Positions 1 to 64,000 of a stretch of 64,000 bases of DNA are shown one piece after another; positions within the stretch are counted from its first letter, which is position 1, and each line of letters opens with the position of its first letter. The notes below the pieces were generated by a model. That model saw nothing but the letters and a program-made list of their open reading frames with translations, was not told where the DNA came from and did no database searches. Source of the stretch: Silicimonas algicola (GTDB lineage Bacteria; Pseudomonadota; Alphaproteobacteria; Rhodobacterales; Rhodobacteraceae). The translations under genes and the position numbers were made by a program. The stretch spans positions 304,001 to 368,000 of the forward strand of contig NZ_QGGV01000001.1 in the NCBI RefSeq assembly GCF_003148765.1, given 5' to 3'.

Positions 1-315
1 TCCATCGACAAGAGAAGGATCGGCGTCGATGTCCTCCTGCGATGGCATGGAGCCGACGAAGACGGCGACGCTGATGCTGCCGCCGATGGCGCGCAGACGG
101 TCGAGCAGGGGATCGAAGGATGCCGGGTCGCGCGCGTCGAAGGCCATCGCCTCGGCCAGAGGCGCGCCGCGGGCGAGGCCGTCGGCGGCCGAACGGCGAA
201 GTTCCTCCATGTCGCGGCCAGCCAGGATCAGGCCGTCGCCCTTCGCCGCGACGAGGCGCGCGAAGTGCCGCGCGATGGTCGAGGTCGCGCCGAGGACAAT
301 CCAGGTGGTGCTCAT
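1..315 (-). CDS. SDR-family NAD(P)-dependent oxidoreductase, DprE2-like (C-terminus outside window)
   Basis: The N-terminal 105 residues are visible and the gene runs off the left edge. It opens with a Rossmann nucleotide-binding strand and glycine turn (VLGATSTIARHFARLVA, residues about 7-23), followed by the second strand ending in AGRD, as in short-chain dehydrogenases. The ATG overlaps the stop of the upstream FAD-oxidase gene as ATGA, so the two are translationally coupled. An SDR coupled to a DprE1-like oxidase is the arrangement of the decaprenylphosphoryl-ribose 2'-epimerase pair, where DprE2 reduces the keto intermediate made by DprE1. The substrate here is inferred from that neighbour only. 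The catalytic YxxxK is beyond the window. Confidence 0.8.
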   Translation of the reverse strand, partial: MSTTWIVLGATSTIARHFARLVAAKGDGLILAGRDMEELRRSAADGLARGAPLAEAMAFDARDPASFDPLLDRLRAIGGSISVAVFVGSMPSQEDIDADPSLVDG

Positions 316-1625
316 GTCCGTTCCCTCAGCTTCAGGCGCCGTACCAGGTCGGTCGCAAAGGCGGCACCGGGATCGATCCGCTCGACCTCGTCCAGCCACT
401 GGCCCTGCTCGGAGTACATGCCTCGCACCGCTTCGGGAGACGCCACCGAGTCCTTGGCGAAGTAGATCCGCCCGCCCGCTTCGGCGGCCATGCGGATCAG
501 GTCGCGGATCAGGCGTTCGGCGCCCGTGCGATTCGGGAAGTCGACGGCGAGCGTATAGCCCTCCATCGGGAAGGACAGAAACCCCGCGCGTCCGGGGCCG
601 GTGCGTTTGAGCACCGCCAGCGGTGAGGCCAGCCCCGAATTCGCGACCTTCTCAAGGATACCGCGCAGGCGGTCGGCCTCGGCCAGCGGCACGACGCACT
701 GGAACTGGTGAAAGCCCCGCTTGCCGTAGAGCCGGTTCCAGTCGTGGATCTTGTCGAGTGGAAAGAAGAAGTCGTCGACCGGTTTGACGAGGGTCCGACC
801 CGAGGCCGGCACGCGCCGCCAATAGGCCGCGTTGAAGGCGCGGACGACGGGCGGGGACAGCGTAAGGCCGGGCGCGTCCATCGGGACCTTGCGGCCGCGT
901 TTGGCTGGGCGGACGAGACCGCCGCCGGTCTCCGCCTCCTCGAGGATGCCGCGTCCGAGCGAGAGGCCTCGCGCGGTGGCGTCGATCCAACCCACGGAAT
1001 AGGTGGCGTCCGAGGCGTCGAGAAGGTGAAGGAACTCGTCCCAGTCCTGCACGCGTCTCTCGGTCACGACCATCACGTCGCCCTTGGCCTTGAGGAGCCG
1101 GAAGCGGGCCGAAAGGATCGGGCCGGTCTGACCCAGTCCGCCGACTGTCGCCTTGAAGAGCGGCGCATCGTCTTTTGGGGTGATCGTCCGCGGGCCGTCG
1201 CCGGTCATCAGCGTGATCTCGGTCACATGCTGGCCTAGGCTTCCCGCACCGTGGTGGTTCTTGCCGTGGACGTCCATGCAGATGCCGCCGCCCACGGTGG
1301 CGAAGCCGGTTCCCGGCATGACGGGCGGCAGCCAGCCGCGCGGCGAGAAGGTCGCAAGCAATTCGCCGATCATTGCGCCCGCCTCGACGTGGATCTCGCC
1401 GGTGGTCGCGTCGAAGTCGAGGACGCGGTCGAGACGGGTCATGTCGATGACACGTCCGCCGTCGTTGAGGCAGGCGTCGCCATAGCTGCGCCGCATCCCG
1501 ATCGCGGGGCTCGGGGTGTCGGCGGTCGCTTGTGCGACAGCCGCCGCGCGTTCGGGTCGCGCAACCTCGCCCGACGCGCGAAGGACGCGGCCCCAGCCGG
1601 CGTAGTCGCTAGATTTCCAGCGCAT
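312..1625 (-). CDS. FAD-binding oxidoreductase, DprE1-like
   Basis: About 437 residues. The N-terminal half is a PCMH/VAO-type FAD domain: a GDACLNDGGRVIDMTRLDRV segment, then GFATVGGGICMDVHGKNHH (about residues 105-125), the pattern found in decaprenylphosphoryl-beta-D-ribose oxidase and other ALO-like enzymes. The C-terminal half carries the substrate domain (GKRGFHQFQCVVP, LAVDFPNRTGAERLI). I chose the ATG giving MRWKSSDYAGWG because the longer frame adds residues inside the upstream membrane-protein gene; the two genes then overlap by 17 nt. The downstream gene is an SDR joined by ATGA, so the pair probably performs an oxidation-reduction epimerisation, possibly of a lipid-linked sugar. 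That substrate is inference. Confidence 0.82.
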   Translation of the reverse strand: MRWKSSDYAGWGRVLRASGEVARPERAAAVAQATADTPSPAIGMRRSYGDACLNDGGRVIDMTRLDRVLDFDATTGEIHVEAGAMIGELLATFSPRGWLPPVMPGTGFATVGGGICMDVHGKNHHGAGSLGQHVTEITLMTGDGPRTITPKDDAPLFKATVGGLGQTGPILSARFRLLKAKGDVMVVTERRVQDWDEFLHLLDASDATYSVGWIDATARGLSLGRGILEEAETGGGLVRPAKRGRKVPMDAPGLTLSPPVVRAFNAAYWRRVPASGRTLVKPVDDFFFPLDKIHDWNRLYGKRGFHQFQCVVPLAEADRLRGILEKVANSGLASPLAVLKRTGPGRAGFLSFPMEGYTLAVDFPNRTGAERLIRDLIRMAAEAGGRIYFAKDSVASPEAVRGMYSEQGQWLDEVERIDPGAAFATDLVRRLKLRERT

Positions 1626-2631
1626 CGGCGGTCCTTTTCGAAAGACGCTCGGCATAGGGGAAAACCAGCAGACCGAGGCCAAGCGCGAACCAGAGCGTCG
1701 TCACGCGGATCACCAGCGTCGCGGGCAATGCGGTCTCGACCGGCACGCCGTCGAGGGCGAGAAGGGCGACCATCGCCGCCTCTGCTCCGCCAAGTCCGCC
1801 CGGTGCCCCAGTGAGCCCGCCGGCGAGCGTGGCGAAGACGAAGATGCCGACCGCCCGCCAGAAGGGCACCTCGGCCCCCATCCACCCGAGCAGAAGGTGG
1901 AAGGCATAGCCTTCGGCCAGCCAGCCGCCGGTGCCGAGCAGGCCGGCGATCAGAAGGGCCGAGGGACGCGAGAAGGCGTCGAGTGACAAGGCGGCGCGGC
2001 GGAGGCGGGCGAAGAGGCGCGGAAGACGACGGCCCGTCGCGCGGTGTCCGGTGCCTGCGATGGCACGGAGAAGCGACGGTCGCGTTGCGACGAAGGCGGC
2101 CGCAAAGGCCAGGATGGCCACCGGCACGGCCCCTGCGAGGCCGGTGGCCGAGAAGGCGACCGATAGAGCGATCAGCGCGGCCATTGCGGCGAGGTCTGCC
2201 GCCCGGTCGACGAGGGCGAGGGGGGCCGTGCGGTCGAAGCGCCACCCGGTCTCGCGCCCGATCCAGCGCATCCGCACCAGTTCGCCGAGGCGCCCCGGCG
2301 TGACCGACATGGCGAAGCCGCCGATGAAATGCCGCAGGTCCTGCCCTATCGTTGTCGGCAGGCCAAGCTGACCGGCGAAGAGATGCCAGCGCAGTCCGCG
2401 AGCCAGGTAGTTGACGAGCGAGAGGGTCAGCAGAGCCGCCATCGCGGCCGGGGACAGGGCACCGAGGGCAGCCCAAGTCTCGGTCCAGCCGGTGGCCGAG
2501 GCGAGGCCCGCGAAGCCGAGGACCACGAACACCAGAAGCGCCGCGAGAATGGCCAGATCGCGCCAGCGCCGCGGGCCTGCCGCGGCGCTTGTCGCCCGAG
2601 GGGAAAGTCTTGGCGTCATCGTCATGGCCAT
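1609..2631 (-). CDS. Lysylphosphatidylglycerol synthase TM region / flippase-like membrane protein (UPF0104)
   Basis: About 340 residues with around eight hydrophobic segments, beginning with LAILAALLVFVVLGFAGLA. The motif YLARGLRWHLFAGQLG (about residues 75-90) and the later LAGGLTGAPGGLGGAEAAMV are characteristic of the LPG_synthase_TM / UPF0104 family, whose members act as flippases or as membrane parts of aminoacyl-phospholipid synthases. No aminoacyl-transfer domain is attached. The gene heads the operon with the DprE1/DprE2-like pair, which suggests export of a lipid-linked sugar. The start is uncertain: ATGs at 2631 and 2625 are both possible, and neither has a strong Shine-Dalgarno sequence. 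Confidence 0.75.
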   Translation of the reverse strand: MAMTMTPRLSPRATSAAAGPRRWRDLAILAALLVFVVLGFAGLASATGWTETWAALGALSPAAMAALLTLSLVNYLARGLRWHLFAGQLGLPTTIGQDLRHFIGGFAMSVTPGRLGELVRMRWIGRETGWRFDRTAPLALVDRAADLAAMAALIALSVAFSATGLAGAVPVAILAFAAAFVATRPSLLRAIAGTGHRATGRRLPRLFARLRRAALSLDAFSRPSALLIAGLLGTGGWLAEGYAFHLLLGWMGAEVPFWRAVGIFVFATLAGGLTGAPGGLGGAEAAMVALLALDGVPVETALPATLVIRVTTLWFALGLGLLVFPYAERLSKRTADALEI

Positions 2632-2737
2632 CGACTGCCGATAATCATGGATTGAGGCGACAATATGAAGTTCCGCCGCAACAATATAAGTGCGCAAAGC
2701 GATTTTGTGGATCGCTTCGCGACAGCGTCGGGATGTC

Positions 2738-3376
2738 TCAGACGACCGTCGCTTCGGTTGCCGCGCGGATCTCGTCGTGGCTTATGCCGGGAGCGCATTC
2801 GACGATGTGCAGGCCCTTCCGACCGACCTCGAGGACGCCGAGGTTGGTGATGATCATGTCGACCACGCCCTTGCCGGTCAGCGGCAGGGTGCATTCCTTC
2901 AGCACCTTCGATTCACCGTGCTTGTTCGTGTGGTCCATCACGACGATCACGCGGCCCACGCCCGCAACGAGGTCCATCGCACCCCCCATGCCCTTCACGA
3001 GCTTGCCGGGGATCATCCAGTTCGCCAGGTCGCCCTTCTCGGACACCTCCATGGCGCCCAGGATGGCGGCCGCGATCTTGCCGCCCCGGATCATGCCGAA
3101 GCTGGTCGCGCTGTCGAAGTAGGCCGTGCGCGGCACCTCGGTGATGGTCTGCTTGCCGGCGTTGATGAGGTCGGGATCCTCGTCGCCTTCATAGGGGAAG
3201 GGACCCATGCCCAGCATCCCGTTCTCGGACTGGAGCGTGATGTCCTTGTCGCCGACGTAGTTCGCCACCAGCGTCGGAATGCCGATGCCGAGGTTGACAT
3301 ACATGCCGTCCTCGAGTTCCTGCGCGGCCCGTTCGGCCATCTGGTTGCGGTCCCAGCCCTTCAGTTCGTCCGCCAT
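2738..3376 (-). CDS. scoB: 3-oxoacid CoA-transferase subunit B
   Basis: A 212-residue class I CoA-transferase beta subunit. It moves CoA from succinyl-CoA to acetoacetate or a related acid for ketone-body or short-chain acid use. The N-terminal [17 protein letters not shown] and the [12 protein letters not shown] segment (about residues 50-61) are the family signatures; the glutamate of SENG is the residue that forms the CoA thioester. Length is normal. The ATG follows the stop of the alpha subunit by 3 nt, so the two are co-translated. It could also act on butyrate or another acid; sequence alone does not decide. Confidence 0.93.
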
Positions 3377-3379
3377 GTC

Positions 3380-4084
3380 TCAGGCCTCCTCACGCTTGCG
3401 CAGGGTGCGCTGTTCGATCCGTTTCTCGTGGTCGCCCTGGATCAGGCGATGGACGTAGATGCCGGGCAGGTGGATGGCGTCGGGGTCGAGCGCGCCGGGC
3501 TCGACGATCTCCTCGACCTCCATCACGCAGACGCGGCCGCACATCGCGGCCGGCGGATTGAAGTTGCGGGCCGTCTTGCGAAAGATCGCGTTGCCGGTGG
3601 TGTCGGCCTTCCAAGCCTTCACGATGGCGAGGTCGGCGACGATGCCGCGCTCGAGGATGTAGGTCTGGCCGTCGAAGTCCTTGTGGTCCTTGCCCTCGGC
3701 GATGACGGTGCCGACGCCGGTCTTGGTATAGAAGCCGGGGATGCCGCATCCGCCCGCCCGCATCCGCTCGGCCAGCGTGCCCTGCGGGTTGAACTCCAGC
3801 TCGAGTTCGCCCGAGAGGTACTGGCGCATGAATTCCGCGTTCTCGCCGACGTAGGACGAGATCATCTTCGAGATCTGCCGGGTCTCGAGCAGGCGGCCGA
3901 GTCCGAAGTCGTCGACGCCCGCGTTGTTCGAGGCGACCGAGATATTCTTGACGCCGCTCTCGCGGATCGCCTCGATCAGAAGCTCGGGGATACCGCAGAG
4001 GCCGAACCCTCCGGCGGCGATCAGCATCCCGTCGTGCAGGAGGCCGTCGAGCGCCTCGGTCGCGTTGGCGAACACTTTCTTCAT
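3380..4084 (-). CDS. scoA: 3-oxoacid CoA-transferase subunit A
   Basis: A 234-residue alpha subunit of the SCOT-type CoA-transferase. The glycine-rich signature GGFGLCGIPELLIEAI is at residues about 25-40, and the conserved SNNAGVDDFGLG follows. The middle holds GGCGIPGFYTKTGVGT, also typical of the subunit. The start ATG has a good upstream ribosome site (GGGGAG, about 8 nt away). scoB follows after 3 nt, making the functional heterodimer. A hairpin lies in the leader at 4106-4132. Confidence 0.94.
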   Translation of the reverse strand: MKKVFANATEALDGLLHDGMLIAAGGFGLCGIPELLIEAIRESGVKNISVASNNAGVDDFGLGRLLETRQISKMISSYVGENAEFMRQYLSGELELEFNPQGTLAERMRAGGCGIPGFYTKTGVGTVIAEGKDHKDFDGQTYILERGIVADLAIVKAWKADTTGNAIFRKTARNFNPPAAMCGRVCVMEVEEIVEPGALDPDAIHLPGIYVHRLIQGDHEKRIEQRTLRKREEA

Positions 4085-4105
4085 GCAGCTATCTCCCCGC
4101 CGTGT

Positions 4106-4132
4106 CCCGGGCAGGTTTGCCGTCCGCCCGGG
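4106..4132 (-). other. Inverted repeat in scoA leader
   Basis: CCCGGGC (4106-4112) and GCCCGGG (4126-4132) form a perfect 7-bp stem with a 13-nt loop between the end of the L,D-transpeptidase gene and the scoA ribosome site. There is no T-run after it on the minus strand, so it is not a clear intrinsic terminator. It could be a weak terminator for the upstream gene or a leader structure. Confidence 0.35.
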
Positions 4133-4175
4133 GTGAAGTCAATCGCCGCACCGCGGCAAGCGGGGTTGGGAAAGG

Positions 4176-4727
4176 TCAGATCAGGCGGACTTGCGTCCCG
4201 ACCGGACAGAGCGCGAAAAGCTCCTCGATCGACGGGTTGTAGAGACCGATGCAACCATCCGACGAGCGGCGGCCGATCTTGCGCGTGTCGTGGGTGCCGT
4301 GGATGATGTAGGCCGGCCAGTCGAGGTACATGGCGTGGGTGCCGAGCGGGTTGTCGGGGCCAGCGGCAATCGGTTTCAATTCCGGATCGCGTTCTATCTG
4401 CGAAGGCGTCGGTGTCCAGCTTGGCCCGATCTTCTTGCGAACGACCTGGGTATAGCCGCGCTTAGTCAGCTCGTCGGTTCTCGGAACCGAGGTCGGAAAA
4501 ACGCGATAGTCGGTATCGTCGGCGTTCCAGAAGTGCAGGGCGCGTGAACTCGTGTCGGCCACGACGGTGGCGACGCCAAGGGTCTCGAAGTGATCGCGCC
4601 AGTCCTGTCGGCGGAAGCTGGAGATGTTGTGGATCGTCTCCTGCGCGCGGAGGATCGAGGGTGCGGAGAGGGCCGCGGCGGTGGACGCGACAAAGCTGCG
4701 GCGGGAGAGGAAAGGGGTCTTGGACAT
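4176..4727 (-). CDS. L,D-transpeptidase (YkuD family), Tat-exported
   Basis: A 183-residue periplasmic enzyme expected to make 3-3 peptidoglycan cross-links or attach proteins to peptidoglycan. The N-terminus has a twin-arginine signal (LSRRSFVASTAAALSAPS) ending near residue 28. The C-terminus holds the YkuD active site: HGTHDTRKIGRRSSDGCIGL (about residues 143-162), with the nucleophilic Cys near 159 and the conserved histidines 143 and 146. The usual SHGCIRM is here SDGCIGL, a variant common in proteobacterial members. The gene is short and has no extra binding domain. An LdtR-type regulator is encoded far away at 57.7 kb. Confidence 0.88.
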   Translation of the reverse strand: MSKTPFLSRRSFVASTAAALSAPSILRAQETIHNISSFRRQDWRDHFETLGVATVVADTSSRALHFWNADDTDYRVFPTSVPRTDELTKRGYTQVVRKKIGPSWTPTPSQIERDPELKPIAAGPDNPLGTHAMYLDWPAYIIHGTHDTRKIGRRSSDGCIGLYNPSIEELFALCPVGTQVRLI

Positions 4728-4828
4728 ACGAACTGCCTTCTTGGTCTTGCTGCGGGTTTCGGTCGTGGCCGGACCCTTTCAGACCCCCTCCGCGCGCACC
4801 AGTAACATATTCGTCATTCCAGATATGT

Positions 4829-4844
4829 GAGGCCCGCAGGCCTC
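4829..4844 (-). terminator. Possible terminator hairpin at the end of topA
   Basis: GAGGCC (4829-4834) and GGCCTC (4839-4844) pair across a 4-nt loop, overlapping the topA stop codon. The stem is GC-rich, but no T-run follows on the minus strand, so this is only a weak candidate. Confidence 0.25.
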
Positions 4845-7377
4845 AACCCGCCGCTTTCTTCTTCCGCGGTGCGGCCTTCTTCTTGCCGCCGCCCTTGTCC
4901 TCACGCTCGGCGATCAGCTTCACGGCGAGGTCCATGTCGACCGCTTGCGGATCGGTTTCCTTGGGAAGCGTGGCGTTGACCTTGCCCCATTTTACATAGG
5001 GCCCATACCGCCCGCTCATCACCTGAACGATGCCGCCCTTTTCGGGGTGTTCGCCCAGTTCTGCCAAGGGGGGCACTGCCGCGCCGCGACCGCCGCGCGA
5101 GGCGACTTTCTTCGCCAGTTCCTCGACCGCGCGGTTCATCCCGATGGAGAAGACCTCGTCGACCTCGGGGAGGTTCGCGTAGAGCTTGCCGTGCTTGACG
5201 TAGGGTCCATAGCGCCCGATCCCGGCCTCGATCATCTCGCCGTCTTCGGGGTGGGGGCCGACCTCGCGCGGGAGCGACAGGAGCATCAGCGCCTTCTCGA
5301 GGTCGATGCCGGCCGCGTCCCAACCCTTGGGCAGGCTTGCGCGCGGCGGTTTCGGCTGCTCGTCGGTGACCTTCCCGCGCTGGACGTAGGGGCCGAAGCG
5401 GCCCTTCATCACGCGGATCTCGTCGTCGCCGTCCATGCCGAGGAGCTTGCCGTCCGGCCCGATCTCGTCGCCGTCGTCCATGCCCGGAGGGCCGAAGGGT
5501 CGGGTGTAGCGGCACTCGGGGTAGTTCGAGCATCCGATGAAGGCCCCGCCCGAACGTGCGGTGCGCATCGACAGGCGGCCCTGTCCGCAATTCGGACAGA
5601 GGCGCGGGTCGCTGCCGTCGGCGGTGGGCGGGAAGAGGTGGGGTTCCAGCACCTCGTTGATCTTCTCGAGGACGTCGGTGATCCGAAGCTCGGCCGTCTC
5701 TTCGACCGCCGCCTTGAAGTCGCGCCAGAAGCGGGCCAGCACCTCGGTCCATTGTCGGCTGCCGGCGGTGATGTCGTCGAGTTCCTCTTCGAGGTTGGCG
5801 GTGAATTCGTAGCCGACGTACTTGCGGAAGTAGTTCGACAGGAAGGCCGTCACGAGCCGCCCCTTGTCCTCGGGGATGAGGCGGTTCTTGTCCTTCCGGA
5901 CATAGCCCCGCTCCTGGATGGTGGTGACGATCGAGGCGTAGGTCGAGGGACGGCCGATGCCGATCTCCTCCATCTTCTTCACGAGCGTCGCCTCGGTGTA
6001 GCGTGGCGGCGGCTGGGTGAAATGCTGCTCGGGCGTGATGGATTTCTTTGCGGCCGTCTCGCCCTGCATGATCTGGGGCAGGACCTTGTCGTCGCCGTCC
6101 TCCGGTTCGTCACGGCCTTCCTCGTAGATCTTGAGGAAGCCGTCGAAGAGGACGACCTGGCCCGTCGCCCGCAGCTCGACCTGCTGGTCGGCGCTGGCGA
6201 TGTCGACCGTTGTCCGCTCGAGCCGCGCGGCTTCCATCTGGCTGGAGAGCGTCCGCTTCCAGATCAGGTCGTAGAGCTTGCGCTGGTCGCCGTCGGTCAA
6301 CTTGAGCGCGGCGGCATCCGCCGTCATCTCGGTCGGGCGGATACACTCGTGCGCTTCCTGCGCGTTCTTGGCCTTGTTCTTGTACATGCGCGGGCTGTCG
6401 GGGACATAGGCTGCGCCATAGCGCGCCTTGATCGCGTCGCGCGCCGCCATGACCGCCTCGGGCGCCATGTCGATGCCGTCGGTCCGCATGTAGGTGATAT
6501 GGCCTGCTTCATAGAGCCGCTGCGCTGCGTTCATCGTCTGGCGCGCGCCGAAGCCGAACTTGCGGCTTGCCTCCTGCTGAAGCGTCGAGGTCATGAAGGG
6601 GGCGGAGGGGTTGCGGCTGGCGGGCTTGGCCTCGACCGACTTGACCGTCAGGTCGCGCGACGTGATGGCCTGCACGGCCATTTCCGCAGCGGTTGCGTTG
6701 GCGATGTCGAAACGGTCGAGCTTCTTGCCGCCGAGGACGGTCAGGCGCGCCTCGAACTCCTGTCCCCGGGGCGTCGCGAGAAGGGCGGTGACGCTCCAGT
6801 ATTCGCGGGCCTGGAAGGCCTCGATCTCCATCTCGCGCTCGACGATGATCCGGAGGCAGACCGACTGCACGCGTCCCGCCGAGCGTGCGCCCGGAAGCTT
6901 GCGCCAGAGAACGGGCGAGAGGTTGAAGCCGACGAGATAGTCGAGCGCCCGGCGCGCGAGGTAGGCGTCGACGAGATCCTTGTCGACCTGGCGCGGGTTC
7001 TTCATCGCCTCGGTGACGGCGGTCTTGGTGATGGCGTTGAACACGACTCGGCTGACGGGCGTGTCCTTCTTCAGCGCCTTGCGGTTCCTCAGCGTCTCTT
7101 CCAGGTGCCACGAGATCGCCTCGCCCTCGCGGTCGGGGTCGGTGGCGAGGATCAGGGAGGGGTCGTCCTTCAGCGCGTCGGCGATGGCCTTGATGTGCTT
7201 CTTCGAGTCGGCGGCGACCTCCCAGGTCATCTCGAAACCCTGGTCGGGATCGACCGAACCGTCCTTCGCGGGCAGGTCGCGGACGTGACCATAGCTCGCC
7301 AGCACCGTGTAGTCCTTGCCGAGGTACTTGTTGATGGTCTTCGCCTTGGCGGGGGACTCGACGACGACAACGGGCAT
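4843..7377 (-). CDS. topA: DNA topoisomerase I
   Basis: 844 residues, the normal alphaproteobacterial size. It relaxes negative supercoils by transient cleavage of one strand. The open frame extends far upstream, but the protein starts at MPVVVVESPAKAKTINKYLG, the canonical Toprim beginning, with AAAGGACC as ribosome site. The Toprim DxD is in LATDPDREGEAISWHL (about 90-105). The catalytic tyrosine is in HITYMRTDG (about residue 296). One four-Cys zinc finger starts at LCPNCGQGRLS (about 594). Three C-terminal repeats with a GRFGPYV/GRYGPYVK core follow, then a lysine-rich tail. dprA lies just upstream on the same strand. Confidence 0.97.
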   Translation of the reverse strand: MPVVVVESPAKAKTINKYLGKDYTVLASYGHVRDLPAKDGSVDPDQGFEMTWEVAADSKKHIKAIADALKDDPSLILATDPDREGEAISWHLEETLRNRKALKKDTPVSRVVFNAITKTAVTEAMKNPRQVDKDLVDAYLARRALDYLVGFNLSPVLWRKLPGARSAGRVQSVCLRIIVEREMEIEAFQAREYWSVTALLATPRGQEFEARLTVLGGKKLDRFDIANATAAEMAVQAITSRDLTVKSVEAKPASRNPSAPFMTSTLQQEASRKFGFGARQTMNAAQRLYEAGHITYMRTDGIDMAPEAVMAARDAIKARYGAAYVPDSPRMYKNKAKNAQEAHECIRPTEMTADAAALKLTDGDQRKLYDLIWKRTLSSQMEAARLERTTVDIASADQQVELRATGQVVLFDGFLKIYEEGRDEPEDGDDKVLPQIMQGETAAKKSITPEQHFTQPPPRYTEATLVKKMEEIGIGRPSTYASIVTTIQERGYVRKDKNRLIPEDKGRLVTAFLSNYFRKYVGYEFTANLEEELDDITAGSRQWTEVLARFWRDFKAAVEETAELRITDVLEKINEVLEPHLFPPTADGSDPRLCPNCGQGRLSMRTARSGGAFIGCSNYPECRYTRPFGPPGMDDGDEIGPDGKLLGMDGDDEIRVMKGRFGPYVQRGKVTDEQPKPPRASLPKGWDAAGIDLEKALMLLSLPREVGPHPEDGEMIEAGIGRYGPYVKHGKLYANLPEVDEVFSIGMNRAVEELAKKVASRGGRGAAVPPLAELGEHPEKGGIVQVMSGRYGPYVKWGKVNATLPKETDPQAVDMDLAVKLIAEREDKGGGKKKAAPRKKKAAG

Positions 7378-7484
7378 GAAGGTCCTTTCGGGGCCGGGGG
7401 CATTGGCGGCGGAACATGTGGGTTCGGGGCCCGGAATGTCAATCCGCCCCGCCCGGTGCCGCAGGGGCCCTGCCGCGCGCGTCT

Positions 7485-8626
7485 CTACGAGACGCGGACG
7501 AGGAGACCGCCGGGCTCGCGGCGGACGCGACCTTCGAGTTCGAGCGTCACGATCTCGGGCGAGACGCTTCGGGCGGGGGCCTTGAGGTCGCGGATGAGCT
7601 GGTCCTCGGCGACCGGACTGGGGCCGAGGCGGTCGAGGATTCGCTGGTGGAGGTCGAGCGTTTCGCGCGTCACGGTGGCAGGTCGAGGTGAAGGGACGGC
7701 TAGCGTTTCGGAGGTCTCGAAGCCAGTGTCGGAGGCGATTTCGAGCGCGTCGAGCACGTCCTTCGCCGAGCGCACCAGCGTCGCCCCGTCGCGGATCAGC
7801 ATGTTGCAGCCCGAGGCGCGGGGGTCGAAGGGGTGGCCGGGGACCGCGAAGACGTCGCGGCCCTGGTCGAGCGCGGTGCGGCGGTGATGAGGCTGCCGGA
7901 CTTGGCTGCCGCTTCGACCACGATGACCGCGCGGGCGAGGCCCGAGACGATGCGGTTGCGGCGCGGAAAGTGGCGGGCCTGGGCGACGAGGGACATCGGG
8001 CTTTCGCTGATCCTGAGGCCCTTGTCCTGGATTTCCTGCCCCAGAACGGCGTTCTCGGCCGGGTAGACGACGTCGACGCCGCCCGCCATGACGGCGACGG
8101 TCCCGGTGTCAAGCGCGGCGAGGTGGGCGGCGGTGTCGATCCCGCGGGCGAGGCCCGAAACGACGACGTGTCCGGCCGCGCCGAGGTCAGTGGCGAGCCT
8201 GCGCGCCATGCGGGTGCCGACGGACGAGGCGTTGCGCGCGCCGACGAGGGCGATCATGGGACGCTGGAGAAGGGAGGGATCCCCGATGCACCACAGGATC
8301 GGCGGCGGATCGGGGATTTCGCCGAGGAGGGCGGGATAGGCGTCGCTGCCGAAGGCGATCGGCGTGGCGCCGGCCTGGAGGGCGGCCTGCCATTCGGCGC
8401 GGACCGCCTTCATATCGCAGGGGCGGTAGTCGGGCACTCCCGCCGTGGCGGCGACCGAGGGCAGGACCTCGAGCGCCCGGGCGGCGCTGCCGTGTTCGTC
8501 CATGAGGCGGAAGAAGGTGGTCACGCCGACGCGGCGTGATCGCAAGAGACGGAGCCAGTCTAGCCACACTTCCTCAGTGAGGGGTGGGGTGAGAGGGTGG
8601 GTGGAAGGGGATAAATCCTTGGCCAT
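7485..8626 (-). pseudogene. dprA: dprA, DNA-processing protein A, interrupted by a 1-nt frameshift
   Basis: DprA loads RecA onto incoming single-stranded DNA during transformation. Start MAKDLSPSTH (8626) has GGAGACAGG as ribosome site. The Rossmann-like core is clear: VALVGARNASSVG-type strand near residue 125, SGLARGIDTAAHLAAL near 158, GGVDVVYPAEN, then FPRRNRIVSGLA. After AAKSGSLITA (about residue 248) the frame is lost: the expected RTALDQGRDVFAVPG continues in the other frame. The gene reads GCCGCACC where GCCCGCACC is expected, so one C is missing (near 7880-7881). The second frame then continues intact through the C-terminal winged-helix-like domain to 7485. Restoring one base gives 380 residues. 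It is either a real inactivation or an assembly indel. A CtrA-type site lies 44 nt upstream. Confidence 0.9.
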
Positions 8627-8670
8627 CCTGTCTCCGCCGTCTTGCTGAGGATCGTTATGGTGCGAGTCGG

Positions 8671-8685
8671 TTAACAGCGTATTAA
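8671..8685 (-). promoter_or_regulatory. CtrA-type binding site upstream of dprA
   Basis: On the minus strand the sequence is TTAA-TACGCTG-TTAAC, an exact match to the CtrA consensus TTAA-N7-TTAAC. Its proximal edge is 44 nt from the dprA ATG. CtrA is known to control competence and gene-transfer genes in Rhodobacterales. The only other full match I found in the window precedes comM at almost the same distance. Confidence 0.7.
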
Positions 8686-8795
8686 TGTTGAATTTTTCCG
8701 CCCTCGCCATTTCTGGGGAGGTCGAACGAGGCCGAGGCAGGATCGGTATCGCGTCGGTATTGCGTCGGTGCCTCTCTGGAGCTCCAGTGCCGGTC

Positions 8796-9263
8796 TCAGG
8801 AGGTGAGCGTCTTCTCGAATCGCACGAGATCGAAGGTGACGCCGTCGACGGTCTCGGGGCTTGTGCCCATGCTCTCCCACCCGGCACGCTCATAGAAGCG
8901 GACGCCGCCCAGGTTGCCCGGGGCGCAGAGGAGGAAGGCGCGCGTCACGCCGTTTTCCGCCAGCCGGGTCTCGCCGTCCGCAAGAAGGCGGCGGGCAAGC
9001 CCGGTGCCGCGCGCATCGGGCGAGACGTAGAGTTGGTAGATCTCGTCGCCCCGGATGGCGCAGAAGCCGCGCGGGTCACCCTTGGGTCCGGCTGTGCGGA
9101 GATCGTCCTTCAGCGCCGCGATGCGCTTGCGAAAGCTCGTCGTCGTGCGCAGCCGGGCAAGCGCCTCCGGGACATGGCCGTCGTGCGCCTCGTGCCAGCC
9201 GGCCTCCCAGAGAGCGGCGAGGGGCGCGAGGTCGACGGGAAGGGCGGGGCGGATGGCCAGCAT
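8796..9263 (-). CDS. GNAT family N-acetyltransferase
   Basis: 155 residues. The acetyl-CoA binding motif A is present as QLYVSPDARGTGLARRLL (about residues 76-93), followed by the usual GVRFYERAGWE motif near 120-130, where the aromatic residue closes the fold. The substrate is unknown. Start MLAIRPALPVDLAPL is normal for the family. A decayed copy of the first part of this gene lies at about 11205-11292, so the 5' end of this gene and that fragment bracket the accessory island. Confidence 0.88.
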   Translation of the reverse strand: MLAIRPALPVDLAPLAALWEAGWHEAHDGHVPEALARLRTTTSFRKRIAALKDDLRTAGPKGDPRGFCAIRGDEIYQLYVSPDARGTGLARRLLADGETRLAENGVTRAFLLCAPGNLGGVRFYERAGWESMGTSPETVDGVTFDLVRFEKTLTS

Positions 9264-9420
9264 GTGGAGAGTTTGGACGACGCGTTTGCGGGGTCAAGCG
9301 GTAGAGCGTGGAGGAGAGAAGAGGAGGCGTCCGAATATCGTATGCCACTTCGGGAGTGTGGGGCGTGCTCGCGCCAAGGTCCCCTCTGCGGACAAAGCTC
9401 CCTTTCACAGTTTAGCCGCA

Positions 9421-9942
9421 ATGGGCTGGCAAAGATCGATCTTCCATCCGCTGAAAGAGCAAAAAGTGGCTCCTACACCGAAGGCTGTCATCAACCCAAG
9501 AGATTTCCTGCAAGCATACTCAGGGACCTACCAATATCGGCAGAGAGTTAGGGTGGTTCTGGCAGTATTTGGCCTTGTCACCGCGCTCTGGTTCGTGCTT
9601 GCTGCGCTCAAAGTGTTTGCGCTGGGAGAGCCGAGCGATCTGAAAACGTCTCTGGCAATGCTCTTAAGCCCTTGGGCTGTCTGGGCTTCCCTCTCATCAG
9701 CACTGAGATTCGAGAGACTTGAAATCAGTGAAGAGGGCATAAAAGTTGACCCTATTGGTCTCCATATCGGACCCGAAAAGATCGAAGCGATATCCTTCAA
9801 GGAAAACAAATGGGGTGCCAGATCAATCGAACTAAGGTTAGTTGCACACAGTTGGATACTTCACATATTTGTCTGCTCCTACGGCAAGAAAGCTTGGATT
9901 TCATTTAACGATAGATTACTTCTCCCGAAGGACGGGGCTTGA
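9421..9942 (+). CDS. Hypothetical membrane protein with PH-like C-terminal domain
   Basis: 173 residues, with base and codon use clearly more AT-rich than the neighbours (TTA, ATA and AGA codons), suggesting transfer. Two hydrophobic helices are visible: VVLAVFGLVTALWFVLAAL (about 44-62) and LAMLLSPWAVWASLSSAL (about 77-95). The rest is beta-rich (RFERLEISEEGIKVDPIGLH onwards) and resembles a bacterial PH domain, but I do not recognise a family. The start is uncertain: the ATG has no clear ribosome site, and GTG at 9466 is an alternative. It stands alone on the plus strand within the accessory island. Confidence 0.55.
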   Translation: MGWQRSIFHPLKEQKVAPTPKAVINPRDFLQAYSGTYQYRQRVRVVLAVFGLVTALWFVLAALKVFALGEPSDLKTSLAMLLSPWAVWASLSSALRFERLEISEEGIKVDPIGLHIGPEKIEAISFKENKWGARSIELRLVAHSWILHIFVCSYGKKAWISFNDRLLLPKDGA

Positions 9943-9962
9943 ACAGAGCTTCAGACACTTTT

Positions 9963-10038
9963 GGCCTCAAAGCCGCCCTTCGCTGCGGGTGCGGCGTTGC
10001 TGAGAGGCCACAAGGTCTGCTATGCGGACAGAGCTGAC
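9963..10038. repeat. Dispersed repeat, copy A
   Basis: Begins GGCCTCAAAGCCGCCCTTCG and aligns well over about 75 nt with copy C (10990-11065), including the shared GCCACAAGG, TGCGGAC/TGACGGA and GAGCTGAC/GAGCCGAC stretches. It is intergenic, downstream of the 173-aa membrane protein. A shorter related piece may lie at about 9381-9412 (TGCGGACAAAGCTCCCTTTC). Confidence 0.6.
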
Positions 10039-10109
10039 CTTCAGCGGTCTTCCGTTTAATTTTCGCTGGTCACATCATTGCCCTTGGGCCTTACTTGCTG
10101 CCAGAGCTT

Positions 10110-10325
10110 TCAACCATCTAAGTCACCCTCGTCCTTGGACGCCTTCTTGATTATACGAAGATAGTTAATAGGGACGTCAAGAATTTTTTCCGAATTCCAG
10201 AATTCTACAACCACGACCATATCTGTGCGATCAAATGTGTGAATAATTCTGCCACGCTGACCGGAGCAAGCTTCCTCGAAGTCAGTAGAAAGCTCCACCT
10301 CATCATATAAACCGAAGATGCTCAT
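10110..10325 (-). CDS. DUF4926 domain-containing small protein
   Basis: 71 residues beginning MSIFGLYDEVELSTDFEE. The pattern of a short opening strand, DEVEL, a GQRGRI turn (about residues 24-29), then VVVEFWNSEKILDVPINYLR is that of the DUF4926 family, a small beta-barrel protein often encoded next to toxin or immunity genes. The long open frame upstream of this Met is not coding: it runs through a repeat. No strong ribosome site is visible. Lies in the AT-richer island; function unknown. Confidence 0.55.
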   Translation of the reverse strand: MSIFGLYDEVELSTDFEEACSGQRGRIIHTFDRTDMVVVVEFWNSEKILDVPINYLRIIKKASKDEGDLDG

Positions 10326-10662
10326 TTTGCGGAGAAACCCTGCAGTCAATCTGAAAGCTCTGAACCTAGTACAATTTTGGAACACAAAGTCAACAGGCGC
10401 AAATAAGATCGCCAAAAACTTGGAAAATGATCTGGGTGATTGTGCCGGCCAGGCAAGCGGTCGTTCGTGAGTGGTGCAGCGTCGGTCAAAGAGGGGCTCG
10501 AAGCCGACGTTCGCTGCATGGGCGAAGCTCCTGAGACCATGAAGGGTTCGCTCAGCGACGAAGCGGTCATCGGTTGCTTGAATTCCCAAACCTCCCAAGC
10601 CCTGAATTAAAGATCGCCCTAGACGCCGATTTTTTCTACCAATGCGCGAATACGGAACAGCA
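10326..10662. other. Intergenic region of the accessory island
   Basis: This 337-nt stretch between two small minus-strand genes has no convincing gene. It contains repeat copy B (10494-10552). The remaining sequence is AT-richer than the chromosome and has no recognisable terminator or promoter. Confidence 0.5.
10494..10552. repeat. Dispersed repeat, copy B
   Basis: Core GGGCTCGAAGCCGACGTTCG followed by CTGCATGGGCG. It matches copy C (GGGCTCAAAGCCGACATTCG then CCGCAGGCGC) at nearly every position of the first 25 nt and less well afterwards. Read on the minus strand, both copies pass through similar sequence beyond the core, so the true element may be longer than marked. Confidence 0.55.
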
Positions 10663-10923
10663 TCAATTGTATTTGATACTATGCCGTGAAGAGAGAAAAT
10701 CGATGAGATCCGAAATCGTGGTTCGCTGCGCCAAAAGCTCGAAGGTAAGGTCAATTTCGATGCCGCCATGATTATCCGTCTTGGCTAGCATCACCAGGTC
10801 TCCCTCAAAAAATCTGTGACCGACGGGAGAGGCCTGTTGATCGACAATGATCTCCAATACTTTTTCCCAAGAATAATTTACGAACTCCATTTCTATATAC
10901 TGCTTAGCATTCTCATCCATCAT
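10663..10923 (-). CDS. Hypothetical small acidic protein
   Basis: 86 residues starting MMDENAKQYIEMEF; GAGGT lies 6 nt before the ATG and supports this start over the longer frame. I do not recognise a family with confidence. The C-terminal half (GDLVMLAKTDNHGGIEIDL then TTISDLIDFLSS) has the helix rhythm of acyl-carrier-like proteins such as DUF1493, but the phosphopantetheine serine is absent. AT-rich codon use sets it apart from the chromosome. It precedes the DUF4926 gene on the same strand, 337 nt away. Confidence 0.5.
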   Translation of the reverse strand: MMDENAKQYIEMEFVNYSWEKVLEIIVDQQASPVGHRFFEGDLVMLAKTDNHGGIEIDLTFELLAQRTTISDLIDFLSSRHSIKYN

Positions 10924-10989
10924 TGTGACCTCATGGGTTTTGCGGTCATAGTAACCGCCATTCTTGCATGGCGCATCATTTGTTAAAAT

Positions 10990-11065
10990 GGGCTCAAAGC
11001 CGACATTCGCCGCAGGCGCAGCGCTGCCCGGGAGCCACAAGGGCTGCCATGCTGACGGAGCCGAC
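10990..11065. repeat. Dispersed repeat, copy C
   Basis: Begins GGGCTCAAAGCCGACATTCG and ends GGAGCCGAC. It pairs with copies A and B. All three copies are within about 1.1 kb, on the same strand, and next to different small genes. Confidence 0.6.
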
Positions 11066-11204
11066 AGGCGCGAAAAGGGCTCGGCGTCCCTTTCCTGCGA
11101 CGTCTTGCAAACAAGGCGCAAGATCAGCGGACACGCGTGGCGTTCGCCCGGATGAAGAGGTCTGGCACGCGGACCAAGGTCTTGCTGTCAGGGATGAGTG
11201 CGGC

Positions 11205-11292
11205 GGGGACATGGCCGTCGCGCGCTGCTTCCCAGCCGGCCTCTCTGAGGGCGGCAAAGGGCGCGAGGTCGACGGGAAGGGATGGCCAGCAT
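11205..11292 (-). pseudogene. Truncated, frameshifted copy of the GNAT acetyltransferase gene
   Basis: On the plus strand, 11208-11301 matches 9169-9268: both share GGGGACATGGCCGTCG (GGGACATGGCCGTCG in the intact gene), CCAGCCGGCCTC, GCGCGAGGTCGACGGGAAGG and GATGGCCAGCAT. The copy starts ATGCTGGCCATC like the intact gene, then lacks about 8 nt, which shifts the frame. The shifted frame reads LPVDLAPFAALREAGW and RDGHVPAAL, against LPVDLAPLAALWEAGW and HDGHVPEAL in the intact protein. Similarity stops after about 30 residues, so the rest of the gene is gone. Confidence 0.8.
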
Positions 11293-11339
11293 CGGGACAG
11301 GTTTCGCCTGTGTGAGGTGCAGGTCAAGAGCGGGCGGGT

Positions 11340-11816
11340 CTAGTCGATGACTGGAGACGAACGTCTGCGCAGGTGAAGCGCGAACGAGTATACCGCCGCG
11401 GACAGAAAACCCGCGACGAAGGGCTGCGGGATGGTCAGCACCTCGGACAGGAAGGCCCCGCGATAGGCCGGGCCGAGAGTCAGGGCGAAGCCGAGCGTGA
11501 GGACGAGTTGCGTCAGGACACCAAAGGCGACGCTTGCGGGAAGCCACCCGTCGGGAAACGGGCGGGCCAGCCTGCGGTTCAGGATCATCACGAGCGGCAG
11601 GATAACGGCGACGACCAAGGGAACCATGATGAGAAGGCCCGGAAGGAGACAGGTCCAGCGGTAGACCTCGGGATCTCCCCGGAGGTCGCAGCCTTGCGGG
11701 AACACCTGGAGGGCCAGCCATGCCAGCGCCGGGACTCCCAGACCCGTGACGGCGGACGCCAGGAGACGATCGCCATGTCTGGGGAATGCCGGACCCAAGA
11801 AGACTCCCGTTTTCAT
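11340..11816 (-). CDS. Four-helix hypothetical membrane protein
   Basis: 158 residues from MKTGVFLGPAFPRHG. The ATG overlaps the tldD stop as ATGA, which fixes the start and shows coupling to tldD. Four hydrophobic segments are visible: LASAVTGLGVPALAWLAL, LLIMVPLVVAVILPLVMIL, VAFGVLTQLVLTLGFALTL and FVAGFLSAAVYSFAL. No family recognised. It sits at the boundary between the tldD operon and the accessory island, but its composition is like the chromosome. Confidence 0.65.
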   Translation of the reverse strand: MKTGVFLGPAFPRHGDRLLASAVTGLGVPALAWLALQVFPQGCDLRGDPEVYRWTCLLPGLLIMVPLVVAVILPLVMILNRRLARPFPDGWLPASVAFGVLTQLVLTLGFALTLGPAYRGAFLSEVLTIPQPFVAGFLSAAVYSFALHLRRRSSPVID

Positions 11817-13240
11817 CCCGCCGCCGAACCTCCGACCGTCAGCCCGCCGATCAAAAGCGTCGGCTGGCCGACGCCCACGGGCACCCATTGACCAGCCTTG
11901 CCGCAGTTGCCGACGCCGGGGTCGAGCTTGAGGTCGTTGCCGACGGCTCGGATCTTCCTCAGCGCGGTCGCCCCGTCGCCGATCAGGGTTGCGCCCTTCA
12001 CGGGAGCGCCGACCTTGCCGTCCTTCACGCGGTAGGCCTCGGTGCAGGAGAAGACGAACTTGCCGTTGGTGATGTCGACCTGCCCGCCGCCGAAGCCCAC
12101 GGCGTAGATACCGTCCTTCACATCGGCCACGATGTCCTCGGGGTTTGCCTCGCCAGCCAGCATGTAGGTGTTGGTCATGCGGGGCATGGGCGTGTGGGCG
12201 AAGCTTTCGCGGCGGCCGTTGCCTGTGGGGGCGACGCCCATGAGGCGCGCGTTCTGGCGGTCCTGCATGTAGCCGACGAGGACTCCGTCCTCGATCAGCA
12301 CGTTCTTCGCGCCGGGCGTGCCCTCGTCGTCGACAGTGATCGAGCCGCGGCGGTCGGGGATGGTGCCGTCGTCGAGGACGGTGACGCCTTTCGAGGCGAT
12401 CTGCTGGCCGAGAAGGCCGGCGAAGGCCGAGGATTTCTTGCGGTTGAAGTCGCCCTCAAGACCGTGGCCGATGGCTTCATGCAGGAGGATGCCGGGCCAG
12501 CCGGGGCCGAGCGCCACGTCCATGACGCCGGCGGGGGCGGGGACGGCTTCGAGGTTGACGAGCGCGATCCGCAGCGCCTCGCGCGCGGCACCCTGCCAGT
12601 GCGCCGGGTCGATGAGGGCTGTCAGGCCATAGCGCCCGCCCGAGCCGGACGAGCCGGATTCGCGGCGGCCGTTCTCTTCCACGATAACGCTGACGTTGAG
12701 CCGCGTCATGGGGCGGGTGTCCGAGACGGCGTGACCCTCGGGCCGGAGGATCACGACCTCCTGGATCGAGGCGCCGAGCGAGGCCGAGACCTGCACCACG
12801 CGCGAATCGAGCGCGCGGGCGAAGGCGTCGATCTCGCGCAGGGTGTCGATCTTCACCGGGAAGCCCGCGTCGGCCATCGGGTCGGCATCGCCGTAGAGGC
12901 GGAGATTGGTCGCACGCGGCGCTTCGGCGAGCGTCCCGCCGCCATCGCCGACGGCGAGGCGCGCGGTCTCGACGGCGCGCCGCAGCGCGCTTTCGCTGAT
13001 CTCGGTGGAGTGGGCGTAACCTGCCGTCTCGCCCCGCACTGCACGGAGGCCGAAGCCCTCGGAGGCGTTGTAGCTGGCGTTGCGCACGCGGCCGTCGTCG
13101 AAGGACAGGACCTCGGACCGCTTGCGTTCGAGGAAGAGCTCGCCGTCGTCCGCGCCGGCGACCGCCTCGCGCAGAAGTGACAGGGCTCGGGCCTCGTCGA
13201 GGAGCGTCTCGAAGGGGCGGAAGGATGAGGTCTCGGCCAA
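11813..13240 (-). CDS. tldD: Metalloprotease TldD
   Basis: 475 residues. TldD works with TldE/PmbA as a zinc peptidase that processes modified peptides and antitoxins. The metal site HEAIGHGLEGD (HExxxH) is near residue 255, and the glycine-rich C-terminal part (FGGGQVDITNG) is typical. I chose the TTG at 13240, preceded by GGAGAAGACC, because it gives MAETSSFRPFETLLDEA, the usual family beginning. The GTG/ATG-type alternative at 13285 adds a proline-rich tail without family support. pmbA is not in the window. The gene diverges from ctaC. Confidence 0.92.
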   Translation of the reverse strand: MAETSSFRPFETLLDEARALSLLREAVAGADDGELFLERKRSEVLSFDDGRVRNASYNASEGFGLRAVRGETAGYAHSTEISESALRRAVETARLAVGDGGGTLAEAPRATNLRLYGDADPMADAGFPVKIDTLREIDAFARALDSRVVQVSASLGASIQEVVILRPEGHAVSDTRPMTRLNVSVIVEENGRRESGSSGSGGRYGLTALIDPAHWQGAAREALRIALVNLEAVPAPAGVMDVALGPGWPGILLHEAIGHGLEGDFNRKKSSAFAGLLGQQIASKGVTVLDDGTIPDRRGSITVDDEGTPGAKNVLIEDGVLVGYMQDRQNARLMGVAPTGNGRRESFAHTPMPRMTNTYMLAGEANPEDIVADVKDGIYAVGFGGGQVDITNGKFVFSCTEAYRVKDGKVGAPVKGATLIGDGATALRKIRAVGNDLKLDPGVGNCGKAGQWVPVGVGQPTLLIGGLTVGGSAAG

Positions 13241-13399
13241 GGTCTTCTCCGTCTGCGGCGGCGGCAAAGCGGCTGAATGCCGCAATCACACGCCTTGTTC
13301 CTGAGGGCCTAATATGGTTTCTGTCCCGCCAGAGAACAACAGGGCCGGGGACCACGTCCGTCCGGCCCGAACGCCATCGCGAACAGGATTGAAAGACAC

Positions 13400-14293
13400 A
13401 TGCGTCTCAAGACCCTTCTCATTGGCCTCGCCGCGACGTTCGCGGGCGGCGCCGCGGCTGCGCAGGACGCGGCCCAGCCCCTTCGGATCATCGGTCAGCC
13501 CGAGTATGGCGCCATTGGGTTCCAGCCCGCCGCGACCGGGATCGCACGCGACCTGCATTGGCTGGACGGGATGGTCCTGATCATCATCACGGCGATCACG
13601 CTGTTCGTGGTGGCGCTGCTGGCGATCGTCATCCTGCGCTACAACAGCCGGCGGAACGCGACGCCGTCGACCTTCACCCACAACACTCCGGTCGAGGTCG
13701 CCTGGACGGTGATCCCGATCGTCATCCTGGTCTTCATCGGGGCCTTCTCGCTGCCGGCGCTGTTCAATCAGCAGGAGATCCCGGAGGCCGAGGTGCTGGT
13801 GAAGGCGACGGGCCACCAGTGGTACTGGACGCACGAATATCCCGACGAGGGCATCGGCTATGACATGTTCATGATTGGCTCCGACGCGGGCAACTACCTG
13901 ACCCCCGAAGTGTCCGAGCAGCTTGCCGCCGCAGGGTACACGGACCAGCAGTTCCTGCTGGCGACCGACACCGCGCTCGTCGTTCCGACCGGCAAGGTGG
14001 TGGTCGTGCAGGTGACGGCGGACGACGTCATCCACTCCTGGGCGATGCCGGCCTTCGGCGTGAAGCAGGACGGCGTGCCGGGTCGACTGGCGCAACTGTG
14101 GTTCGAGGTCTCGGAGGGGATGGAAGGCATCTACTTCGGCCAGTGCTCGGAGCTTTGCGGCCTGAGCCACGCCTACATGCCGATCACGGTGAAGGCCGTG
14201 TCGCAGGCTGACTATGACGCCTGGCTCGCGGCCGTGAAGGAAGTGGGCGACTACGTCGATCCGGGCGCGCTTCAGGTGGCGGCGAACCAGTAA
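13400..14293 (+). CDS. ctaC: Cytochrome c oxidase subunit II
   Basis: 297 residues; carries the Cu-A centre that accepts electrons from cytochrome c in the aa3 oxidase. A signal peptide (MRLKTLLIGLAATFAGG) is followed by two transmembrane helices (MVLIIITAITLFVVALLAIV near 58; VIPIVILVFIGAFSLPAL near 108). The Cu-A ligands are visible in HSWAMPAFGVKQD and QCSELCGLSHAYMPI (two Cys, His, Met). The conserved GHQWYWTHEYP is present. First gene of the cta operon; its 114-nt upstream region faces tldD and should hold the promoter, and contains an inverted repeat GGGCCGG/CCGGCCC. Confidence 0.97.
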   Translation: MRLKTLLIGLAATFAGGAAAAQDAAQPLRIIGQPEYGAIGFQPAATGIARDLHWLDGMVLIIITAITLFVVALLAIVILRYNSRRNATPSTFTHNTPVEVAWTVIPIVILVFIGAFSLPALFNQQEIPEAEVLVKATGHQWYWTHEYPDEGIGYDMFMIGSDAGNYLTPEVSEQLAAAGYTDQQFLLATDTALVVPTGKVVVVQVTADDVIHSWAMPAFGVKQDGVPGRLAQLWFEVSEGMEGIYFGQCSELCGLSHAYMPITVKAVSQADYDAWLAAVKEVGDYVDPGALQVAANQ

Positions 14294-14296
14294 GCC

Positions 14297-15220
14297 ATGA
14301 CAGACGCCTCGATCAACGCCACACGCGAGTACGAACCGACCTTCGGGGACTATGTCGCGCTACTGAAGCCACGGGTGATGTCGCTCGTGGTCTTCACTGC
14401 GCTGGTCGGGCTTCTGGTCGCGCCGGTGTCGCTGCACCCGGTAGAGGCCTTCGCGGCGATCCTGTTCATCGCGCTTGGCGCCGGGGCCTCGGGCGCGCTG
14501 AACATGTGGTACGACGCCGACATCGACGGGGTCATGCGGCGCACGCGACGGCGTCCGATCCCGAGCGGACGGGTCGAGCCGGGCGAGGCGCTGGCGATCG
14601 GCGTGGCCCTGTCGGGCCTGTCGGTGGTCATGCTGGCGCTGGCGACGAACCTGGTCGCCGCGGGCCTTCTGGCGTTCACGATCTTCTTCTACGCCGTCGT
14701 CTACACCATGTGGCTCAAGCGCTCGACGCCGCAGAACATCGTCATCGGCGGCGCCGCCGGGGCCTTCCCTCCGATGATCGGCTGGGCGGCCGCGACGGGG
14801 GGCGTGTCGGTCGAGAGCGTGCTGATGTTCGCGCTGATCTTCATGTGGACGCCGCCGCACTTCTGGGCGCTGGCGCTGTTCATGCGGTCCGACTACGACG
14901 ACGCCGGCGTGCCGATGCTGACCGTGACGCATGGGCGCCGCGTGACGCGGAAATACGTCCTTGTCTACACGGTGCTTCTTGCGCCCGTGGCCTTTGGCCT
15001 CGCGTTCAGTTCGGTCGGCGGGCCGGTCACGCTGGCGGCCGCCGTGCTGCTGAACGTGATGTTCGTCAAAGGCGCTCTCGACATTGCGGGGCGCGGTGAG
15101 CCCGCGGCCGAGGCGGACAGCTACGGCACCGAGAAGCGTTTCTTCAAGCTTTCGCTGGCCTACCTTTTCCTGCACTTCGGCGCGCTTCTCGCCGATGCGG
15201 CGCTGCGGGGGATCATGTGA
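14297..15220 (+). CDS. ctaB: Protoheme IX farnesyltransferase (heme O synthase)
   Basis: 307 residues of a polytopic UbiA-family enzyme that adds farnesyl to heme b to make heme o, the precursor of heme a. The prenyl-diphosphate binding motif [19 protein letters not shown] (about residues 70-88) and the second Asp-rich loop [14 protein letters not shown] (about 195-208) are both complete. It starts 3 nt after the ctaC stop, and its stop overlaps the next start (TGATG). The gene order is that of the classical rhodobacterial cta operon. Confidence 0.96.
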
Positions 15221-15405
15221 TGGCGCTGAAAGCGACACACGAGCTTCACCGACGGCGCTTCAGCCGGAACCTGGGCGTCGGCCTGACTCTCGTGGCGCTG
15301 GTGGCGCTGGTCTTCGGGCTGACCGTCGTCAAGGTCACGCGCGGCGACCCGATGCAGGGTTTCGATCATCAGGTCCGTCCCGAGATGGAGGCTCCGACGC
15401 AATGA
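15220..15405 (+). CDS. Small cta-operon membrane protein (CoxF-like)
   Basis: 61 residues: a basic N-terminus (HELHRRRFSRNL), one transmembrane helix (VGLTLVALVALVFGLTVVKV), and a short periplasmic tail (RGDPMQGFDHQVRPE). A small protein of this kind lies between ctaB and ctaG in many Rhodobacterales and Paracoccus, and is presumed to help oxidase assembly; no activity is known to me. The ATG at 15220 overlaps the ctaB stop (TGATG), and its stop overlaps the ctaG start (ATGA), so it is clearly co-translated. A GTG at 15217 is the alternative start. Confidence 0.82.
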   Translation: MALKATHELHRRRFSRNLGVGLTLVALVALVFGLTVVKVTRGDPMQGFDHQVRPEMEAPTQ

Positions 15406-15992
15406 GCGTGGATCGCAATCGGAAGACCGTGCTGCGCCTCGCCGGCGTCGTGGTCCTGATGGGATCGCTGGCCTGGGCGTCTGTCCCGGCCTATCGGCTG
15501 TTCTGCCAGGTCACCGGCTGGGGCGGCGCCACCGATGTCGCCGAGGCGGCACCCGAGACCGCGCTAGATCAGGACATCACCGTCCGCTTCGACGCCTCGC
15601 AGGATCGCGGCTTTCCGTGGGAGTTCAAGCCCGCGCAGCGCCAGATGACGCTGAAGATCGGCGAGGAGGGCCTGGCCTTCTACGAGGCATACAACCCGAC
15701 CGACCGTCCGATTGCAGGCACGGCCAGCTACAACGTCGCGCCGTTCTCGGCGGGGGCCTATTTCTCGAAGATCGCGTGCTTCTGCTTCGAGGAGCAGATC
15801 CTGATGCCCGGCGAGCGCGTGCAGATGCCCGTCAGCTTCTTCGTCGAGCCCGAGATCGTCGACGATCCCGATGCACGGCATGTCCGAACCATCACGCTGT
15901 CCTACACCTTTCACGAGACCGACCTGCCCGAAGGCTATGTGCCCGAGCAGGCAGCGCTGGTGACGGACGACGGCACGACCGACCTCAACTAG
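15402..15992 (+). CDS. ctaG: Cytochrome c oxidase assembly protein CtaG/Cox11
   Basis: 196 residues; inserts copper into the Cu-B site of subunit I. One N-terminal membrane anchor ([18 protein letters not shown]) is followed by [14 protein letters not shown], the conserved entry to the periplasmic domain. The copper-binding pair is in [10 protein letters not shown] (about residues 121-130). The C-terminal ITLSYTFHE motif is also present. The frame is coupled to the small upstream gene by ATGA. Confidence 0.96.
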
Positions 15993-16014
15993 AACGCCCG
16001 AGGAAACGACCGAC

Positions 16015-16842
16015 ATGGCGCATGAAAAGAACCACGACTATCACATCCTGCCGCCCTCGATCTGGCCCTTCGCGGGCGCGCTCAGCGGTTTCACGATGCT
16101 GCTCGGTTTCGTCCTGGCCTTCGGCGAAAGGACACCGGAAAGCATCAAGCAGCCCTACGTCTTCATCGTCGGCACAGTCGGCGTCCTCTACGTCATGTAT
16201 GCCTGGTGGTCCGAGGTGGTTCACGAGTCGAACGTGGGCGACCATACGCCCGTCGTCCGCCTTGGGCTGCGCTACGGCTTCATCATGTTCATCATGTCCG
16301 AGGTCATGTTCTTCTCGGCCTGGTTCTGGGCGTTCTTCAAGAACGCGATCTACCCGATGGACCCGGACGGCATGAGCCCGATCGTCGACGGCGTCTGGCC
16401 GCCTGTCGGGATCGAGACCTTCGATCCCTGGCACCTGCCGCTGATCAACACGCTGATCCTGCTCTGTTCGGGGGCCGCCTGCACCTGGGCGCACCACGCG
16501 CTGGCGCACGAGAACAACCGCAAGGACACGGCGACCGGCCTGATCGTCGCCGTTCTCCTCGGCCTGATCTTCACGGTCTTCCAGGCCTATGAGTACAGCC
16601 ACGCGGCCTTCGGGTTCTCGGGCAACATCTACGGCGCGACCTTCTTCATGGCGACGGGCTTCCACGGCTTCCACGTCATCATCGGGACCATTTTCCTCTT
16701 CGTGTGCTACCTGCGCCTGCGCGCCGGTCACTTCACGCCGGAGAAGCACGTCGGCTTCGAGGCGGCGGCCTGGTACTGGCACTTCGTCGACGTGGTCTGG
16801 CTGTTCCTCTTCGCAGCCGTCTACATCTGGGGCGGAGCGTAA
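16015..16842 (+). CDS. ctaE: Cytochrome c oxidase subunit III
   Basis: 275 residues with seven predicted membrane helices. The N-terminal [19 protein letters not shown] and the conserved [17 protein letters not shown] (about residues 97-113) identify the subunit, as does the C-terminal [20 protein letters not shown]. Subunit III stabilises the oxidase during turnover. A strong intrinsic terminator follows at 16868, so this is the end of the main cta transcript; surf1 lies after it. Confidence 0.97.
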
Positions 16843-16867
16843 GCCGAACCCTGCGACAAGGCATTGC

Positions 16868-16896
16868 AAAGGCGCGGGGACACTCCCGCGCCTTTT
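16868..16896 (+). terminator. Intrinsic terminator after ctaE
   Basis: AAAGGCGCGGG (16868-16878) and CCCGCGCCTTT (16885-16895) form a perfect 11-bp stem with a 6-nt loop, ending in TTTT. It lies 26 nt after the ctaE stop and 41 nt before surf1, so surf1 either has its own promoter or depends on read-through. Confidence 0.85.
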
Positions 16897-16936
16897 GCGT
16901 CGATAGCGAGGAACGGATGACCGAGAGGAGGCCAGG

Positions 16937-17614
16937 ATGATGCGTCGGATACTCGTGCCGCTGGTCTTCGGCGTCGTGGGCTTCGCCATCCTCATGTCGC
17001 TGGGGTTCTGGCAGTTGCGGCGGCTGGAGTGGAAGGAAGGCCTGATCGCGGAGATCGAGGGGCGCATCGACGCGCCCGCCGTGGCCTTGCCCGAGGTGCC
17101 GGACCGGGAGGCCGACCGCTTTCTGCCGGTTCGGACCAAGGGCCGCACCACGGGCGATGAGGTCTATGTCGTCACCTCGACGCCGGAGACCGGACCGGGC
17201 TTCCGCCTGCTCTCGGCCTTCGAGACGGACGGCGGACGGCGCATCCTCGTGGACGAGGGTTTCATACGGACCTCGGAGGCAGAGATCGAGCGACCGGCCA
17301 CGTCCATGACGGTCACCGGCAACCTGCAATGGCCGGCCGAAACGGACGGGTTCACGCCCGACGCCGAAGAGGCGACCGGCATCTGGTACGCGCGGAACGT
17401 CGACGGGATCGCCGCCGCCCTCGGCACCGAGCCGGTGCTGGTGGTTGCGCGCACCGTGACGGGAGCCGACGCGCGTGCCACCCCGCTGCCCGTGACGACG
17501 ACGGGCATTTCGAACGATCATCTGGGTTATGCGGTCCAGTGGTTCGGGCTGGCCCTGGTCTGGGCGGGGATGACAGCGTTCCTTCTGTGGCGTATCCACC
17601 GCCGGACGGATTGA
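16937..17614 (+). CDS. SURF1 family cytochrome oxidase biogenesis protein
   Basis: 225 residues. SURF1 proteins bind heme a and help put it into the oxidase. An N-terminal helix (VPLVFGVVGFAILMSLGFWQ) is followed directly by the family signature LGFWQLRRLEWKEGLI (about residues 22-37), and a second helix near the C-terminus (WFGLALVWAGMTAFLLW) is preceded by NDHLGYAVQW. AGGAGG 5 nt before the first of two adjacent ATGs supports the start used. thrC follows after 9 nt. Confidence 0.92.
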   Translation: MMRRILVPLVFGVVGFAILMSLGFWQLRRLEWKEGLIAEIEGRIDAPAVALPEVPDREADRFLPVRTKGRTTGDEVYVVTSTPETGPGFRLLSAFETDGGRRILVDEGFIRTSEAEIERPATSMTVTGNLQWPAETDGFTPDAEEATGIWYARNVDGIAAALGTEPVLVVARTVTGADARATPLPVTTTGISNDHLGYAVQWFGLALVWAGMTAFLLWRIHRRTD

Positions 17615-17623
17615 GGAAGACCC

Positions 17624-19015
17624 ATGCGCTATGTCTCGACCCGGGGTCAGTCCCCGGCACTGTCCTTCGAGGACACGATGCTGACCGGCCTTGCGCCCGA
17701 CGGCGGCCTCTACGTGCCCGAGACGGTGCCCGTGCTTTCGCCCGAGACCATCGCCCGGATGCATGCGATGGACTACGAGACGCTTGCGGTCGAGGTGATG
17801 CGGCCCTTCGTCGGCGACACCTTCGACGAGGACGAGCTGTCGGACATCGTGGCGCGCGCTTACGGCGAGTTCGGCCACGCGGCGCGCGCGCCCCTGAAGC
17901 AGCTCGACCGGGGGCTGTGGCTGATGGAGCTGTTCCACGGGCCGACGCTGGCGTTCAAGGACTTCGCGATGCAGGTCATCGGCCAGATGTTCCAGTCGGT
18001 GCTGACACGTCGGGGCGAGCGGATCACGATCGTGGGGGCCACCAGTGGCGACACCGGCTCGGCCGCCATCGAGGCCTTCCGGGGTCTGGACAACGTCGGC
18101 GTCTGCATCCTTTACCCGCATGGGCGGGTGTCCGAGGTTCAGCGCCGCCAGATGACGACGCCGGACGAGGCGAACGTCCACGCCCTGGCGGTCGAGGGAA
18201 CATTCGACGATTGCCAGAGGCACCTGAAGGACATGTTCGCCGACCACGGATTCCGTGACGAGGTGCGGCTGGCGGCGGTGAACTCGATCAACTGGGCGCG
18301 GGTGCTGGCGCAGGTCGTCTACTACTGGTGGGCCGGGGCGGCGCTCGGCGATGCGACACGGAAGCTGAGTTTCTCGGTTCCCACCGGCAATTTCGGCGAT
18401 ATCTACGCGGGCTTCATCGCCAAGCGGATGGGTCTGCCGGTCGAGCGGCTGGTGATCGCCACCAACCGCAACGATATCCTGTGCAGCGCCGTGAACGAGG
18501 GCCGCTATGAAACGGGCGAGGTGCATCCGACGATCAGCCCGTCGATGGATATCCAGGTGTCGTCCAACTTCGAGCGGCTTCTGTTCGACGCGCTTGGTCG
18601 CGACGGGGCGGCCGTGGCGCGGCTGATGTCGGGACTGAAGCAGTCGGGCGGGTTCTCGTTGCCCGAGGGGGCTCTGGCAGAGATCCGGGCGCACTTCGAC
18701 GCCGACAGCGTGGGTGAGGAGGAGACCGCCGAGGAGATCGCGAACACGCTGGCCGAGAGCGGCGAGCTGGTCTGTCCGCACACGGCCGTGGGCATCGACG
18801 TGGCGCGCACGCATCTCGATCTCAGCGTGCCGATGGTGGCTCTGGCGACGGCGCATCCGGCGAAGTTTCCCGATGCGGTCGAGGCGGCCACGGGAATTCG
18901 GCCGCCCCTTCCAAACCGCATGGCCGATCTGTATGACCGACCGGAACGGATGGCGCGGGTCGGCAACGACCTGTCCGCAATCCAGTCCGCCATCAGGGAG
19001 TTGCGCGCAAAGTGA
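17624..19015 (+). CDS. thrC: Threonine synthase
   Basis: 463 residues of a PLP enzyme that converts O-phosphohomoserine to threonine. The start MRYVSTRGQSPALSFEDTML is the usual one. The PLP lysine is in HGPTLAFKDFAMQ (about residue 111), and the phosphate-binding loop GATSGDTGSAAIEAF follows at about 142-156. SVPTGNFGDIYAG is also conserved. The stop overlaps the GTG start of the M16 peptidase (GTGA). The thrC-M16-GNAT order behind the cta operon is common in Rhodobacterales. Confidence 0.96.
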   Translation: MRYVSTRGQSPALSFEDTMLTGLAPDGGLYVPETVPVLSPETIARMHAMDYETLAVEVMRPFVGDTFDEDELSDIVARAYGEFGHAARAPLKQLDRGLWLMELFHGPTLAFKDFAMQVIGQMFQSVLTRRGERITIVGATSGDTGSAAIEAFRGLDNVGVCILYPHGRVSEVQRRQMTTPDEANVHALAVEGTFDDCQRHLKDMFADHGFRDEVRLAAVNSINWARVLAQVVYYWWAGAALGDATRKLSFSVPTGNFGDIYAGFIAKRMGLPVERLVIATNRNDILCSAVNEGRYETGEVHPTISPSMDIQVSSNFERLLFDALGRDGAAVARLMSGLKQSGGFSLPEGALAEIRAHFDADSVGEEETAEEIANTLAESGELVCPHTAVGIDVARTHLDLSVPMVALATAHPAKFPDAVEAATGIRPPLPNRMADLYDRPERMARVGNDLSAIQSAIRELRAK

Positions 19016-20274
19016 CGGTCGAGCTTCATCGCCTGCCGAATGGCGTCCGCGTCGTGACGGAGTACATGCCGAGCCTCGCCTCGGCCTCCATCGGGGTCTG
19101 GGTGGCGGCGGGCGGCCGCCACGAGCGGCTGGAACAGAACGGCATCGCGCATTTCCTCGAGCACATGGCCTTCAAGGGCACGACGACGCGCAGCGCGCTT
19201 CAGATCGCCGAGGCCATCGAGGACGTGGGTGGCTATATCAACGCCTATACCTCGCGCGAGATGACGGCCTATTACGCGCGGGTGCTGGGCGAGGACACCG
19301 GGCTGGCGCTGGATGTCCTGTCCGACATCGTGCTGAACCCTCAGTTCGACCCGCGCGAGATCGAGGTGGAGCGGCACGTCATCCTTCAGGAGATCGGGCA
19401 GGCCAACGACACGCCGGATGACATCATCTTCGATTGGTTGCAGGAGACGGCGTTTCCCGATCAGCCGCTCGGCCGTCCGATCCTCGGGCCGACCGAGCGC
19501 GTCTCAGGGTTCGGTGTGGACGATCTGTCGGGGTTCGTGCGCGAGCGCTATGCGCCGGGCAACCTGATCGTCGCGGGTGCGGGCGCTGTCGACCACGACG
19601 CCATCGTGCGGCTGGCCGAGGCGCGCTTCGGTCACCTGCAGCCGGTCGCGGCGTCCTCGACCGAGCCGGGCCGTTTCGGCGGCGGCGAGCACCGGGTGAT
19701 GAAGACGCTCGAGCAGGCGCATGTGGCCATGGCCTTCGCCAGTCCCGGATACCGTCATTCGGACGTCTATGCCGCGCAGATTTTCGCCACCGCCATGGGC
19801 GGCGGCATGTCCTCGCGCCTGTTCCAGGAGGCGCGCGAGAAGCGCGGTCTGTGCTATTCCATCTTCGCGCAGACGGGCGCCTATTCGGACAGCGGACTAC
19901 TGACGATTTATGCCGGCACGTCGGGCGAGGAGTTGGGCGATCTCGTCGATCTGACCGTCGAAGAATTGCGCCGCTCGGCCGACGACCTGAGCGAAGCGGA
20001 AATCGCGCGGGCACGGGCGCAACTGAAGGCGGGGCTGCTTATGGGCCTTGAGAGCCCGTCGAGCCGTGCCGAGCGCCTGGCGCGGCAGTTGTCGATCTGG
20101 GACCGGGTGCCGAGCATAGCCGAGACGGTCGAGCGCATCGATGCGGTCACGACGGCCGCGGCCCGGCGCATGGCCGAGGAGTTGGCGACCAGCCGCCGCG
20201 CCGCTCTGGCGCTTTATGGACCCGTCGAGGGGGCGCGCGATGTCGGCGACCTGACGGAGCGCCTGGCCGCCTGA
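19012..20274 (+). CDS. M16 family zinc peptidase (processing-peptidase-like)
   Basis: 420 residues. The inverted zinc motif HFLEH is at residues 47-51, with the third ligand expected in the EVERHVILQEI stretch about 75 residues later. The second half has the inactive M16 C-domain with GGGMSSRLFQEAREKRGLCY. It resembles the mitochondrial processing peptidase beta subunit, as alphaproteobacterial members do. The cellular substrate is unknown. The start is the GTG overlapping the thrC stop, and the stop overlaps the next start (TGATG). Confidence 0.92.
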   Translation: MTVELHRLPNGVRVVTEYMPSLASASIGVWVAAGGRHERLEQNGIAHFLEHMAFKGTTTRSALQIAEAIEDVGGYINAYTSREMTAYYARVLGEDTGLALDVLSDIVLNPQFDPREIEVERHVILQEIGQANDTPDDIIFDWLQETAFPDQPLGRPILGPTERVSGFGVDDLSGFVRERYAPGNLIVAGAGAVDHDAIVRLAEARFGHLQPVAASSTEPGRFGGGEHRVMKTLEQAHVAMAFASPGYRHSDVYAAQIFATAMGGGMSSRLFQEAREKRGLCYSIFAQTGAYSDSGLLTIYAGTSGEELGDLVDLTVEELRRSADDLSEAEIARARAQLKAGLLMGLESPSSRAERLARQLSIWDRVPSIAETVERIDAVTTAAARRMAEELATSRRAALALYGPVEGARDVGDLTERLAA

Positions 20275-20855
20275 TGCTGCGCCTTCGCGGCAAGGTCCGG
20301 ATCGACACCGAGCGGATGATCCTGCGGCCACCGATGCACTCGGATTATCGCTCGTGGTCGGGGCTGAGGCGGGACAGCTCCCGCTTTCTTCAGGTCTGGG
20401 AGCCGTCGTGGTCGCCGGATCACCTGACCCGCAAGGGGTTCATCAACCGCGTCTACTGGGCCAATCGCTCGATCACACAGGGCACGGCGCTGCCGCTGTT
20501 CCTAGTGCGGCGAACGGACGGCGGCGTCCTTGGGGCGATCACGCTGGACAACATTCGTCGCGGCCCCGCGCAGGCCGGGACGGTCGGCTACTGGATCGGC
20601 GAGCCCTATGCGCGGCAGGGTTACATGCGCGAGGCGCTGACGGCGGTGGTCCATCATGCCTTCACCGTCATGGACCTGTCGCGGATCGAAAGCGCCTGCC
20701 TGCCCGAGAACACAGCCTCGCGCGGGCTGCTGGAGAGGTGCGGCTACAAGTACGAGGGCGTCGCGCAAAGCTATCTTCAGATCAACGGGCGCTGGCGCAA
20801 CCATGTGCTTTACGCGAACCTGCGCGGCGACCGGCGCGGACGGGTCGACGTCTGA
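20274..20855 (+). CDS. GNAT acetyltransferase, RimJ/RimL type
   Basis: 193 residues. The N-terminal TERMILRPPMHSDYRSW is typical of the ribosomal-protein acetyltransferase branch. Acetyl-CoA motif A is GYWIGEPYARQGYMREAL (about residues 103-120), followed by RIESACLPENTASRGLLERC (about 137-156). The last part GRWRNHVLYANL is also standard. The target may be the N-terminus of a ribosomal protein, but this is by family only. Its stop codon abuts the stop of the converging WYL gene with no gap. Confidence 0.88.
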   Translation: MLRLRGKVRIDTERMILRPPMHSDYRSWSGLRRDSSRFLQVWEPSWSPDHLTRKGFINRVYWANRSITQGTALPLFLVRRTDGGVLGAITLDNIRRGPAQAGTVGYWIGEPYARQGYMREALTAVVHHAFTVMDLSRIESACLPENTASRGLLERCGYKYEGVAQSYLQINGRWRNHVLYANLRGDRRGRVDV

Positions 20856-21560
20856 TCAGAGCGTCGTCGGCCGCTCGTGGCCAGCGGAGCACTGGCGGGC
20901 ATAGAAATCCCGCAGCGTTTGACCGCGACTGGCCCTGAAGCCGTCGAGGGCTTGGGCGATGTCGATCCGGTCGGCACGGAACATGCGGAAATCGTTGCGC
21001 AACTCGCACCAGGCGACAAGCGTCCAGACCTTGCCCCAGAACCAGAGGCCGAGCGGCCGCAGGACGCGGCGCGTCTCGGTCCCGTCCTCGGTCCGGTAGA
21101 CACAGTCGAGCCGCGTCGTTCCTTCGATGGCGCGCTGAAGCACGTCGAGCCGCGCGCGGGTGGCGTCATCGAGAACGGGCATCTGGAAGGCATAGACCTG
21201 AACCTGCTGCGCGCGGGCCCGGGCGTCTTCGGGGAGGACGGACTGGATCTTGACCAACGCCTCTTCGGCGGCCTGCGCCATCGCGGTGCCGCCCCAGGCC
21301 TGCATCAGTCGAGCGCCTGCGACGAGGGCGACGATTTCCTCGCGGGTGAACATCAGCGGCGGAAGGTCGAAGCCTTCCCGCATGACATAGCCCACGCCCG
21401 CCTCGCCTTCGACGGGAACGCCGGAGCCCACGAGGTCGGCGATGTCGCGATAGATGGTGCGCTCGCTGACCTCGAGCTTCTCGGCCAACGCGCGCGCCGT
21501 GGTCAGCCGACCGCCTCTCAGATGCTGGACGATCCGGAAGAGACGGTCGGCTCGGCGCAT
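20856..21560 (-). CDS. WYL-domain transcriptional regulator (YafY type)
   Basis: 234 residues. The N-terminal DeoR-like helix-turn-helix reads RLFRIVQHLRGGRLTTARAL then LEVSERTIYRDI (about residues 5-40). A linker with GYVMREGFDLPPLMFT leads to the WYL domain, where LRPLGLWFWGKVWTLVAWC (about residues 166-184) is the core. WYL domains sense ligands, often nucleotides. It is transcribed after a VOC protein gene with 4 nt between them, so the regulator may control that gene. A C-terminal ARQCSAGHERPTTL tail is normal for the branch. Confidence 0.88.
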   Translation of the reverse strand: MRRADRLFRIVQHLRGGRLTTARALAEKLEVSERTIYRDIADLVGSGVPVEGEAGVGYVMREGFDLPPLMFTREEIVALVAGARLMQAWGGTAMAQAAEEALVKIQSVLPEDARARAQQVQVYAFQMPVLDDATRARLDVLQRAIEGTTRLDCVYRTEDGTETRRVLRPLGLWFWGKVWTLVAWCELRNDFRMFRADRIDIAQALDGFRASRGQTLRDFYARQCSAGHERPTTL

Positions 21561-21564
21561 CGGG

Positions 21565-21942
21565 TCAGCCTTTCGAGCGCTCGAAGAGGCCGATGGAGTT
21601 GCCGTCGGGATCGAGGGCGTACTGGAACCGGCCGGGAGGGATCGAGATCGGATCGGACTTGAGCGTGCCGCCAGCCTTCCAGCAGCGTTCGGCGGCGGCC
21701 TCGAGCGTGTCGGGCACGTTGAGGTGCAAGGTCGGACCCGTCCCCGGTGCGGGCGGCGTACCGGGATAGAGGTGACCCGAGACGACTCCGGGTCCGTCCG
21801 AGAACATCGCCATCGGGTTGGGGCCGGTCTCGTCCCTGGTTATCTCGAAGCCGAAGACAGAGCCGTAGAAGGCCATCGCGCTGTCGAGGTTGCGGACCGG
21901 GATTTCGCCCCAGACGAGGGCATTGTCAGCAGTCTGTGTCAT
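21565..21942 (-). CDS. VOC family (glyoxalase/bleomycin-resistance-like) protein
   Basis: 125 residues. It has the beta-alpha-beta-beta-beta modules of the VOC fold: VWGEIPVRNLDSAMAFYGSV at the N-terminus and FQYALDPDGNSIGLFERSK at the C-terminus. The metal-binding positions are not fully conserved, so it may be a binding protein rather than an enzyme. AAAGGA lies about 9 nt upstream of the ATG. It shares an operon with the WYL regulator, as many VOC proteins do, which suggests a stress or drug response. Confidence 0.85.
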   Translation of the reverse strand: MTQTADNALVWGEIPVRNLDSAMAFYGSVFGFEITRDETGPNPMAMFSDGPGVVSGHLYPGTPPAPGTGPTLHLNVPDTLEAAAERCWKAGGTLKSDPISIPPGRFQYALDPDGNSIGLFERSKG

Positions 21943-22003
21943 GGTGAGCGTCCTTTGCTTGGTTGGTGACGCTTCATGGCACAGGGCTCCTGACAGGGTT
22001 CTG

Positions 22004-22783
22004 TCAGGATGATGACGCGGGGTCCGGCAAAAGTTCAACGCCCATGATGTCTGCTGCACGCGCCATCCAGCTAAGGCTTTCGTGCGTCGGACCCTCGGGG
22101 TCGTATTCCGCCGCCACGACACCGGAATAGCCGGTGGCGACGATATGCTCGAGAAGATCCAGCACTTGTGCGTCGGGCCGCGTGCGGCCGGGCGGGCTGG
22201 AGATCTGAACGTGGGTCGAGATGTCGCCGACCGCGTCCCAAACGGCGCGTGCATCGCCGTGGATCATCGCGGCGTGGAAGCTGTCGTACTGAAGGCCGAG
22301 GTTCGGCGCACCGATCTCGCGGACGATCTCGGCGGCGAGGTGGACGTCGTTAAGGTAGTAGGCGGGCATCGACTGGGGACAGAGCGGTTCGAGCGTCAGA
22401 TGGAGGTCGGGCGCCTCGGTCACCGCGCGGGAGAGGTTGCGGACGAGGGTGGCGCGGGCCTCGGGCGCGTCGGTCCTGCCCGACAGCACGTGCAGCTTGC
22501 CGCAGCCGGAGGCGCGGGCGTAGCTGGCGGCGGTGTCGAAGCTGCGGGCAAAGCGCGCTTCCTCGCCCGGAATGGCGGCACATCCGGTCAACTCTTCGCG
22601 GGGAGAGTTGATGAGGTCGAGCGTGAGCCCGACGTCCTCGATCGCGGCGCGCATGGCTTCGGCCTCGACCTCATAGGGTGCCAAGATCTCGACGGCACCG
22701 AAGCCCGCTTCGGCAGCCAGACGGGGACGTTCGATCAGCGGCGCTTCGGTGAAGAGCCAGGTCAGGTTGGCCGAGAGGATCAC
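22004..22783 (-). CDS. hyi: Hydroxypyruvate isomerase family TIM-barrel protein
   Basis: 259 residues of the xylose-isomerase-like TIM-barrel fold. The N-terminal ILSANLTWLFTEAPLIER and the metal-site glutamates in LHLTLEPLCPQSMPAYYL (about residues 127-144) and VVAAEYDPEG (about 220-229) fit Hyi, which interconverts hydroxypyruvate and tartronate semialdehyde. LGLQYDSFHAAMIHGD contains the conserved Asp and His. The start is GTG overlapping the stop of the DUF1285 gene (GTGA). No glyoxylate genes are nearby, so the substrate is open. Confidence 0.82.
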   Translation of the reverse strand: MILSANLTWLFTEAPLIERPRLAAEAGFGAVEILAPYEVEAEAMRAAIEDVGLTLDLINSPREELTGCAAIPGEEARFARSFDTAASYARASGCGKLHVLSGRTDAPEARATLVRNLSRAVTEAPDLHLTLEPLCPQSMPAYYLNDVHLAAEIVREIGAPNLGLQYDSFHAAMIHGDARAVWDAVGDISTHVQISSPPGRTRPDAQVLDLLEHIVATGYSGVVAAEYDPEGPTHESLSWMARAADIMGVELLPDPASSS

Positions 22784-23379
22784 GGCAGTTCGTCTGCCGG
22801 GATGATGGGAAAGAACACTCCCGAGGACCGGACGCCGAACCAGCGTTCCCCCTCGTGTTCGGCGCGTTCGCCGACCTCGACGAGGCGGTAGAAGCTCTTG
22901 CGGTCGATCAACGCCTCGAGCTTGGCCCGGATCAGGATGTAGGGCGAGGGTTCACCGGTTTCCGGGTCGCGCTCGACGCGGATGGGGTGGTCAGGCCCAG
23001 CCACGGCCTCGTCGCCCAGGTTCGTCACGAAGGTCAGCGTTTGCTCTGGCCCTTTTCCCGCGACACGGAAGTCGACCGCCACGAAGGGCGCGTCATCGAC
23101 GGTAATGCCGACCTTCTCGACCGGAGTGACGAGGACGTAGCGGTCGTCGTCCTTGCGGAGAATCGTCGAGAAGAGGCGCACGAGTTCGGGTCGGCCAATG
23201 GGCGTACCCATGTAGAACCACGTCCCGTCGCGGGCGATCCTCATGTCGAGATCGCCGCAGTCGGGGGGATCCCACAGATGGACCGGCGGCAAACCGCGCG
23301 AAGAAGCGGCACGAGCGCTTTTCGCCAGTCCTTCCGCGCTTGGCATCACGGGGTTTTGAGCGTCATCCGCTTTTGTCAT
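22780..23379 (-). CDS. DUF1285 domain-containing protein
   Basis: 199 residues. The middle segment PPVHLWDPPDCGDLDMRIA then GTWFYMGTPIGRPELVRLFS (about residues 32-71) is the signature of DUF1285, a small alpha/beta family found across proteobacteria with no known activity. No signal peptide. It starts with ATG at 23379; the ribosome site is weak and ATG at 23346 is an alternative. It is coupled to hyi by GTGA and divergent from moxR, with only 60 nt between the two starts. Confidence 0.85.
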   Translation of the reverse strand: MTKADDAQNPVMPSAEGLAKSARAASSRGLPPVHLWDPPDCGDLDMRIARDGTWFYMGTPIGRPELVRLFSTILRKDDDRYVLVTPVEKVGITVDDAPFVAVDFRVAGKGPEQTLTFVTNLGDEAVAGPDHPIRVERDPETGEPSPYILIRAKLEALIDRKSFYRLVEVGERAEHEGERWFGVRSSGVFFPIIPADELP

Positions 23380-23439
23380 TTGTGCCCGGCGAGATACTTC
23401 GGTCTACTAGCTATCATAGAACGCACGGGAGAGATTACC

Positions 23440-24443
<1,004 letters not shown>

Positions 24444-24447
<4 letters not shown>

Positions 24448-25349
24448 TCGAGACTGCCCGCCTTTCCGACCCCGACGCACCGGCCCGGCTTCGCCGCGAC
24501 GCCGAGACGCTGGCCGGTCCGCTGCCTCCCCTTCTGGCGGCGGCCGAGCACCTGGCGTCGAGCGTCATGCCGGGGCAGCACGGGCGGCGCAGGGTTGGGC
24601 AGGGCGACGAGTTCTGGCAATACCGGCCCAGCCACGCGGGCGATGAGGCACGCGCGATCGACTGGCGGCGTTCGGCCCGGTCGGACGATGCGCTTTTCGT
24701 TCGCGAGAAGGAATGGCAGGCGGCGCAGTCCGTGTCGCTCTGGCTCGACATGGGGCGGTCGATGGACTTCGCCTCGACCCGCAACCTGCCCACCAAGGCC
24801 GACGAGGCGCGGCGTCTTTCCCTGGCGCTTTGCGTGCTGCTCGTCAGGGGCGGCGAGAGGGTGGGCTTGACCAACATGGGCCTTCCGCCGCGCGCGGGTC
24901 AGTTGCAGTTGATGCGTCTGACCGATGCGCTGGCGCGGGGCGAGGACGAGGCGGATTACGCCGCTCCCGACCTGCGCGGCGCGCCGTCGCGGTCGCGCGC
25001 GGTCTTCGTCTCGGACTTCCTGGGCGACATGGAGCCCGTGACGATGGCCCTCGCCGCGGCTGCTGACAGGGGCATCGACGGTGTCCTCCTGCAGATCCTC
25101 GACCCGCAGGAGGAAGCTTTTCCCTTCGATGGGCGAACCATATTCGAAAGCGTCGGCGGAACGATGCGCCATGAAACGCTGAAGGCGGGCGACCTGCGCG
25201 ACCGCTACCTCGATCGTCTGGCCGAGCGGAAGGACCAGCTTTCGACGCTCGCTCGCCGCACAGGCTGGCAGTACGACCTGCATCGTACGGGCACGCCGGC
25301 CCCCGGTGCGCTTCTCTGGCTCTACACGGCTCTGGAGCGAGCGCATTGA
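24444..25349 (+). CDS. DUF58 domain-containing protein
   Basis: 301 residues. The core QYRPSHAGDEARAIDWRRSA (about residues 61-80) and VREKEWQAAQSVSLWLDM (about 88-105) are the DUF58 signature; the DxS-like metal site of a VWA fold may be LDMGRSMDF. DUF58 proteins accompany MoxR ATPases and are thought to be their clients. The start is GTG overlapping the moxR stop (GTGA). The next gene starts 31 nt downstream. Confidence 0.93.
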
Positions 25350-25380
25350 CCGTCGCTGACCGCCCCCGGGAGCACGGCTG

Positions 25381-28149
25381 ATGTTCATGCTTGGCCCCCT
25401 TGGTTTCCTGGCGCCCTGGCTTCTGTTGGGCCTCGTCATGCTGCCGATCCTGTGGCTTCTGCTTCGCGCCGTGCCGCCCGCGCCGATCCGCAGGCGGTTT
25501 CCCGGCGTGGCGCTTCTTCTCGGGCTTACGGACGACGAGACGCAGACCGACCGGACGCCCTGGTGGCTTCTCTTGTTGCGCACCATCGCAATCGCGGCGG
25601 CCATCATCGGCTTTGCGGGTCCGATCCTTAATCCCAAGGCCGACGCCGGGGGAACCGGGCCGCTTCTGGTGCTCGTCGACGACACCTGGGCGGCGGCGCA
25701 GGACTGGAACCAGCGGATCGACCGGATCGAGACCCTTCTGGTCGAGGCGACGCAGGCCGGGCGGGAAACCGCGGTGGTGGCGGTCTCGGACCTGACCCCG
25801 GACGCGGCGATTCCTTTCCGTGCCGCGCAGGACTGGAGCGCGACGCTGCCGATGCTGGAGCCGAAGCCCTGGATGCCCGAGGCCGAGGCCGTCACGGCCT
25901 GGGCCGAGGAACTGAGCGGCGGGTTCGACACCTTCTGGCTGTCCGACGGCGTGGACCAGCCGTGGCGCTCGGCACTTCTCGACAGCCTTCAGGATCGGGG
26001 CGCGGTTTCGGTCTTCGAGGCGGCGCGCCCGGTCGTTGCGTTGAAGCCCGCCGTCTTCGAAGATGGCGCGATCCGACTGAGTGCAATCCGCAACCGGACA
26101 GGGTCCGAGGCTGAGATCAGCGTCGCCGCCCACGGGCTCGACCCGGCCGGCATCCCGCGCCAGCTTGCCACCGTCGACATCGCCTTCGCGGCGGGCGAGG
26201 CCGAGGCGTCCGCGCTTCTGTCGCTGCCAGCCGAGCTGCGCAATCGCGTGACCCGGTTCGAAATCTCGGGCGCACGGTCTGCGGGAGCGGTGACGCTTGG
26301 CGACGACAGTCTCCGCCGCCGCGAGATCGCCATCGTGGCCGCGCGGGACGAACGCGAGGGTCTCCAGCTTCTGTCGCAGACGCACTACCTCGAACAGGCG
26401 CTGGAGCCGAACGCCGACCTGATTCACGGGGCGATTTCGGACCTGGTGCTGGCGAACCCCGACGTGATCGTCCTGGCGGATGTCGTGTCGCTTGCGGGCG
26501 CCGAGGCCGAAGCGCTGGAGGAGTGGACGCGCAAGGGCGGCCTTCTGGTGCGCTTCGCCGGTCCGCGGCTGGCGGCGTCCGACCTGGGGCGCGAGGCAGA
26601 GGACGTTCTCATGCCCGTGCGGCTGCGCGCAGGCGGGCGGACCGTGGGCGGCGCGATGAGTTGGGGAGAGCCCAAGGCGCTGCGGACGTTTTCGGCCGAG
26701 AGCCCGTTCTTCGGCTTGCCCATCCCCGAGGACGTGACGGTGTCGAGCCAGGTCATGGCCCAGCCCGACCCGACACTGGCGGAACGCACCATCGCGACGC
26801 TCGCGGACGGGACACCCCTTGTGACGCGCAAGCGTCTGGATCTCGGGCAGGTCGTCCTGTTCCACGTCACCGCGAATGCCGAATGGTCGACGCTGCCGCT
26901 TTCGGGGCTCTTCGTGCAGATGCTCGAGCGGCTGGCCGTGTCGACGCGCCTCGCCGCGCTCGAACCCGGCGATCTTGTCGGGACGACCTGGACCCTGGAT
27001 CAGGCGGTGACGGGCTTTGGAGAAGTGGTCGATGCCGGGACGACCCCGGGCATTGCGGGCGAACGTCTGGCGGGCGAAGCGCCCGGGCCGGAGTTGCCGC
27101 CAGGCCTTTATGCCGGTGAGACGCGGCGCATCGCGCTGAATGCCGTGGCCGAGGATATGAGCCTGGCCCCGGTGGTCTGGCCGGGCGACGTGACGGTGGA
27201 AGGATTTGCCGTGGCCGAGGAACTGCCTCTGAAGGGCGCGCTCTTGTCTCTGGCCCTGCTGGCCCTGATGATCGACGTCTTCGCCACTCTCCTCCTCTCG
27301 GGCAGGCTGTCGCGACAGGCGACGGCGGCGGCGCTGGTCGTGCTGGCGATGGCGCTGCCCGCTCCCCGTGCCGAGGCTCAGGAGGAGCTCGACGTAGAAC
27401 GCCTGATCGCCGCCACTTCGGAGGTGACGCTCGCGCATGTCGTCACCGGCGACGCGGCGGTGGACGAGGCGGCCCAGGCGGGGATGCAAGGGCTGTCGCA
27501 GGTCCTGTTCCGGCGGACGTCGATCGAGCCGGGCGAACCCGTGGCGGTGAACCTCGAGACCGACGAGCTTTCGGTGTATCCGTTTCTCTACTGGCCCATC
27601 ACCGAACAGCAGCCGCGCCCCTCGGAGGAAGCCTATGAGAAGCTGAACCTCTATCTGAGGACCGGGGGCCTGATCCTGTTCGACACGCGCGACGCGGGCA
27701 CGGCCGGGTTCACGAACGGCAGCCCCAATGGGCGCAAGCTTCAGCAGCTCGCTCTTCCGCTGGACATTCCGCCTCTCGAGCCGATCCCGGCGGATCACGT
27801 CCTGACGCGGACCTTCTATCTCCTCCAGGACTTTCCCGGCCGCCATATAAGCCGCGACGTCTGGGTCGAGGCCGCACCCGCCGATGCGCAGCAGGCCGAG
27901 GGGATGCCGTTCCGGAACCTCAACGACAACGTGACACCCGTGGTGATCGGCGGGAACGACTGGGCCACGGCCTGGGCGTCGGATGAAAACGGTCGGCCCC
28001 TTTATCCCGTGGGTCGCGGTTTTGCGGGCGAGAGACAGCGCGAGATGGCCTATCGTTTCGGAGTGAACCTCGTGATGCATGTGCTCACCGGCAACTATAA
28101 GTCGGACCAGGTTCACGTCCCCGCCCTTCTTGACAGGCTTGGCCAATGA
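25381..28149 (+). CDS. BatA-like N-terminus with C-terminal DUF4159, membrane protein
   Basis: 922 residues. The first 80 residues form the aerotolerance-regulator N-terminal domain: FLAPWLLLGLVMLPILWLLL then RRRFPGVALLLGL, and a second helix near 65-80. A VWA-like region follows (LLVLVDDTWAAAQDW), then a glutamine-amidotransferase-like domain near 350. Helices near 620-660 (LLSLALLALMIDVFATLLL) precede the C-terminal DUF4159 domain from about residue 680, including ILFDTRDAGTAGFTNG and YSVG-like turns. It is part of the MoxR operon; probable inner-membrane partner of the ATPase. Its stop overlaps the next start. Confidence 0.88.
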   Translation: MFMLGPLGFLAPWLLLGLVMLPILWLLLRAVPPAPIRRRFPGVALLLGLTDDETQTDRTPWWLLLLRTIAIAAAIIGFAGPILNPKADAGGTGPLLVLVDDTWAAAQDWNQRIDRIETLLVEATQAGRETAVVAVSDLTPDAAIPFRAAQDWSATLPMLEPKPWMPEAEAVTAWAEELSGGFDTFWLSDGVDQPWRSALLDSLQDRGAVSVFEAARPVVALKPAVFEDGAIRLSAIRNRTGSEAEISVAAHGLDPAGIPRQLATVDIAFAAGEAEASALLSLPAELRNRVTRFEISGARSAGAVTLGDDSLRRREIAIVAARDEREGLQLLSQTHYLEQALEPNADLIHGAISDLVLANPDVIVLADVVSLAGAEAEALEEWTRKGGLLVRFAGPRLAASDLGREAEDVLMPVRLRAGGRTVGGAMSWGEPKALRTFSAESPFFGLPIPEDVTVSSQVMAQPDPTLAERTIATLADGTPLVTRKRLDLGQVVLFHVTANAEWSTLPLSGLFVQMLERLAVSTRLAALEPGDLVGTTWTLDQAVTGFGEVVDAGTTPGIAGERLAGEAPGPELPPGLYAGETRRIALNAVAEDMSLAPVVWPGDVTVEGFAVAEELPLKGALLSLALLALMIDVFATLLLSGRLSRQATAAALVVLAMALPAPRAEAQEELDVERLIAATSEVTLAHVVTGDAAVDEAAQAGMQGLSQVLFRRTSIEPGEPVAVNLETDELSVYPFLYWPITEQQPRPSEEAYEKLNLYLRTGGLILFDTRDAGTAGFTNGSPNGRKLQQLALPLDIPPLEPIPADHVLTRTFYLLQDFPGRHISRDVWVEAAPADAQQAEGMPFRNLNDNVTPVVIGGNDWATAWASDENGRPLYPVGRGFAGERQREMAYRFGVNLVMHVLTGNYKSDQVHVPALLDRLGQ

Positions 28150-30215
28150 CGTCCGGAAGCGTGATCTTCGACCCTCTTCTGCCGTGGCCCGTGCTTTGGG
28201 TCGCCTGCGGGCTGGCTGCGCTGTTCATCGGGCTTGCGCTGTGGCGCGGCCTCAAGGGATGGGGCCTTCGCGCCCTTGCGCTGGCGGCCGTCCTTCTGGC
28301 CATCGCGAATCCGTCGCTTCAGATCGAGGACCGTGATCCCCTGACCGACATCGTCGTTCTCGTCGTGGACGAGAGCGCCAGCCAGGGCATCGACGTCCGG
28401 CCCGAGCAGATCGCGTCGGCCATCGCAGGCGTCGAGGCTGAAGTCGCGCAGCTTCCCAACACAGAACTGAAGATCGTGCGCATGGGTGACAGCGACGGCA
28501 ACCGCGGATCTCTGGTGATGGAGGCGCTCTCGACCGCGCTGGCGGATGAACCGCGCGCCAGGCTGGCGGGGGCGATCCTGTTGACCGACGGACAGGTCCA
28601 CGACATCGAGCGGATGCCCGACATGCCCGCTCCCCTGCACACCCTTCTGACAGGTGAGGACAACGATTGGGACCGCCGTCTTGTCGTGCGCAACGCGCCG
28701 GCCTTCGCGATCATCGGCGAGCCCGTTACGCTGACGCTGAGGGTCGAGGACCAGGGTGCGGTCCCTGATTTGCCCGGGCTGGCGGAAATCGAGATCTCGG
28801 TCGACGGCTACGAGCCGCAGGTCTTTCAGGTCCCGATCGGCGAGGACCTGGAACTGCCAATCACGCTTCAGCACGGCGGCATGAACGTGATCCAGCTTGT
28901 CCTTCCGGAACAGGAGGGTGAGCTGACCAACCGCAACAACGCCGCCGCCATCCAGATCAACGGCGTCCGCGACCGTCTGCGCGTTCTCCTCGTCTCGGGC
29001 GAGCCGCACGCGGGCGAGCGGACCTGGCGCAACCTGCTGAAGTCCGACGCCTCGGTCGATCTGGTCCACTTCACCATCCTGCGTCCGCCCGAAAAGCAGG
29101 ACGGTGTGCCGGTCAACGAGCTGTCGCTGATCGCCTTCCCGACGCGGGAGCTGTTTCTCGACAAGATCAGCGAGTTCGACCTCATCATCTTCGACCGCTA
29201 CAAGCGGCGGGGCATCCTGCCGACGCTCTATTTCGACAACGTTCGTCAGTATGTCATGGACGGCGGTGCGCTTCTTGTTGCCGCCGGTCCCGACTTCGCT
29301 TCGGCGGATTCGATCTATCGGACGCCACTGGCCGATATCCTGCCGGCGGAGCCGACCGGGCGGGTAAGAGACGAGCTGTTCCTGCCGAAGGTGACCGAGA
29401 TCGGCGAGCGGCATCCGGTGACGGAAGGACTGACGCCGCCCGACGACGAGACGGCCGAGGACGCCTTGCCCTGGGGTCGATGGATGCGGCTTGTCGATGT
29501 TTCGCCCCTTCGAGGTGACGTGGTGATGTCTGGGGCGGAGGATCGGCCCCTCTTGATGCTCGACCGCCCCGGCGAGGGTCGCGTGGCGCTGCTGGCCTCG
29601 GATCACGCCTGGCTCTGGTCGCGCGGCTTCGAGGGCGGCGGGCCGCAGCTGGAACTGTTGCGGCGGCTGGCGCACTGGATGATGAAGGAGCCGGATCTGG
29701 AGGAGGAGGCACTGACCGCCACCGCCGAGGGTCAGACCATGACCATCACGCGCCGCACGCTCGGCGATGCGGTGGGCGAGGTCGAGATCACCGGTCCTGA
29801 TGGCAGCGTCGTGATGGTGCCGCTCGAGGAGGTCTCGCCGGGACGTTTTTCGGCCGATTGGACCGGCCCCGAGATGGGTCTCTACCGTCTCAAGGAAGGC
29901 GACATGGAAAGCGTCGTCGCCCTGGGGCCCGCAGCGCCCAAGGAATTCGAGGAGACGCTGGCGACGCCCGACGTTCTGGCCGAGGCGGTGGCTGCGACCT
30001 CGGGCGGCATCCATCGCATCTCGGATGGTATCCCCGACATCCGGCGCACGCGCGAAGGTCGCGCCGCCACCGGGCGAGGCTGGATCGGTATTACCCCGCG
30101 CGAGGCCTATCTGACGGCCGACATCCGTGTGTCGCCGCTTCTTCCGGCCTGGGCGATGCTTCTGATCGCCTCGATGCTGGCCATAGGGGCGTGGCTCTGG
30201 GAGGGCCGGCGGTGA
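28146..30215 (+). CDS. Large membrane protein with VWA/glutamine-amidotransferase-like domains
   Basis: 689 residues. Two N-terminal helices (PVLWVACGLAALFIGLAL; LRALALAAVLLAIANPSL) lead to a VWA-like domain with IVVLVVDESASQGIDV, a DxSxS metal-site motif (about residues 65-80). A type-1 glutamine amidotransferase-like fold follows (LRVLLVSGEPHAGERTW; YVMDGGALLVAAGPDF), apparently without the catalytic Cys. A final helix near 670 ends the protein. It is coupled to both neighbours (ATGA and GTGA). Homologues are always found with MoxR and DUF58 in alphaproteobacteria, as far as I recall; function unknown. Confidence 0.85.
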   Translation: MTSGSVIFDPLLPWPVLWVACGLAALFIGLALWRGLKGWGLRALALAAVLLAIANPSLQIEDRDPLTDIVVLVVDESASQGIDVRPEQIASAIAGVEAEVAQLPNTELKIVRMGDSDGNRGSLVMEALSTALADEPRARLAGAILLTDGQVHDIERMPDMPAPLHTLLTGEDNDWDRRLVVRNAPAFAIIGEPVTLTLRVEDQGAVPDLPGLAEIEISVDGYEPQVFQVPIGEDLELPITLQHGGMNVIQLVLPEQEGELTNRNNAAAIQINGVRDRLRVLLVSGEPHAGERTWRNLLKSDASVDLVHFTILRPPEKQDGVPVNELSLIAFPTRELFLDKISEFDLIIFDRYKRRGILPTLYFDNVRQYVMDGGALLVAAGPDFASADSIYRTPLADILPAEPTGRVRDELFLPKVTEIGERHPVTEGLTPPDDETAEDALPWGRWMRLVDVSPLRGDVVMSGAEDRPLLMLDRPGEGRVALLASDHAWLWSRGFEGGGPQLELLRRLAHWMMKEPDLEEEALTATAEGQTMTITRRTLGDAVGEVEITGPDGSVVMVPLEEVSPGRFSADWTGPEMGLYRLKEGDMESVVALGPAAPKEFEETLATPDVLAEAVAATSGGIHRISDGIPDIRRTREGRAATGRGWIGITPREAYLTADIRVSPLLPAWAMLLIASMLAIGAWLWEGRR

Positions 30216-30832
30216 AGCCAGCGGTCGCCGCCGCGATCCTCATCCTGGCTTTACCGGCCTCCGCCGATCCGGTCCGACCGATGGACGAAACGCGGCTGGC
30301 CGATCTCGACGCCCTTCTCGGCTCGACACTGCGGGGCGCCTTCGCCTCGGGGACACCAAGCGACATCGCTATTCTGGTCGAGGCTTTGGAAGGCGAAGCC
30401 GGAGCACCCGAGAGTCTTGAGGGCGAGTGGCGCTGCCGCTGGCTGAAGATGGGCGACCTTGTGCCTCTGGTCGTCTACCCTGACTTCGCCTGCCGGATGG
30501 AGGACACGCAGTCGGGTTGGCGCATCGAGAAGGTCACGGGGTCACAGCGCTTCACGGGAACGCTGGAAGAGCAGGAGGGCGGGATCGTCTTCACGGGCGT
30601 CGCCTTTACCTCGGGTGGACCCGCAACCGACTATGCGGGACTGCCGCCCGACAGCCAGGAGCCCGTGGAGCCCGGCCAGACGGTCGCAATGGTGGGTCTC
30701 TTCGAGCAGGTAGGTCCCAGGCGGGCCAGGATTCTTCTTCCGGACCCGATCCTGGAAAGCCGCTTCGACATCATCCAGCTGACACGCGGCGCGGCGACCC
30801 GGTACGCGCTCCGGAGCTGCGCCAAAATTTAG
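30212..30832 (+). CDS. DUF4893 domain-containing exported protein
   Basis: 206 residues from a GTG that overlaps the previous stop. A signal peptide (KPAVAAAILILALPASA) ends near residue 20. The mature part contains LEGEWRCRWLKMGDLVPLVV (about residues 73-92) and GWRIEKVTGSQRFTGTL, which I recognise as the DUF4893 pattern. Function unknown; the domain is periplasmic and often sits at the end of MoxR operons. No terminator is evident before the next gene. Confidence 0.75.
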   Translation: MKPAVAAAILILALPASADPVRPMDETRLADLDALLGSTLRGAFASGTPSDIAILVEALEGEAGAPESLEGEWRCRWLKMGDLVPLVVYPDFACRMEDTQSGWRIEKVTGSQRFTGTLEEQEGGIVFTGVAFTSGGPATDYAGLPPDSQEPVEPGQTVAMVGLFEQVGPRRARILLPDPILESRFDIIQLTRGAATRYALRSCAKI

Positions 30833-30875
30833 ACTGAATTTAAGCTTAACGTTTGCGCGCTAGCGGGAGAATCCT

Positions 30876-31496
30876 ATGCGTGCGAGTAAAGATTTGATCA
30901 GTCTTGAAACGGAGTGGGGCATCTCGGTCAGCGAGGCCATGCCGCGCAAGGGGCCGGCGGACTATGCTCTCTATTTCGTCAGCATCGTCTTCCTGATCTT
31001 TGCCTCCCTCGTGATGCTTCCTCCCCTTGTTGCGCTGATCCTCCTTCCCCGAAGCGATGGTCTGTTCCTTGAGCTATCAGTCGTCGCTGCCTTGTTCGCG
31101 GCAGGCTTCTTCCTGCGGCACCTGTCGCGCCGGGGCCCGAAGAACGCGCTTCAGATCGACCGCGCGTCGGGAGAAGTCCGCTTGGGGTCGGTCGACACCA
31201 AGGGTGTCTTCGTCCGACACCGCGTCTGCCCCCTGACGGCGATCGAGCGGATCGAGGTCGACAGCGACTCGCGCGAATTGCGTCTGGTGATGAACGGCCA
31301 GACGGCGAACATCCGGCTTGCCACGCGTAACACCGAAATGCTGGAGCGCGTCGCCGACGAGATCTGGGTCGCACGCGAAAAGGCGCGCGCCCTTCCGATC
31401 CGCTCGCGGCTGCAAAGCAAGCTCTTCGGAATCGAGGCCTCGGCACGCGAACTGTCGAAGCGCGTCAAGTCGCGGGTCCGCAGCCGGGCGGTCTGA
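30876..31496 (+). CDS. Hypothetical membrane protein with PH-like C-terminal region
   Basis: 206 residues with two helices (YALYFVSIVFLIFASLVML and LVALILLPRSDGLFLELSVV, about residues 30-90) and a soluble beta-rich part: NALQIDRASGEVRLGSVDTK then IERIEVDSDSRELRLVMNG (about 90-145), which resembles a bacterial PH domain. The C-terminus is very basic. Not recognised as a named family. The leader contains TTTAAGCTTAACG, an AT-rich palindrome that could be a promoter element. It converges with trpB, with 15 nt between stops. Confidence 0.7.
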   Translation: MRASKDLISLETEWGISVSEAMPRKGPADYALYFVSIVFLIFASLVMLPPLVALILLPRSDGLFLELSVVAALFAAGFFLRHLSRRGPKNALQIDRASGEVRLGSVDTKGVFVRHRVCPLTAIERIEVDSDSRELRLVMNGQTANIRLATRNTEMLERVADEIWVAREKARALPIRSRLQSKLFGIEASARELSKRVKSRVRSRAV

Positions 31497-31511
31497 CCGC
31501 CCGGGCGGACC

Positions 31512-32741
31512 TCAGAGCTGTCCCATGTCCCAGCCAAGGGCGCGCGCGACGGTGAAGATATCCTTGTCGCCCCGGCCACACATGTTCATGCAGATGATGT
31601 GATCGGGCGGCAGGTCCGGCGCGATCTTCATCACATGCGCAAGGGCGTGCGACGGCTCGAGAGCGGGAATGATGCCTTCCATCTCGCAGCAGAGCTTGAA
31701 CGCCTCAAGCGCCTCGGCATCGGTGATCGCGACGTATTCCGCCCGCCCGACCTCGTGCAGCCAGGAGTGCTCGGGGCCTATGCCCGGATAATCCAGACCG
31801 GCCGAGATCGAGAAGCCCTCGAGGATCTGGCCGTCCGCGTCCTGGAGGAGATAGGTCCGGTTGCCATGAAGGACGCCGGGACGTCCGCCGGTGAGCGAGG
31901 CGCAATGCTCCATCTTCTCGTTGACGCCCTTGCCGCCGGCCTCCACGCCGATGATCCGAACCTCCTTGTCGTCGAGGAACGGGAAGAAGAGGCCCATGGC
32001 GTTCGAGCCTCCGCCAATGGCGGCGATGATGGTGTCGGGCAGGCGGCCCTCGGCCTCCATCATCTGCTCTTTCGCTTCTTTCCCGATGATCGACTGGAAG
32101 TCGCGGACCATGGCCGGATAGGGGTGCGGGCCGGCGACCGTGCCGATGCAGTAGAAGGTGTCGCGGACGTTCGTGACCCAGTCGCGGAGCGCGTCGTTCA
32201 TCGCGTCCTTAAGAGTGCCGCGTCCACTTGTCACCGGGATCACTTCGGCGCCCAGAAGCTTCATGCGGAAGACGTTCGGCTTCTGTCGCTCGACGTCGTG
32301 CGCCCCCATGTAGACGACGCACTTCAGGCCGAACTTGGCGCAGACCGTCGCCGTGGCGACACCGTGCTGGCCCGCGCCGGTTTCGGCGATGATCCGCGTC
32401 TTGCCCATTCGACGAGCGAGGATGATCTGGCCGAGCACGTTGTTGATCTTGTGCGCGCCGGTGTGGTTCAGCTCGTCGCGCTTCATGTAGACCTTGGCGC
32501 CGCCGAGGTGATCGGTCAGGCGTTCGGCGAAATAAAGCGGCGAGGGCCGGCCGACGTAGTGCTTCCAGAGGAAGTCCATCTCGGCCCAGAAGCTGTCGTC
32601 GGTCTTGGCGCGCTCGTACTCGGCCTCGAGATCGAGGATCAGCGGCATCAGCGTCTCGGACACGAAGCGTCCGCCGAAGATGCCGAAGCGACCATTCTCG
32701 TCCGGGCCGGTCTTGTAGCTGTTGGTCAGGTCGTTGGCCAT
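31512..32741 (-). CDS. trpB: Tryptophan synthase beta subunit
   Basis: 409 residues; joins indole and serine to make tryptophan. The PLP lysine is K98 in [11 protein letters not shown], the conserved glutamate is in [13 protein letters not shown], and the phosphate loop is IGGGSNAMG. Start [20 protein letters not shown] is typical, with GAGG 7 nt upstream. That GAGG lies inside a strong leader hairpin (32749-32790). Neither trpA nor trpF is adjacent, so the gene is transcribed apart from its partner subunit; trpS is about 1.1 kb upstream on the same strand. Confidence 0.97.
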
Positions 32742-32748
32742 CGTGTCA

Positions 32749-32790
32749 CCTCGCAGTTGACGCCCGGTCTATCCGCCGGGGCGTGCGAGG
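32749..32790 (-). promoter_or_regulatory. Leader hairpin covering the trpB ribosome binding site
   Basis: In trpB mRNA sense the leader reads CCTCGCA, then CGCCCCGG, an 8-nt loop, CCGGGCG, a 5-nt spacer, and TGCGAGG. The outer arms (32784-32790 and 32749-32755) pair over 7 bp, and the inner arms pair over 7 bp with one bulged C. The GAGG of the trpB ribosome site is part of the last arm, so the folded form would hide it. No leader peptide rich in Trp codons is visible. Confidence 0.5.
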
Positions 32791-32812
32791 TAAATGGGCC
32801 CCCGAACGCGAA

Positions 32813-32835
32813 ACGGCGGGGCATGGCCCCGCCGT
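32813..32835 (-). terminator. Intrinsic terminator after the VPLPA-CTERM gene
   Basis: ACGGCGGGGC (32813-32822) and GCCCCGCCGT (32826-32835) form a perfect 10-bp stem with a 3-nt loop; on the minus strand it is followed by TTTCGC. It lies 26 nt after the VPLPA-CTERM stop and before the trpB leader, so trpB is transcribed separately. Confidence 0.65.
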
Positions 32836-32860
32836 CGCGACGTGAGAGGATCGGGTGGGG

Positions 32861-33595
32861 TCAGGCGCGCTTGCGTCGAACGAAGCCGAGGACGCCGAGA
32901 CCGGCCAGGAGGAGGGGCATGCCCGCGGGAAGCGGGACTTCGGACATATCGGGCGTATCGACCGGCGCGATGTCGCCGGCGACCGCCAGGTTGTCGAGGT
33001 CGGTCCGGAAGAGCGTCGTTCCCAGAAGACCGCCGCCTGTCAGGCCGGTGTAGTCGACGACCATGCGAGTGAAGATGTCGGTCCCGCGCGCCAGGCCTTC
33101 GCGGATCACACCGTCAAGGTAGGTTACGCCGATGGCTCCCTCGAGGGCATCGCCGCCCGTCGTCGAATAGCCGTAGCCGATCTTGGTGCCGAGCGTGTCG
33201 CCGCGCGTTCCGTCGTTGATGCCCGACAGGATGTCGAAGACGGCGTTCCCCGTTGCCGCGTTCAGCTCCAGGGAGGCGAGGCTCATCGAGGTGACGAGAT
33301 TGTAGCTGCCCGTCGAGAAGGTCAGATCGAGGCCCGATCCCGAAACGCCGCCAAGAAGGCCCGAGATGGTGCCCCAGGTCAGCGTCTCGGTCAGACCGCC
33401 GACATAGGTCGCGATGACCGTCATGCCGTCGATCTCGTCGCCGTCCACGCTGGTGTTGGTATCGAAGCCGTTCTGTGTGACGTGAAGATCGCCTTCGTCA
33501 GTGGCGATATTGACCGTGGCAGCCGAAGCCGAGGCCGCCATGAAGGCGAGGGCAATTGCCGCTGCGCCTGTCTTCAAAAGGTCATTGCTTGCCAT
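32861..33595 (-). CDS. VPLPA-CTERM sorting domain-containing protein
   Basis: 244 residues. A signal peptide (TGAAAIALAFMAASASA) is cleaved near residue 25. The central part is low in charged residues and rich in Gly, Thr and Ser, with beta-repeats, as in extracellular matrix proteins. The C-terminus is a textbook sorting signal: EVPLPAGMPLLLAGLGVLGF followed by VRRKRA, i.e. motif, hydrophobic helix and basic tail. Such proteins are processed by an exosortase and go to the surface or the exopolysaccharide matrix. No exosortase or EPS gene is in the window. The ATG at 33595 has GGAG 7 nt upstream. Confidence 0.9.
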   Translation of the reverse strand: MASNDLLKTGAAAIALAFMAASASAATVNIATDEGDLHVTQNGFDTNTSVDGDEIDGMTVIATYVGGLTETLTWGTISGLLGGVSGSGLDLTFSTGSYNLVTSMSLASLELNAATGNAVFDILSGINDGTRGDTLGTKIGYGYSTTGGDALEGAIGVTYLDGVIREGLARGTDIFTRMVVDYTGLTGGGLLGTTLFRTDLDNLAVAGDIAPVDTPDMSEVPLPAGMPLLLAGLGVLGFVRRKRA

Positions 33596-33834
33596 CGTCA
33601 CTCTCCCTACTGAGAAAAATCAAGGGCTTGATAGACTGGCTGCTTTTCATGGGACAAGACCTTTGTGGCAATGTCGGCACCTTTCGGCCCGATTCCGCCC
33701 TGAGCTGGGGCAAATATGTAACGGTCCCGGCGAGCGGGAATTCATTGTATCCAGGCGCGAAACGATGCTGCGAAAAGTAAGGCGGTTTCGTGGCGACGTC
33801 GATCGGGCACGCTTCCCAGCCACTAATCGCGGGC

Positions 33835-34860
33835 TCAGGACGACCGGATCAGGCCCACGATCTCGTGCGTACGGTCGAGGATGGGCGCTGCGATCTCGCG
33901 CGCACGCGCTGCCCCGTTGCCGAGGATGCGGTCGATCTCGCCCGGATCCGCCAGCAGTCGCGTCATCTCGCCGGTGATGGGAGCAAGTGTCTCGACCGCC
34001 ACGTCCGCGAGCGCGGGCTTGAACTGGCCCCAGCCTGCGCCGCCGTGCTCGGCCATGACATCGTCCGTCGTGCGGCCCGAGAGCGCGGCATAGATGTCGA
34101 CGAGGTTCCGCGCTTCGGGACGGTCTTTCAGCTCGGCATAGCTTGCGGGCAGGGGCTCGGGGTCGGTTCTGGCCTTGCGGAACTTCTGGGCGATGGTGTC
34201 GGCGTCGTCCGAAAGGTTGATGCGGCTCATGTCCGAGGGGTCGGACTTGGACATCTTTTTCGTCCCGTCCCGCAAGGACATTACGCGCGTGGCAGGACCT
34301 TCGATGACGGGCTCGGTAATCGGAAAGAAGTCCACGCCGTAGTCGTGGTTGAACTTCGCCGCGATGTCGCGCGTGAGCTCGAGATGCTGCTTCTGGTCCT
34401 CGCCAACGGGAACATGGGTCGCGTGGTAGGCCAGGATGTCTGCGGCCATCAGCGCGGGATAGGCGAAGAGGCCGAGCGAGGCGTTTTCGCTGTTCTTGCC
34501 GGCCTTGTCCTTCCACTGGGTCATCCGACCCATCCATCCCATGCGGGCGACGCAGTTGAAAATCCATGCAAGCTCGGCGTGGGCAGGCACCTGGCTCTGG
34601 TTGAAGAGGATGGACCGCGCCGGATCGACGCCCGCCGCCATGAAAGCGGCCGCCGCCTCGCGGGTCTGGCGGCGCAGGTCGTCCGGGTTCTGCCAGACGG
34701 TGATCGCGTGAAGGTCGACCATGCAGTAGATGCACTCGTGCGTTCCGGCGTCCTGCATCTCGACGAAACGCTTGAGTGCGCCGAGGTAGTTGCCGAGCGT
34801 CAGGCCGCCCGATGGCTGGATGCCCGAGAAGACGCGCGGGGTGAACTGCGCCTGTGTCAT
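33835..34860 (-). CDS. trpS: Tryptophanyl-tRNA synthetase
   Basis: 341 residues of a class I aminoacyl-tRNA synthetase. The ATP-binding motif corresponding to HIGH is [11 protein letters not shown] (about residues 17-27) and the KMSKS loop is [10 protein letters not shown] (about 202-211). [13 protein letters not shown] is the usual second signature. The start [18 protein letters not shown] was chosen over an upstream in-frame extension, with GAGGACC about 7 nt before it. It is divergent from the rhomboid-like gene. Confidence 0.97.
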
Positions 34861-34948
34861 GGATCGGTCCTCTGGATCTTCACGTCCGCGCGGCTTACCC
34901 ACGGGGGGAGGGGCCGTCAAGGAAGCCCCGGAGGCGGACGAGGCGGCG

Positions 34949-35635
34949 ATGCAGGACGAAGATTTCTCACAACCTCTGATGAATGCCCTGCCGCCCGCGG
35001 TGGTGGCCCTGGCGCTGGCCATCTTTTCGGCTGAGGCGCTGATGTTCCTGGGCGGTCGCGGTCTTGTCGGCGGGCCGGACGCCATCGGCTGGCGCGCGGA
35101 GGCGATCCAGGACTGGTCGGTCTTTCCGCCGCTCCTGGACTGGCTCATGGAAACCGGGCGCTGGACGTCGCCCGAGATGCTGCGCTTTGTGGCCTATCCC
35201 TTCGTCCATGGCTCGTTCACGCACGCGATCTTCGTGATCGTCTTCCTCCTCGCGCTCGGCAAGCTGGTGGGAGAGGTCTTCGGCAACCTGGCGGTCCTCG
35301 TCGTGTTCTTCGCCTCGGCCATCGTGGGCGCGCTGTTCTATTCCCTGACCGGCGAGGCCCGCCCGCTCGTCGGAGGTTACCCGGCAGTCTACGGTCTGAT
35401 CGGCGCCTACACCTTCCTTCTGTGGGTCGGGTACGGAGCCAGGGGAGAGAACCAGTATCGCGCCTTCTCCCTGATCGGCTTCCTGCTCGGGCTCCAGTTG
35501 ATCTTCGGAGTGATCTACGACGTCGGGCTCGACTGGATCGCCGAACTGGCGGGGTTCGGCACCGGGCTTCTGGTCACGCCCTTCCTGTCGCCTGGAGCCT
35601 TCGCGCGGATGTTCGCGCGTCTGCGTCAGCGCTGA
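34949..35635 (+). CDS. Rhomboid-family membrane protein, catalytic residues missing
   Basis: 228 residues with about six helices. The rhomboid outline is clear: [20 protein letters not shown] (about residues 81-100), then [20 protein letters not shown] (about 138-157), and [16 protein letters not shown] near 210. In active rhomboids these are HxxxHxxxN, GASGAxxG and AHxxGxxxG. Here the Asn is Val, the nucleophile Ser is Tyr and the His is Glu, so it cannot be a serine protease. It may bind membrane proteins as pseudo-rhomboids do. The ATG with GAGG-like upstream sequence was chosen. The last 10 nt overlap the end of murJ, which runs the other way. Confidence 0.82.
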
Positions 35636-37209
35636 CGGCGGAAGGCGGACTTGAGTTCGGCGAGTGAGAACGCGCCAAGGCCCACGGCCGCAGCCGCATA
35701 GACCAGCGCACCTCCGACACAGAGAAGGATGAGGCCCACGGCCTTGGATACCCCCCGTCCGGTGGTCATCGGCGTCAAGGCCGCGTCTAGTCCCCAGAGC
35801 GCCACGCCCATCACGAGCGCCGCAACGACGATGCGACCGAAGCGCGCCTTGGCTTTCGCGTCGAAGCGCGCCGCGTCGCCCATGTCTCGCGCCCCGTGCC
35901 AGAGAAGAAGCAGCATTGCCCATCCCGCGAGCGTAGTGCCGAGAGCGGCTGCAAGGTAGCCGATGACCGGCACGAGGCCCACGGCGACGCCGGCGTTCAC
36001 GACTAAGGCGACGAGGGCGTAGTAGAAGGGCCGACGCGTGTCCTCGCGGGCGAAATAGAGGGGTTGCAGCACCTTCTGGAGAACGAAAGCGGGCAAGCCC
36101 AGTCCGTAGACGGCGCAGATCAGAGCGGTGGCCTGGGTGTCCGCCGCATCGAAAGCCCCACGCTCGAACAGGACGCGGACGAGGACGCCGGGTATTGCGA
36201 CCAACGCGACGGCAGCGGGGACCGCCAGCGCCAGCGACATCTCGGCCGCGCGCGACAGGGCGTGGCTTCCGCCCTCGGTGTCGCCAGCCTGGAGGCGGCG
36301 CGACAGGTCGGGAAGAAGGACGATGCCGATGGCGATGCCGACGACGCCGAGCGGAAGCTGGTACAGCCGGTCGGCGTAGGACAGCCAGGCGATGGCGCCG
36401 TCGAAGAAGCTGGCGACCTGCCGTCCGACGAGGAGGTTCACCTGCACCACGCCACCCGCGAGCATGGCCGGTCCGGCAATGAGGGCGAGACGCTTGAGGT
36501 CGGGCGTCCACACGGGCCGCTTGGGCCTCAGATCGAAGCCGGCGCGGCGGACGGCGATCCAGACCATCGCCATCTGCGCGATGCCGGCGATGATGACCCC
36601 GAAGGCGAGGAGCGTGCCGTGGGTCGCACCCGCCTCGGCTGCGTCGATGACGCTGAAGTCCGCGAAGACGTGCTCGGCCGCCAAAAGGCTTCCGATCAGG
36701 ATGATGTTGAGCAGCACGGGCGCGGCGGCGGCCGCGACGAACCGGCCCGACGCATTCAGGATGCCCGAGAGGAGGGCGGCGAGAGAAATGAAGAGGATGT
36801 AGGGAAAGACGATGCGGCCAAGGGTGACGGCGATCGGCAGCCGTTCGTCGCCCGCGAAGCCCGACGCCATGGCGAGAACGAGCCAGGGCATGAAGATGGT
36901 GGCGAGGATCGTCAGGACGACGAGGACAGTCGCCAGTCCCGAGAAGGCATCGCGTGCGAAACCCTCGGCATCGGTGCCAGCCTCTAGCTTCTTCGAGAAG
37001 AGGGGCACGAATGCCATGTTGAACGCGCCCTCGGCGAAGAAGCGGCGAAACATGTTCGGAAGCGCGAAGGCGACGAGGAACGCCTCGGCCACCGGCCCGG
37101 TGCCAAGCCATGCCGCGATCAGGATGTCGCGTGCGAAGCCGAGGACCCGAGAGGCGAGGGTCCATGCGCCGACGGTCATCACGCCAGAAACGAGACGAAT
37201 GGCGCTCAC
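35626..37209 (-). CDS. murJ: Lipid II flippase MurJ
   Basis: About 527 residues with around 14 hydrophobic segments. MurJ moves lipid II across the inner membrane for peptidoglycan synthesis. The N-terminus MSAIRLVSGVMTVGAWTLAS then RVLGFARDILIA is characteristic, including the essential arginine in SRVLGFARD. FFAEGAFNMAFVPLFS (about residues 52-67) is also a signature. The start is GTG at 37209 with GAGG nearby; GTG at 37230 is an alternative that overlaps glnD. It is the last gene of a glnD-murJ pair. Confidence 0.94.
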   Translation of the reverse strand: MSAIRLVSGVMTVGAWTLASRVLGFARDILIAAWLGTGPVAEAFLVAFALPNMFRRFFAEGAFNMAFVPLFSKKLEAGTDAEGFARDAFSGLATVLVVLTILATIFMPWLVLAMASGFAGDERLPIAVTLGRIVFPYILFISLAALLSGILNASGRFVAAAAAPVLLNIILIGSLLAAEHVFADFSVIDAAEAGATHGTLLAFGVIIAGIAQMAMVWIAVRRAGFDLRPKRPVWTPDLKRLALIAGPAMLAGGVVQVNLLVGRQVASFFDGAIAWLSYADRLYQLPLGVVGIAIGIVLLPDLSRRLQAGDTEGGSHALSRAAEMSLALAVPAAVALVAIPGVLVRVLFERGAFDAADTQATALICAVYGLGLPAFVLQKVLQPLYFAREDTRRPFYYALVALVVNAGVAVGLVPVIGYLAAALGTTLAGWAMLLLLWHGARDMGDAARFDAKAKARFGRIVVAALVMGVALWGLDAALTPMTTGRGVSKAVGLILLCVGGALVYAAAAVGLGAFSLAELKSAFRRQR

Positions 37210-37219
37210 ACCGCCTCGC

Positions 37220-40033
37220 TCATTCCGCACGCGCCCTTGCGGCGCCGGCTTCGATGGCCTCGCGGAGGCGCTTTTCCAGCGACTTCTGCTTCGACTGGGT
37301 GTGATACTTCAAGCCGAACATGTCCTTGACGTAGAAGGTATCCACGACCTGCTCGCCATAGGTCGCGATGACGGCCGAGGCGATATAGACGTTGGCCTCG
37401 GCCATTGTCCGGGTGAGATCGTAAAGCAGACCGGGGCGGTCGCGGGTGTCGACCTCGATGATCGTATAGATCTCGGATCCGTCGTTATCGAAGGTGATGG
37501 ACGTCGGCACGCGGAAGGCGCGTTCGCGTTTCTTGATCCGGTCCTTGTCGGCCAGCGACTTGCGCGGCAGGACCTCGCCGTGAAGCGTTTTCTGGATCAT
37601 GCCCCTGAGACGCGGCAGGCGAACGGACTCGTAGGGGTGCCCGTCAGTGTCCTGAATCCAGAATACGGCGGTCGCATAGCCGTCGGACGAGGTGTAGGTG
37701 CGCGCATCGACGACGTTCGCCCCGACGAGAGCAAGCGCTCCGGCCAGTCGCGAGAAGATGCCGGGATGGTCGGCCAGGGCAAAGCAGACCCGCGTCGCGT
37801 CGCGGTCCTCGTCCTGGTTCACGTCGATCCGGATCTGGTGATCCTCGATCCCGTCGAGAAGCCGCGCGAAGACGACGTGCGTCTCGCCGGGAAGGCCTTG
37901 CCAATAGGGTCCATAGTGCCGCGACGTCTCGTGCCGCAGGGCCTTCGCCTCCCAGGTCGAAAGGGCGGCCCGCAGGGCCTTCTTGGCTTCGGCTTCCGCG
38001 CTTTCCCGGTTCACCGCCTCGAGTCCGTGCTCGAGGGCGGTCGAGGTCTGCCGGTAGAGGTCGCGCAGAAGCTGGGCCTTCCAATTGTTCCAGACGCCCG
38101 GACCCACGCCGCGGATGTCGCAGACGGTCAGCACGGTCAGAAGGTCGAGGCCCTTCTTCGTCTTCACCGCCTTCGCGAAGTCACGCACCGTGCGGGGTTC
38201 TGACAGGTCGCGCTTCTGCGCCATGTCCGACATAAGGAGGTGATAGCGCACGAGCCATTCCACCTGCTCGGCCTCCTCCTTCTTCAGCCCGAGCCTTGGC
38301 GCCACTTTTCGCGCGATCTGCGCACCGAGCACCGAATGATCCTCGTCCCGTCCCTTGCCTGTGTCGTGGAGGAAAAGCGCGACGTAGAGAACCTTGCGGT
38401 TCACGCCTTCCTTCAGGATGCGGCTGGCGATCGGCAGTTCTTCCAGGAGCTCGCCCCGCTCGATCTGGGCGAGGGTCGAGATGCATTGGATGGTGTGCTC
38501 GTCCACCGTGTAGTGGTGGTACATGTTGAATTGCATCATCGCCACGACGGGCGCGAATTCGGGGATGAAAGCCCCGAGAACGCCAAGCTCGTTCATGCGT
38601 CGAAGCGAGCGCTCCGGGTTCCCGTGCTTCAGAAGCAGGTCCATAAAAATCGCGTTGGCTTCGGGCCAGGCGCGCATTTCGTCGTCGATGAGGTGCAGGT
38701 TCGCCCGCACCAGGCGCATCGCGTCCGGGTGGATCAGGTAGCCCGTCCGCAACGCTTCTTCGAACAGACGCAGAAGGTTGAGCTTGTCGGCCAGGAAGGC
38801 CCGGTCGTCCGCTATCGCGAGACGGTTGTGCTTGAGAGCATAACCGGGCTTCAGCGCCCGCTTGCGACGGAAGAGCGAGGTGAAGGACGGCGCGGTCCTG
38901 ACATGCTGTGCTTCGAGCGCCGTCAGGAAGATGCGCGTCAGTTCCCCCACTTCGGTCGCATGGCGGAAGTAGTCCTGCATGAAGTGCTCGACCGCCCGCC
39001 TCCCGCCCTTGTCCTCGTAGCCCATGCGGTCCGCCACCTCGACCTGCATGTCGAAGGCAAGCTGGTCGACTGCGCGGCCCGCGATGAGGTGCAGGTGGCA
39101 GCGCACGGCCATCAGGAAGGTCTCGGCCGCGAGGAAGCGCTGGTATTCCTCGTGGGTGAAGAGGCCCGGCCGGACGAGTTCGGCGGCGTCCTGCACGCCG
39201 TGGATGTACTTGCCGATCCAGAACAGGGTCTGGAGGTCGCGCAGACCGCCCTTTCCCTCCTTCACGTTCGGCTCGACCATATAGCGCTGGCCGCCCTGCT
39301 TCTGGTGCCGTGCGGCCCTTTCGACAAGCTTGGCCTCGACGAATTCCGATGCGGTGTTCCGAAAGAGATCCGAGCGGAGCTTGCGGTCGAATTCGGCGGC
39401 GAGGCTGGTGTCGCCTATGATGTAGCGATGTTCCAAAAGCGCGGTGCGGATGGTGAAATCCTCGCGTCCGAGCCTCACGCAGTCCTTGATGCTGCGCGTC
39501 GCATGCCCGACCTTCAGGTGCAGGTCCCAGAAGATGTAGAGCATGCTCTCGATCAGGCTCTCGGCCCAGGGCGTGACCTTCCAGGGCATCACGAACAGAA
39601 GATCGACGTCCGAGAAGGGCGCCATCTCGCCCCGCCCGTAGCCTCCGACCGCAAGAAGCGCGAGGCGCTCGCCCTCGGTCGGGTTGGGGTTCGGATGCAG
39701 CCAGGCTTCGGCCGCGCGGAACACGGTCTGGACCACGCCGTCGGTCAGGTAGCAGTAGGCGCGCGTGGCCGGGCGGGACTGGAGCGGATGAGCCGCAAGC
39801 GCGGCGGCGATGGCCTCGCGTCCGGTGCTGATCCGGTCGCGCAGGACGGACACTGCCGCTGCGCGCACCTCCTTGGCCGAGCCTCCATGCGACTCGGTGC
39901 GTATGGCTTCGAACGCCGCCTCGCCATCGAAGATGGCGGCGGGTGTCAGGCCGATCCGGTCGAACCCGTGCGGGTCCGGAGCGTCCGCAGGCCTAGAAGC
40001 CGGCGCCGCCAAAGCTTCTGGGGGCGGGGTCAA
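37220..40033 (-). CDS. glnD: [Protein-PII] uridylyltransferase
   Basis: About 937 residues. GlnD adds and removes UMP on PII proteins and so senses glutamine. The nucleotidyltransferase site GGYGRGEMAPFSDVDLLF is at about residues 130-147, with the metal-binding DVD. The HD domain carries FLHDTGKGRDEDHS at about 552-565. Two ACT domains close the protein (DHPGIFSRLAGALA near 752; DRPGLLYDLTRTMA near 866). The N-terminal end is uncertain: no ATG is available and TTG codons at 40033 or 40012 are the options, so the gene overlaps the end of the upstream lipoprotein gene. A non-optimal start may limit its level. Confidence 0.93.
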   Translation of the reverse strand: MTPPPEALAAPASRPADAPDPHGFDRIGLTPAAIFDGEAAFEAIRTESHGGSAKEVRAAAVSVLRDRISTGREAIAAALAAHPLQSRPATRAYCYLTDGVVQTVFRAAEAWLHPNPNPTEGERLALLAVGGYGRGEMAPFSDVDLLFVMPWKVTPWAESLIESMLYIFWDLHLKVGHATRSIKDCVRLGREDFTIRTALLEHRYIIGDTSLAAEFDRKLRSDLFRNTASEFVEAKLVERAARHQKQGGQRYMVEPNVKEGKGGLRDLQTLFWIGKYIHGVQDAAELVRPGLFTHEEYQRFLAAETFLMAVRCHLHLIAGRAVDQLAFDMQVEVADRMGYEDKGGRRAVEHFMQDYFRHATEVGELTRIFLTALEAQHVRTAPSFTSLFRRKRALKPGYALKHNRLAIADDRAFLADKLNLLRLFEEALRTGYLIHPDAMRLVRANLHLIDDEMRAWPEANAIFMDLLLKHGNPERSLRRMNELGVLGAFIPEFAPVVAMMQFNMYHHYTVDEHTIQCISTLAQIERGELLEELPIASRILKEGVNRKVLYVALFLHDTGKGRDEDHSVLGAQIARKVAPRLGLKKEEAEQVEWLVRYHLLMSDMAQKRDLSEPRTVRDFAKAVKTKKGLDLLTVLTVCDIRGVGPGVWNNWKAQLLRDLYRQTSTALEHGLEAVNRESAEAEAKKALRAALSTWEAKALRHETSRHYGPYWQGLPGETHVVFARLLDGIEDHQIRIDVNQDEDRDATRVCFALADHPGIFSRLAGALALVGANVVDARTYTSSDGYATAVFWIQDTDGHPYESVRLPRLRGMIQKTLHGEVLPRKSLADKDRIKKRERAFRVPTSITFDNDGSEIYTIIEVDTRDRPGLLYDLTRTMAEANVYIASAVIATYGEQVVDTFYVKDMFGLKYHTQSKQKSLEKRLREAIEAGAARARAE

Positions 40034-41168
40034 TCACGATCACCTGATTGTTCTGGATTTGCGCGACCGCGAGGCCCCGTTCGTTCGTGCCGTCGCCAAG
40101 GAACCTGAAGGGACCGTAGACGCCCGCAAATCCCGCGCCCTGCGTCAGGGCCGACCCCGTGAGAGCGTCCGACCGTCCCTGCGCCAGAAGTGCGCCGATC
40201 GCCGCCAAGCCGTCGTAGGCGAGGCCGGCCACGGGGTTCGGCTGAGAGCCATAGGCGGCGGCGTAGCGCGAGTTGAACTGCTGGACGAGCGCCGGCGAAG
40301 GCGTCGCGAACCACGCGCCCTGCAGGCCCTTCAGCGAGAGCGCGCTGGACGGCACGTCGAGGCGCTGGAGGCCGATGAGCTGCGCCGAGGCTGCGTCCAT
40401 GCCGTTCTCGGGCAGAAGCTCCGCAAGGAATGGCAGGGCGCCGGAGTTCCCGGACGTGAGGAAGACCGAGTTCGCGCCCGACGAGCGGTACTGGGAGGCG
40501 ATGGATGGGATGGTGTCGATGACGCCCTGTTGCGACAGCGGGAAGGACGCCACGCCCGCGATGCGCGCCCCGCTTGCCGAAGCGGCGCGGCGGATGGCGT
40601 CGGCGCCCTGCACTTCGGCCGGGTCCTGCGCATGCACGACGAAGATCGAGCCCTTGCCCTGGCGCGCGGCATGGCTGACCAACCGGTCCGCCGTATTCTG
40701 GAAGGTCGTGCCGAGGATGTAGACGTTGCCCCCCGCAATCGTGGCGTTGTTCGAGAAACTCAGGACGTTGATGCCTCTCGACGCCGCGACCTGACCTGCG
40801 GCATTTGCCGCCTCGGCGAAGAGGGGGCCGAGGAAGATCTGCGCGCCGTCGTCCAGCGCTTGCCTGGCAGCCGCAGCCGCGCCCGCGGGCGTGCCGGCCG
40901 TGTCATAGACCTTGAGGTCGATGTCGACGCGGTCGCCCAGATCCTGAACGGCAAGCCTGGCCGCGTTTTCCAGCGACTGCGCCACGGCCGCGCCATTCGG
41001 CGACGACTTGGGAATCAGCAGCGCCACCGGGACGGCACGCGTGTTGTTGAGGATCGGACCGCCGCCGCCACCAGACATGTTGACGTCGCAGGCGGACAGA
41101 ACTGCAAGCGCGGCGAAGGCGCCGAGCGCGGCCAGAACCTTGCGGCGGAGCGTCAAAAGGGCGACCAT
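39993..41168 (-). CDS. Penicillin-binding protein activator (LppC family) lipoprotein
   Basis: 391 residues. A lipoprotein signal ends in AALAVLSAC, so Cys27 is the lipidated residue. The rest is a periplasmic-binding-protein fold of the Leu/Ile/Val-binding type: RAVPVALLIPKSSPNGAAVA, IFLGPLFAEAANAAGQVA, and VAGLAYDGLAAIGALLAQG. In enterobacteria the LpoA relative activates PBP1a; in alphaproteobacteria the role is less clear. It diverges from rsmI, as yraM/lppC homologues do with rsmI and yraN elsewhere. Confidence 0.88.
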   Translation of the reverse strand: MVALLTLRRKVLAALGAFAALAVLSACDVNMSGGGGGPILNNTRAVPVALLIPKSSPNGAAVAQSLENAARLAVQDLGDRVDIDLKVYDTAGTPAGAAAAARQALDDGAQIFLGPLFAEAANAAGQVAASRGINVLSFSNNATIAGGNVYILGTTFQNTADRLVSHAARQGKGSIFVVHAQDPAEVQGADAIRRAASASGARIAGVASFPLSQQGVIDTIPSIASQYRSSGANSVFLTSGNSGALPFLAELLPENGMDAASAQLIGLQRLDVPSSALSLKGLQGAWFATPSPALVQQFNSRYAAAYGSQPNPVAGLAYDGLAAIGALLAQGRSDALTGSALTQGAGFAGVYGPFRFLGDGTNERGLAVAQIQNNQVIVIDPAPRSFGGAGF

Positions 41169-41247
41169 CGGCTTTCTCTCCTCGGGCGGATACAGGACGG
41201 CGCGACCCTATGCAAAACCCAGGGCCAAGTAAATCGCGGGCAAGGCG

Positions 41248-42108
41248 GTGAGTGCGGGTGACGGGCGGGCCGTCCTTGCGCCGGGTCTCTACTTCGTCGC
41301 GACCCCCCTTGGCAATGCGCGTGACATCACCCTGCGGGCGCTGGACATCCTGCGCGACGCCGACGTGCTTGCCGCCGAGGATACGCGGACCCTTCGCCAC
41401 CTGATGGAGATCCACGGCATCCCGCTTGGCGGGCGGCGGATCGTCGCCTACCACGATCACAACGGTCCCGAAGCGCGACCGAGGCTCCTGGCCTTTCTTC
41501 GGGAGGGCCGCTCTGTCGCCTACGCCTCCGAGGCGGGAACGCCACTGGTCGCCGATCCGGGATTCGTGCTTGCGCGCGCCGCCATCGCGGAAGGTCTGCC
41601 CGTTACGACGGCGCCGGGCCCTTCAGCGGTGGTGGCGGCCTTGACCATCGCGGGCCTGCCGTCGGATCGTTTCACCTTCGCGGGGTTTCCGCCGAACGCC
41701 GCCGGACCCCGTCGCCGATTCCTTGCGGAATTGGCGGAGGCGCCGGGGACGCTCGTCCTCTACGAAAGCCCCAAGCGCGTCGCCGCGACCCTTGCGGCCG
41801 CGGTAGAGGTGCTGGGCGGCAGCCGGCCGGCCGCGCTCTGCCGCGAGATCACTAAGAAGTTCGAGGAGACGCGGCGCGGAACGCTCGAGAGCCTGGCGGA
41901 AGGTGCCGTGGCCGACCCGCCGCGAGGCGAGATCGTGCTCTGCATCGGAGAGGGAACGAACGAGGCGTCAGAGCAGGAGCTTGCGGACGCCCTGAAGGAA
42001 GCGCTGGCATCGAAGCCTCTGAAAGAGGCGGCGCGCGAGGTGGCAGATCGTTTCGGCGTGTCGCGGCGCGATCTCTACCAGATGGGTCTCGGGTTCAACT
42101 CGAATTAG
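41248..42108 (+). CDS. rsmI: 16S rRNA (cytidine(1402)-2'-O)-methyltransferase
   Basis: 286 residues of the tetrapyrrole-methylase fold. RsmI methylates the ribose of C1402 in the 16S decoding centre. GLYFVATPLGNARDITLRAL (about residues 13-32) is the family signature, and AAEDTRTLRHLMEIHGI follows. AYASEAGTPLVADPGF and TAPGPSAVVAALTIAGLPSD complete it. The start is GTG. The rsmI-yraN-gshB order next to an LppC gene is conserved in alphaproteobacteria. Confidence 0.95.
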   Translation: MSAGDGRAVLAPGLYFVATPLGNARDITLRALDILRDADVLAAEDTRTLRHLMEIHGIPLGGRRIVAYHDHNGPEARPRLLAFLREGRSVAYASEAGTPLVADPGFVLARAAIAEGLPVTTAPGPSAVVAALTIAGLPSDRFTFAGFPPNAAGPRRRFLAELAEAPGTLVLYESPKRVAATLAAAVEVLGGSRPAALCREITKKFEETRRGTLESLAEGAVADPPRGEIVLCIGEGTNEASEQELADALKEALASKPLKEAAREVADRFGVSRRDLYQMGLGFNSN

Positions 42109-42143
42109 CGGGGCGTTAAGCCCTTGCGCGCCAGGGTGCACGC

Positions 42144-42536
42144 ATGTCGACCGAAATCCTTCCCCCCGCGCTTGATGCACGACGCCAGACCGGGCGCGCC
42201 AGCTATGAGGACGGGGTTGCCGCCGAAGACGGCGTCGCGCGGCACTACGAAGGGCTGGGGGCCCGGGTTGTCGCCCGACGGTGGAGGGGTCCGGGTGGCG
42301 AGATCGACCTCGTCTGCGTGCAGGGCGTCGACATCGTCTTCGTCGAGGTCAAGAAGGCGGAGACGCATGACGAAGCCGCAATGCGTCTTTCTGGGACCCA
42401 GCTCGCCCGCATCTGCGCATCGGCCGAAGCCTGGCTCGCCGACCATGACAGCGGCCTTGCCTGCGCTCGCGTCGATCTTGCGCTTGTCGATGGTGCTGGC
42501 CGGATCGCCGTGATCGAAAACGTCTCCCTGGTCTGA
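42144..42536 (+). CDS. UPF0102 / YraN family protein
   Basis: 130 residues. The endonuclease-like fold has GGEIDLVCVQGVDIVFVEVK (about residues 51-70), the family's catalytic-like D and ExK, although the usual KTR is KKA here. YraN proteins are resolvase-like; a role with peptidoglycan lipoproteins or DNA has been proposed from gene neighbourhoods only. It lies 35 nt after rsmI and ahead of gshB. Confidence 0.92.
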   Translation: MSTEILPPALDARRQTGRASYEDGVAAEDGVARHYEGLGARVVARRWRGPGGEIDLVCVQGVDIVFVEVKKAETHDEAAMRLSGTQLARICASAEAWLADHDSGLACARVDLALVDGAGRIAVIENVSLV

Positions 42537-42605
42537 TCGATCAATCCCCGATTGCCCTTCGTCACGTCCTGCGCGAAAACAGCCGCGCACCAAGGGGGAC
42601 ACGCC

Positions 42606-43544
42606 ATGAAGGTCGCCATCCAGATGGACCCGATCGGCTCGATCAACATCGACGCCGATTCCACGTTCCGTCTTGCCGAGGAAGCTCAGTCGCGGGGGGC
42701 GGACCTGTTCTATTACCATCCCGACAAGCTTGCGTGGAACGAAGGCCGTGTGACCGCGCGCGGCTGGCCCCTGACGGTCCGTCGGGAGAAGGGAAACCAC
42801 TTCACTCTCGGCCAGGACGCGACGGTCGACCTTGCAACGTTCGACGTGGTCTGGCTGCGCCAGGACCCGCCTTTCGACATGGGGTACATCACGACGACCC
42901 ACATCCTGGAACGGATCGGAGGCCGGACGCTGGTCGTGAACGATCCTTTCTGGGTGCGGAATTTCCCCGAGAAGCTCCTCGTCCTTCAGTTTCCCGATCT
43001 GACCCCGCCCACGATGATCGCCCGCGACCTCGATGCGATCCGTGCCTTCCGCAAGGCGCACGGCGATATCATCCTGAAGCCGCTCTACGGCAACGGCGGC
43101 GCGGGCGTCTTCCGTATGACGCCCGATGATCGCAACCTCGTCTCGCTGCACGAGCTTTTCGCGAGCATGACCCGCGAACCCCTGATCGCGCAGAAGTTCA
43201 TTCCCGATGTGTCGAACGGCGACAAGCGTATCATCCTGGTGGACGGTGAACCCATCGGCGCCATCAACCGCGTCCCGCCCGAGGGAGAGACGCGGTCGAA
43301 CCTCCATGTCGGCGGAACGGCGGTGAAGGTGGGGCTGACTGCGCGGGACCAGGAGATCTGCGCCGAAATCGGGCCGCTCCTGCGGGAAAAGGGGCAGGTC
43401 TTCGTCGGCATCGACGTCATCGGCGACTACCTGACCGAGATCAACGTGACCTCGCCCACGGGCCTTCAGGAACTGGAGCGGTTCGACGGGATAAATGCCG
43501 CCGGGGCGATCTGGGATGCGATCGACGCCCGCCTCGCAGGATGA
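42606..43544 (+). CDS. gshB: Glutathione synthetase
   Basis: 312 residues. It joins glycine to gamma-glutamylcysteine using ATP. Start [20 protein letters not shown] is canonical, preceded by AAGGGGG. The ATP-grasp domain has [18 protein letters not shown] (about residues 156-173), and [20 protein letters not shown] (about 270-289) holds the metal ligands. The next hydrolase gene begins within or right after its end. gloA, a glutathione-dependent enzyme, is at 58.9 kb. Confidence 0.97.
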
Positions 43545-43652
43545 CGCGCGGCGCATAAGCCTGCGGCTCGCGATCCTGAATCGTGTGTTGCGGCGGGTCG
43601 TGCTCTCCTGGATCGCACACGGACCCCCGAGGCGGCGGGGCGCGACCTCGAG

Positions 43653-44450
43653 TTGGCCTGTCGCATCTTCCTGCACGGCCCGCGTCACGACGAGCGCAAG
43701 ATCGACCTCGGTGGCGTGCCCGCCCTGGAGATCCTCCCAAGGCGAGTGACCGGCGAGGGTGTCATCCTCTTTCTTCACGGCGGGGGCTATGTGGCCGGCA
43801 GCCCCCGCACGCATCGGGCGATGATGGCGCGTCTCGCGGACCTCAGCGGGCGGCGTGTCCTGATGCCGGACTACCGTCTCGCGCCCGAGCATCGTTTTCC
43901 GGCGGCCTTCGATGATGCGCTGCGCGCGGCACGCGCTCTCAGCGGCACGCCCTGGGTCATCGGCGGCGATAGCGCGGGCGGCGGCCTCGCCCTCGCCGTG
44001 CGCGCTGCCCTCGACCCCGACGACGCGCCGCGTGGCGCGTTCGCCTTTTCACCCTGGACGGATCTCACACTGACGGGGCAGTCGCTCGGTGCAAACGCGG
44101 AGCGGGACTGTCTACTTCCGGCCGACCGGGCGGGCGAGCTTGTCAACCTGGTGCTGGCGGACGCCGACCCCTCGGACCCTCGGGTATCGCCCCTCTTCGC
44201 GCAGGCGGGCCTTGGGACGCCTGTGCTCCTTCAGGTCAGCGATACCGAGATTCTGCGTGACGACACGATGCGCCTGGCCGACCGTCTGCGCGAGGCGGGG
44301 ACGGACGTGACGGTTGAGACATGGCCGGACGCGCCGCATGTCTGGCAGATGCTCGATGGCTGGGTGCCGGAAGCGCGCGAGGCGCTGCGGCACGTCGCGG
44401 CCTTCGTCGAGACCCGGCTCAGCCTGCCGCGCTCGGGATCCGGAAGCTGA
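43653..44450 (+). CDS. Alpha/beta hydrolase (HSL family), N-terminus probably frameshifted
   Basis: The open part codes for 265 residues of a hormone-sensitive-lipase-type esterase. The oxyanion motif LFLHGGGYVAGSPRTH (about residues 40-55), the PDYRLAPEHRFPAAFDDA motif and the nucleophile GGDSAGGGLA (about 109-118) are intact; the Asp and His lie in SDTEILRDD and DAPHVWQM. This frame starts only with TTG. Just upstream, 43558-43611 in another frame codes for SLRLAILNRVLRRVVLSWI, the usual N-terminal helix of such enzymes, so one nucleotide seems to be missing near 43612-43622. The original gene would begin near 43516-43541, overlapping gshB. The 3' end overlaps comM by 32 nt. Confidence 0.75.
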   Translation: MACRIFLHGPRHDERKIDLGGVPALEILPRRVTGEGVILFLHGGGYVAGSPRTHRAMMARLADLSGRRVLMPDYRLAPEHRFPAAFDDALRAARALSGTPWVIGGDSAGGGLALAVRAALDPDDAPRGAFAFSPWTDLTLTGQSLGANAERDCLLPADRAGELVNLVLADADPSDPRVSPLFAQAGLGTPVLLQVSDTEILRDDTMRLADRLREAGTDVTVETWPDAPHVWQMLDGWVPEAREALRHVAAFVETRLSLPRSGSGS

Positions 44451-45930
44451 TCGCCTCGGCCACGTGAGGTTTGCGGACGTCGTCGCTGCCGTCGAGGTCC
44501 GCGATGGTCCGGGCGACGCGGATCACGCGATGATAGCCCCGCGCCGAAAGGCCCACCCGCTCGGCCGCCGTCAGCAGGAGGGCGCGCCCCTCGGCGTCGG
44601 GTGTCGCGACAGCTTCGAGCAGCGTTCCCTCGGCATCGGCGTTGACGGTGACCTCGGGATGATCCGCGAAGCGCCGGGCCTGGGCCGTCCGTGCCGCGGC
44701 GACCCGGCGCGCGATCGCGGCCGAAGGCTCGCCGTCGGCGGGCAGGTCGAGATCCTGGAACGACACGGGCGGTACATCGACCCTGAGATCGAAACGGTCC
44801 ATCAGCGGCCCCGAGATCCGTCCCATGTAATCCTCGCCACAGTTCGGCGCGCGGTTGCAGGCACGGGCGGCGTCCGCGAGGTGACCGCACTTGCACGGGT
44901 TCGCCGCGGCGATCAGCAGGAAGCGGCAAGGGTATCGCACATGCGCGTTGGCGCGGGCGACCACGACGTCGCCTGTTTCGATCGGCTGGCGCAGCGTTTC
45001 GAGCACGCCTCGGGTATACTCCGGGAACTCATCCATGAAGAGGACGCCGTTGTGGGCGAGGCTGATCTCCCCCGGCTTGGCGCCCTTTCCACCGCCGACG
45101 ATGGCTGCCATCGACGCGGTGTGGTGCGGCGCGCGGAAGGGCCGGCGTCGCGAGATGCCGCCGTCCTCGATCAGCCCTGCAAGTGAATGCACCATGGAGG
45201 TCTGGAGCGCCTCTTCGGGGCTGAGATCGGGCAGGATGCCGGGGAGACGCGCCGCGAGCATCGACTTGCCGGAGCCGGGCGGTCCGACGAGCAGCATGTG
45301 GTGGCGCCCGGCGGCGGCGATTTCCAGGGCACGCTTCGCCCGCTCCTGCCCCTTCACCTCCGAGAGGTCGCGACCGGAGTGATGCGCCGAGACTTCGCCG
45401 GGCACGCTGATGTCGATCGGTCGCGCGCCCGTCAGGTGCTGAATGGCCGCGCCCAGATCGCGCGGCGCCACAACAGGCGTATCGCCGACCCAGGCCGCCT
45501 CGGCACCCGAAGCCTCGGGGCAGAGCAGGCTGCGCCCGGCTTCCGCCGCCGCAAGCGCCGCGGGAAGTGCCCCCGCCACGGGGACCAGCATCCCGTCGAG
45601 CGATAACTCTCCAAGTGACACCAGCCCCTCTACCGCGTCGGGAGGCAGGATCCCGATGGCGGCCAGAAGAGCGAGCGCAATGGGAAGATCGAAATGCGAC
45701 CCTTCTTTCGGCAAGTCGGCCGGCGAGAGGTTTATGGTGATCCGCCTGGGCGGAAGCGCGATCGAGAGCGTGTTGAGAGCAGCGCGCACGCGCTCCTTCG
45801 CCTCGCTGACGGCCTTGTCGGGCAGACCGACCAGCGAGAAATGCGGAACCCCTGGCGACAGGGCGCATTGAACCTGCACCAGCCGGGCGTCGATGCCTTC
45901 GAAGGCGACGGTGTAGGTTTGGGCGATCAT
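44419..45930 (-). CDS. comM: YifB family Mg-chelatase-like AAA ATPase (ComM)
   Basis: 503 residues. ComM is a DNA helicase that drives branch migration of taken-up DNA during natural transformation. Start MIAQTYTVAFEGIDARLVQV is the family beginning. The N-terminal domain contains HFSLVGLPDKAVSEAKERVR. The AAA module has Walker A LVGPPGSGKSMLAARL (about residues 218-233), and the C-terminal Mg-chelatase domain includes RYPCRFLLIAAANPCKCGHL. A CtrA-type site lies 41 nt upstream. dprA, another uptake gene with the same site, is far away at 8.6 kb. Confidence 0.94.
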   Translation of the reverse strand: MIAQTYTVAFEGIDARLVQVQCALSPGVPHFSLVGLPDKAVSEAKERVRAALNTLSIALPPRRITINLSPADLPKEGSHFDLPIALALLAAIGILPPDAVEGLVSLGELSLDGMLVPVAGALPAALAAAEAGRSLLCPEASGAEAAWVGDTPVVAPRDLGAAIQHLTGARPIDISVPGEVSAHHSGRDLSEVKGQERAKRALEIAAAGRHHMLLVGPPGSGKSMLAARLPGILPDLSPEEALQTSMVHSLAGLIEDGGISRRRPFRAPHHTASMAAIVGGGKGAKPGEISLAHNGVLFMDEFPEYTRGVLETLRQPIETGDVVVARANAHVRYPCRFLLIAAANPCKCGHLADAARACNRAPNCGEDYMGRISGPLMDRFDLRVDVPPVSFQDLDLPADGEPSAAIARRVAAARTAQARRFADHPEVTVNADAEGTLLEAVATPDAEGRALLLTAAERVGLSARGYHRVIRVARTIADLDGSDDVRKPHVAEAISFRIPSAAG

Positions 45931-45971
45931 GCTGTCCCGACCGGTTTCGCCCGATTTGTCGGCGCTCGCCG

Positions 45972-45986
45972 TTAAGGCTGGATTAA
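45972..45986 (-). promoter_or_regulatory. CtrA-type binding site upstream of comM
   Basis: TTAA-GGCTGGA-TTAA on the plus strand; in gene orientation TTAA-TCCAGCC-TTAAC, an exact consensus match. The proximal edge is 41 nt from the comM ATG, nearly the same as the 44 nt seen at dprA. This suggests both promoters are built the same way and switched on by phosphorylated CtrA. Confidence 0.7.
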
Positions 45987-46087
45987 CGCTGATGCGCCTC
46001 GAGGAGCTTGGTCGGTCGGAACGGCCAGAAACTCCGCCTTTGGTCGTAGATCCACGGGAAGATGGAACCGATGCCGCCGCGGCGAAT

Positions 46088-46117
46088 TGATCCGACTGAA
46101 AGCCGGTGTCGTAACGA
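46088..46117 (+). promoter_or_regulatory. Possible RpoE-type (ECF) promoter of rpoH2
   Basis: TGATCC (46088-46093), 18 nt, then TAACGA (46112-46117). This resembles the RpoE-ChrR promoter pattern of rhodobacters (TGATCC-type -35 and a TAA-containing -10), the sigma factor of the singlet-oxygen response, which drives rpoH2 in Rhodobacter sphaeroides. Transcription would start some 15-20 nt before the ATG. Assignment rests on pattern and gene identity only. Confidence 0.5.
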
Positions 46118-46139
46118 GAAGGCAATCAGGGAGAGCGCC

Positions 46140-47012
46140 ATGGATACAACGATAGACCAGTCGCTGTCGCGCAAGGCCATGAAGGCCGAGCTTCTCGATG
46201 CCGAAACCGAGCTTCGTCTCGCATACGCCTGGCGCGATGAACACGACGTGGAAGCCCTTCACCGCCTCATCAACGCCTACATGCGGCTTGCCATTTCGAT
46301 GGCCGCGAAGTTTCGCCGCTATGGCGCTCCGATGAACGATCTCATTCAGGAGGCGGGCCTTGGTCTGATGAAGGCGGCCGAGAAGTTCGATCCCGACCGC
46401 GGCGTGCGCTTTTCGACCTATGCCGTGTGGTGGATCAAGGCGTCGATTCAGGACTACGTGATGCGCAACTGGTCGATGGTTCGCACCGGATCGACCTCGT
46501 CGCAGAAGTCCCTTTTCTTCAACATGCGCCGCGTTCAGGCCCGCATCGAGCGTGAGGCGGCAGGTCGCGGAGACCTGCCCGACCGCCACCGGATGCGGGA
46601 AATGATCGCCAAGGAAGTTGGCGTCCCGCTCCACGATGTCGAAATGATGGAAGGGCGCCTTTCTGGTTCCGATTTCTCGCTCAACGCGACCCAGTCCGCA
46701 GACGACGAAGGTCGCGAGTGGATCGAGACCTTGGAGGATGAAACCGCCCGCCAGTCCGAGACGGTCGAACAGACGCGCGATATCCAGACATTGCGGAGTT
46801 GGCTCGTCCAGGCACTTTCCGCGCTGAACGATCGCGAGCGCTTTATCGTTCGCGAGCGGAAGCTTCGCGAGGATCCCCGCACCCTCGAAAGCCTCGGCGC
46901 CGAGCTTGGATTGTCAAAAGAGCGTGTCCGCCAGCTCGAGGCTGCAGCCTTCGCGAAGATGCGCAAGAACCTCGAATCCCAATCGCGCGAAGTCTACGGA
47001 TTTCTCGTCTGA
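46140..47012 (+). CDS. rpoH2: RNA polymerase sigma factor RpoH, group II
   Basis: 290 residues of sigma-70 family. Region 2 is AYMRLAISMAAKFRRYGAPM then NDLIQEAGLGLMKAAEKFDP (about residues 46-85), and the RpoH box QKSLFFNMRR (about 122-131), specific to heat-shock sigma factors, is present. Region 4 ends in LGLSKERVRQLEAAAFAKM. The sequence fits the RpoH-II branch that handles singlet-oxygen and other stress in rhodobacters. GGGAGAG precedes the ATG. A strong terminator follows at 47042. It diverges from comM. Confidence 0.9.
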   Translation: MDTTIDQSLSRKAMKAELLDAETELRLAYAWRDEHDVEALHRLINAYMRLAISMAAKFRRYGAPMNDLIQEAGLGLMKAAEKFDPDRGVRFSTYAVWWIKASIQDYVMRNWSMVRTGSTSSQKSLFFNMRRVQARIEREAAGRGDLPDRHRMREMIAKEVGVPLHDVEMMEGRLSGSDFSLNATQSADDEGREWIETLEDETARQSETVEQTRDIQTLRSWLVQALSALNDRERFIVRERKLREDPRTLESLGAELGLSKERVRQLEAAAFAKMRKNLESQSREVYGFLV

Positions 47013-47041
47013 TCCCGGCTACGTCCCTCGTATCCCCCCTC

Positions 47042-47067
47042 GGCCGGCTTACGCCGGCCATTTTTTT
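47042..47067 (+). terminator. Intrinsic terminator after rpoH2
   Basis: GGCCGGC (47042-47048) and GCCGGCC (47053-47059) form a 7-bp GC stem with a TTAC loop, followed by A and seven T. It lies 29 nt after the rpoH2 stop. A strong, complete intrinsic terminator. Confidence 0.9.
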
Positions 47068-47155
47068 GCGACCTGCACCAGGCATGTCCCGGACTGCCCA
47101 GCATCTTGCCCCGGCGGATGCGTCCCCCTAACACTGTGTGCGGAAAGGCGGACCC

Positions 47156-48352
47156 ATGCTCCACGGCAAGCGCATACTCCTCATCGTCGGCGGTGGCATC
47201 GCGGCCTACAAGGCGCTCGAGCTGATCCGTCTCATTCGAAAGGCGGGCGGGTCGGTCACGCCGGTCCTGACCCGCGCGGCGCAGGAATTCGTCACCCCGC
47301 TTTCGGCCTCGGCCCTTGCCGCCGAGAAGGTCTTCACCGACCTCTTCGACCTGACCGACGAGGCCGAGATGGGCCACATCGAATTGTCGCGCTCGGCCGA
47401 TCTGCTTGTCGTCGCCCCGGCCACCGCGGACCTGATGGCGAAGATGGCGCAGGGCCACGCCGACGACCTTGCATCGACCCTGCTCGTGGCAACCGACACA
47501 CCGGTACTGATGGCGCCCGCCATGAACGTCCGGATGTGGTTGCACCCCGCCACGCAGCGGAACCTTGCCACTCTCGAAGCGGACGGCATTGCCCGCGTCG
47601 GACCGGACGAGGGTGACATGGCCTGCGGCGAGCACGGACCTGGCCGGATGGCCGAGCCGACGGCGATCCTCGAGGCGATTGTCGACAGGCTGGGGAGAGG
47701 TCCGCTGTCGGGCAGGCACATCCTCGTCACCTCCGGGCCGACGCACGAACCGATCGATCCGGTGCGCTATATCGCCAATCGCTCGTCCGGCGCGCAGGGC
47801 ACGGCCATAGGAGCGGCGCTCGTCCGACTTGGAGCGAAGGTGACCTTCATCACGGGACCCGCCACGGCGGCGCCGCCAGAGGGCGTCTCGGTCGTTCGGG
47901 TCGAGACGGCGCGCGAGATGCTGAAGGCGGTCGAGGCTGCGCTTCCTGCCGACGCGGCGGTCTTTGCCGCTGCCGTGGCGGACTGGCGCGTGTCCTCATC
48001 CTCGGGGTCGAAGATCAAGAAGGACGGAAGCGGATCTCCTCCGTCTCTGTCGCTTGACGAGAACCCGGACATCCTGGCGACGGTCTCCCGCATGACCGGG
48101 GGCAGACCGCGCCTCGTCATAGGTTTCGCCGCCGAGACGGATGACGTGGTCGCCAACGCCACCGCCAAGCGGGCCCGAAAGGGGTGCGACTGGATCGTGG
48201 CGAACGACGTTTCTCCCGCGACCGGCATCATGGGCGGGACCGAGAACGCCGTCACCGTTATCGACGACAGCGGCGCCGAAGCCTGGCCCCGTGCCACGAA
48301 GGAGCAGGTGGCGAGGCGCCTCGCCAATCGTATAGCCGACGCGCTGGAATGA
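47156..48352 (+). CDS. coaBC: Bifunctional phosphopantothenoylcysteine decarboxylase/phosphopantothenate-cysteine ligase
   Basis: 398 residues; two steps of coenzyme A synthesis. The N-terminal CoaC flavoprotein has [19 protein letters not shown] and the catalytic-cysteine segment [15 protein letters not shown] (about residues 158-172). The CoaB half begins with [20 protein letters not shown] (about 190-209), followed by SSGAQG. Start [13 protein letters not shown] was preferred over an upstream in-frame ATG. The stop overlaps the dut start (ATGA). Confidence 0.96.
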
Positions 48353-48813
48353 CGCCTGTCGTGCGGATGGCCTGGCTGCCGGGGGCGGATACGGCTCTGC
48401 CGCTGCCGACCTACGAGACCGCAGGGGCGGCGGGGGCGGATCTCCGCGCGAACTTCCCGCTCGAGGATCGAGGCGGCGTGACCCTTCGCCCAGGTGAGCG
48501 GCGGCTTGTTCCCACCGGCCTCATGGTCGAGGTGCCGGACGGCTTTGAGTTGCAGGTCCGCCCCCGGTCGGGCGCAGCACTGAGGCACGGCCTGTCGATC
48601 CCGAACGCGCCCGGCACGGTCGACAGCGACTATCGTGGACCGCTCGGGGTGATCCTCGCAAACCTGGGCGATGCGCCCATTCACATCGGGCATGGCGACC
48701 GCATTGCCCAGGCCGTCGTCGCGCCCGTCGCGCAGGCAAGGTTCGAGCTTGCCGAGACGCTTTCCGACACGGCGAGAGGAACCGGCGGCTTCGGCTCCAC
48801 GGGGCGGCGCTGA
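48349..48813 (+). CDS. dut: dUTP diphosphatase
   Basis: 154 residues of a trimeric dUTPase that removes dUTP and supplies dUMP for thymidylate synthesis. All five motifs are present: [44 protein letters not shown] and [10 protein letters not shown]. It is coupled to coaBC by ATGA, and its stop overlaps the next gene (TGATG). The coaBC-dut pair is widespread in proteobacteria. thyX, which uses its product, is at 61 kb. Confidence 0.97.
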
Positions 48814-49856
48814 TGGCGCTGGTCCTCGCCTTGGCGGCCGCCCTCTGGGTCCTCGGAGCTTTCCTCAAGGTGCCCCGGGCGCGCCGGATCTATCTGATGA
48901 TCGCGCTCTATGTCGCGGTCCTCGGTATCCACCTGCTTTTGCCGGACGAGCATCCCGTGCGAATGGCGACGGGCCGAAGCGCGGATGTCTGGCTGATCAT
49001 CGGAGCGGTTGCCGCTGCCGCAGGGCTCTACGCGGTCTGGATTCGCCGTCTCCGGGATCGCGCGCGACCCGCTCACTCGGATGCCGTGTCCCCGCCGCGC
49101 GACACGTCGTCGTCCGAACTGGAGCGCAATGCCCGCCACATCGTCCTGCGCGAAATCGGCGGCCCGGGGCAGAAGCGGCTGAAGGAGGCGCGCGTCCTCG
49201 TCATCGGCGCGGGCGGACTTGGCGCACCGGCGCTTCAGTATCTCGCGGCGGCCGGCGTGGGGACCATCGGCGTGATCGACCACGATACCGTCGACAACTC
49301 CAACCTTCAGCGTCAGGTGATCCACATCGATGCAAGGGTCGGGATGCCGAAGGTCTTTTCCGCACGCGAGGCGATGCTCGCGCAGAACCCGCACATCGCG
49401 GTCCGGCCTTATCACCGCCGCCTGACCGGCGACATCGCTGCAGAACTTGTCGACGACTACGACATCATCCTGGACGGCACGGACGATGTCGCGACGCGCT
49501 ATCTGGTGAACGAGGTGGCCGTGGCCCAGGGCAAGCCGCTGGTCTCTGCCGCCATCAGCCAGTGGGAAGGTCAGATCAGCGTTTTCGATCCCGCACGGGA
49601 CGCCCCCTGCTATGCCTGCGTCTTCCCTGAACCCGCGGCGAGGGGCCTTGCTCCATCCTGCGCCGAAGGCGGCGTCCTCGGTCCATTGCCAGGCGTTCTG
49701 GGTGCCATGATGGCAGTCGAGACAGTGAAGCTGATCGCCCGGACGGGTGAACCGCTTCGCGGTCGACTGATGATCTACGACGCTCTCTACGCCGAGGTCC
49801 GGACCATCGGCGTGAAGAAGCGCAGCGACTGTCGGGTGTGCGGGTCGCGGAATTGA
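48813..49856 (+). CDS. moeB: HesA/MoeB/ThiF family adenylyltransferase with membrane N-terminus
   Basis: 347 residues. Residues 1-85 contain three hydrophobic stretches (LVLALAAALWVLGAFL; IYLMIALYVAVLGIHLLL; LIIGAVAAAAGLYAVWI), unlike typical MoeB. Then comes the E1-like domain: LVIGAGGLGAPALQYLAAAG (about residues 130-149), DHDTVDNSNLQRQVIH, and zinc-binding pairs CYAC (near 268) and CRVC (near the end). The family adenylates the C-terminus of MoaD or ThiS. The start overlaps the dut stop. The membrane extension would hold it at the inner membrane; its partner is not in the window. Confidence 0.85.
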   Translation: MALVLALAAALWVLGAFLKVPRARRIYLMIALYVAVLGIHLLLPDEHPVRMATGRSADVWLIIGAVAAAAGLYAVWIRRLRDRARPAHSDAVSPPRDTSSSELERNARHIVLREIGGPGQKRLKEARVLVIGAGGLGAPALQYLAAAGVGTIGVIDHDTVDNSNLQRQVIHIDARVGMPKVFSAREAMLAQNPHIAVRPYHRRLTGDIAAELVDDYDIILDGTDDVATRYLVNEVAVAQGKPLVSAAISQWEGQISVFDPARDAPCYACVFPEPAARGLAPSCAEGGVLGPLPGVLGAMMAVETVKLIARTGEPLRGRLMIYDALYAEVRTIGVKKRSDCRVCGSRN

Positions 49857-49908
49857 GCTCTGGATCATCGGCGCAACGACTCCTAGCTATTGTGGACAGG
49901 AGTTTCCC

Positions 49909-51930
49909 ATGACGAATGCCCTTCTCGCCGACTGGACCACCCCGTTCGGTCTTCCTCCCTTCGACCGGATCGCAGACGAGGATTTCGACCCTGCCTTCGA
50001 GGCCGCGCTGACGGACGCCCGAGCCAGAATCGCGCGGATCGCCACGAACCCCGAACCCCCGACCTTCGGCAATACCATCGAGGCGCTGGAGCTTGCCGAC
50101 CGGCAGTTGTCGAAGGTCATGTCGGCGTTCTACGTGCTTGCCTCGACATCCTCGAACGACGCGCGCGAGGCGCTTCAACGGTCGTTCAGCCCCAGGCTTG
50201 CGGTCTATTCGTCCGAGATCACGGCCAACCGCCCCCTCTTCCAGCGCATCGAGGCTCTGTGGGAGGCCAGGGAGGACATGGACCTGACCGTCGAGCAGGC
50301 GCGGGTCCTGATGCTGACGCACCGGGGCTTCGTCCGGTCAGGCGCGCGGCTTGAAGGCAAGGCGGCGGATCGGCTGAAGTCGGTCAAGGAAAGGCTGGCT
50401 GTCCTCGGGACCCAGTTCACGCAGAACCTCCTCGCCGATGAGCGCGACTGGTCGATGCCCCTGTCGGAAGACGACCTAGCACCACTCCCCGACTTCCTGG
50501 TGTCGGCCGCCCGCTCTGCCGGGGACGAGACGGGCAAGAGAACGGCCGTCGTCACGCTGTCGCGCTCGCTGATCGTGCCATTCCTGCAGTTTTCCCCCAA
50601 CCGGACCTTGCGCGAAAAGGCCTGGCGGGCCTGGACGGGGCGAGGTGCCAACGGCGGGCCGACAGATAACCGGACCATCGCTGCCGAGATCCTTGCCTTG
50701 CGGGACGAGCGCGCCCGTCTTCTGGGCTATGACAGCTTCGCGGCCTACAAGCTCGAGACCGAGATGGCCGGTACGCCCGAGAGGGTGCGCGATCTTCTGA
50801 TGGAGGTCTGGACCCACGCGCGTGCCTCGGCAGATCGCGATGGCGCGCGTCTGACCGAGATGCTTCACGCAGACGGAATCGCCGGGCCGCTGGAGCCGTG
50901 GGACTGGCGGTACTATTCCGAGAAGCGACGTGCGACGGAACACGACCTGAACGAGGCCGAGCTGAAGCCCTATCTCCAACTCGACCGGATGATCGAGGCG
51001 GCCTTTGCGGTGGCGCACCGGCTTTTCGGGATCGAGGCCATGCCGATCGACGTGGCGCTGCACCATCCCGACGCCCGAGCCTGGGAGATCACGCGCGACG
51101 GCCGGCACCTGGCGGTGTTCATTGGCGACTATTTCGCGCGCGGCTCCAAGCGGTCGGGCGCCTGGTGCTCGGCCTTGCGCAGCCAAAGCCGGACGGACGA
51201 GGAGGTGGCGCCCGTCGTCATCAACGTGTGCAACTTCGTCAAACCGGCAGAAGGTCGTCCGGCCCTTCTGTCCTACGACGACGCGCGGACACTCTTCCAC
51301 GAGTTCGGCCATGCGCTGCACCAGATGCTGTCCGACGTGACCTACGAAAGCATCTCGGGCACCTCTGTCGCACGCGACTTCGTCGAGCTTCCGAGCCAGC
51401 TTTATGAGCACTGGCTCGAGGTGCCAGACGTGCTGGCCGAGTTCGCGACCCACGCCGAGACCGGCGAGCCGATGCCCGAGGCGCTTTTGCGGAAGGTGCT
51501 GGCGACTGCGACCTACGACATGGGCTTCCAGACGGTCGAATACATCGGCTCGGCCCTTGTCGACCTGGACTTTCACGCCGGTCCCGCGCCCGCCGACCCG
51601 ATGCAGAGGCAGGCCGAGGTGCTGGACGCGCTCGGCATGCCGCATGCTATCCCGATGCGCCACGCAACGCCGCATTTCGCGCATGTCTTCTCGGGTGACG
51701 GCTATTCGAGCGGTTACTACAGCTACATGTGGTCCGAGGTGATGGATGCCGACGCGTTCGAGGCGTTCCTCGAGGCGGGAGACCCCTTCGATCCCGAAAT
51801 CGCCGAACGTCTTGAAGCGCATATCCTGTCGGCCGGCGGTTCAAGCGATGCCGCCGACCTCTACATCGCCTTCCGCGGACGGATGCCCGGGCCCGAGGCC
51901 CTGCTTCGGGGACGGGGGTTGACGGGGTGA
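49909..51930 (+). CDS. M3 family metallopeptidase (peptidyl-dipeptidase Dcp / oligopeptidase A type)
   Basis: 673 residues, the usual length. The zinc site LFHEFGHALHQML is at about residues 461-473, followed by the downstream Glu in ARDFVELPSQLYEHW. The N-terminus PLLADW-like with FGLPPFDRIADEDFDPAFEA is typical of Dcp/PrlC. It degrades short peptides in the cytoplasm (no signal peptide). GGAGTTTCCC precedes the ATG. It may be Dcp or oligopeptidase A; the two cannot be told apart safely here. Confidence 0.93.
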   Translation: MTNALLADWTTPFGLPPFDRIADEDFDPAFEAALTDARARIARIATNPEPPTFGNTIEALELADRQLSKVMSAFYVLASTSSNDAREALQRSFSPRLAVYSSEITANRPLFQRIEALWEAREDMDLTVEQARVLMLTHRGFVRSGARLEGKAADRLKSVKERLAVLGTQFTQNLLADERDWSMPLSEDDLAPLPDFLVSAARSAGDETGKRTAVVTLSRSLIVPFLQFSPNRTLREKAWRAWTGRGANGGPTDNRTIAAEILALRDERARLLGYDSFAAYKLETEMAGTPERVRDLLMEVWTHARASADRDGARLTEMLHADGIAGPLEPWDWRYYSEKRRATEHDLNEAELKPYLQLDRMIEAAFAVAHRLFGIEAMPIDVALHHPDARAWEITRDGRHLAVFIGDYFARGSKRSGAWCSALRSQSRTDEEVAPVVINVCNFVKPAEGRPALLSYDDARTLFHEFGHALHQMLSDVTYESISGTSVARDFVELPSQLYEHWLEVPDVLAEFATHAETGEPMPEALLRKVLATATYDMGFQTVEYIGSALVDLDFHAGPAPADPMQRQAEVLDALGMPHAIPMRHATPHFAHVFSGDGYSSGYYSYMWSEVMDADAFEAFLEAGDPFDPEIAERLEAHILSAGGSSDAADLYIAFRGRMPGPEALLRGRGLTG

Positions 51931-52005
51931 GCGAGGTAATCCGGACGTTGCAATGCTTCGGCAATCTACTTACGTGATCCTTCAGGACACACGAGATACA
52001 GGAAC

Positions 52006-52434
52006 ATGATCCGGTTCGCTTTGAGATGCGGCAACGGCCACGGCTTCGAGAGCTGGTTTCAGTCGAACGACGCGTTCGACGGGCTGAAGCGTGACGGTCT
52101 AGTCACATGCCCGTCGTGCCAGTCGGCCGAAATCGACAAGGATCTCATGTCTCCCGGCGTCAGACCCGCTCGCAAGACGTCCGATCCTGCGCCCCAGCCG
52201 ATGACCAATGCACCCGACGTGGCCGAGGCGATCAAGGCCCTGAAGGCGCACGTCGAGAAGAATTCGGATTACGTCGGCAACCGTTTCGCAGAAGAAGCGC
52301 GTGCGATGCACCTGGGCGACAAGCCAAGCCGGTCGATCCACGGCGAGGCCCGGCCCGAGGAAGCGCGCAAGCTGATCGAAGACGGCGTGCCGGCGCTGCC
52401 TCTGCCCTTCATCCCGCGCCAGAAGACGAACTGA
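52006..52434 (+). CDS. DUF1178 family protein
   Basis: 142 residues. The N-terminus MIRFALRCGNGHGFESWFQ and the CPSCQS pair (about residues 37-42) with the KDLMSP segment are the DUF1178 signature; two cysteine pairs could bind zinc. The conserved C-terminal EEARKLIEDGVPALPLPFIP is also there. Function unknown, though the family is nearly universal in alphaproteobacteria. Converges with the flavin reductase gene, 3 nt apart. Confidence 0.92.
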   Translation: MIRFALRCGNGHGFESWFQSNDAFDGLKRDGLVTCPSCQSAEIDKDLMSPGVRPARKTSDPAPQPMTNAPDVAEAIKALKAHVEKNSDYVGNRFAEEARAMHLGDKPSRSIHGEARPEEARKLIEDGVPALPLPFIPRQKTN

Positions 52435-52437
52435 GCC

Positions 52438-53046
52438 CTACTTCTCGCCCGGCCGTGTCAGCGAGAAAAGCTCGGTGATCTGGCTGTAGTCGCGATAACC
52501 CAGACGGGTCAGGGGATGAAACGTCAGCACGTCGAAGCGACCATCCCTGATGCAGTCGTCGCGCATGTGAACGCCGATAACTTCACCCAGAACCAGATAA
52601 TTCGCTTCGCCTCGCAATGTGACGATGTCCGTCAGCCGGCATTCCAGCGAGGCCGGTGCAGCGGCGACGCGCGAGCAGGCGATGGTCTCGCATTCGGTCC
52701 GTGCGATCTCGGCCAGTTCGAACTCGTCCACCTCCTTCGGCCAGGGGCCGGAGGTGCGGTTCATCACATCCTTCATCGCGTATTCGACGATGTTCACACA
52801 GAACACCCCGGTCTCTCGGATGTTCGACACGCTGTCCTTGGTGCCGTCGCGGTCGTCCTTCGCACTGGTCGAGGCGAACATGACCTGCGGCGGCACGTAG
52901 GCCACCGCATTGAAGAAGGAATAGGGCGCCAGGTTCTCGGACCCGTCATCGCCGCGCGTCGAGATCCACCCGATCGGCCGAGGCGTCACGATTGCGTTGA
53001 ACGGGTTGTGCGGAAGACCGTGACCTTCCTCGGGACGGTAGAACAT
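52438..53046 (-). CDS. Flavin reductase family protein
   Basis: 202 residues of the FMN-binding split-barrel fold. NPFNAIVTPRPIGWISTRG (about residues 14-32) is the classic signature, followed by NLAPYSFFNAVAYVPPQVMF. FCVNIVEYAMKDVMNRTSG and the C-terminal RLGYRDYSQITELF also fit. It may supply reduced flavin to an unknown partner or act as a nitro/flavin oxidoreductase. No partner monooxygenase is adjacent. Confidence 0.9.
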   Translation of the reverse strand: MFYRPEEGHGLPHNPFNAIVTPRPIGWISTRGDDGSENLAPYSFFNAVAYVPPQVMFASTSAKDDRDGTKDSVSNIRETGVFCVNIVEYAMKDVMNRTSGPWPKEVDEFELAEIARTECETIACSRVAAAPASLECRLTDIVTLRGEANYLVLGEVIGVHMRDDCIRDGRFDVLTFHPLTRLGYRDYSQITELFSLTRPGEK

Positions 53047-53123
53047 GCGGACTCCATTCAGGTTTGTTCCGACCTAGCGCATGTGCTAGGCGCGGGGCCA
53101 GCCGAAAAGGGCAGGGCGGGCAG

Positions 53124-53603
53124 GTGGAACTCAGCCGGGAACGGACGGAAGACTGGTGGGAGGTCGAGGCGCTTTACGACCTCTGCTTCGCCCCGGGCCG
53201 GGAGGCGCTGTCGTCCTATCGGTTGCGCGACGGGATCCCCCCGGTGGCCGAGTTGTGCCTCGTCGCGCGAGACGAGGCCGGCATCGTGGCGGGCGCGATC
53301 CGGTACTGGCCGGTCCGGGTCGGACACTGGCCTGCGCTTCTTCTCGGTCCGGTCGCCGTCCACCCGACGCATCAGGGCGAAGGGCTGGGCGCCTTCCTCA
53401 TCGAAAGCACGCTGGACCGCGCCCACGGCTGGGACAGGGTGATGCTCGTCGGCGACGCGCCGTATTATAGCCGCTTCGGGTTCGAAAAACTTGAAGGGGT
53501 CGTGATGCCTCCTCCCACGAACCCCGACCGCGTTCTCGGACGCGAGTTGACGGAGGGCGCGTGGGAAGGCGTTGCAGGCGACGTGACGCAGTGGAGCGAC
53601 TGA
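53124..53603 (+). CDS. GNAT family N-acetyltransferase (YhbS-like)
   Basis: 159 residues from a GTG with AGGGCGGG upstream; a longer in-frame ATG start adds an unlikely basic tail. Acetyl-CoA motif A is VHPTHQGEGLGAFLIE (about residues 76-91), with LLLGPVAV before it and VMLVGDAPYYSRFGFEKL after it, the usual YhbS pattern. It lies between the flavin reductase (divergent) and a converging hypothetical gene, whose stop is 1 nt away. Confidence 0.88.
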   Translation: MELSRERTEDWWEVEALYDLCFAPGREALSSYRLRDGIPPVAELCLVARDEAGIVAGAIRYWPVRVGHWPALLLGPVAVHPTHQGEGLGAFLIESTLDRAHGWDRVMLVGDAPYYSRFGFEKLEGVVMPPPTNPDRVLGRELTEGAWEGVAGDVTQWSD

Positions 53604-53604
53604 C

Positions 53605-54018
53605 CTACTCGGCTGCTTCGTTTGTCTTGAGCCTGTCCGCCTTCTTTCGCACCAGAACCGTCCGTAGGTCGTGCATCGCGAGAAGCAGCGCATCCGAGAC
53701 CCGATCAAGCTCCTCGGGCGTCGCGCGCTGCTGCGCCCAGGTGGCGGTCAGGTTCAAACGATCAACCGTGCGAAGGATGTCGTCGACCTCCCTCTGGGAA
53801 AGAAGAGCCTGCCTTTCGGCGAGCCAGTCACGGATCGCGGCATCCTCCTCGGGCGACAGCTCGTGCGAGCCGTGCCCCTTCACCTCGCCGTTCCTGGCGT
53901 TGACGACGGCGATCTGCGTCATCTCGATGCGGCGCATCCGCGTCTCGGTCTCGACGCGGAACACGACGGCGCCACCGTCCCGAATGCGGAAATAGAATTC
54001 GGGAAGCTCGCCTGACAT
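53605..54018 (-). CDS. Conserved hypothetical protein
   Basis: 137 residues from the ATG at 54018, which has GGGGGA about 8 nt upstream. The first third is beta-rich (FYFRIRDGGAVVFRVETETR); the rest is helical (LSPEEDAAIRDWLAERQALL onwards). It contains no cysteine, signal peptide or membrane helix. No family recognised, though proteins of this type are common in Rhodobacterales. It is divergent from the type III PKS gene. Confidence 0.7.
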   Translation of the reverse strand: MSGELPEFYFRIRDGGAVVFRVETETRMRRIEMTQIAVVNARNGEVKGHGSHELSPEEDAAIRDWLAERQALLSQREVDDILRTVDRLNLTATWAQQRATPEELDRVSDALLLAMHDLRTVLVRKKADRLKTNEAAE

Positions 54019-54148
54019 GCACCTGTCCCCCATTGCCATCTGCGGAATCGGTAACAGTCGCGTCACCGTTTGACCAGATGACGAGGGTTCGGATGACCTG
54101 TTGCGCAACAGAGCTATATGAATGGAGTTGGCGTCCCGGAGGACTACA

Positions 54149-55224
54149 GTGACTGACGTATTCCTACACGGCCTTGCGACGGCCCTTCCGCCGCACGAGC
54201 TGCCCCAGACGATCGTGCAGGAACGCGCCAGGGAGATCCTGGGCCCGCGGTATCCCCAGTTCGACCGGCTGTTCAAGACATTCACCACATCGGGTGTGGA
54301 GACGCGCCGTTCGGTGGTGCCGCTCGAATGGTTCTCGGACGATCATGCCTGGGCGGACCGCAACGCCCGGTACATGGACGGCGGCGTGGAGCTTTTCATC
54401 GACGCTGCCGAGGGCGCCTTGAAGGACGCCGGCTGGCGGGCGTCGGACGTGGACTGCATCGTCACGGTATCCTCCACCGGCATCGCCACCCCGACGCTCG
54501 AGGCGCAGGCCTCGAAGCGCATGGGCTTTCGGGAAGACGTGATGCGCGTGCCCGTGTTCGGCCTCGGCTGCGCAGGCGGCGTATCGGGCCTTTCGGTCGC
54601 GCGCACCTTCGCCGCTTCGCAGCCGGGGACGCGTGTTCTGCTTGTCGTGGTCGAGACCTGCACATTGTCGTTCCGGACCGACCGCCTCCAGAAGGCCGAT
54701 ATCATCGCCACGGTTCTTTTCGGCGATGGCGCGGCAGGTGCCTGCCTCTCGACCGAAGCCTCCTCGGGTCGGGTCGTGACCCTGGGGCGGGGCATTCAGA
54801 AGACCTGGCCCGACACGCTGGCAATCATGGGATGGGATGTCGACGACACCGGGCTTGGCGTCATCTTTGACCGGTCGATCCCGGAATTCGTGACCGAGAA
54901 CTTCGCTGCCGCCACCGCAGAGGCGCTGACGGCCGCCGGGCTCCGGGCCGAGGACGTTGACAGGTTCGTCTGCCACCCGGGCGGCGCAAAGGTGGTCGAT
55001 GCCATCGAAGGTGCGCTGCACCTCGAACAGGGGTCGCTTCAAGCCGAGCGTGAAGTATTGCGCCAGGCAGGAAACATGTCGGCGCCAACGGTTCTTTTCG
55101 TCCTGAAGGCCGTTCTGGAAGAAGGTCGCACGGGTCAGATGGTGGCCTGCGCGCTTGGCCCTGGCTTCACGGCGGCGTACCTGCCGTTCACCGTCGAGCC
55201 TGAGGCCGTGGCGATGGCGGCCGA

Positions 55225-55228
<4 letters not shown>
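54149..55228 (+). CDS. Type III polyketide synthase (chalcone/stilbene synthase family)
   Basis: 359 residues from a GTG with a perfect GGAGG 6 nt upstream (a longer frame exists but lacks such a site). The catalytic triad is complete: Cys141 in FGLGCAGGVSG, His276 in VCHPGGAKV, and Asn309 in AGNMSAPTVLF. It condenses malonyl-CoA units on an acyl starter to give pyrones or alkylresorcinols. The coupled next gene encodes an ICMT-type methyltransferase, the partner of resorcinol-forming synthases in other bacteria. The product is not predictable from sequence. Confidence 0.92.
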
Positions 55229-57381
<2,153 letters not shown>

Positions 57382-57383
57382 GA

Positions 57384-57632
57384 ATGAGCGAGACGCGCGA
57401 GATTCGCCTTCGCCGCCTGACGGTCCGGTCGTGGCGGCGCGGCACGAAGGAGATGGATCTCATCCTGGGTCGTTTCTGGGATGCCGAGGGTGCAGGGCTG
57501 GAGGACAGCGAACTCGACCTCTACGAGGACTTCCTCGAAGAGAACGACCAGGACCTGTACCAGTGGGTCAGCGGGCAGGGCGATGCGCCCGTGCGGTTTC
57601 AACCTCTCATTGCGCGCCTGACGCGGGTCTGA
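57384..57632 (+). CDS. sdhE: Succinate dehydrogenase assembly factor SdhE
   Basis: 82 residues. The RGTKEMDLILGRF motif (about residues 19-31) is the RGxxE signature of SdhE/Sdh5, and the LYEDFLEENDQDLYQWVSGQ part (about 46-65) is also conserved. SdhE promotes covalent flavinylation of SdhA. The sdh genes are outside the window. It starts 2 nt after the XRE stop. Confidence 0.95.
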   Translation: MSETREIRLRRLTVRSWRRGTKEMDLILGRFWDAEGAGLEDSELDLYEDFLEENDQDLYQWVSGQGDAPVRFQPLIARLTRV

Positions 57633-57709
57633 CCTGGCTAATTTAACGGTATCTTGGGATTTTTCGGTGACTTCTGCACGTCGAGCACAGGATTGCGCGG
57701 AGTCACGGT

Positions 57710-58207
57710 ATGAGTATGCACCAACCCTTGAGCCAGGAACGCGCGCCCGCCTATCGCAGGCACTACCTCGACACGCTGTCGATGGTGGAACGTCTGCATC
57801 GCCTGCTTCTCGACGTTATCAAGGATGAATTCGAGCGCCTCGGCGTGCTCGAGATCAATGCCGTCCAAGCCCTGCTGCTGTTCAATATGGCCGACAACGA
57901 GGTCACTGCCGGGGAACTGCGATCTCGCGGGTACTACCAGGGCTCGAACGTCAGCTACAACCTGAAGAAGCTCGTCGACATGGGCTTCATGCATCACCAG
58001 CGTTGCGAAATCGACCGGCGCTCCGTCCGCGTGCGCCTGACCGACAAGGGCCGCGACGTTCACAAGGTCGTCTCGGACCTCTTCGACCGCCATGCCGAGA
58101 TGATGTCGGACGACGCGATCATCGGCGGATCCTCGATCTGCGCCATAAATGACGGTCTGAACCGCATCGAGCGGTTCTGGAGCGAGCAGATTCGCTACAT
58201 TTATTGA
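57710..58207 (+). CDS. ldtR: MarR-family winged-helix regulator, LdtR-like
   Basis: 165 residues. The winged helix is EINAVQALLLFNMADNEVTA then GELRSRGYYQGSNVSYNLKK (about residues 48-87), with the wing HHQRCEIDRRSVRVRLTDKG. The full-length match pattern is that of LdtR of Rhizobiales and Rhodobacterales, which controls an L,D-transpeptidase gene and osmotic tolerance. The last codons overlap the end of the opposite DUF1194 gene by 7 nt. The leader carries a TTTAACGG-rich region. Confidence 0.85.
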   Translation: MSMHQPLSQERAPAYRRHYLDTLSMVERLHRLLLDVIKDEFERLGVLEINAVQALLLFNMADNEVTAGELRSRGYYQGSNVSYNLKKLVDMGFMHHQRCEIDRRSVRVRLTDKGRDVHKVVSDLFDRHAEMMSDDAIIGGSSICAINDGLNRIERFWSEQIRYIY

Positions 58208-58923
58208 GCGATTTTGTCGATCATTGCGACGGGCAGCCCCTGCACCTCGCGGATAAGTTTGCGTCGCATGGCTCGTGAATAGTCGCTGAAACCCCGCGCC
58301 ACCTCGACGAAGGCGTCGGGCCCCTGAATGACACGGGCCCGAAAATAGGCCGACAGGGAGGCCGCCGTCTCGTCGTCCTCGGCGATGACCAGCCCATTGA
58401 TCCGCACACCTTCGATGGCGCCGGAAGACCGAAGCGCTTCGGGCGTCGGCCAGTCGTTGTTCTCGCCATCACCCGAGACGTCCAATGTGGCCTGGTCGCA
58501 CCCAGGGCCACCGGCAAGTCGGGACGCCCCGTGAGCCATCGCGGCGCCGAGGCCCGTCGCCTGGGGCGAGACCCCTCGATCCCAGGTTCTGAGCCTTGAT
58601 GCGACGCCGCGGATCTGCGCCGGATCGTCGAGGATCACCCAGTCCTGAAGCGTCCGCTGGTATTCGGATGCGGACCATTCGAAGACGAAGAGTGCGACGG
58701 GTGCTTCAGGTATCGCGAGAAGGGCCTGCACGACGTCGGGATCGGTCAACGCCTCGGCAAGACCGTCGAGCTGGAGCCGGTATTCTGACGCATCCACCGA
58801 CCCGGACACATCCAGCGCCAGGGCGAGCGACAATCGACAGGCCGCGTCAGCGGCGTGAGACGCGAGGCATGTGGCTGCGGCGACGCCTAGACAGAGACGT
58901 CGCCCCGTCCGAGATCGTGTCAC
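58201..58923 (-). CDS. DUF1194 (VWA-like) exported protein
   Basis: 240 residues from a GTG that overlaps the gloA stop (GTGA). A signal peptide (RLCLGVAAATCLASHAADA) is followed at once by LSLALALDVSGSVDASEYRL, a VWA metal site of DxSxS type (about residues 32-51). LDVSGDGENNDWPTPEALRS supplies the third metal-site residue. DUF1194 proteins are periplasmic VWA proteins of unknown function, common in Rhodobacterales. Coupled to gloA; converges with ldtR with 7 nt overlap. Confidence 0.88.
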   Translation of the reverse strand: MTRSRTGRRLCLGVAAATCLASHAADAACRLSLALALDVSGSVDASEYRLQLDGLAEALTDPDVVQALLAIPEAPVALFVFEWSASEYQRTLQDWVILDDPAQIRGVASRLRTWDRGVSPQATGLGAAMAHGASRLAGGPGCDQATLDVSGDGENNDWPTPEALRSSGAIEGVRINGLVIAEDDETAASLSAYFRARVIQGPDAFVEVARGFSDYSRAMRRKLIREVQGLPVAMIDKIAQ

Positions 58924-59348
58924 CAATGCCCGGTATTTTCCATGCTGGCCCAGGGTTCGGCGGGCTCCCGGTGATCGCCTCTTTGAAGCAGTTCGACCGA
59001 CACGTTGTCGGGCGAGCGGACGAATGCCATGTGCCCGTCGCGCGGCGGGCGGTTGATCGTGACGCCTGCGTCCTGCAGCTTCTGGCAAAGCGCATAGATG
59101 TCGTCGACGCGATAGGCGAGGTGACCGAAATGCCGTCCGTCCGACGGCAGCCCGTCATCGCCGTCCCAGTTGTAGGTCAGCTCGACGTCCGCGTTCTCCT
59201 GACCTGGCGGGCACATGAAGACGAGCGTGAAGCGCCCCTTGTCGTTCTCGATGCGCCGCCGCTCTTCAAGCCCGAGTAGCTCGAAGAACGCCATCGACGC
59301 CTCGAGGTCCTTCACGCGCACCATGGTGTGCAGGTATTCGATACCCAT
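58920..59348 (-). CDS. gloA: Lactoylglutathione lyase (glyoxalase I)
   Basis: 142 residues. It turns methylglyoxal-glutathione hemithioacetal into lactoylglutathione. The pattern YLHTMVRVKDLEASMAFFEL (about residues 5-24), with His7 as metal ligand, ENADVELTYNWDGD, FGHLAYRVDDIY with the second His, and DNVSVELLQ with the last Glu, fits GloA. The usual substrate glutathione is made by gshB in this window. Its stop overlaps the DUF1194 start. Confidence 0.9.
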   Translation of the reverse strand: MGIEYLHTMVRVKDLEASMAFFELLGLEERRRIENDKGRFTLVFMCPPGQENADVELTYNWDGDDGLPSDGRHFGHLAYRVDDIYALCQKLQDAGVTINRPPRDGHMAFVRSPDNVSVELLQRGDHREPAEPWASMENTGHW

Positions 59349-59415
59349 GTCCGTCTCCTTTTCCGTTCGTCGGGAAACCTAGGACAGGGAAAGCATGAAG
59401 GCGAGGGGCAGCCGG

Positions 59416-60771
59416 TTAAAAGCGCGAGACGGCCGTGAAGCCCACGGAAAACTGGTTGCGGTCATAGATGTCGACGTCCGACCAGACGCGGCGCGCGTTC
59501 AGGGAAAGCTGCGGCAGGAACCCGTAATAGCTGACCTCGGGAAAGACCAGGTTGACGCCAAGCGACAGGCTGTCATCGCGGCGACCGCCGGGCGTCGAAC
59601 TCCACTTCTCGAAATCGCGCGTCTCGATCGCGGCGCGGATCGACGGCTGGACAGAACCGATGGTGCCGAAGCTGTGGCTTGCCTTCAGTCCGTAGGCCAT
59701 GCCGTCGATGGTCGCGGAATCGGAATTGTAGCTCTTGATCGTCGCCCCGAAGGACGTCGTACGGCCTTCGCCACCGGCAAAGATGACGTCGCCCGAAAGC
59801 CCGAGCGAAAGAGAGTCGTTGATCGCGTCTCCGATGCGCGTCTCGTCACGGACCGTAGCGCCCAGCCGAAAGGCCAGCGTGTCGGACCGCTTGAACAACT
59901 GCGCGCCCTGAAGCTCGATCCAGCGCGCCTGTTCGTCGCCGCCGTACCAGCTCTGTCCCAGAAGCCCGGTCACCTGGGTTGGCCCGAGGTCCGGCCAGAC
60001 GAGCCGCGTCTCGCGCAGTCCGATGATCGCCACGCCGTAGTCGAAGTCCGAGCCCTCCGCATCCGGCGCTTCGGTCTTGGCGTCGGAATCGAGCCAGACC
60101 TTGCGGAAATAGAGCTCGCCCAGGAAATCGGTCCGGTGCGTCTGGTCCTCGGCCAGGCGATAGGACAGCGACACCCCGGTCGATGCCTCGTAGCCGCCAA
60201 GCTGCTGGCCGCTGTCATCGAGCGTGAAGGGCAGGCCGCCAATCTCGATCACCGTGGTCTCGGCGCCGTTGTTCACGTTGTTCGTTGGCTGGAGCGAGAA
60301 GGACAGCTGCAGCGACAGGGGATTGCGCGCGGCGACCTGGCTATAGGTGCGGGCGACAAGCTGGTTCGCCTGCGCGTTAGGGGCCACCTGGTCGGCGCGG
60401 CGCAGCCAGAGTTGCGAGCGTGTGAACTGTTCCTGCCGGGCATGGCCCTCGGCGGCCAGCATGGCGGCGTCGAAGCGTTTGCCGTCCTCGTCGAGAAGCC
60501 CGTAGGCCTTCGTCGCGGCCTCGACCGAGGCGGCGGGCTGGCCGGCGGCGCGGGCCACGACGGCGCGTATGAGGAGCGCCTCGGCGTCGTTCGGATCGCG
60601 CGCGAGAAGCGTGGAGGAGAGAGCGTCCGCAGCCCGGAAGTCGCCCTGCAGTGCCGCGGCCCGGGCGGCGAGGCGCACCTCGGCGACGCTGGCCGAACGG
60701 GTCGCCTCCTGCGCCGGAACGGCGGTCGCGCAGACCATCAAAGCTGTCACAATACTCATCAACGCGCGCAT
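59416..60771 (-). CDS. TPR plus outer-membrane beta-barrel protein, SLAM/DUF560-like
   Basis: 451 residues from ATG 60771, with AGGAGG 8 nt upstream. A signal peptide (LMSIVTALMVCATAVPAQE) is followed by TPR-like helices (LQGDFRAADALSSTLLARDP then NDAEALLIRAVVARAAGQP, about residues 40-80). The rest is about 280 residues of alternating hydrophobic strands ending in a C-terminal Phe (QFSVGFTAVSRF), the mark of an outer-membrane barrel. TPR followed by a barrel is the SLAM (surface lipoprotein assembly modulator) layout. No obvious surface lipoprotein substrate is adjacent, so the function is open. Confidence 0.65.
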   Translation of the reverse strand: MRALMSIVTALMVCATAVPAQEATRSASVAEVRLAARAAALQGDFRAADALSSTLLARDPNDAEALLIRAVVARAAGQPAASVEAATKAYGLLDEDGKRFDAAMLAAEGHARQEQFTRSQLWLRRADQVAPNAQANQLVARTYSQVAARNPLSLQLSFSLQPTNNVNNGAETTVIEIGGLPFTLDDSGQQLGGYEASTGVSLSYRLAEDQTHRTDFLGELYFRKVWLDSDAKTEAPDAEGSDFDYGVAIIGLRETRLVWPDLGPTQVTGLLGQSWYGGDEQARWIELQGAQLFKRSDTLAFRLGATVRDETRIGDAINDSLSLGLSGDVIFAGGEGRTTSFGATIKSYNSDSATIDGMAYGLKASHSFGTIGSVQPSIRAAIETRDFEKWSSTPGGRRDDSLSLGVNLVFPEVSYYGFLPQLSLNARRVWSDVDIYDRNQFSVGFTAVSRF

Positions 60772-60956
60772 CGACCGGTCCTCCTCAACCCTGTCAGACC
60801 AGACACCGCGCCATGTCGGCAAAGTCAACCGCAGGCACCCGGCGTTGGCGGACTTGGACACACAGCGGAAACGACGGAACCGGCATATTGTGGTTCACGT
60901 AAGCCCTGCCCCAAGATAAGGTGCGGCCCTGCGACACCGACCGAACGGAGACCCAC

Positions 60957-61862
60957 ATGCCCCTGACCCCCGAGCAACAGGCAGAGATCGACGCCCTTCG
61001 CGCCCAGAGCCGCCCCACGCTGCGCGCCGTGGCCGAGGGGATGGAGGCGCATCTCTACACCGCCTACCCGGTGCTGGATCACGGCTTCGTCCGGGTCATC
61101 GACTACATGGGCGACGACGCCGCGATCACCCAGGCCGCCCGGGTGTCCTATGGCCGGGGCACCAAGGCCGTGTCGAACGACGAGGGGCTGATCCGCTATC
61201 TGATGCGGCACTGGCACTCGACCCCCTTCGAGATGTGCGAGTTGAAGCTGCATGTGAAGCTGCCCGTCTTCGTCGCCCGCCAGTGGATCCGCCACCGCAC
61301 CGCCAACGTGAACGAATACTCCGCCCGCTATTCGATCCTCGACCGCGAGTTCTACATTCCCCGGCCGGAGGACCTGGCCGCGCAATCCACCGTCAACAAC
61401 CAGGGCCGGGGCGAGGCGCTGTCGGGCGAGGAGGCGGCGCGGGTGCTGGAATACCTCAAGGGCGACGCGGCGCGGACCTATGACCACTACGAGGAGATGA
61501 TCGGGCAGGAGGGGCAGCAGGGGCTGGCGCGGGAATTGGCGCGGATGAACCTGCCCGCCAACATCTACACGCAATGGTACTGGAAGGTGGACCTGCACAA
61601 CCTCTTCCACTTCCTGCGCCTGCGCGCCGACGCCCACGCCCAATACGAGATCCGCGTCTATGCCGAGGAAATCTGCCGTCTGGTGAAGGACTGGGTGCCC
61701 TATGCCTACGGGGCCTTCGAGGATTACCGGCTGGGCGGCGCAACCCTGAGTGGCAAGGCGCTTGATTGCCTCCGCCGGATGTTGAAGGGTGAGGAGGTCA
61801 CGCAGGAGACGAGTGGGATGAGTAAGGGAGAGTGGCGGGAGTTTCAGGGGGTGGTTGATTGA
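60957..61862 (+). CDS. thyX: FAD-dependent thymidylate synthase
   Basis: 301 residues. ThyX makes dTMP from dUMP using FAD and methylene-THF. The signature [14 protein letters not shown] is at residues 112-125. [20 protein letters not shown] then [18 protein letters not shown], the substrate-binding helix, follows. The start [20 protein letters not shown] was chosen over an upstream in-frame ATG; CGGAG is 6 nt before it. The stop overlaps the TTG start of a low-GC gene (TTGA). Confidence 0.96.
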
Positions 61863-63262
61863 CTGACCAATATATAGGCTTTGAAATAGACACTGAGAGT
61901 GACTATGATCACATCTCGAAGATTAAATTCGCCGACAATATAGCGGCTTTTGGCAGCTCTGCGCATGAAGAAGACGCTGAAAAAGCGGAGCTGGACGAGA
62001 CGGAAATATCCGACGTAAGCGTAAACTTTCAGTTTCAACCAATTTCAAGCAACTTTTTTAGTTCCATGATTGGATTCCACGATGCAATGCATATGGCTGG
62101 TGTATCTTATCAGATAACAACAAGCTCGTACATATCGCATTTTGAAAGAGAGACGATTAAGCCAGTCATGAGCGAGGAGGTCTCCGCTGCTGGTTGGCGT
62201 GTATATAGGCTTAGCGCAGATGCATTTCCCAAGATTGCTGACGATGCTAGGAGGATGGCGCGGCAGATTCATCATTTTCCACGGTTTAACAACATATTTT
62301 TGCTGGGCTTGGTTAGCCAATTCGACTCATACTTGGGAGACTTGGTGAGATGTCTTGCCGTAGTCATGCCGCATATCATCAACGATTCTGGAAAACAGTA
62401 CTCGGCGGTGGAGTTGCTCGAATTTGGCTCGCTCGAAGAATTCAAGTTATCCATTGTAGAGAGAGAGGTGGAATCGGTCCTGCGAACAAGCCACGAGGAT
62501 CAATTTAAGTGGTTAGAGAGCAAGATAAAAAAGCCATTACGAGACGGTCTCCACAATTGGCCCGATTTCATCGAAATTTTTGAACGAAGAAATTTATTTG
62601 CGCATACGAATGGCATTGTTACTCGAACATATTTAGCCAAATGCCAGTCTGTTGGTTATAAAACGGATGCAGGCGTTGGCGAAATTCTTAGCGCTGATCC
62701 GGATTATTTAAGGGATAGCGCGCGTACCCTGATGGAGGTTGGGGTCAAGTTGTCGCAGGTGCTGTGGCGCGTTTCCTGCAATGATGCGGAGAACCATGAG
62801 GAGGCGGACAAGTTGCTAAATAATTCTGCCTTTGAGTTGATTAAGGTGGGAATGTACAGTTCAGCTATTTCAATTTTAGATTTCGCCTTTTTGCCGGCGA
62901 TGAAACATCCGAGAAAAGCTATATTGAATATGATGCGGATCAATTTGGCCAATGCTCACAAGTTGAGCGGGGATATTGCGGCTGCGGAGCGTGCATTAAG
63001 CGAGGAGGACTGGTCGCCGATGCAAGAGCAGTTTCAGCTTTGCGTCGCCGCTGTTCGTGACGATTTTGAAGAAGTACGCAGGCTCGTCCCTTTGGTTCCT
63101 GCGGATCAGATCTCTGCCGCCAACTATTTTCAGTGGCCAGTTTTTAGAGGTTTGGTAAAGCGCAACGACTACATTCAGTTCATTCGTGAGAGATTTGGAG
63201 ACGAAATTGTCGAGATTTACGGTGGAAGTCGAGACGACGCGAGCTTGAGCGAGGGGAATTAG
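61859..63262 (+). CDS. HEPN-like and helical-repeat protein, low GC, candidate defence gene
   Basis: 467 residues. Base composition and codon choice (TTA, ATA, AGA) differ sharply from the GC-rich neighbours, so it looks acquired. I do not recognise a named family. Features: a long helical region ([20 protein letters not shown], about residues 142-161), then R244-N-L-F-A-H249, an Rx4H motif as in HEPN ribonucleases and HEPN toxins. The C-terminal third is helical and TPR-like ([20 protein letters not shown] to about 390). No membrane helix or signal. The only start is TTG, overlapping the thyX stop; the next Met is at residue 70. A phage-defence or toxin role is an inference. Confidence 0.6.
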
Positions 63263-63356
63263 CCCCCACCCCGCGCCTCTGCACCACCTCCCCACAAACG
63301 ACTCACCTCATCTGTGCTACACTCCCCACCGGGAAACCTTGGGGGAGGACCTGAAC

Positions 63357-63653
63357 ATGACAGCCATGAACATCGTCCGCATGAAGGTGAAGGCGGGGCA
63401 GGAGGATGCGTTCCTCGCGGCGCACGAGGCGCGGCGGCGCGACGACTTCGAGGGCATGAAGAGCTTTCGGATCGTGAAGACCGGCGACCGCGACTATCTC
63501 GTCGTCGGCGAGTGGGAGAGCATGGACGCGCTTTCCGTCGCCCGGCCGAAGATGATCGCGACGCTCGACAGCTTCCGCGAGACGCTCGAGGATCTGGGCG
63601 GCGACCTCGGCGTGACCGAACCGCGCTCGGGCGAGGTCGTCTTCTCGATCTGA
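63357..63653 (+). CDS. Antibiotic biosynthesis monooxygenase (ABM) domain protein
   Basis: 98 residues from MTAMNIVRMKVKAGQEDAFL; GGGGGAGG is about 8 nt upstream. The ferredoxin-like beta-alpha-beta fold of ABM proteins is visible: MNIVRMKVKAGQEDAFLAAH, then KSFRIVKTGDRDYLVVGEWE (about residues 42-61). These are small cofactor-free monooxygenases or heme/quinone-binding relatives. Substrate unknown. Confidence 0.78.
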   Translation: MTAMNIVRMKVKAGQEDAFLAAHEARRRDDFEGMKSFRIVKTGDRDYLVVGEWESMDALSVARPKMIATLDSFRETLEDLGGDLGVTEPRSGEVVFSI

Positions 63654-63728
63654 GAGACGGGCCGGAAACGACAAGGCTGTGACCCCGGGCGTCTTGTCCG
63701 CCCGGGCGAACCGTCCTACGCTTATTTC

Positions 63729-64000
63729 ATGCGACGCCTCCTGACCCTCCCGCTTCTCCTCGCCCTGCCGGGCTGCTTCGTCGGCTCCGCCCAGGTCGGG
63801 CCCACGGGCGCGGACCCGACGCCCGCGCAACTGTCGGCCCTGGCCCGGAACACGCTGACCATCACGCGGCCCTCGGACGTCGAGTTCTTCGCGCAGGCGG
63901 CCACCTCTCCCGTCATCCTCGTCGAGGGCCGCGAGGTCGGGCGCTGCCAGGTCGGCCGCCCGCTGGTCATCGCGCTCGAGGACGGCGACTGGATCGTCAG
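63729..64000 (+). CDS. Lipoprotein, 3' end outside window
   Basis: Ninety residues are visible. The N-terminus RRLLTLPLLLALPGC is a lipoprotein signal peptide with lipobox LPGC, so Cys16 would be lipidated. The remainder (QLSALARNTLTITRPSDVEF; PVILVEGREVGRCQVGRPL) is not recognised. The gene continues beyond the window edge. Confidence 0.7.
   Translation, partial: MRRLLTLPLLLALPGCFVGSAQVGPTGADPTPAQLSALARNTLTITRPSDVEFFAQAATSPVILVEGREVGRCQVGRPLVIALEDGDWIV

Follow-up and report, generated by a model that had tools for sequence, protein, structure and literature searches.

The window analyzed here, a stretch of 64,000 nucleotides from one contig of the genome of the marine bacterium Silicimonas algicola, carries in two pieces dprA, whose product assists in integrating incoming DNA into the chromosome, and the locus raises the question of whether this strain has lost DprA or whether its draft sequence is simply one base off. 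In the assembly, the gene (minus strand, 8626 to 7485) is split by a frame slip of one base right after the motif GSLITA. The first open reading frame starts with an ATG at 8626, ends with a TGA at 7798-7796 and comprises, besides the N-terminal helical domain (DprA_N), the greater part of the Rossmann domain; the second part is open from RTALDQGRDVFAVPG to a stop at 7487-7485. The coordinates of these and all further features are compiled in Table 1.

Table 1. Positions of the dprA pieces, neighboring genes and candidate regulatory features in the window
Feature	Position	Strand	Remarks
dprA, first frame	7796..8626	-	276-aa ORF, composed of 249 genuine DprA residues and 27 out-of-frame residues
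dprA, remainder in the neighboring frame	7485..7880	-	last part of the Rossmann domain, then the winged-helix domain
One-base frame switch, just past GSLITA	7877..7882	-	compared with 107 other loci
ATGCTGA, in which the ATG of the downstream ORF (105 aa) overlaps the upstream stop	7796..7802	-	possible reinitiation site
C-rich stretch of ~45 nt within dprA codons 1 to ~20	8560..8609	-	nucleotide-level conservation across Rhodobacteraceae
TTAA-N7-TTAA, putative CtrA-type site	8671..8685	.	~45 bp ahead of the dprA start codon
topA, downstream of dprA	4843..7377	-	intact, 844 aa
comM	44419..45930	-	open; start 45930 assigned in this analysis, ORF extends to 46125
Second TTAA-N7-TTAA site	45972..45986	.	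~42 bp ahead of the comM start assigned here

The two reading frames of dprA

A preliminary description of the window had proposed that the core of dprA is divided between two frames, and both profile and structure matches bear this out. The first part covers positions 6-175 of the PF02481 model and the second covers 175-211, so that the frames abut at position 175, and with DprA_N lying before and DprA_WH behind PF02481 all three domains follow in the expected order across the two frames. Among solved structures, the PDB entries 3maj and 3uqz are the nearest relatives that both parts match, and 3maj is the best of them; the N part matches it through GSLITA and the C part from 3maj residue 256 onward. 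Since this handover between the frames of one conserved gene occurs without a gap, it does not represent a chance pattern of open reading frames. The switch had been suspected near plus-strand position 7880-7881, which agrees with the site at about 7877-7882 located here.

When scored separately against the NCBIfam dprA model TIGR00732, the two parts reach 172.7 and 33.7 bits, both below the cut-off of 191.15, and the one continuous frame above this cut-off by which DprA membership is judged was not found. A profile search of the whole genome returned the two pieces as its sole PF02481 matches. If the base is real, a complete DprA cannot be made from the only copy found in the genome.

Whether it stems from mutation or from error, the damage is of a known kind, and dprA is an ordinary pseudogene candidate. 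It combines what is expected of a recent pseudogene, namely a sole copy, intact counterparts in relatives, one disabling change and an otherwise conserved sequence. In our view, the single dprA of the strain has probably been inactivated by a recent mutation, consisting of the one-base slip after GSLITA. The mRNA would then yield a 276-aa protein in which the last section of the Rossmann domain and the winged helix are missing, and this truncated product should be inactive. A functional DprA binds ssDNA and loads RecA; in the strain, imported single-stranded DNA would not be passed efficiently to RecA, and transformation or GTA-type acquisition would be lost or strongly reduced, with comEC, comM and recA remaining.

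The break site was compared with 110 other loci (L003-L112), composed of a set of 30 and of the best 80 out of 184, in which a genome may occur twice. The closest named dprA locus among these best 80 of the 184 listed belongs to a Silicimonas metagenome-assembled genome and shows 73% identity. Alignment of the relatives' DprA, which had been suggested as a check, revealed that the best matches of both halves fall in one frame at all 110 homologous loci. A motif-anchored reading worked in 107 of the 110 (L031, L064 and L107 are without the anchor pattern), and in 106 of these 107 the frame is open across the switch site. The one exception, locus L036 from a metagenome-assembled Boseongicola, has a TGA (L036:1388-1390) at the very codon where the frame of the window slips. 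This shared codon is taken as a coincidence because the other dprA breaks found in this study sit elsewhere. Given how few broken dprA genes there are, the shared position is notable as an observation in its own right.

The L036 stop also bears on the idea that programmed frameshifting or another form of recoding yields a full-length DprA, for which a TGA at the same codon in a relative and a stop-free overlap of the two frames of at least 84 nt could be cited. However, the change in L036 is a nonsense codon and not a shift, and none of the 110 other loci has its halves in different frames, which means that the shift is not conserved. Slippery heptamers have the form X-XXY-YYZ, and no such heptamer was seen when the junction was read by eye. 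Recoding is therefore regarded as very improbable.

Equally hard to credit is coupled reinitiation at the ATG that overlaps the upstream stop, by which two polypeptides would jointly do part of the job of DprA. The start/stop overlap ATGCTGA and the winged helix contained in the 105-aa downstream open reading frame are in line with such a mechanism. Nevertheless, neither product would contain the residues from RTALDQ through SGCN, among them VFAVPG, and the same methionine is found in L036 (GCNMLIRDG), which argues that it did not arise for reinitiation.

Mutation or assembly error

A more serious rival to a genuine mutation is a base-call or assembly error, in which case dprA would be intact in the strain and the draft one base off in a G+C-rich stretch. 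Small indels are a common type of assembly error, and the G+C content amounts to 65.7% in the window and 63.9% in a 448 kb sample of the genome. Against an error speak the absence of a long homopolymer at the switch site and the quality of the assembly, which comprises 4,337,735 bp in 29 contigs at 100% completeness and 0.14% contamination. Strain KC90B of S. algicola is described with a single chromosome of 4,351,658 bp and 65.2% G+C, and for this strain a complete assembly (CP034588.1, PacBio plus Illumina, stated QV 60) and reads (SRR8529664, SRR8529665) are reported (PMC6395867). A search for RepC gave no match, as expected of a genome that has no RepABC plasmids.

The general level of frame errors was estimated by a homology scan of 448 kb of contig 1 against the open reading frames (≥100 codons) taken from 2.0 Mb of a related genome, G003. 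Matches at E < 1e-20 cover 171,705 bases of the contig, of which 38,595 fall within the window, and include ten places at which one G003 frame matches two frames. Only at dprA do both halves stand largely unchallenged, with better matches covering 0 and 9% of the length. At two further places one half is not outscored: the switch at window position 16015 was discarded, as its first half overlaps a better match of the neighboring gene in another frame, and so was the one at contig position 428362, whose first half is a shadow of a plus-strand gene; at the other seven, both sides are outscored by better matches. A codon-periodicity HMM applied to bases 1-448000 of contig 1 was abandoned in favor of the homology scan, as it called the N part of dprA an opposite-strand shadow and thus missed the known case. 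Accordingly, no second supported frame switch was detected in the ~172 kb with homology, a count that concerns frame switches and not in-frame stops, and by the rule of three zero further switches are still compatible with up to ~1.7 per 100 kb. This speaks against a generally error-ridden draft, in which isolated errors are still possible.

How often dprA breaks elsewhere was assessed in the family, where 374 of 394 genomes have a PF02481 match. Twenty-five genomes were picked for a second look by their summary lines, which showed weak or double matches or, in one case, no match. Five of them (G022, G138, G165, G200 and G267) carry adjoining dprA pieces on one contig in different frames; G165 is a single-contig genome, G022 is 85% complete in 390 contigs, and dprA of G200 has more than one frame change. 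Together with the source genome, this gives at least 6 broken dprA genes among the 374 family genomes, a minimum that misses breaks near the domain ends, in the winged helix or in genomes outside those 25. With dprA fragmented at different positions in five further genomes, one of them the single-contig G165, the gene seems to have been lost repeatedly in the family.

As a control, recA was treated in a similar way. It is matched in 383 of the 394 genomes, and among the cases followed up to 3 of the 383 have a break within a contig: in G143 (L270) and G161 (L272) the parts adjoin in one contig as judged by coordinates, and in G346 (L269) they lie ~376 bp apart. These figures stem from the inspection of ten weak or split cases, leaving out double matches with a full-strength best hit; the other seven of the ten show contact with a contig end or a single match. 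The gap between 6/374 and 3/383 is too small to prove that the dprA breaks are mostly real, and the occurrence of recA breaks keeps assembly error a serious rival, to which a considerable part of the 6 dprA cases could be due.

The age of the damage was approached by trees of each dprA half from the window and 79 relatives. The terminal branch of the N half measures 0.17 (median 0.121, rank 30 of 80) and that of the C half 0.293 (median 0.201, rank 23 of 80), with root-to-tip ranks of 62 and 32, respectively. Both branches are somewhat above the median and well within the range of the relatives, and the halves are thus about as diverged as those of intact genes. Clear decay is not apparent, which makes the break either young or artefactual. 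Taken together, an error of the draft is a real possibility, although we doubt it and continue to favor a genuine mutation. Should it be an error after all, the locus would serve as a caution against inferring gene loss from one draft.

A conserved stretch near the 5′ end of dprA

More unusual than the break itself is a C-rich stretch within the beginning of the gene, which recurs at the dprA starts of many of the loci L011-L112 and is conserved at synonymous sites across Rhodobacteraceae. In a codon-usage test on 79 aligned sequences, a set free of pattern-based selection, the conserved residues 8, 10, 11, 14, 15 and 18 are each encoded by one codon in 90-100% of the sequences, compared to a mean of 0.52 on the same measure for conserved residues of four- or six-fold degeneracy downstream of codon 40. 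This synonymous signal is confined to codons ~8-19 and 28, and a comparison of the first 40 codons with the rest gave only p = 0.053 (Mann-Whitney). In 67 sequences, conservation at third positions within the block is 0.83, close to the values for first (0.87) and second (0.88) positions, and drops to 0.53 further on; these sequences were selected for at most three mismatches to an 18-nt pattern, which biases the 18 core positions and leaves the flanks unaffected.

The 18-nt pattern occurs near the dprA start with at most one mismatch in 73 of 107 loci, in 54 of them exactly, and its best match elsewhere in the same loci has two or more mismatches every time. Part of this match is plain C-richness, since the reversed pattern is also found within two mismatches at the same place in exactly matching loci, among the rows listed. 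A 20-nt core is predicted to be unpaired in the mRNA (about 0.9), compared with 0.3-0.4 for its flanks.

Several kinds of known element were considered and dismissed. With up to three mismatches the pattern has a single occurrence in the source genome, and a second 13-nt complement of the stretch was not found in 448 kb, which rules against both a repetition of the element and a complementary site at another place. A G-quadruplex motif on the template strand is present in the window and in 20 of the 86 loci that carry the pattern with at most three mismatches, and so is not the common denominator. RNAalifold gave no consensus structure for the sense strand and a weak one (-2.7 kcal/mol) for the other, contrary to a conserved hairpin, and the two Rfam matches obtained were weak and far below the gathering scores. 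A literature search found no report on dprA together with a small RNA in Rhodobacter.

It is quite possible, and put forward here tentatively, that the ~45-nt element is selected at the nucleotide level and, as our guess, controls competence and GTA reception through the RNA. It could, for example, be the target of a small RNA or a protein. The element is intact despite the broken frame, and this would imply either that the break is very young or that the element has a role apart from the protein. Independently of the break, the stretch is a candidate for the control of DNA reception across a whole bacterial family.

Competence genes and comparison with known systems

Upstream of dprA lies a TTAA-N7-TTAA motif, which we take to be a CtrA-type site. 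Among the selected sequences, window included, the full motif precedes dprA in 6 of 67 and the half-site TTAAC in 66 of 67, and the full site was accordingly rejected as a general feature of dprA. The only two TTAA-N7-TTAA sites of the window both precede competence genes, namely dprA and comM. The preliminary view that the upstream promoter and comM are kept is consistent with the site found before dprA and with the open frame of comM (568 aa); likewise, comEC has an open frame of 688 aa, and recA of the source genome gives a single full-strength match. In Dinoroseobacter shibae, the com genes are reported to be under the control of CtrA and dprA and recA under that of LexA (PMC6473078), and the same article cites work on CtrA control over the competence proteins of R. 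capsulatus.

For R. capsulatus it is reported that ComEC, ComF and ComM import DNA, that DprA and RecA integrate it and that the acquisition of GTA-delivered DNA requires DprA (PMC10883770). It had been proposed that the loss of DprA, if real, would block DNA uptake and perhaps GTA transfer in the strain studied here. The frame disruption in the sole dprA found is supported, and the consequence for GTA transfer is weakened because an HK97-type capsid (PF05065) was not found in the whole source genome; in control searches, this profile matched 4 of 14 genomes including Caulobacter vibrioides, in three of them above the cut-off. Judged by PF05065 alone, this suggests that the source genome may lack an RcGTA-like cluster. 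Our literature search found neither a link between S. algicola and a gene transfer agent nor a demonstration that the source organism is transformable. If the mutation is real, the strain would be a natural dprA mutant that has kept its other competence genes and CtrA-type sites, possibly without a GTA capsid gene, and could represent a lineage abandoning DNA exchange.

Compared to the DprA/Smf family (PF02481, DprA_N PF21102, DprA_WH PF17782), dprA of the window shares all domains with continuous profile positions, but the break at model position 175 cuts through its Rossmann domain, and the locus does not encode a complete protein. The broken dprA genes of G022, G138, G165, G200 and G267 resemble it in having their pieces side by side in different frames and differ in the position of the break, whereas in L036 a stop at the codon of the slip lies between the pieces. 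A parallel outside the family is offered by pneumococci, in which comYC or comEC is reported to be naturally disrupted by a prophage or transposon (PMC12637031). There, too, one competence gene is lost and others are kept; the disruption is due to a mobile element, in contrast to dprA of the window, which shows a one-base slip and no inserted mobile element.
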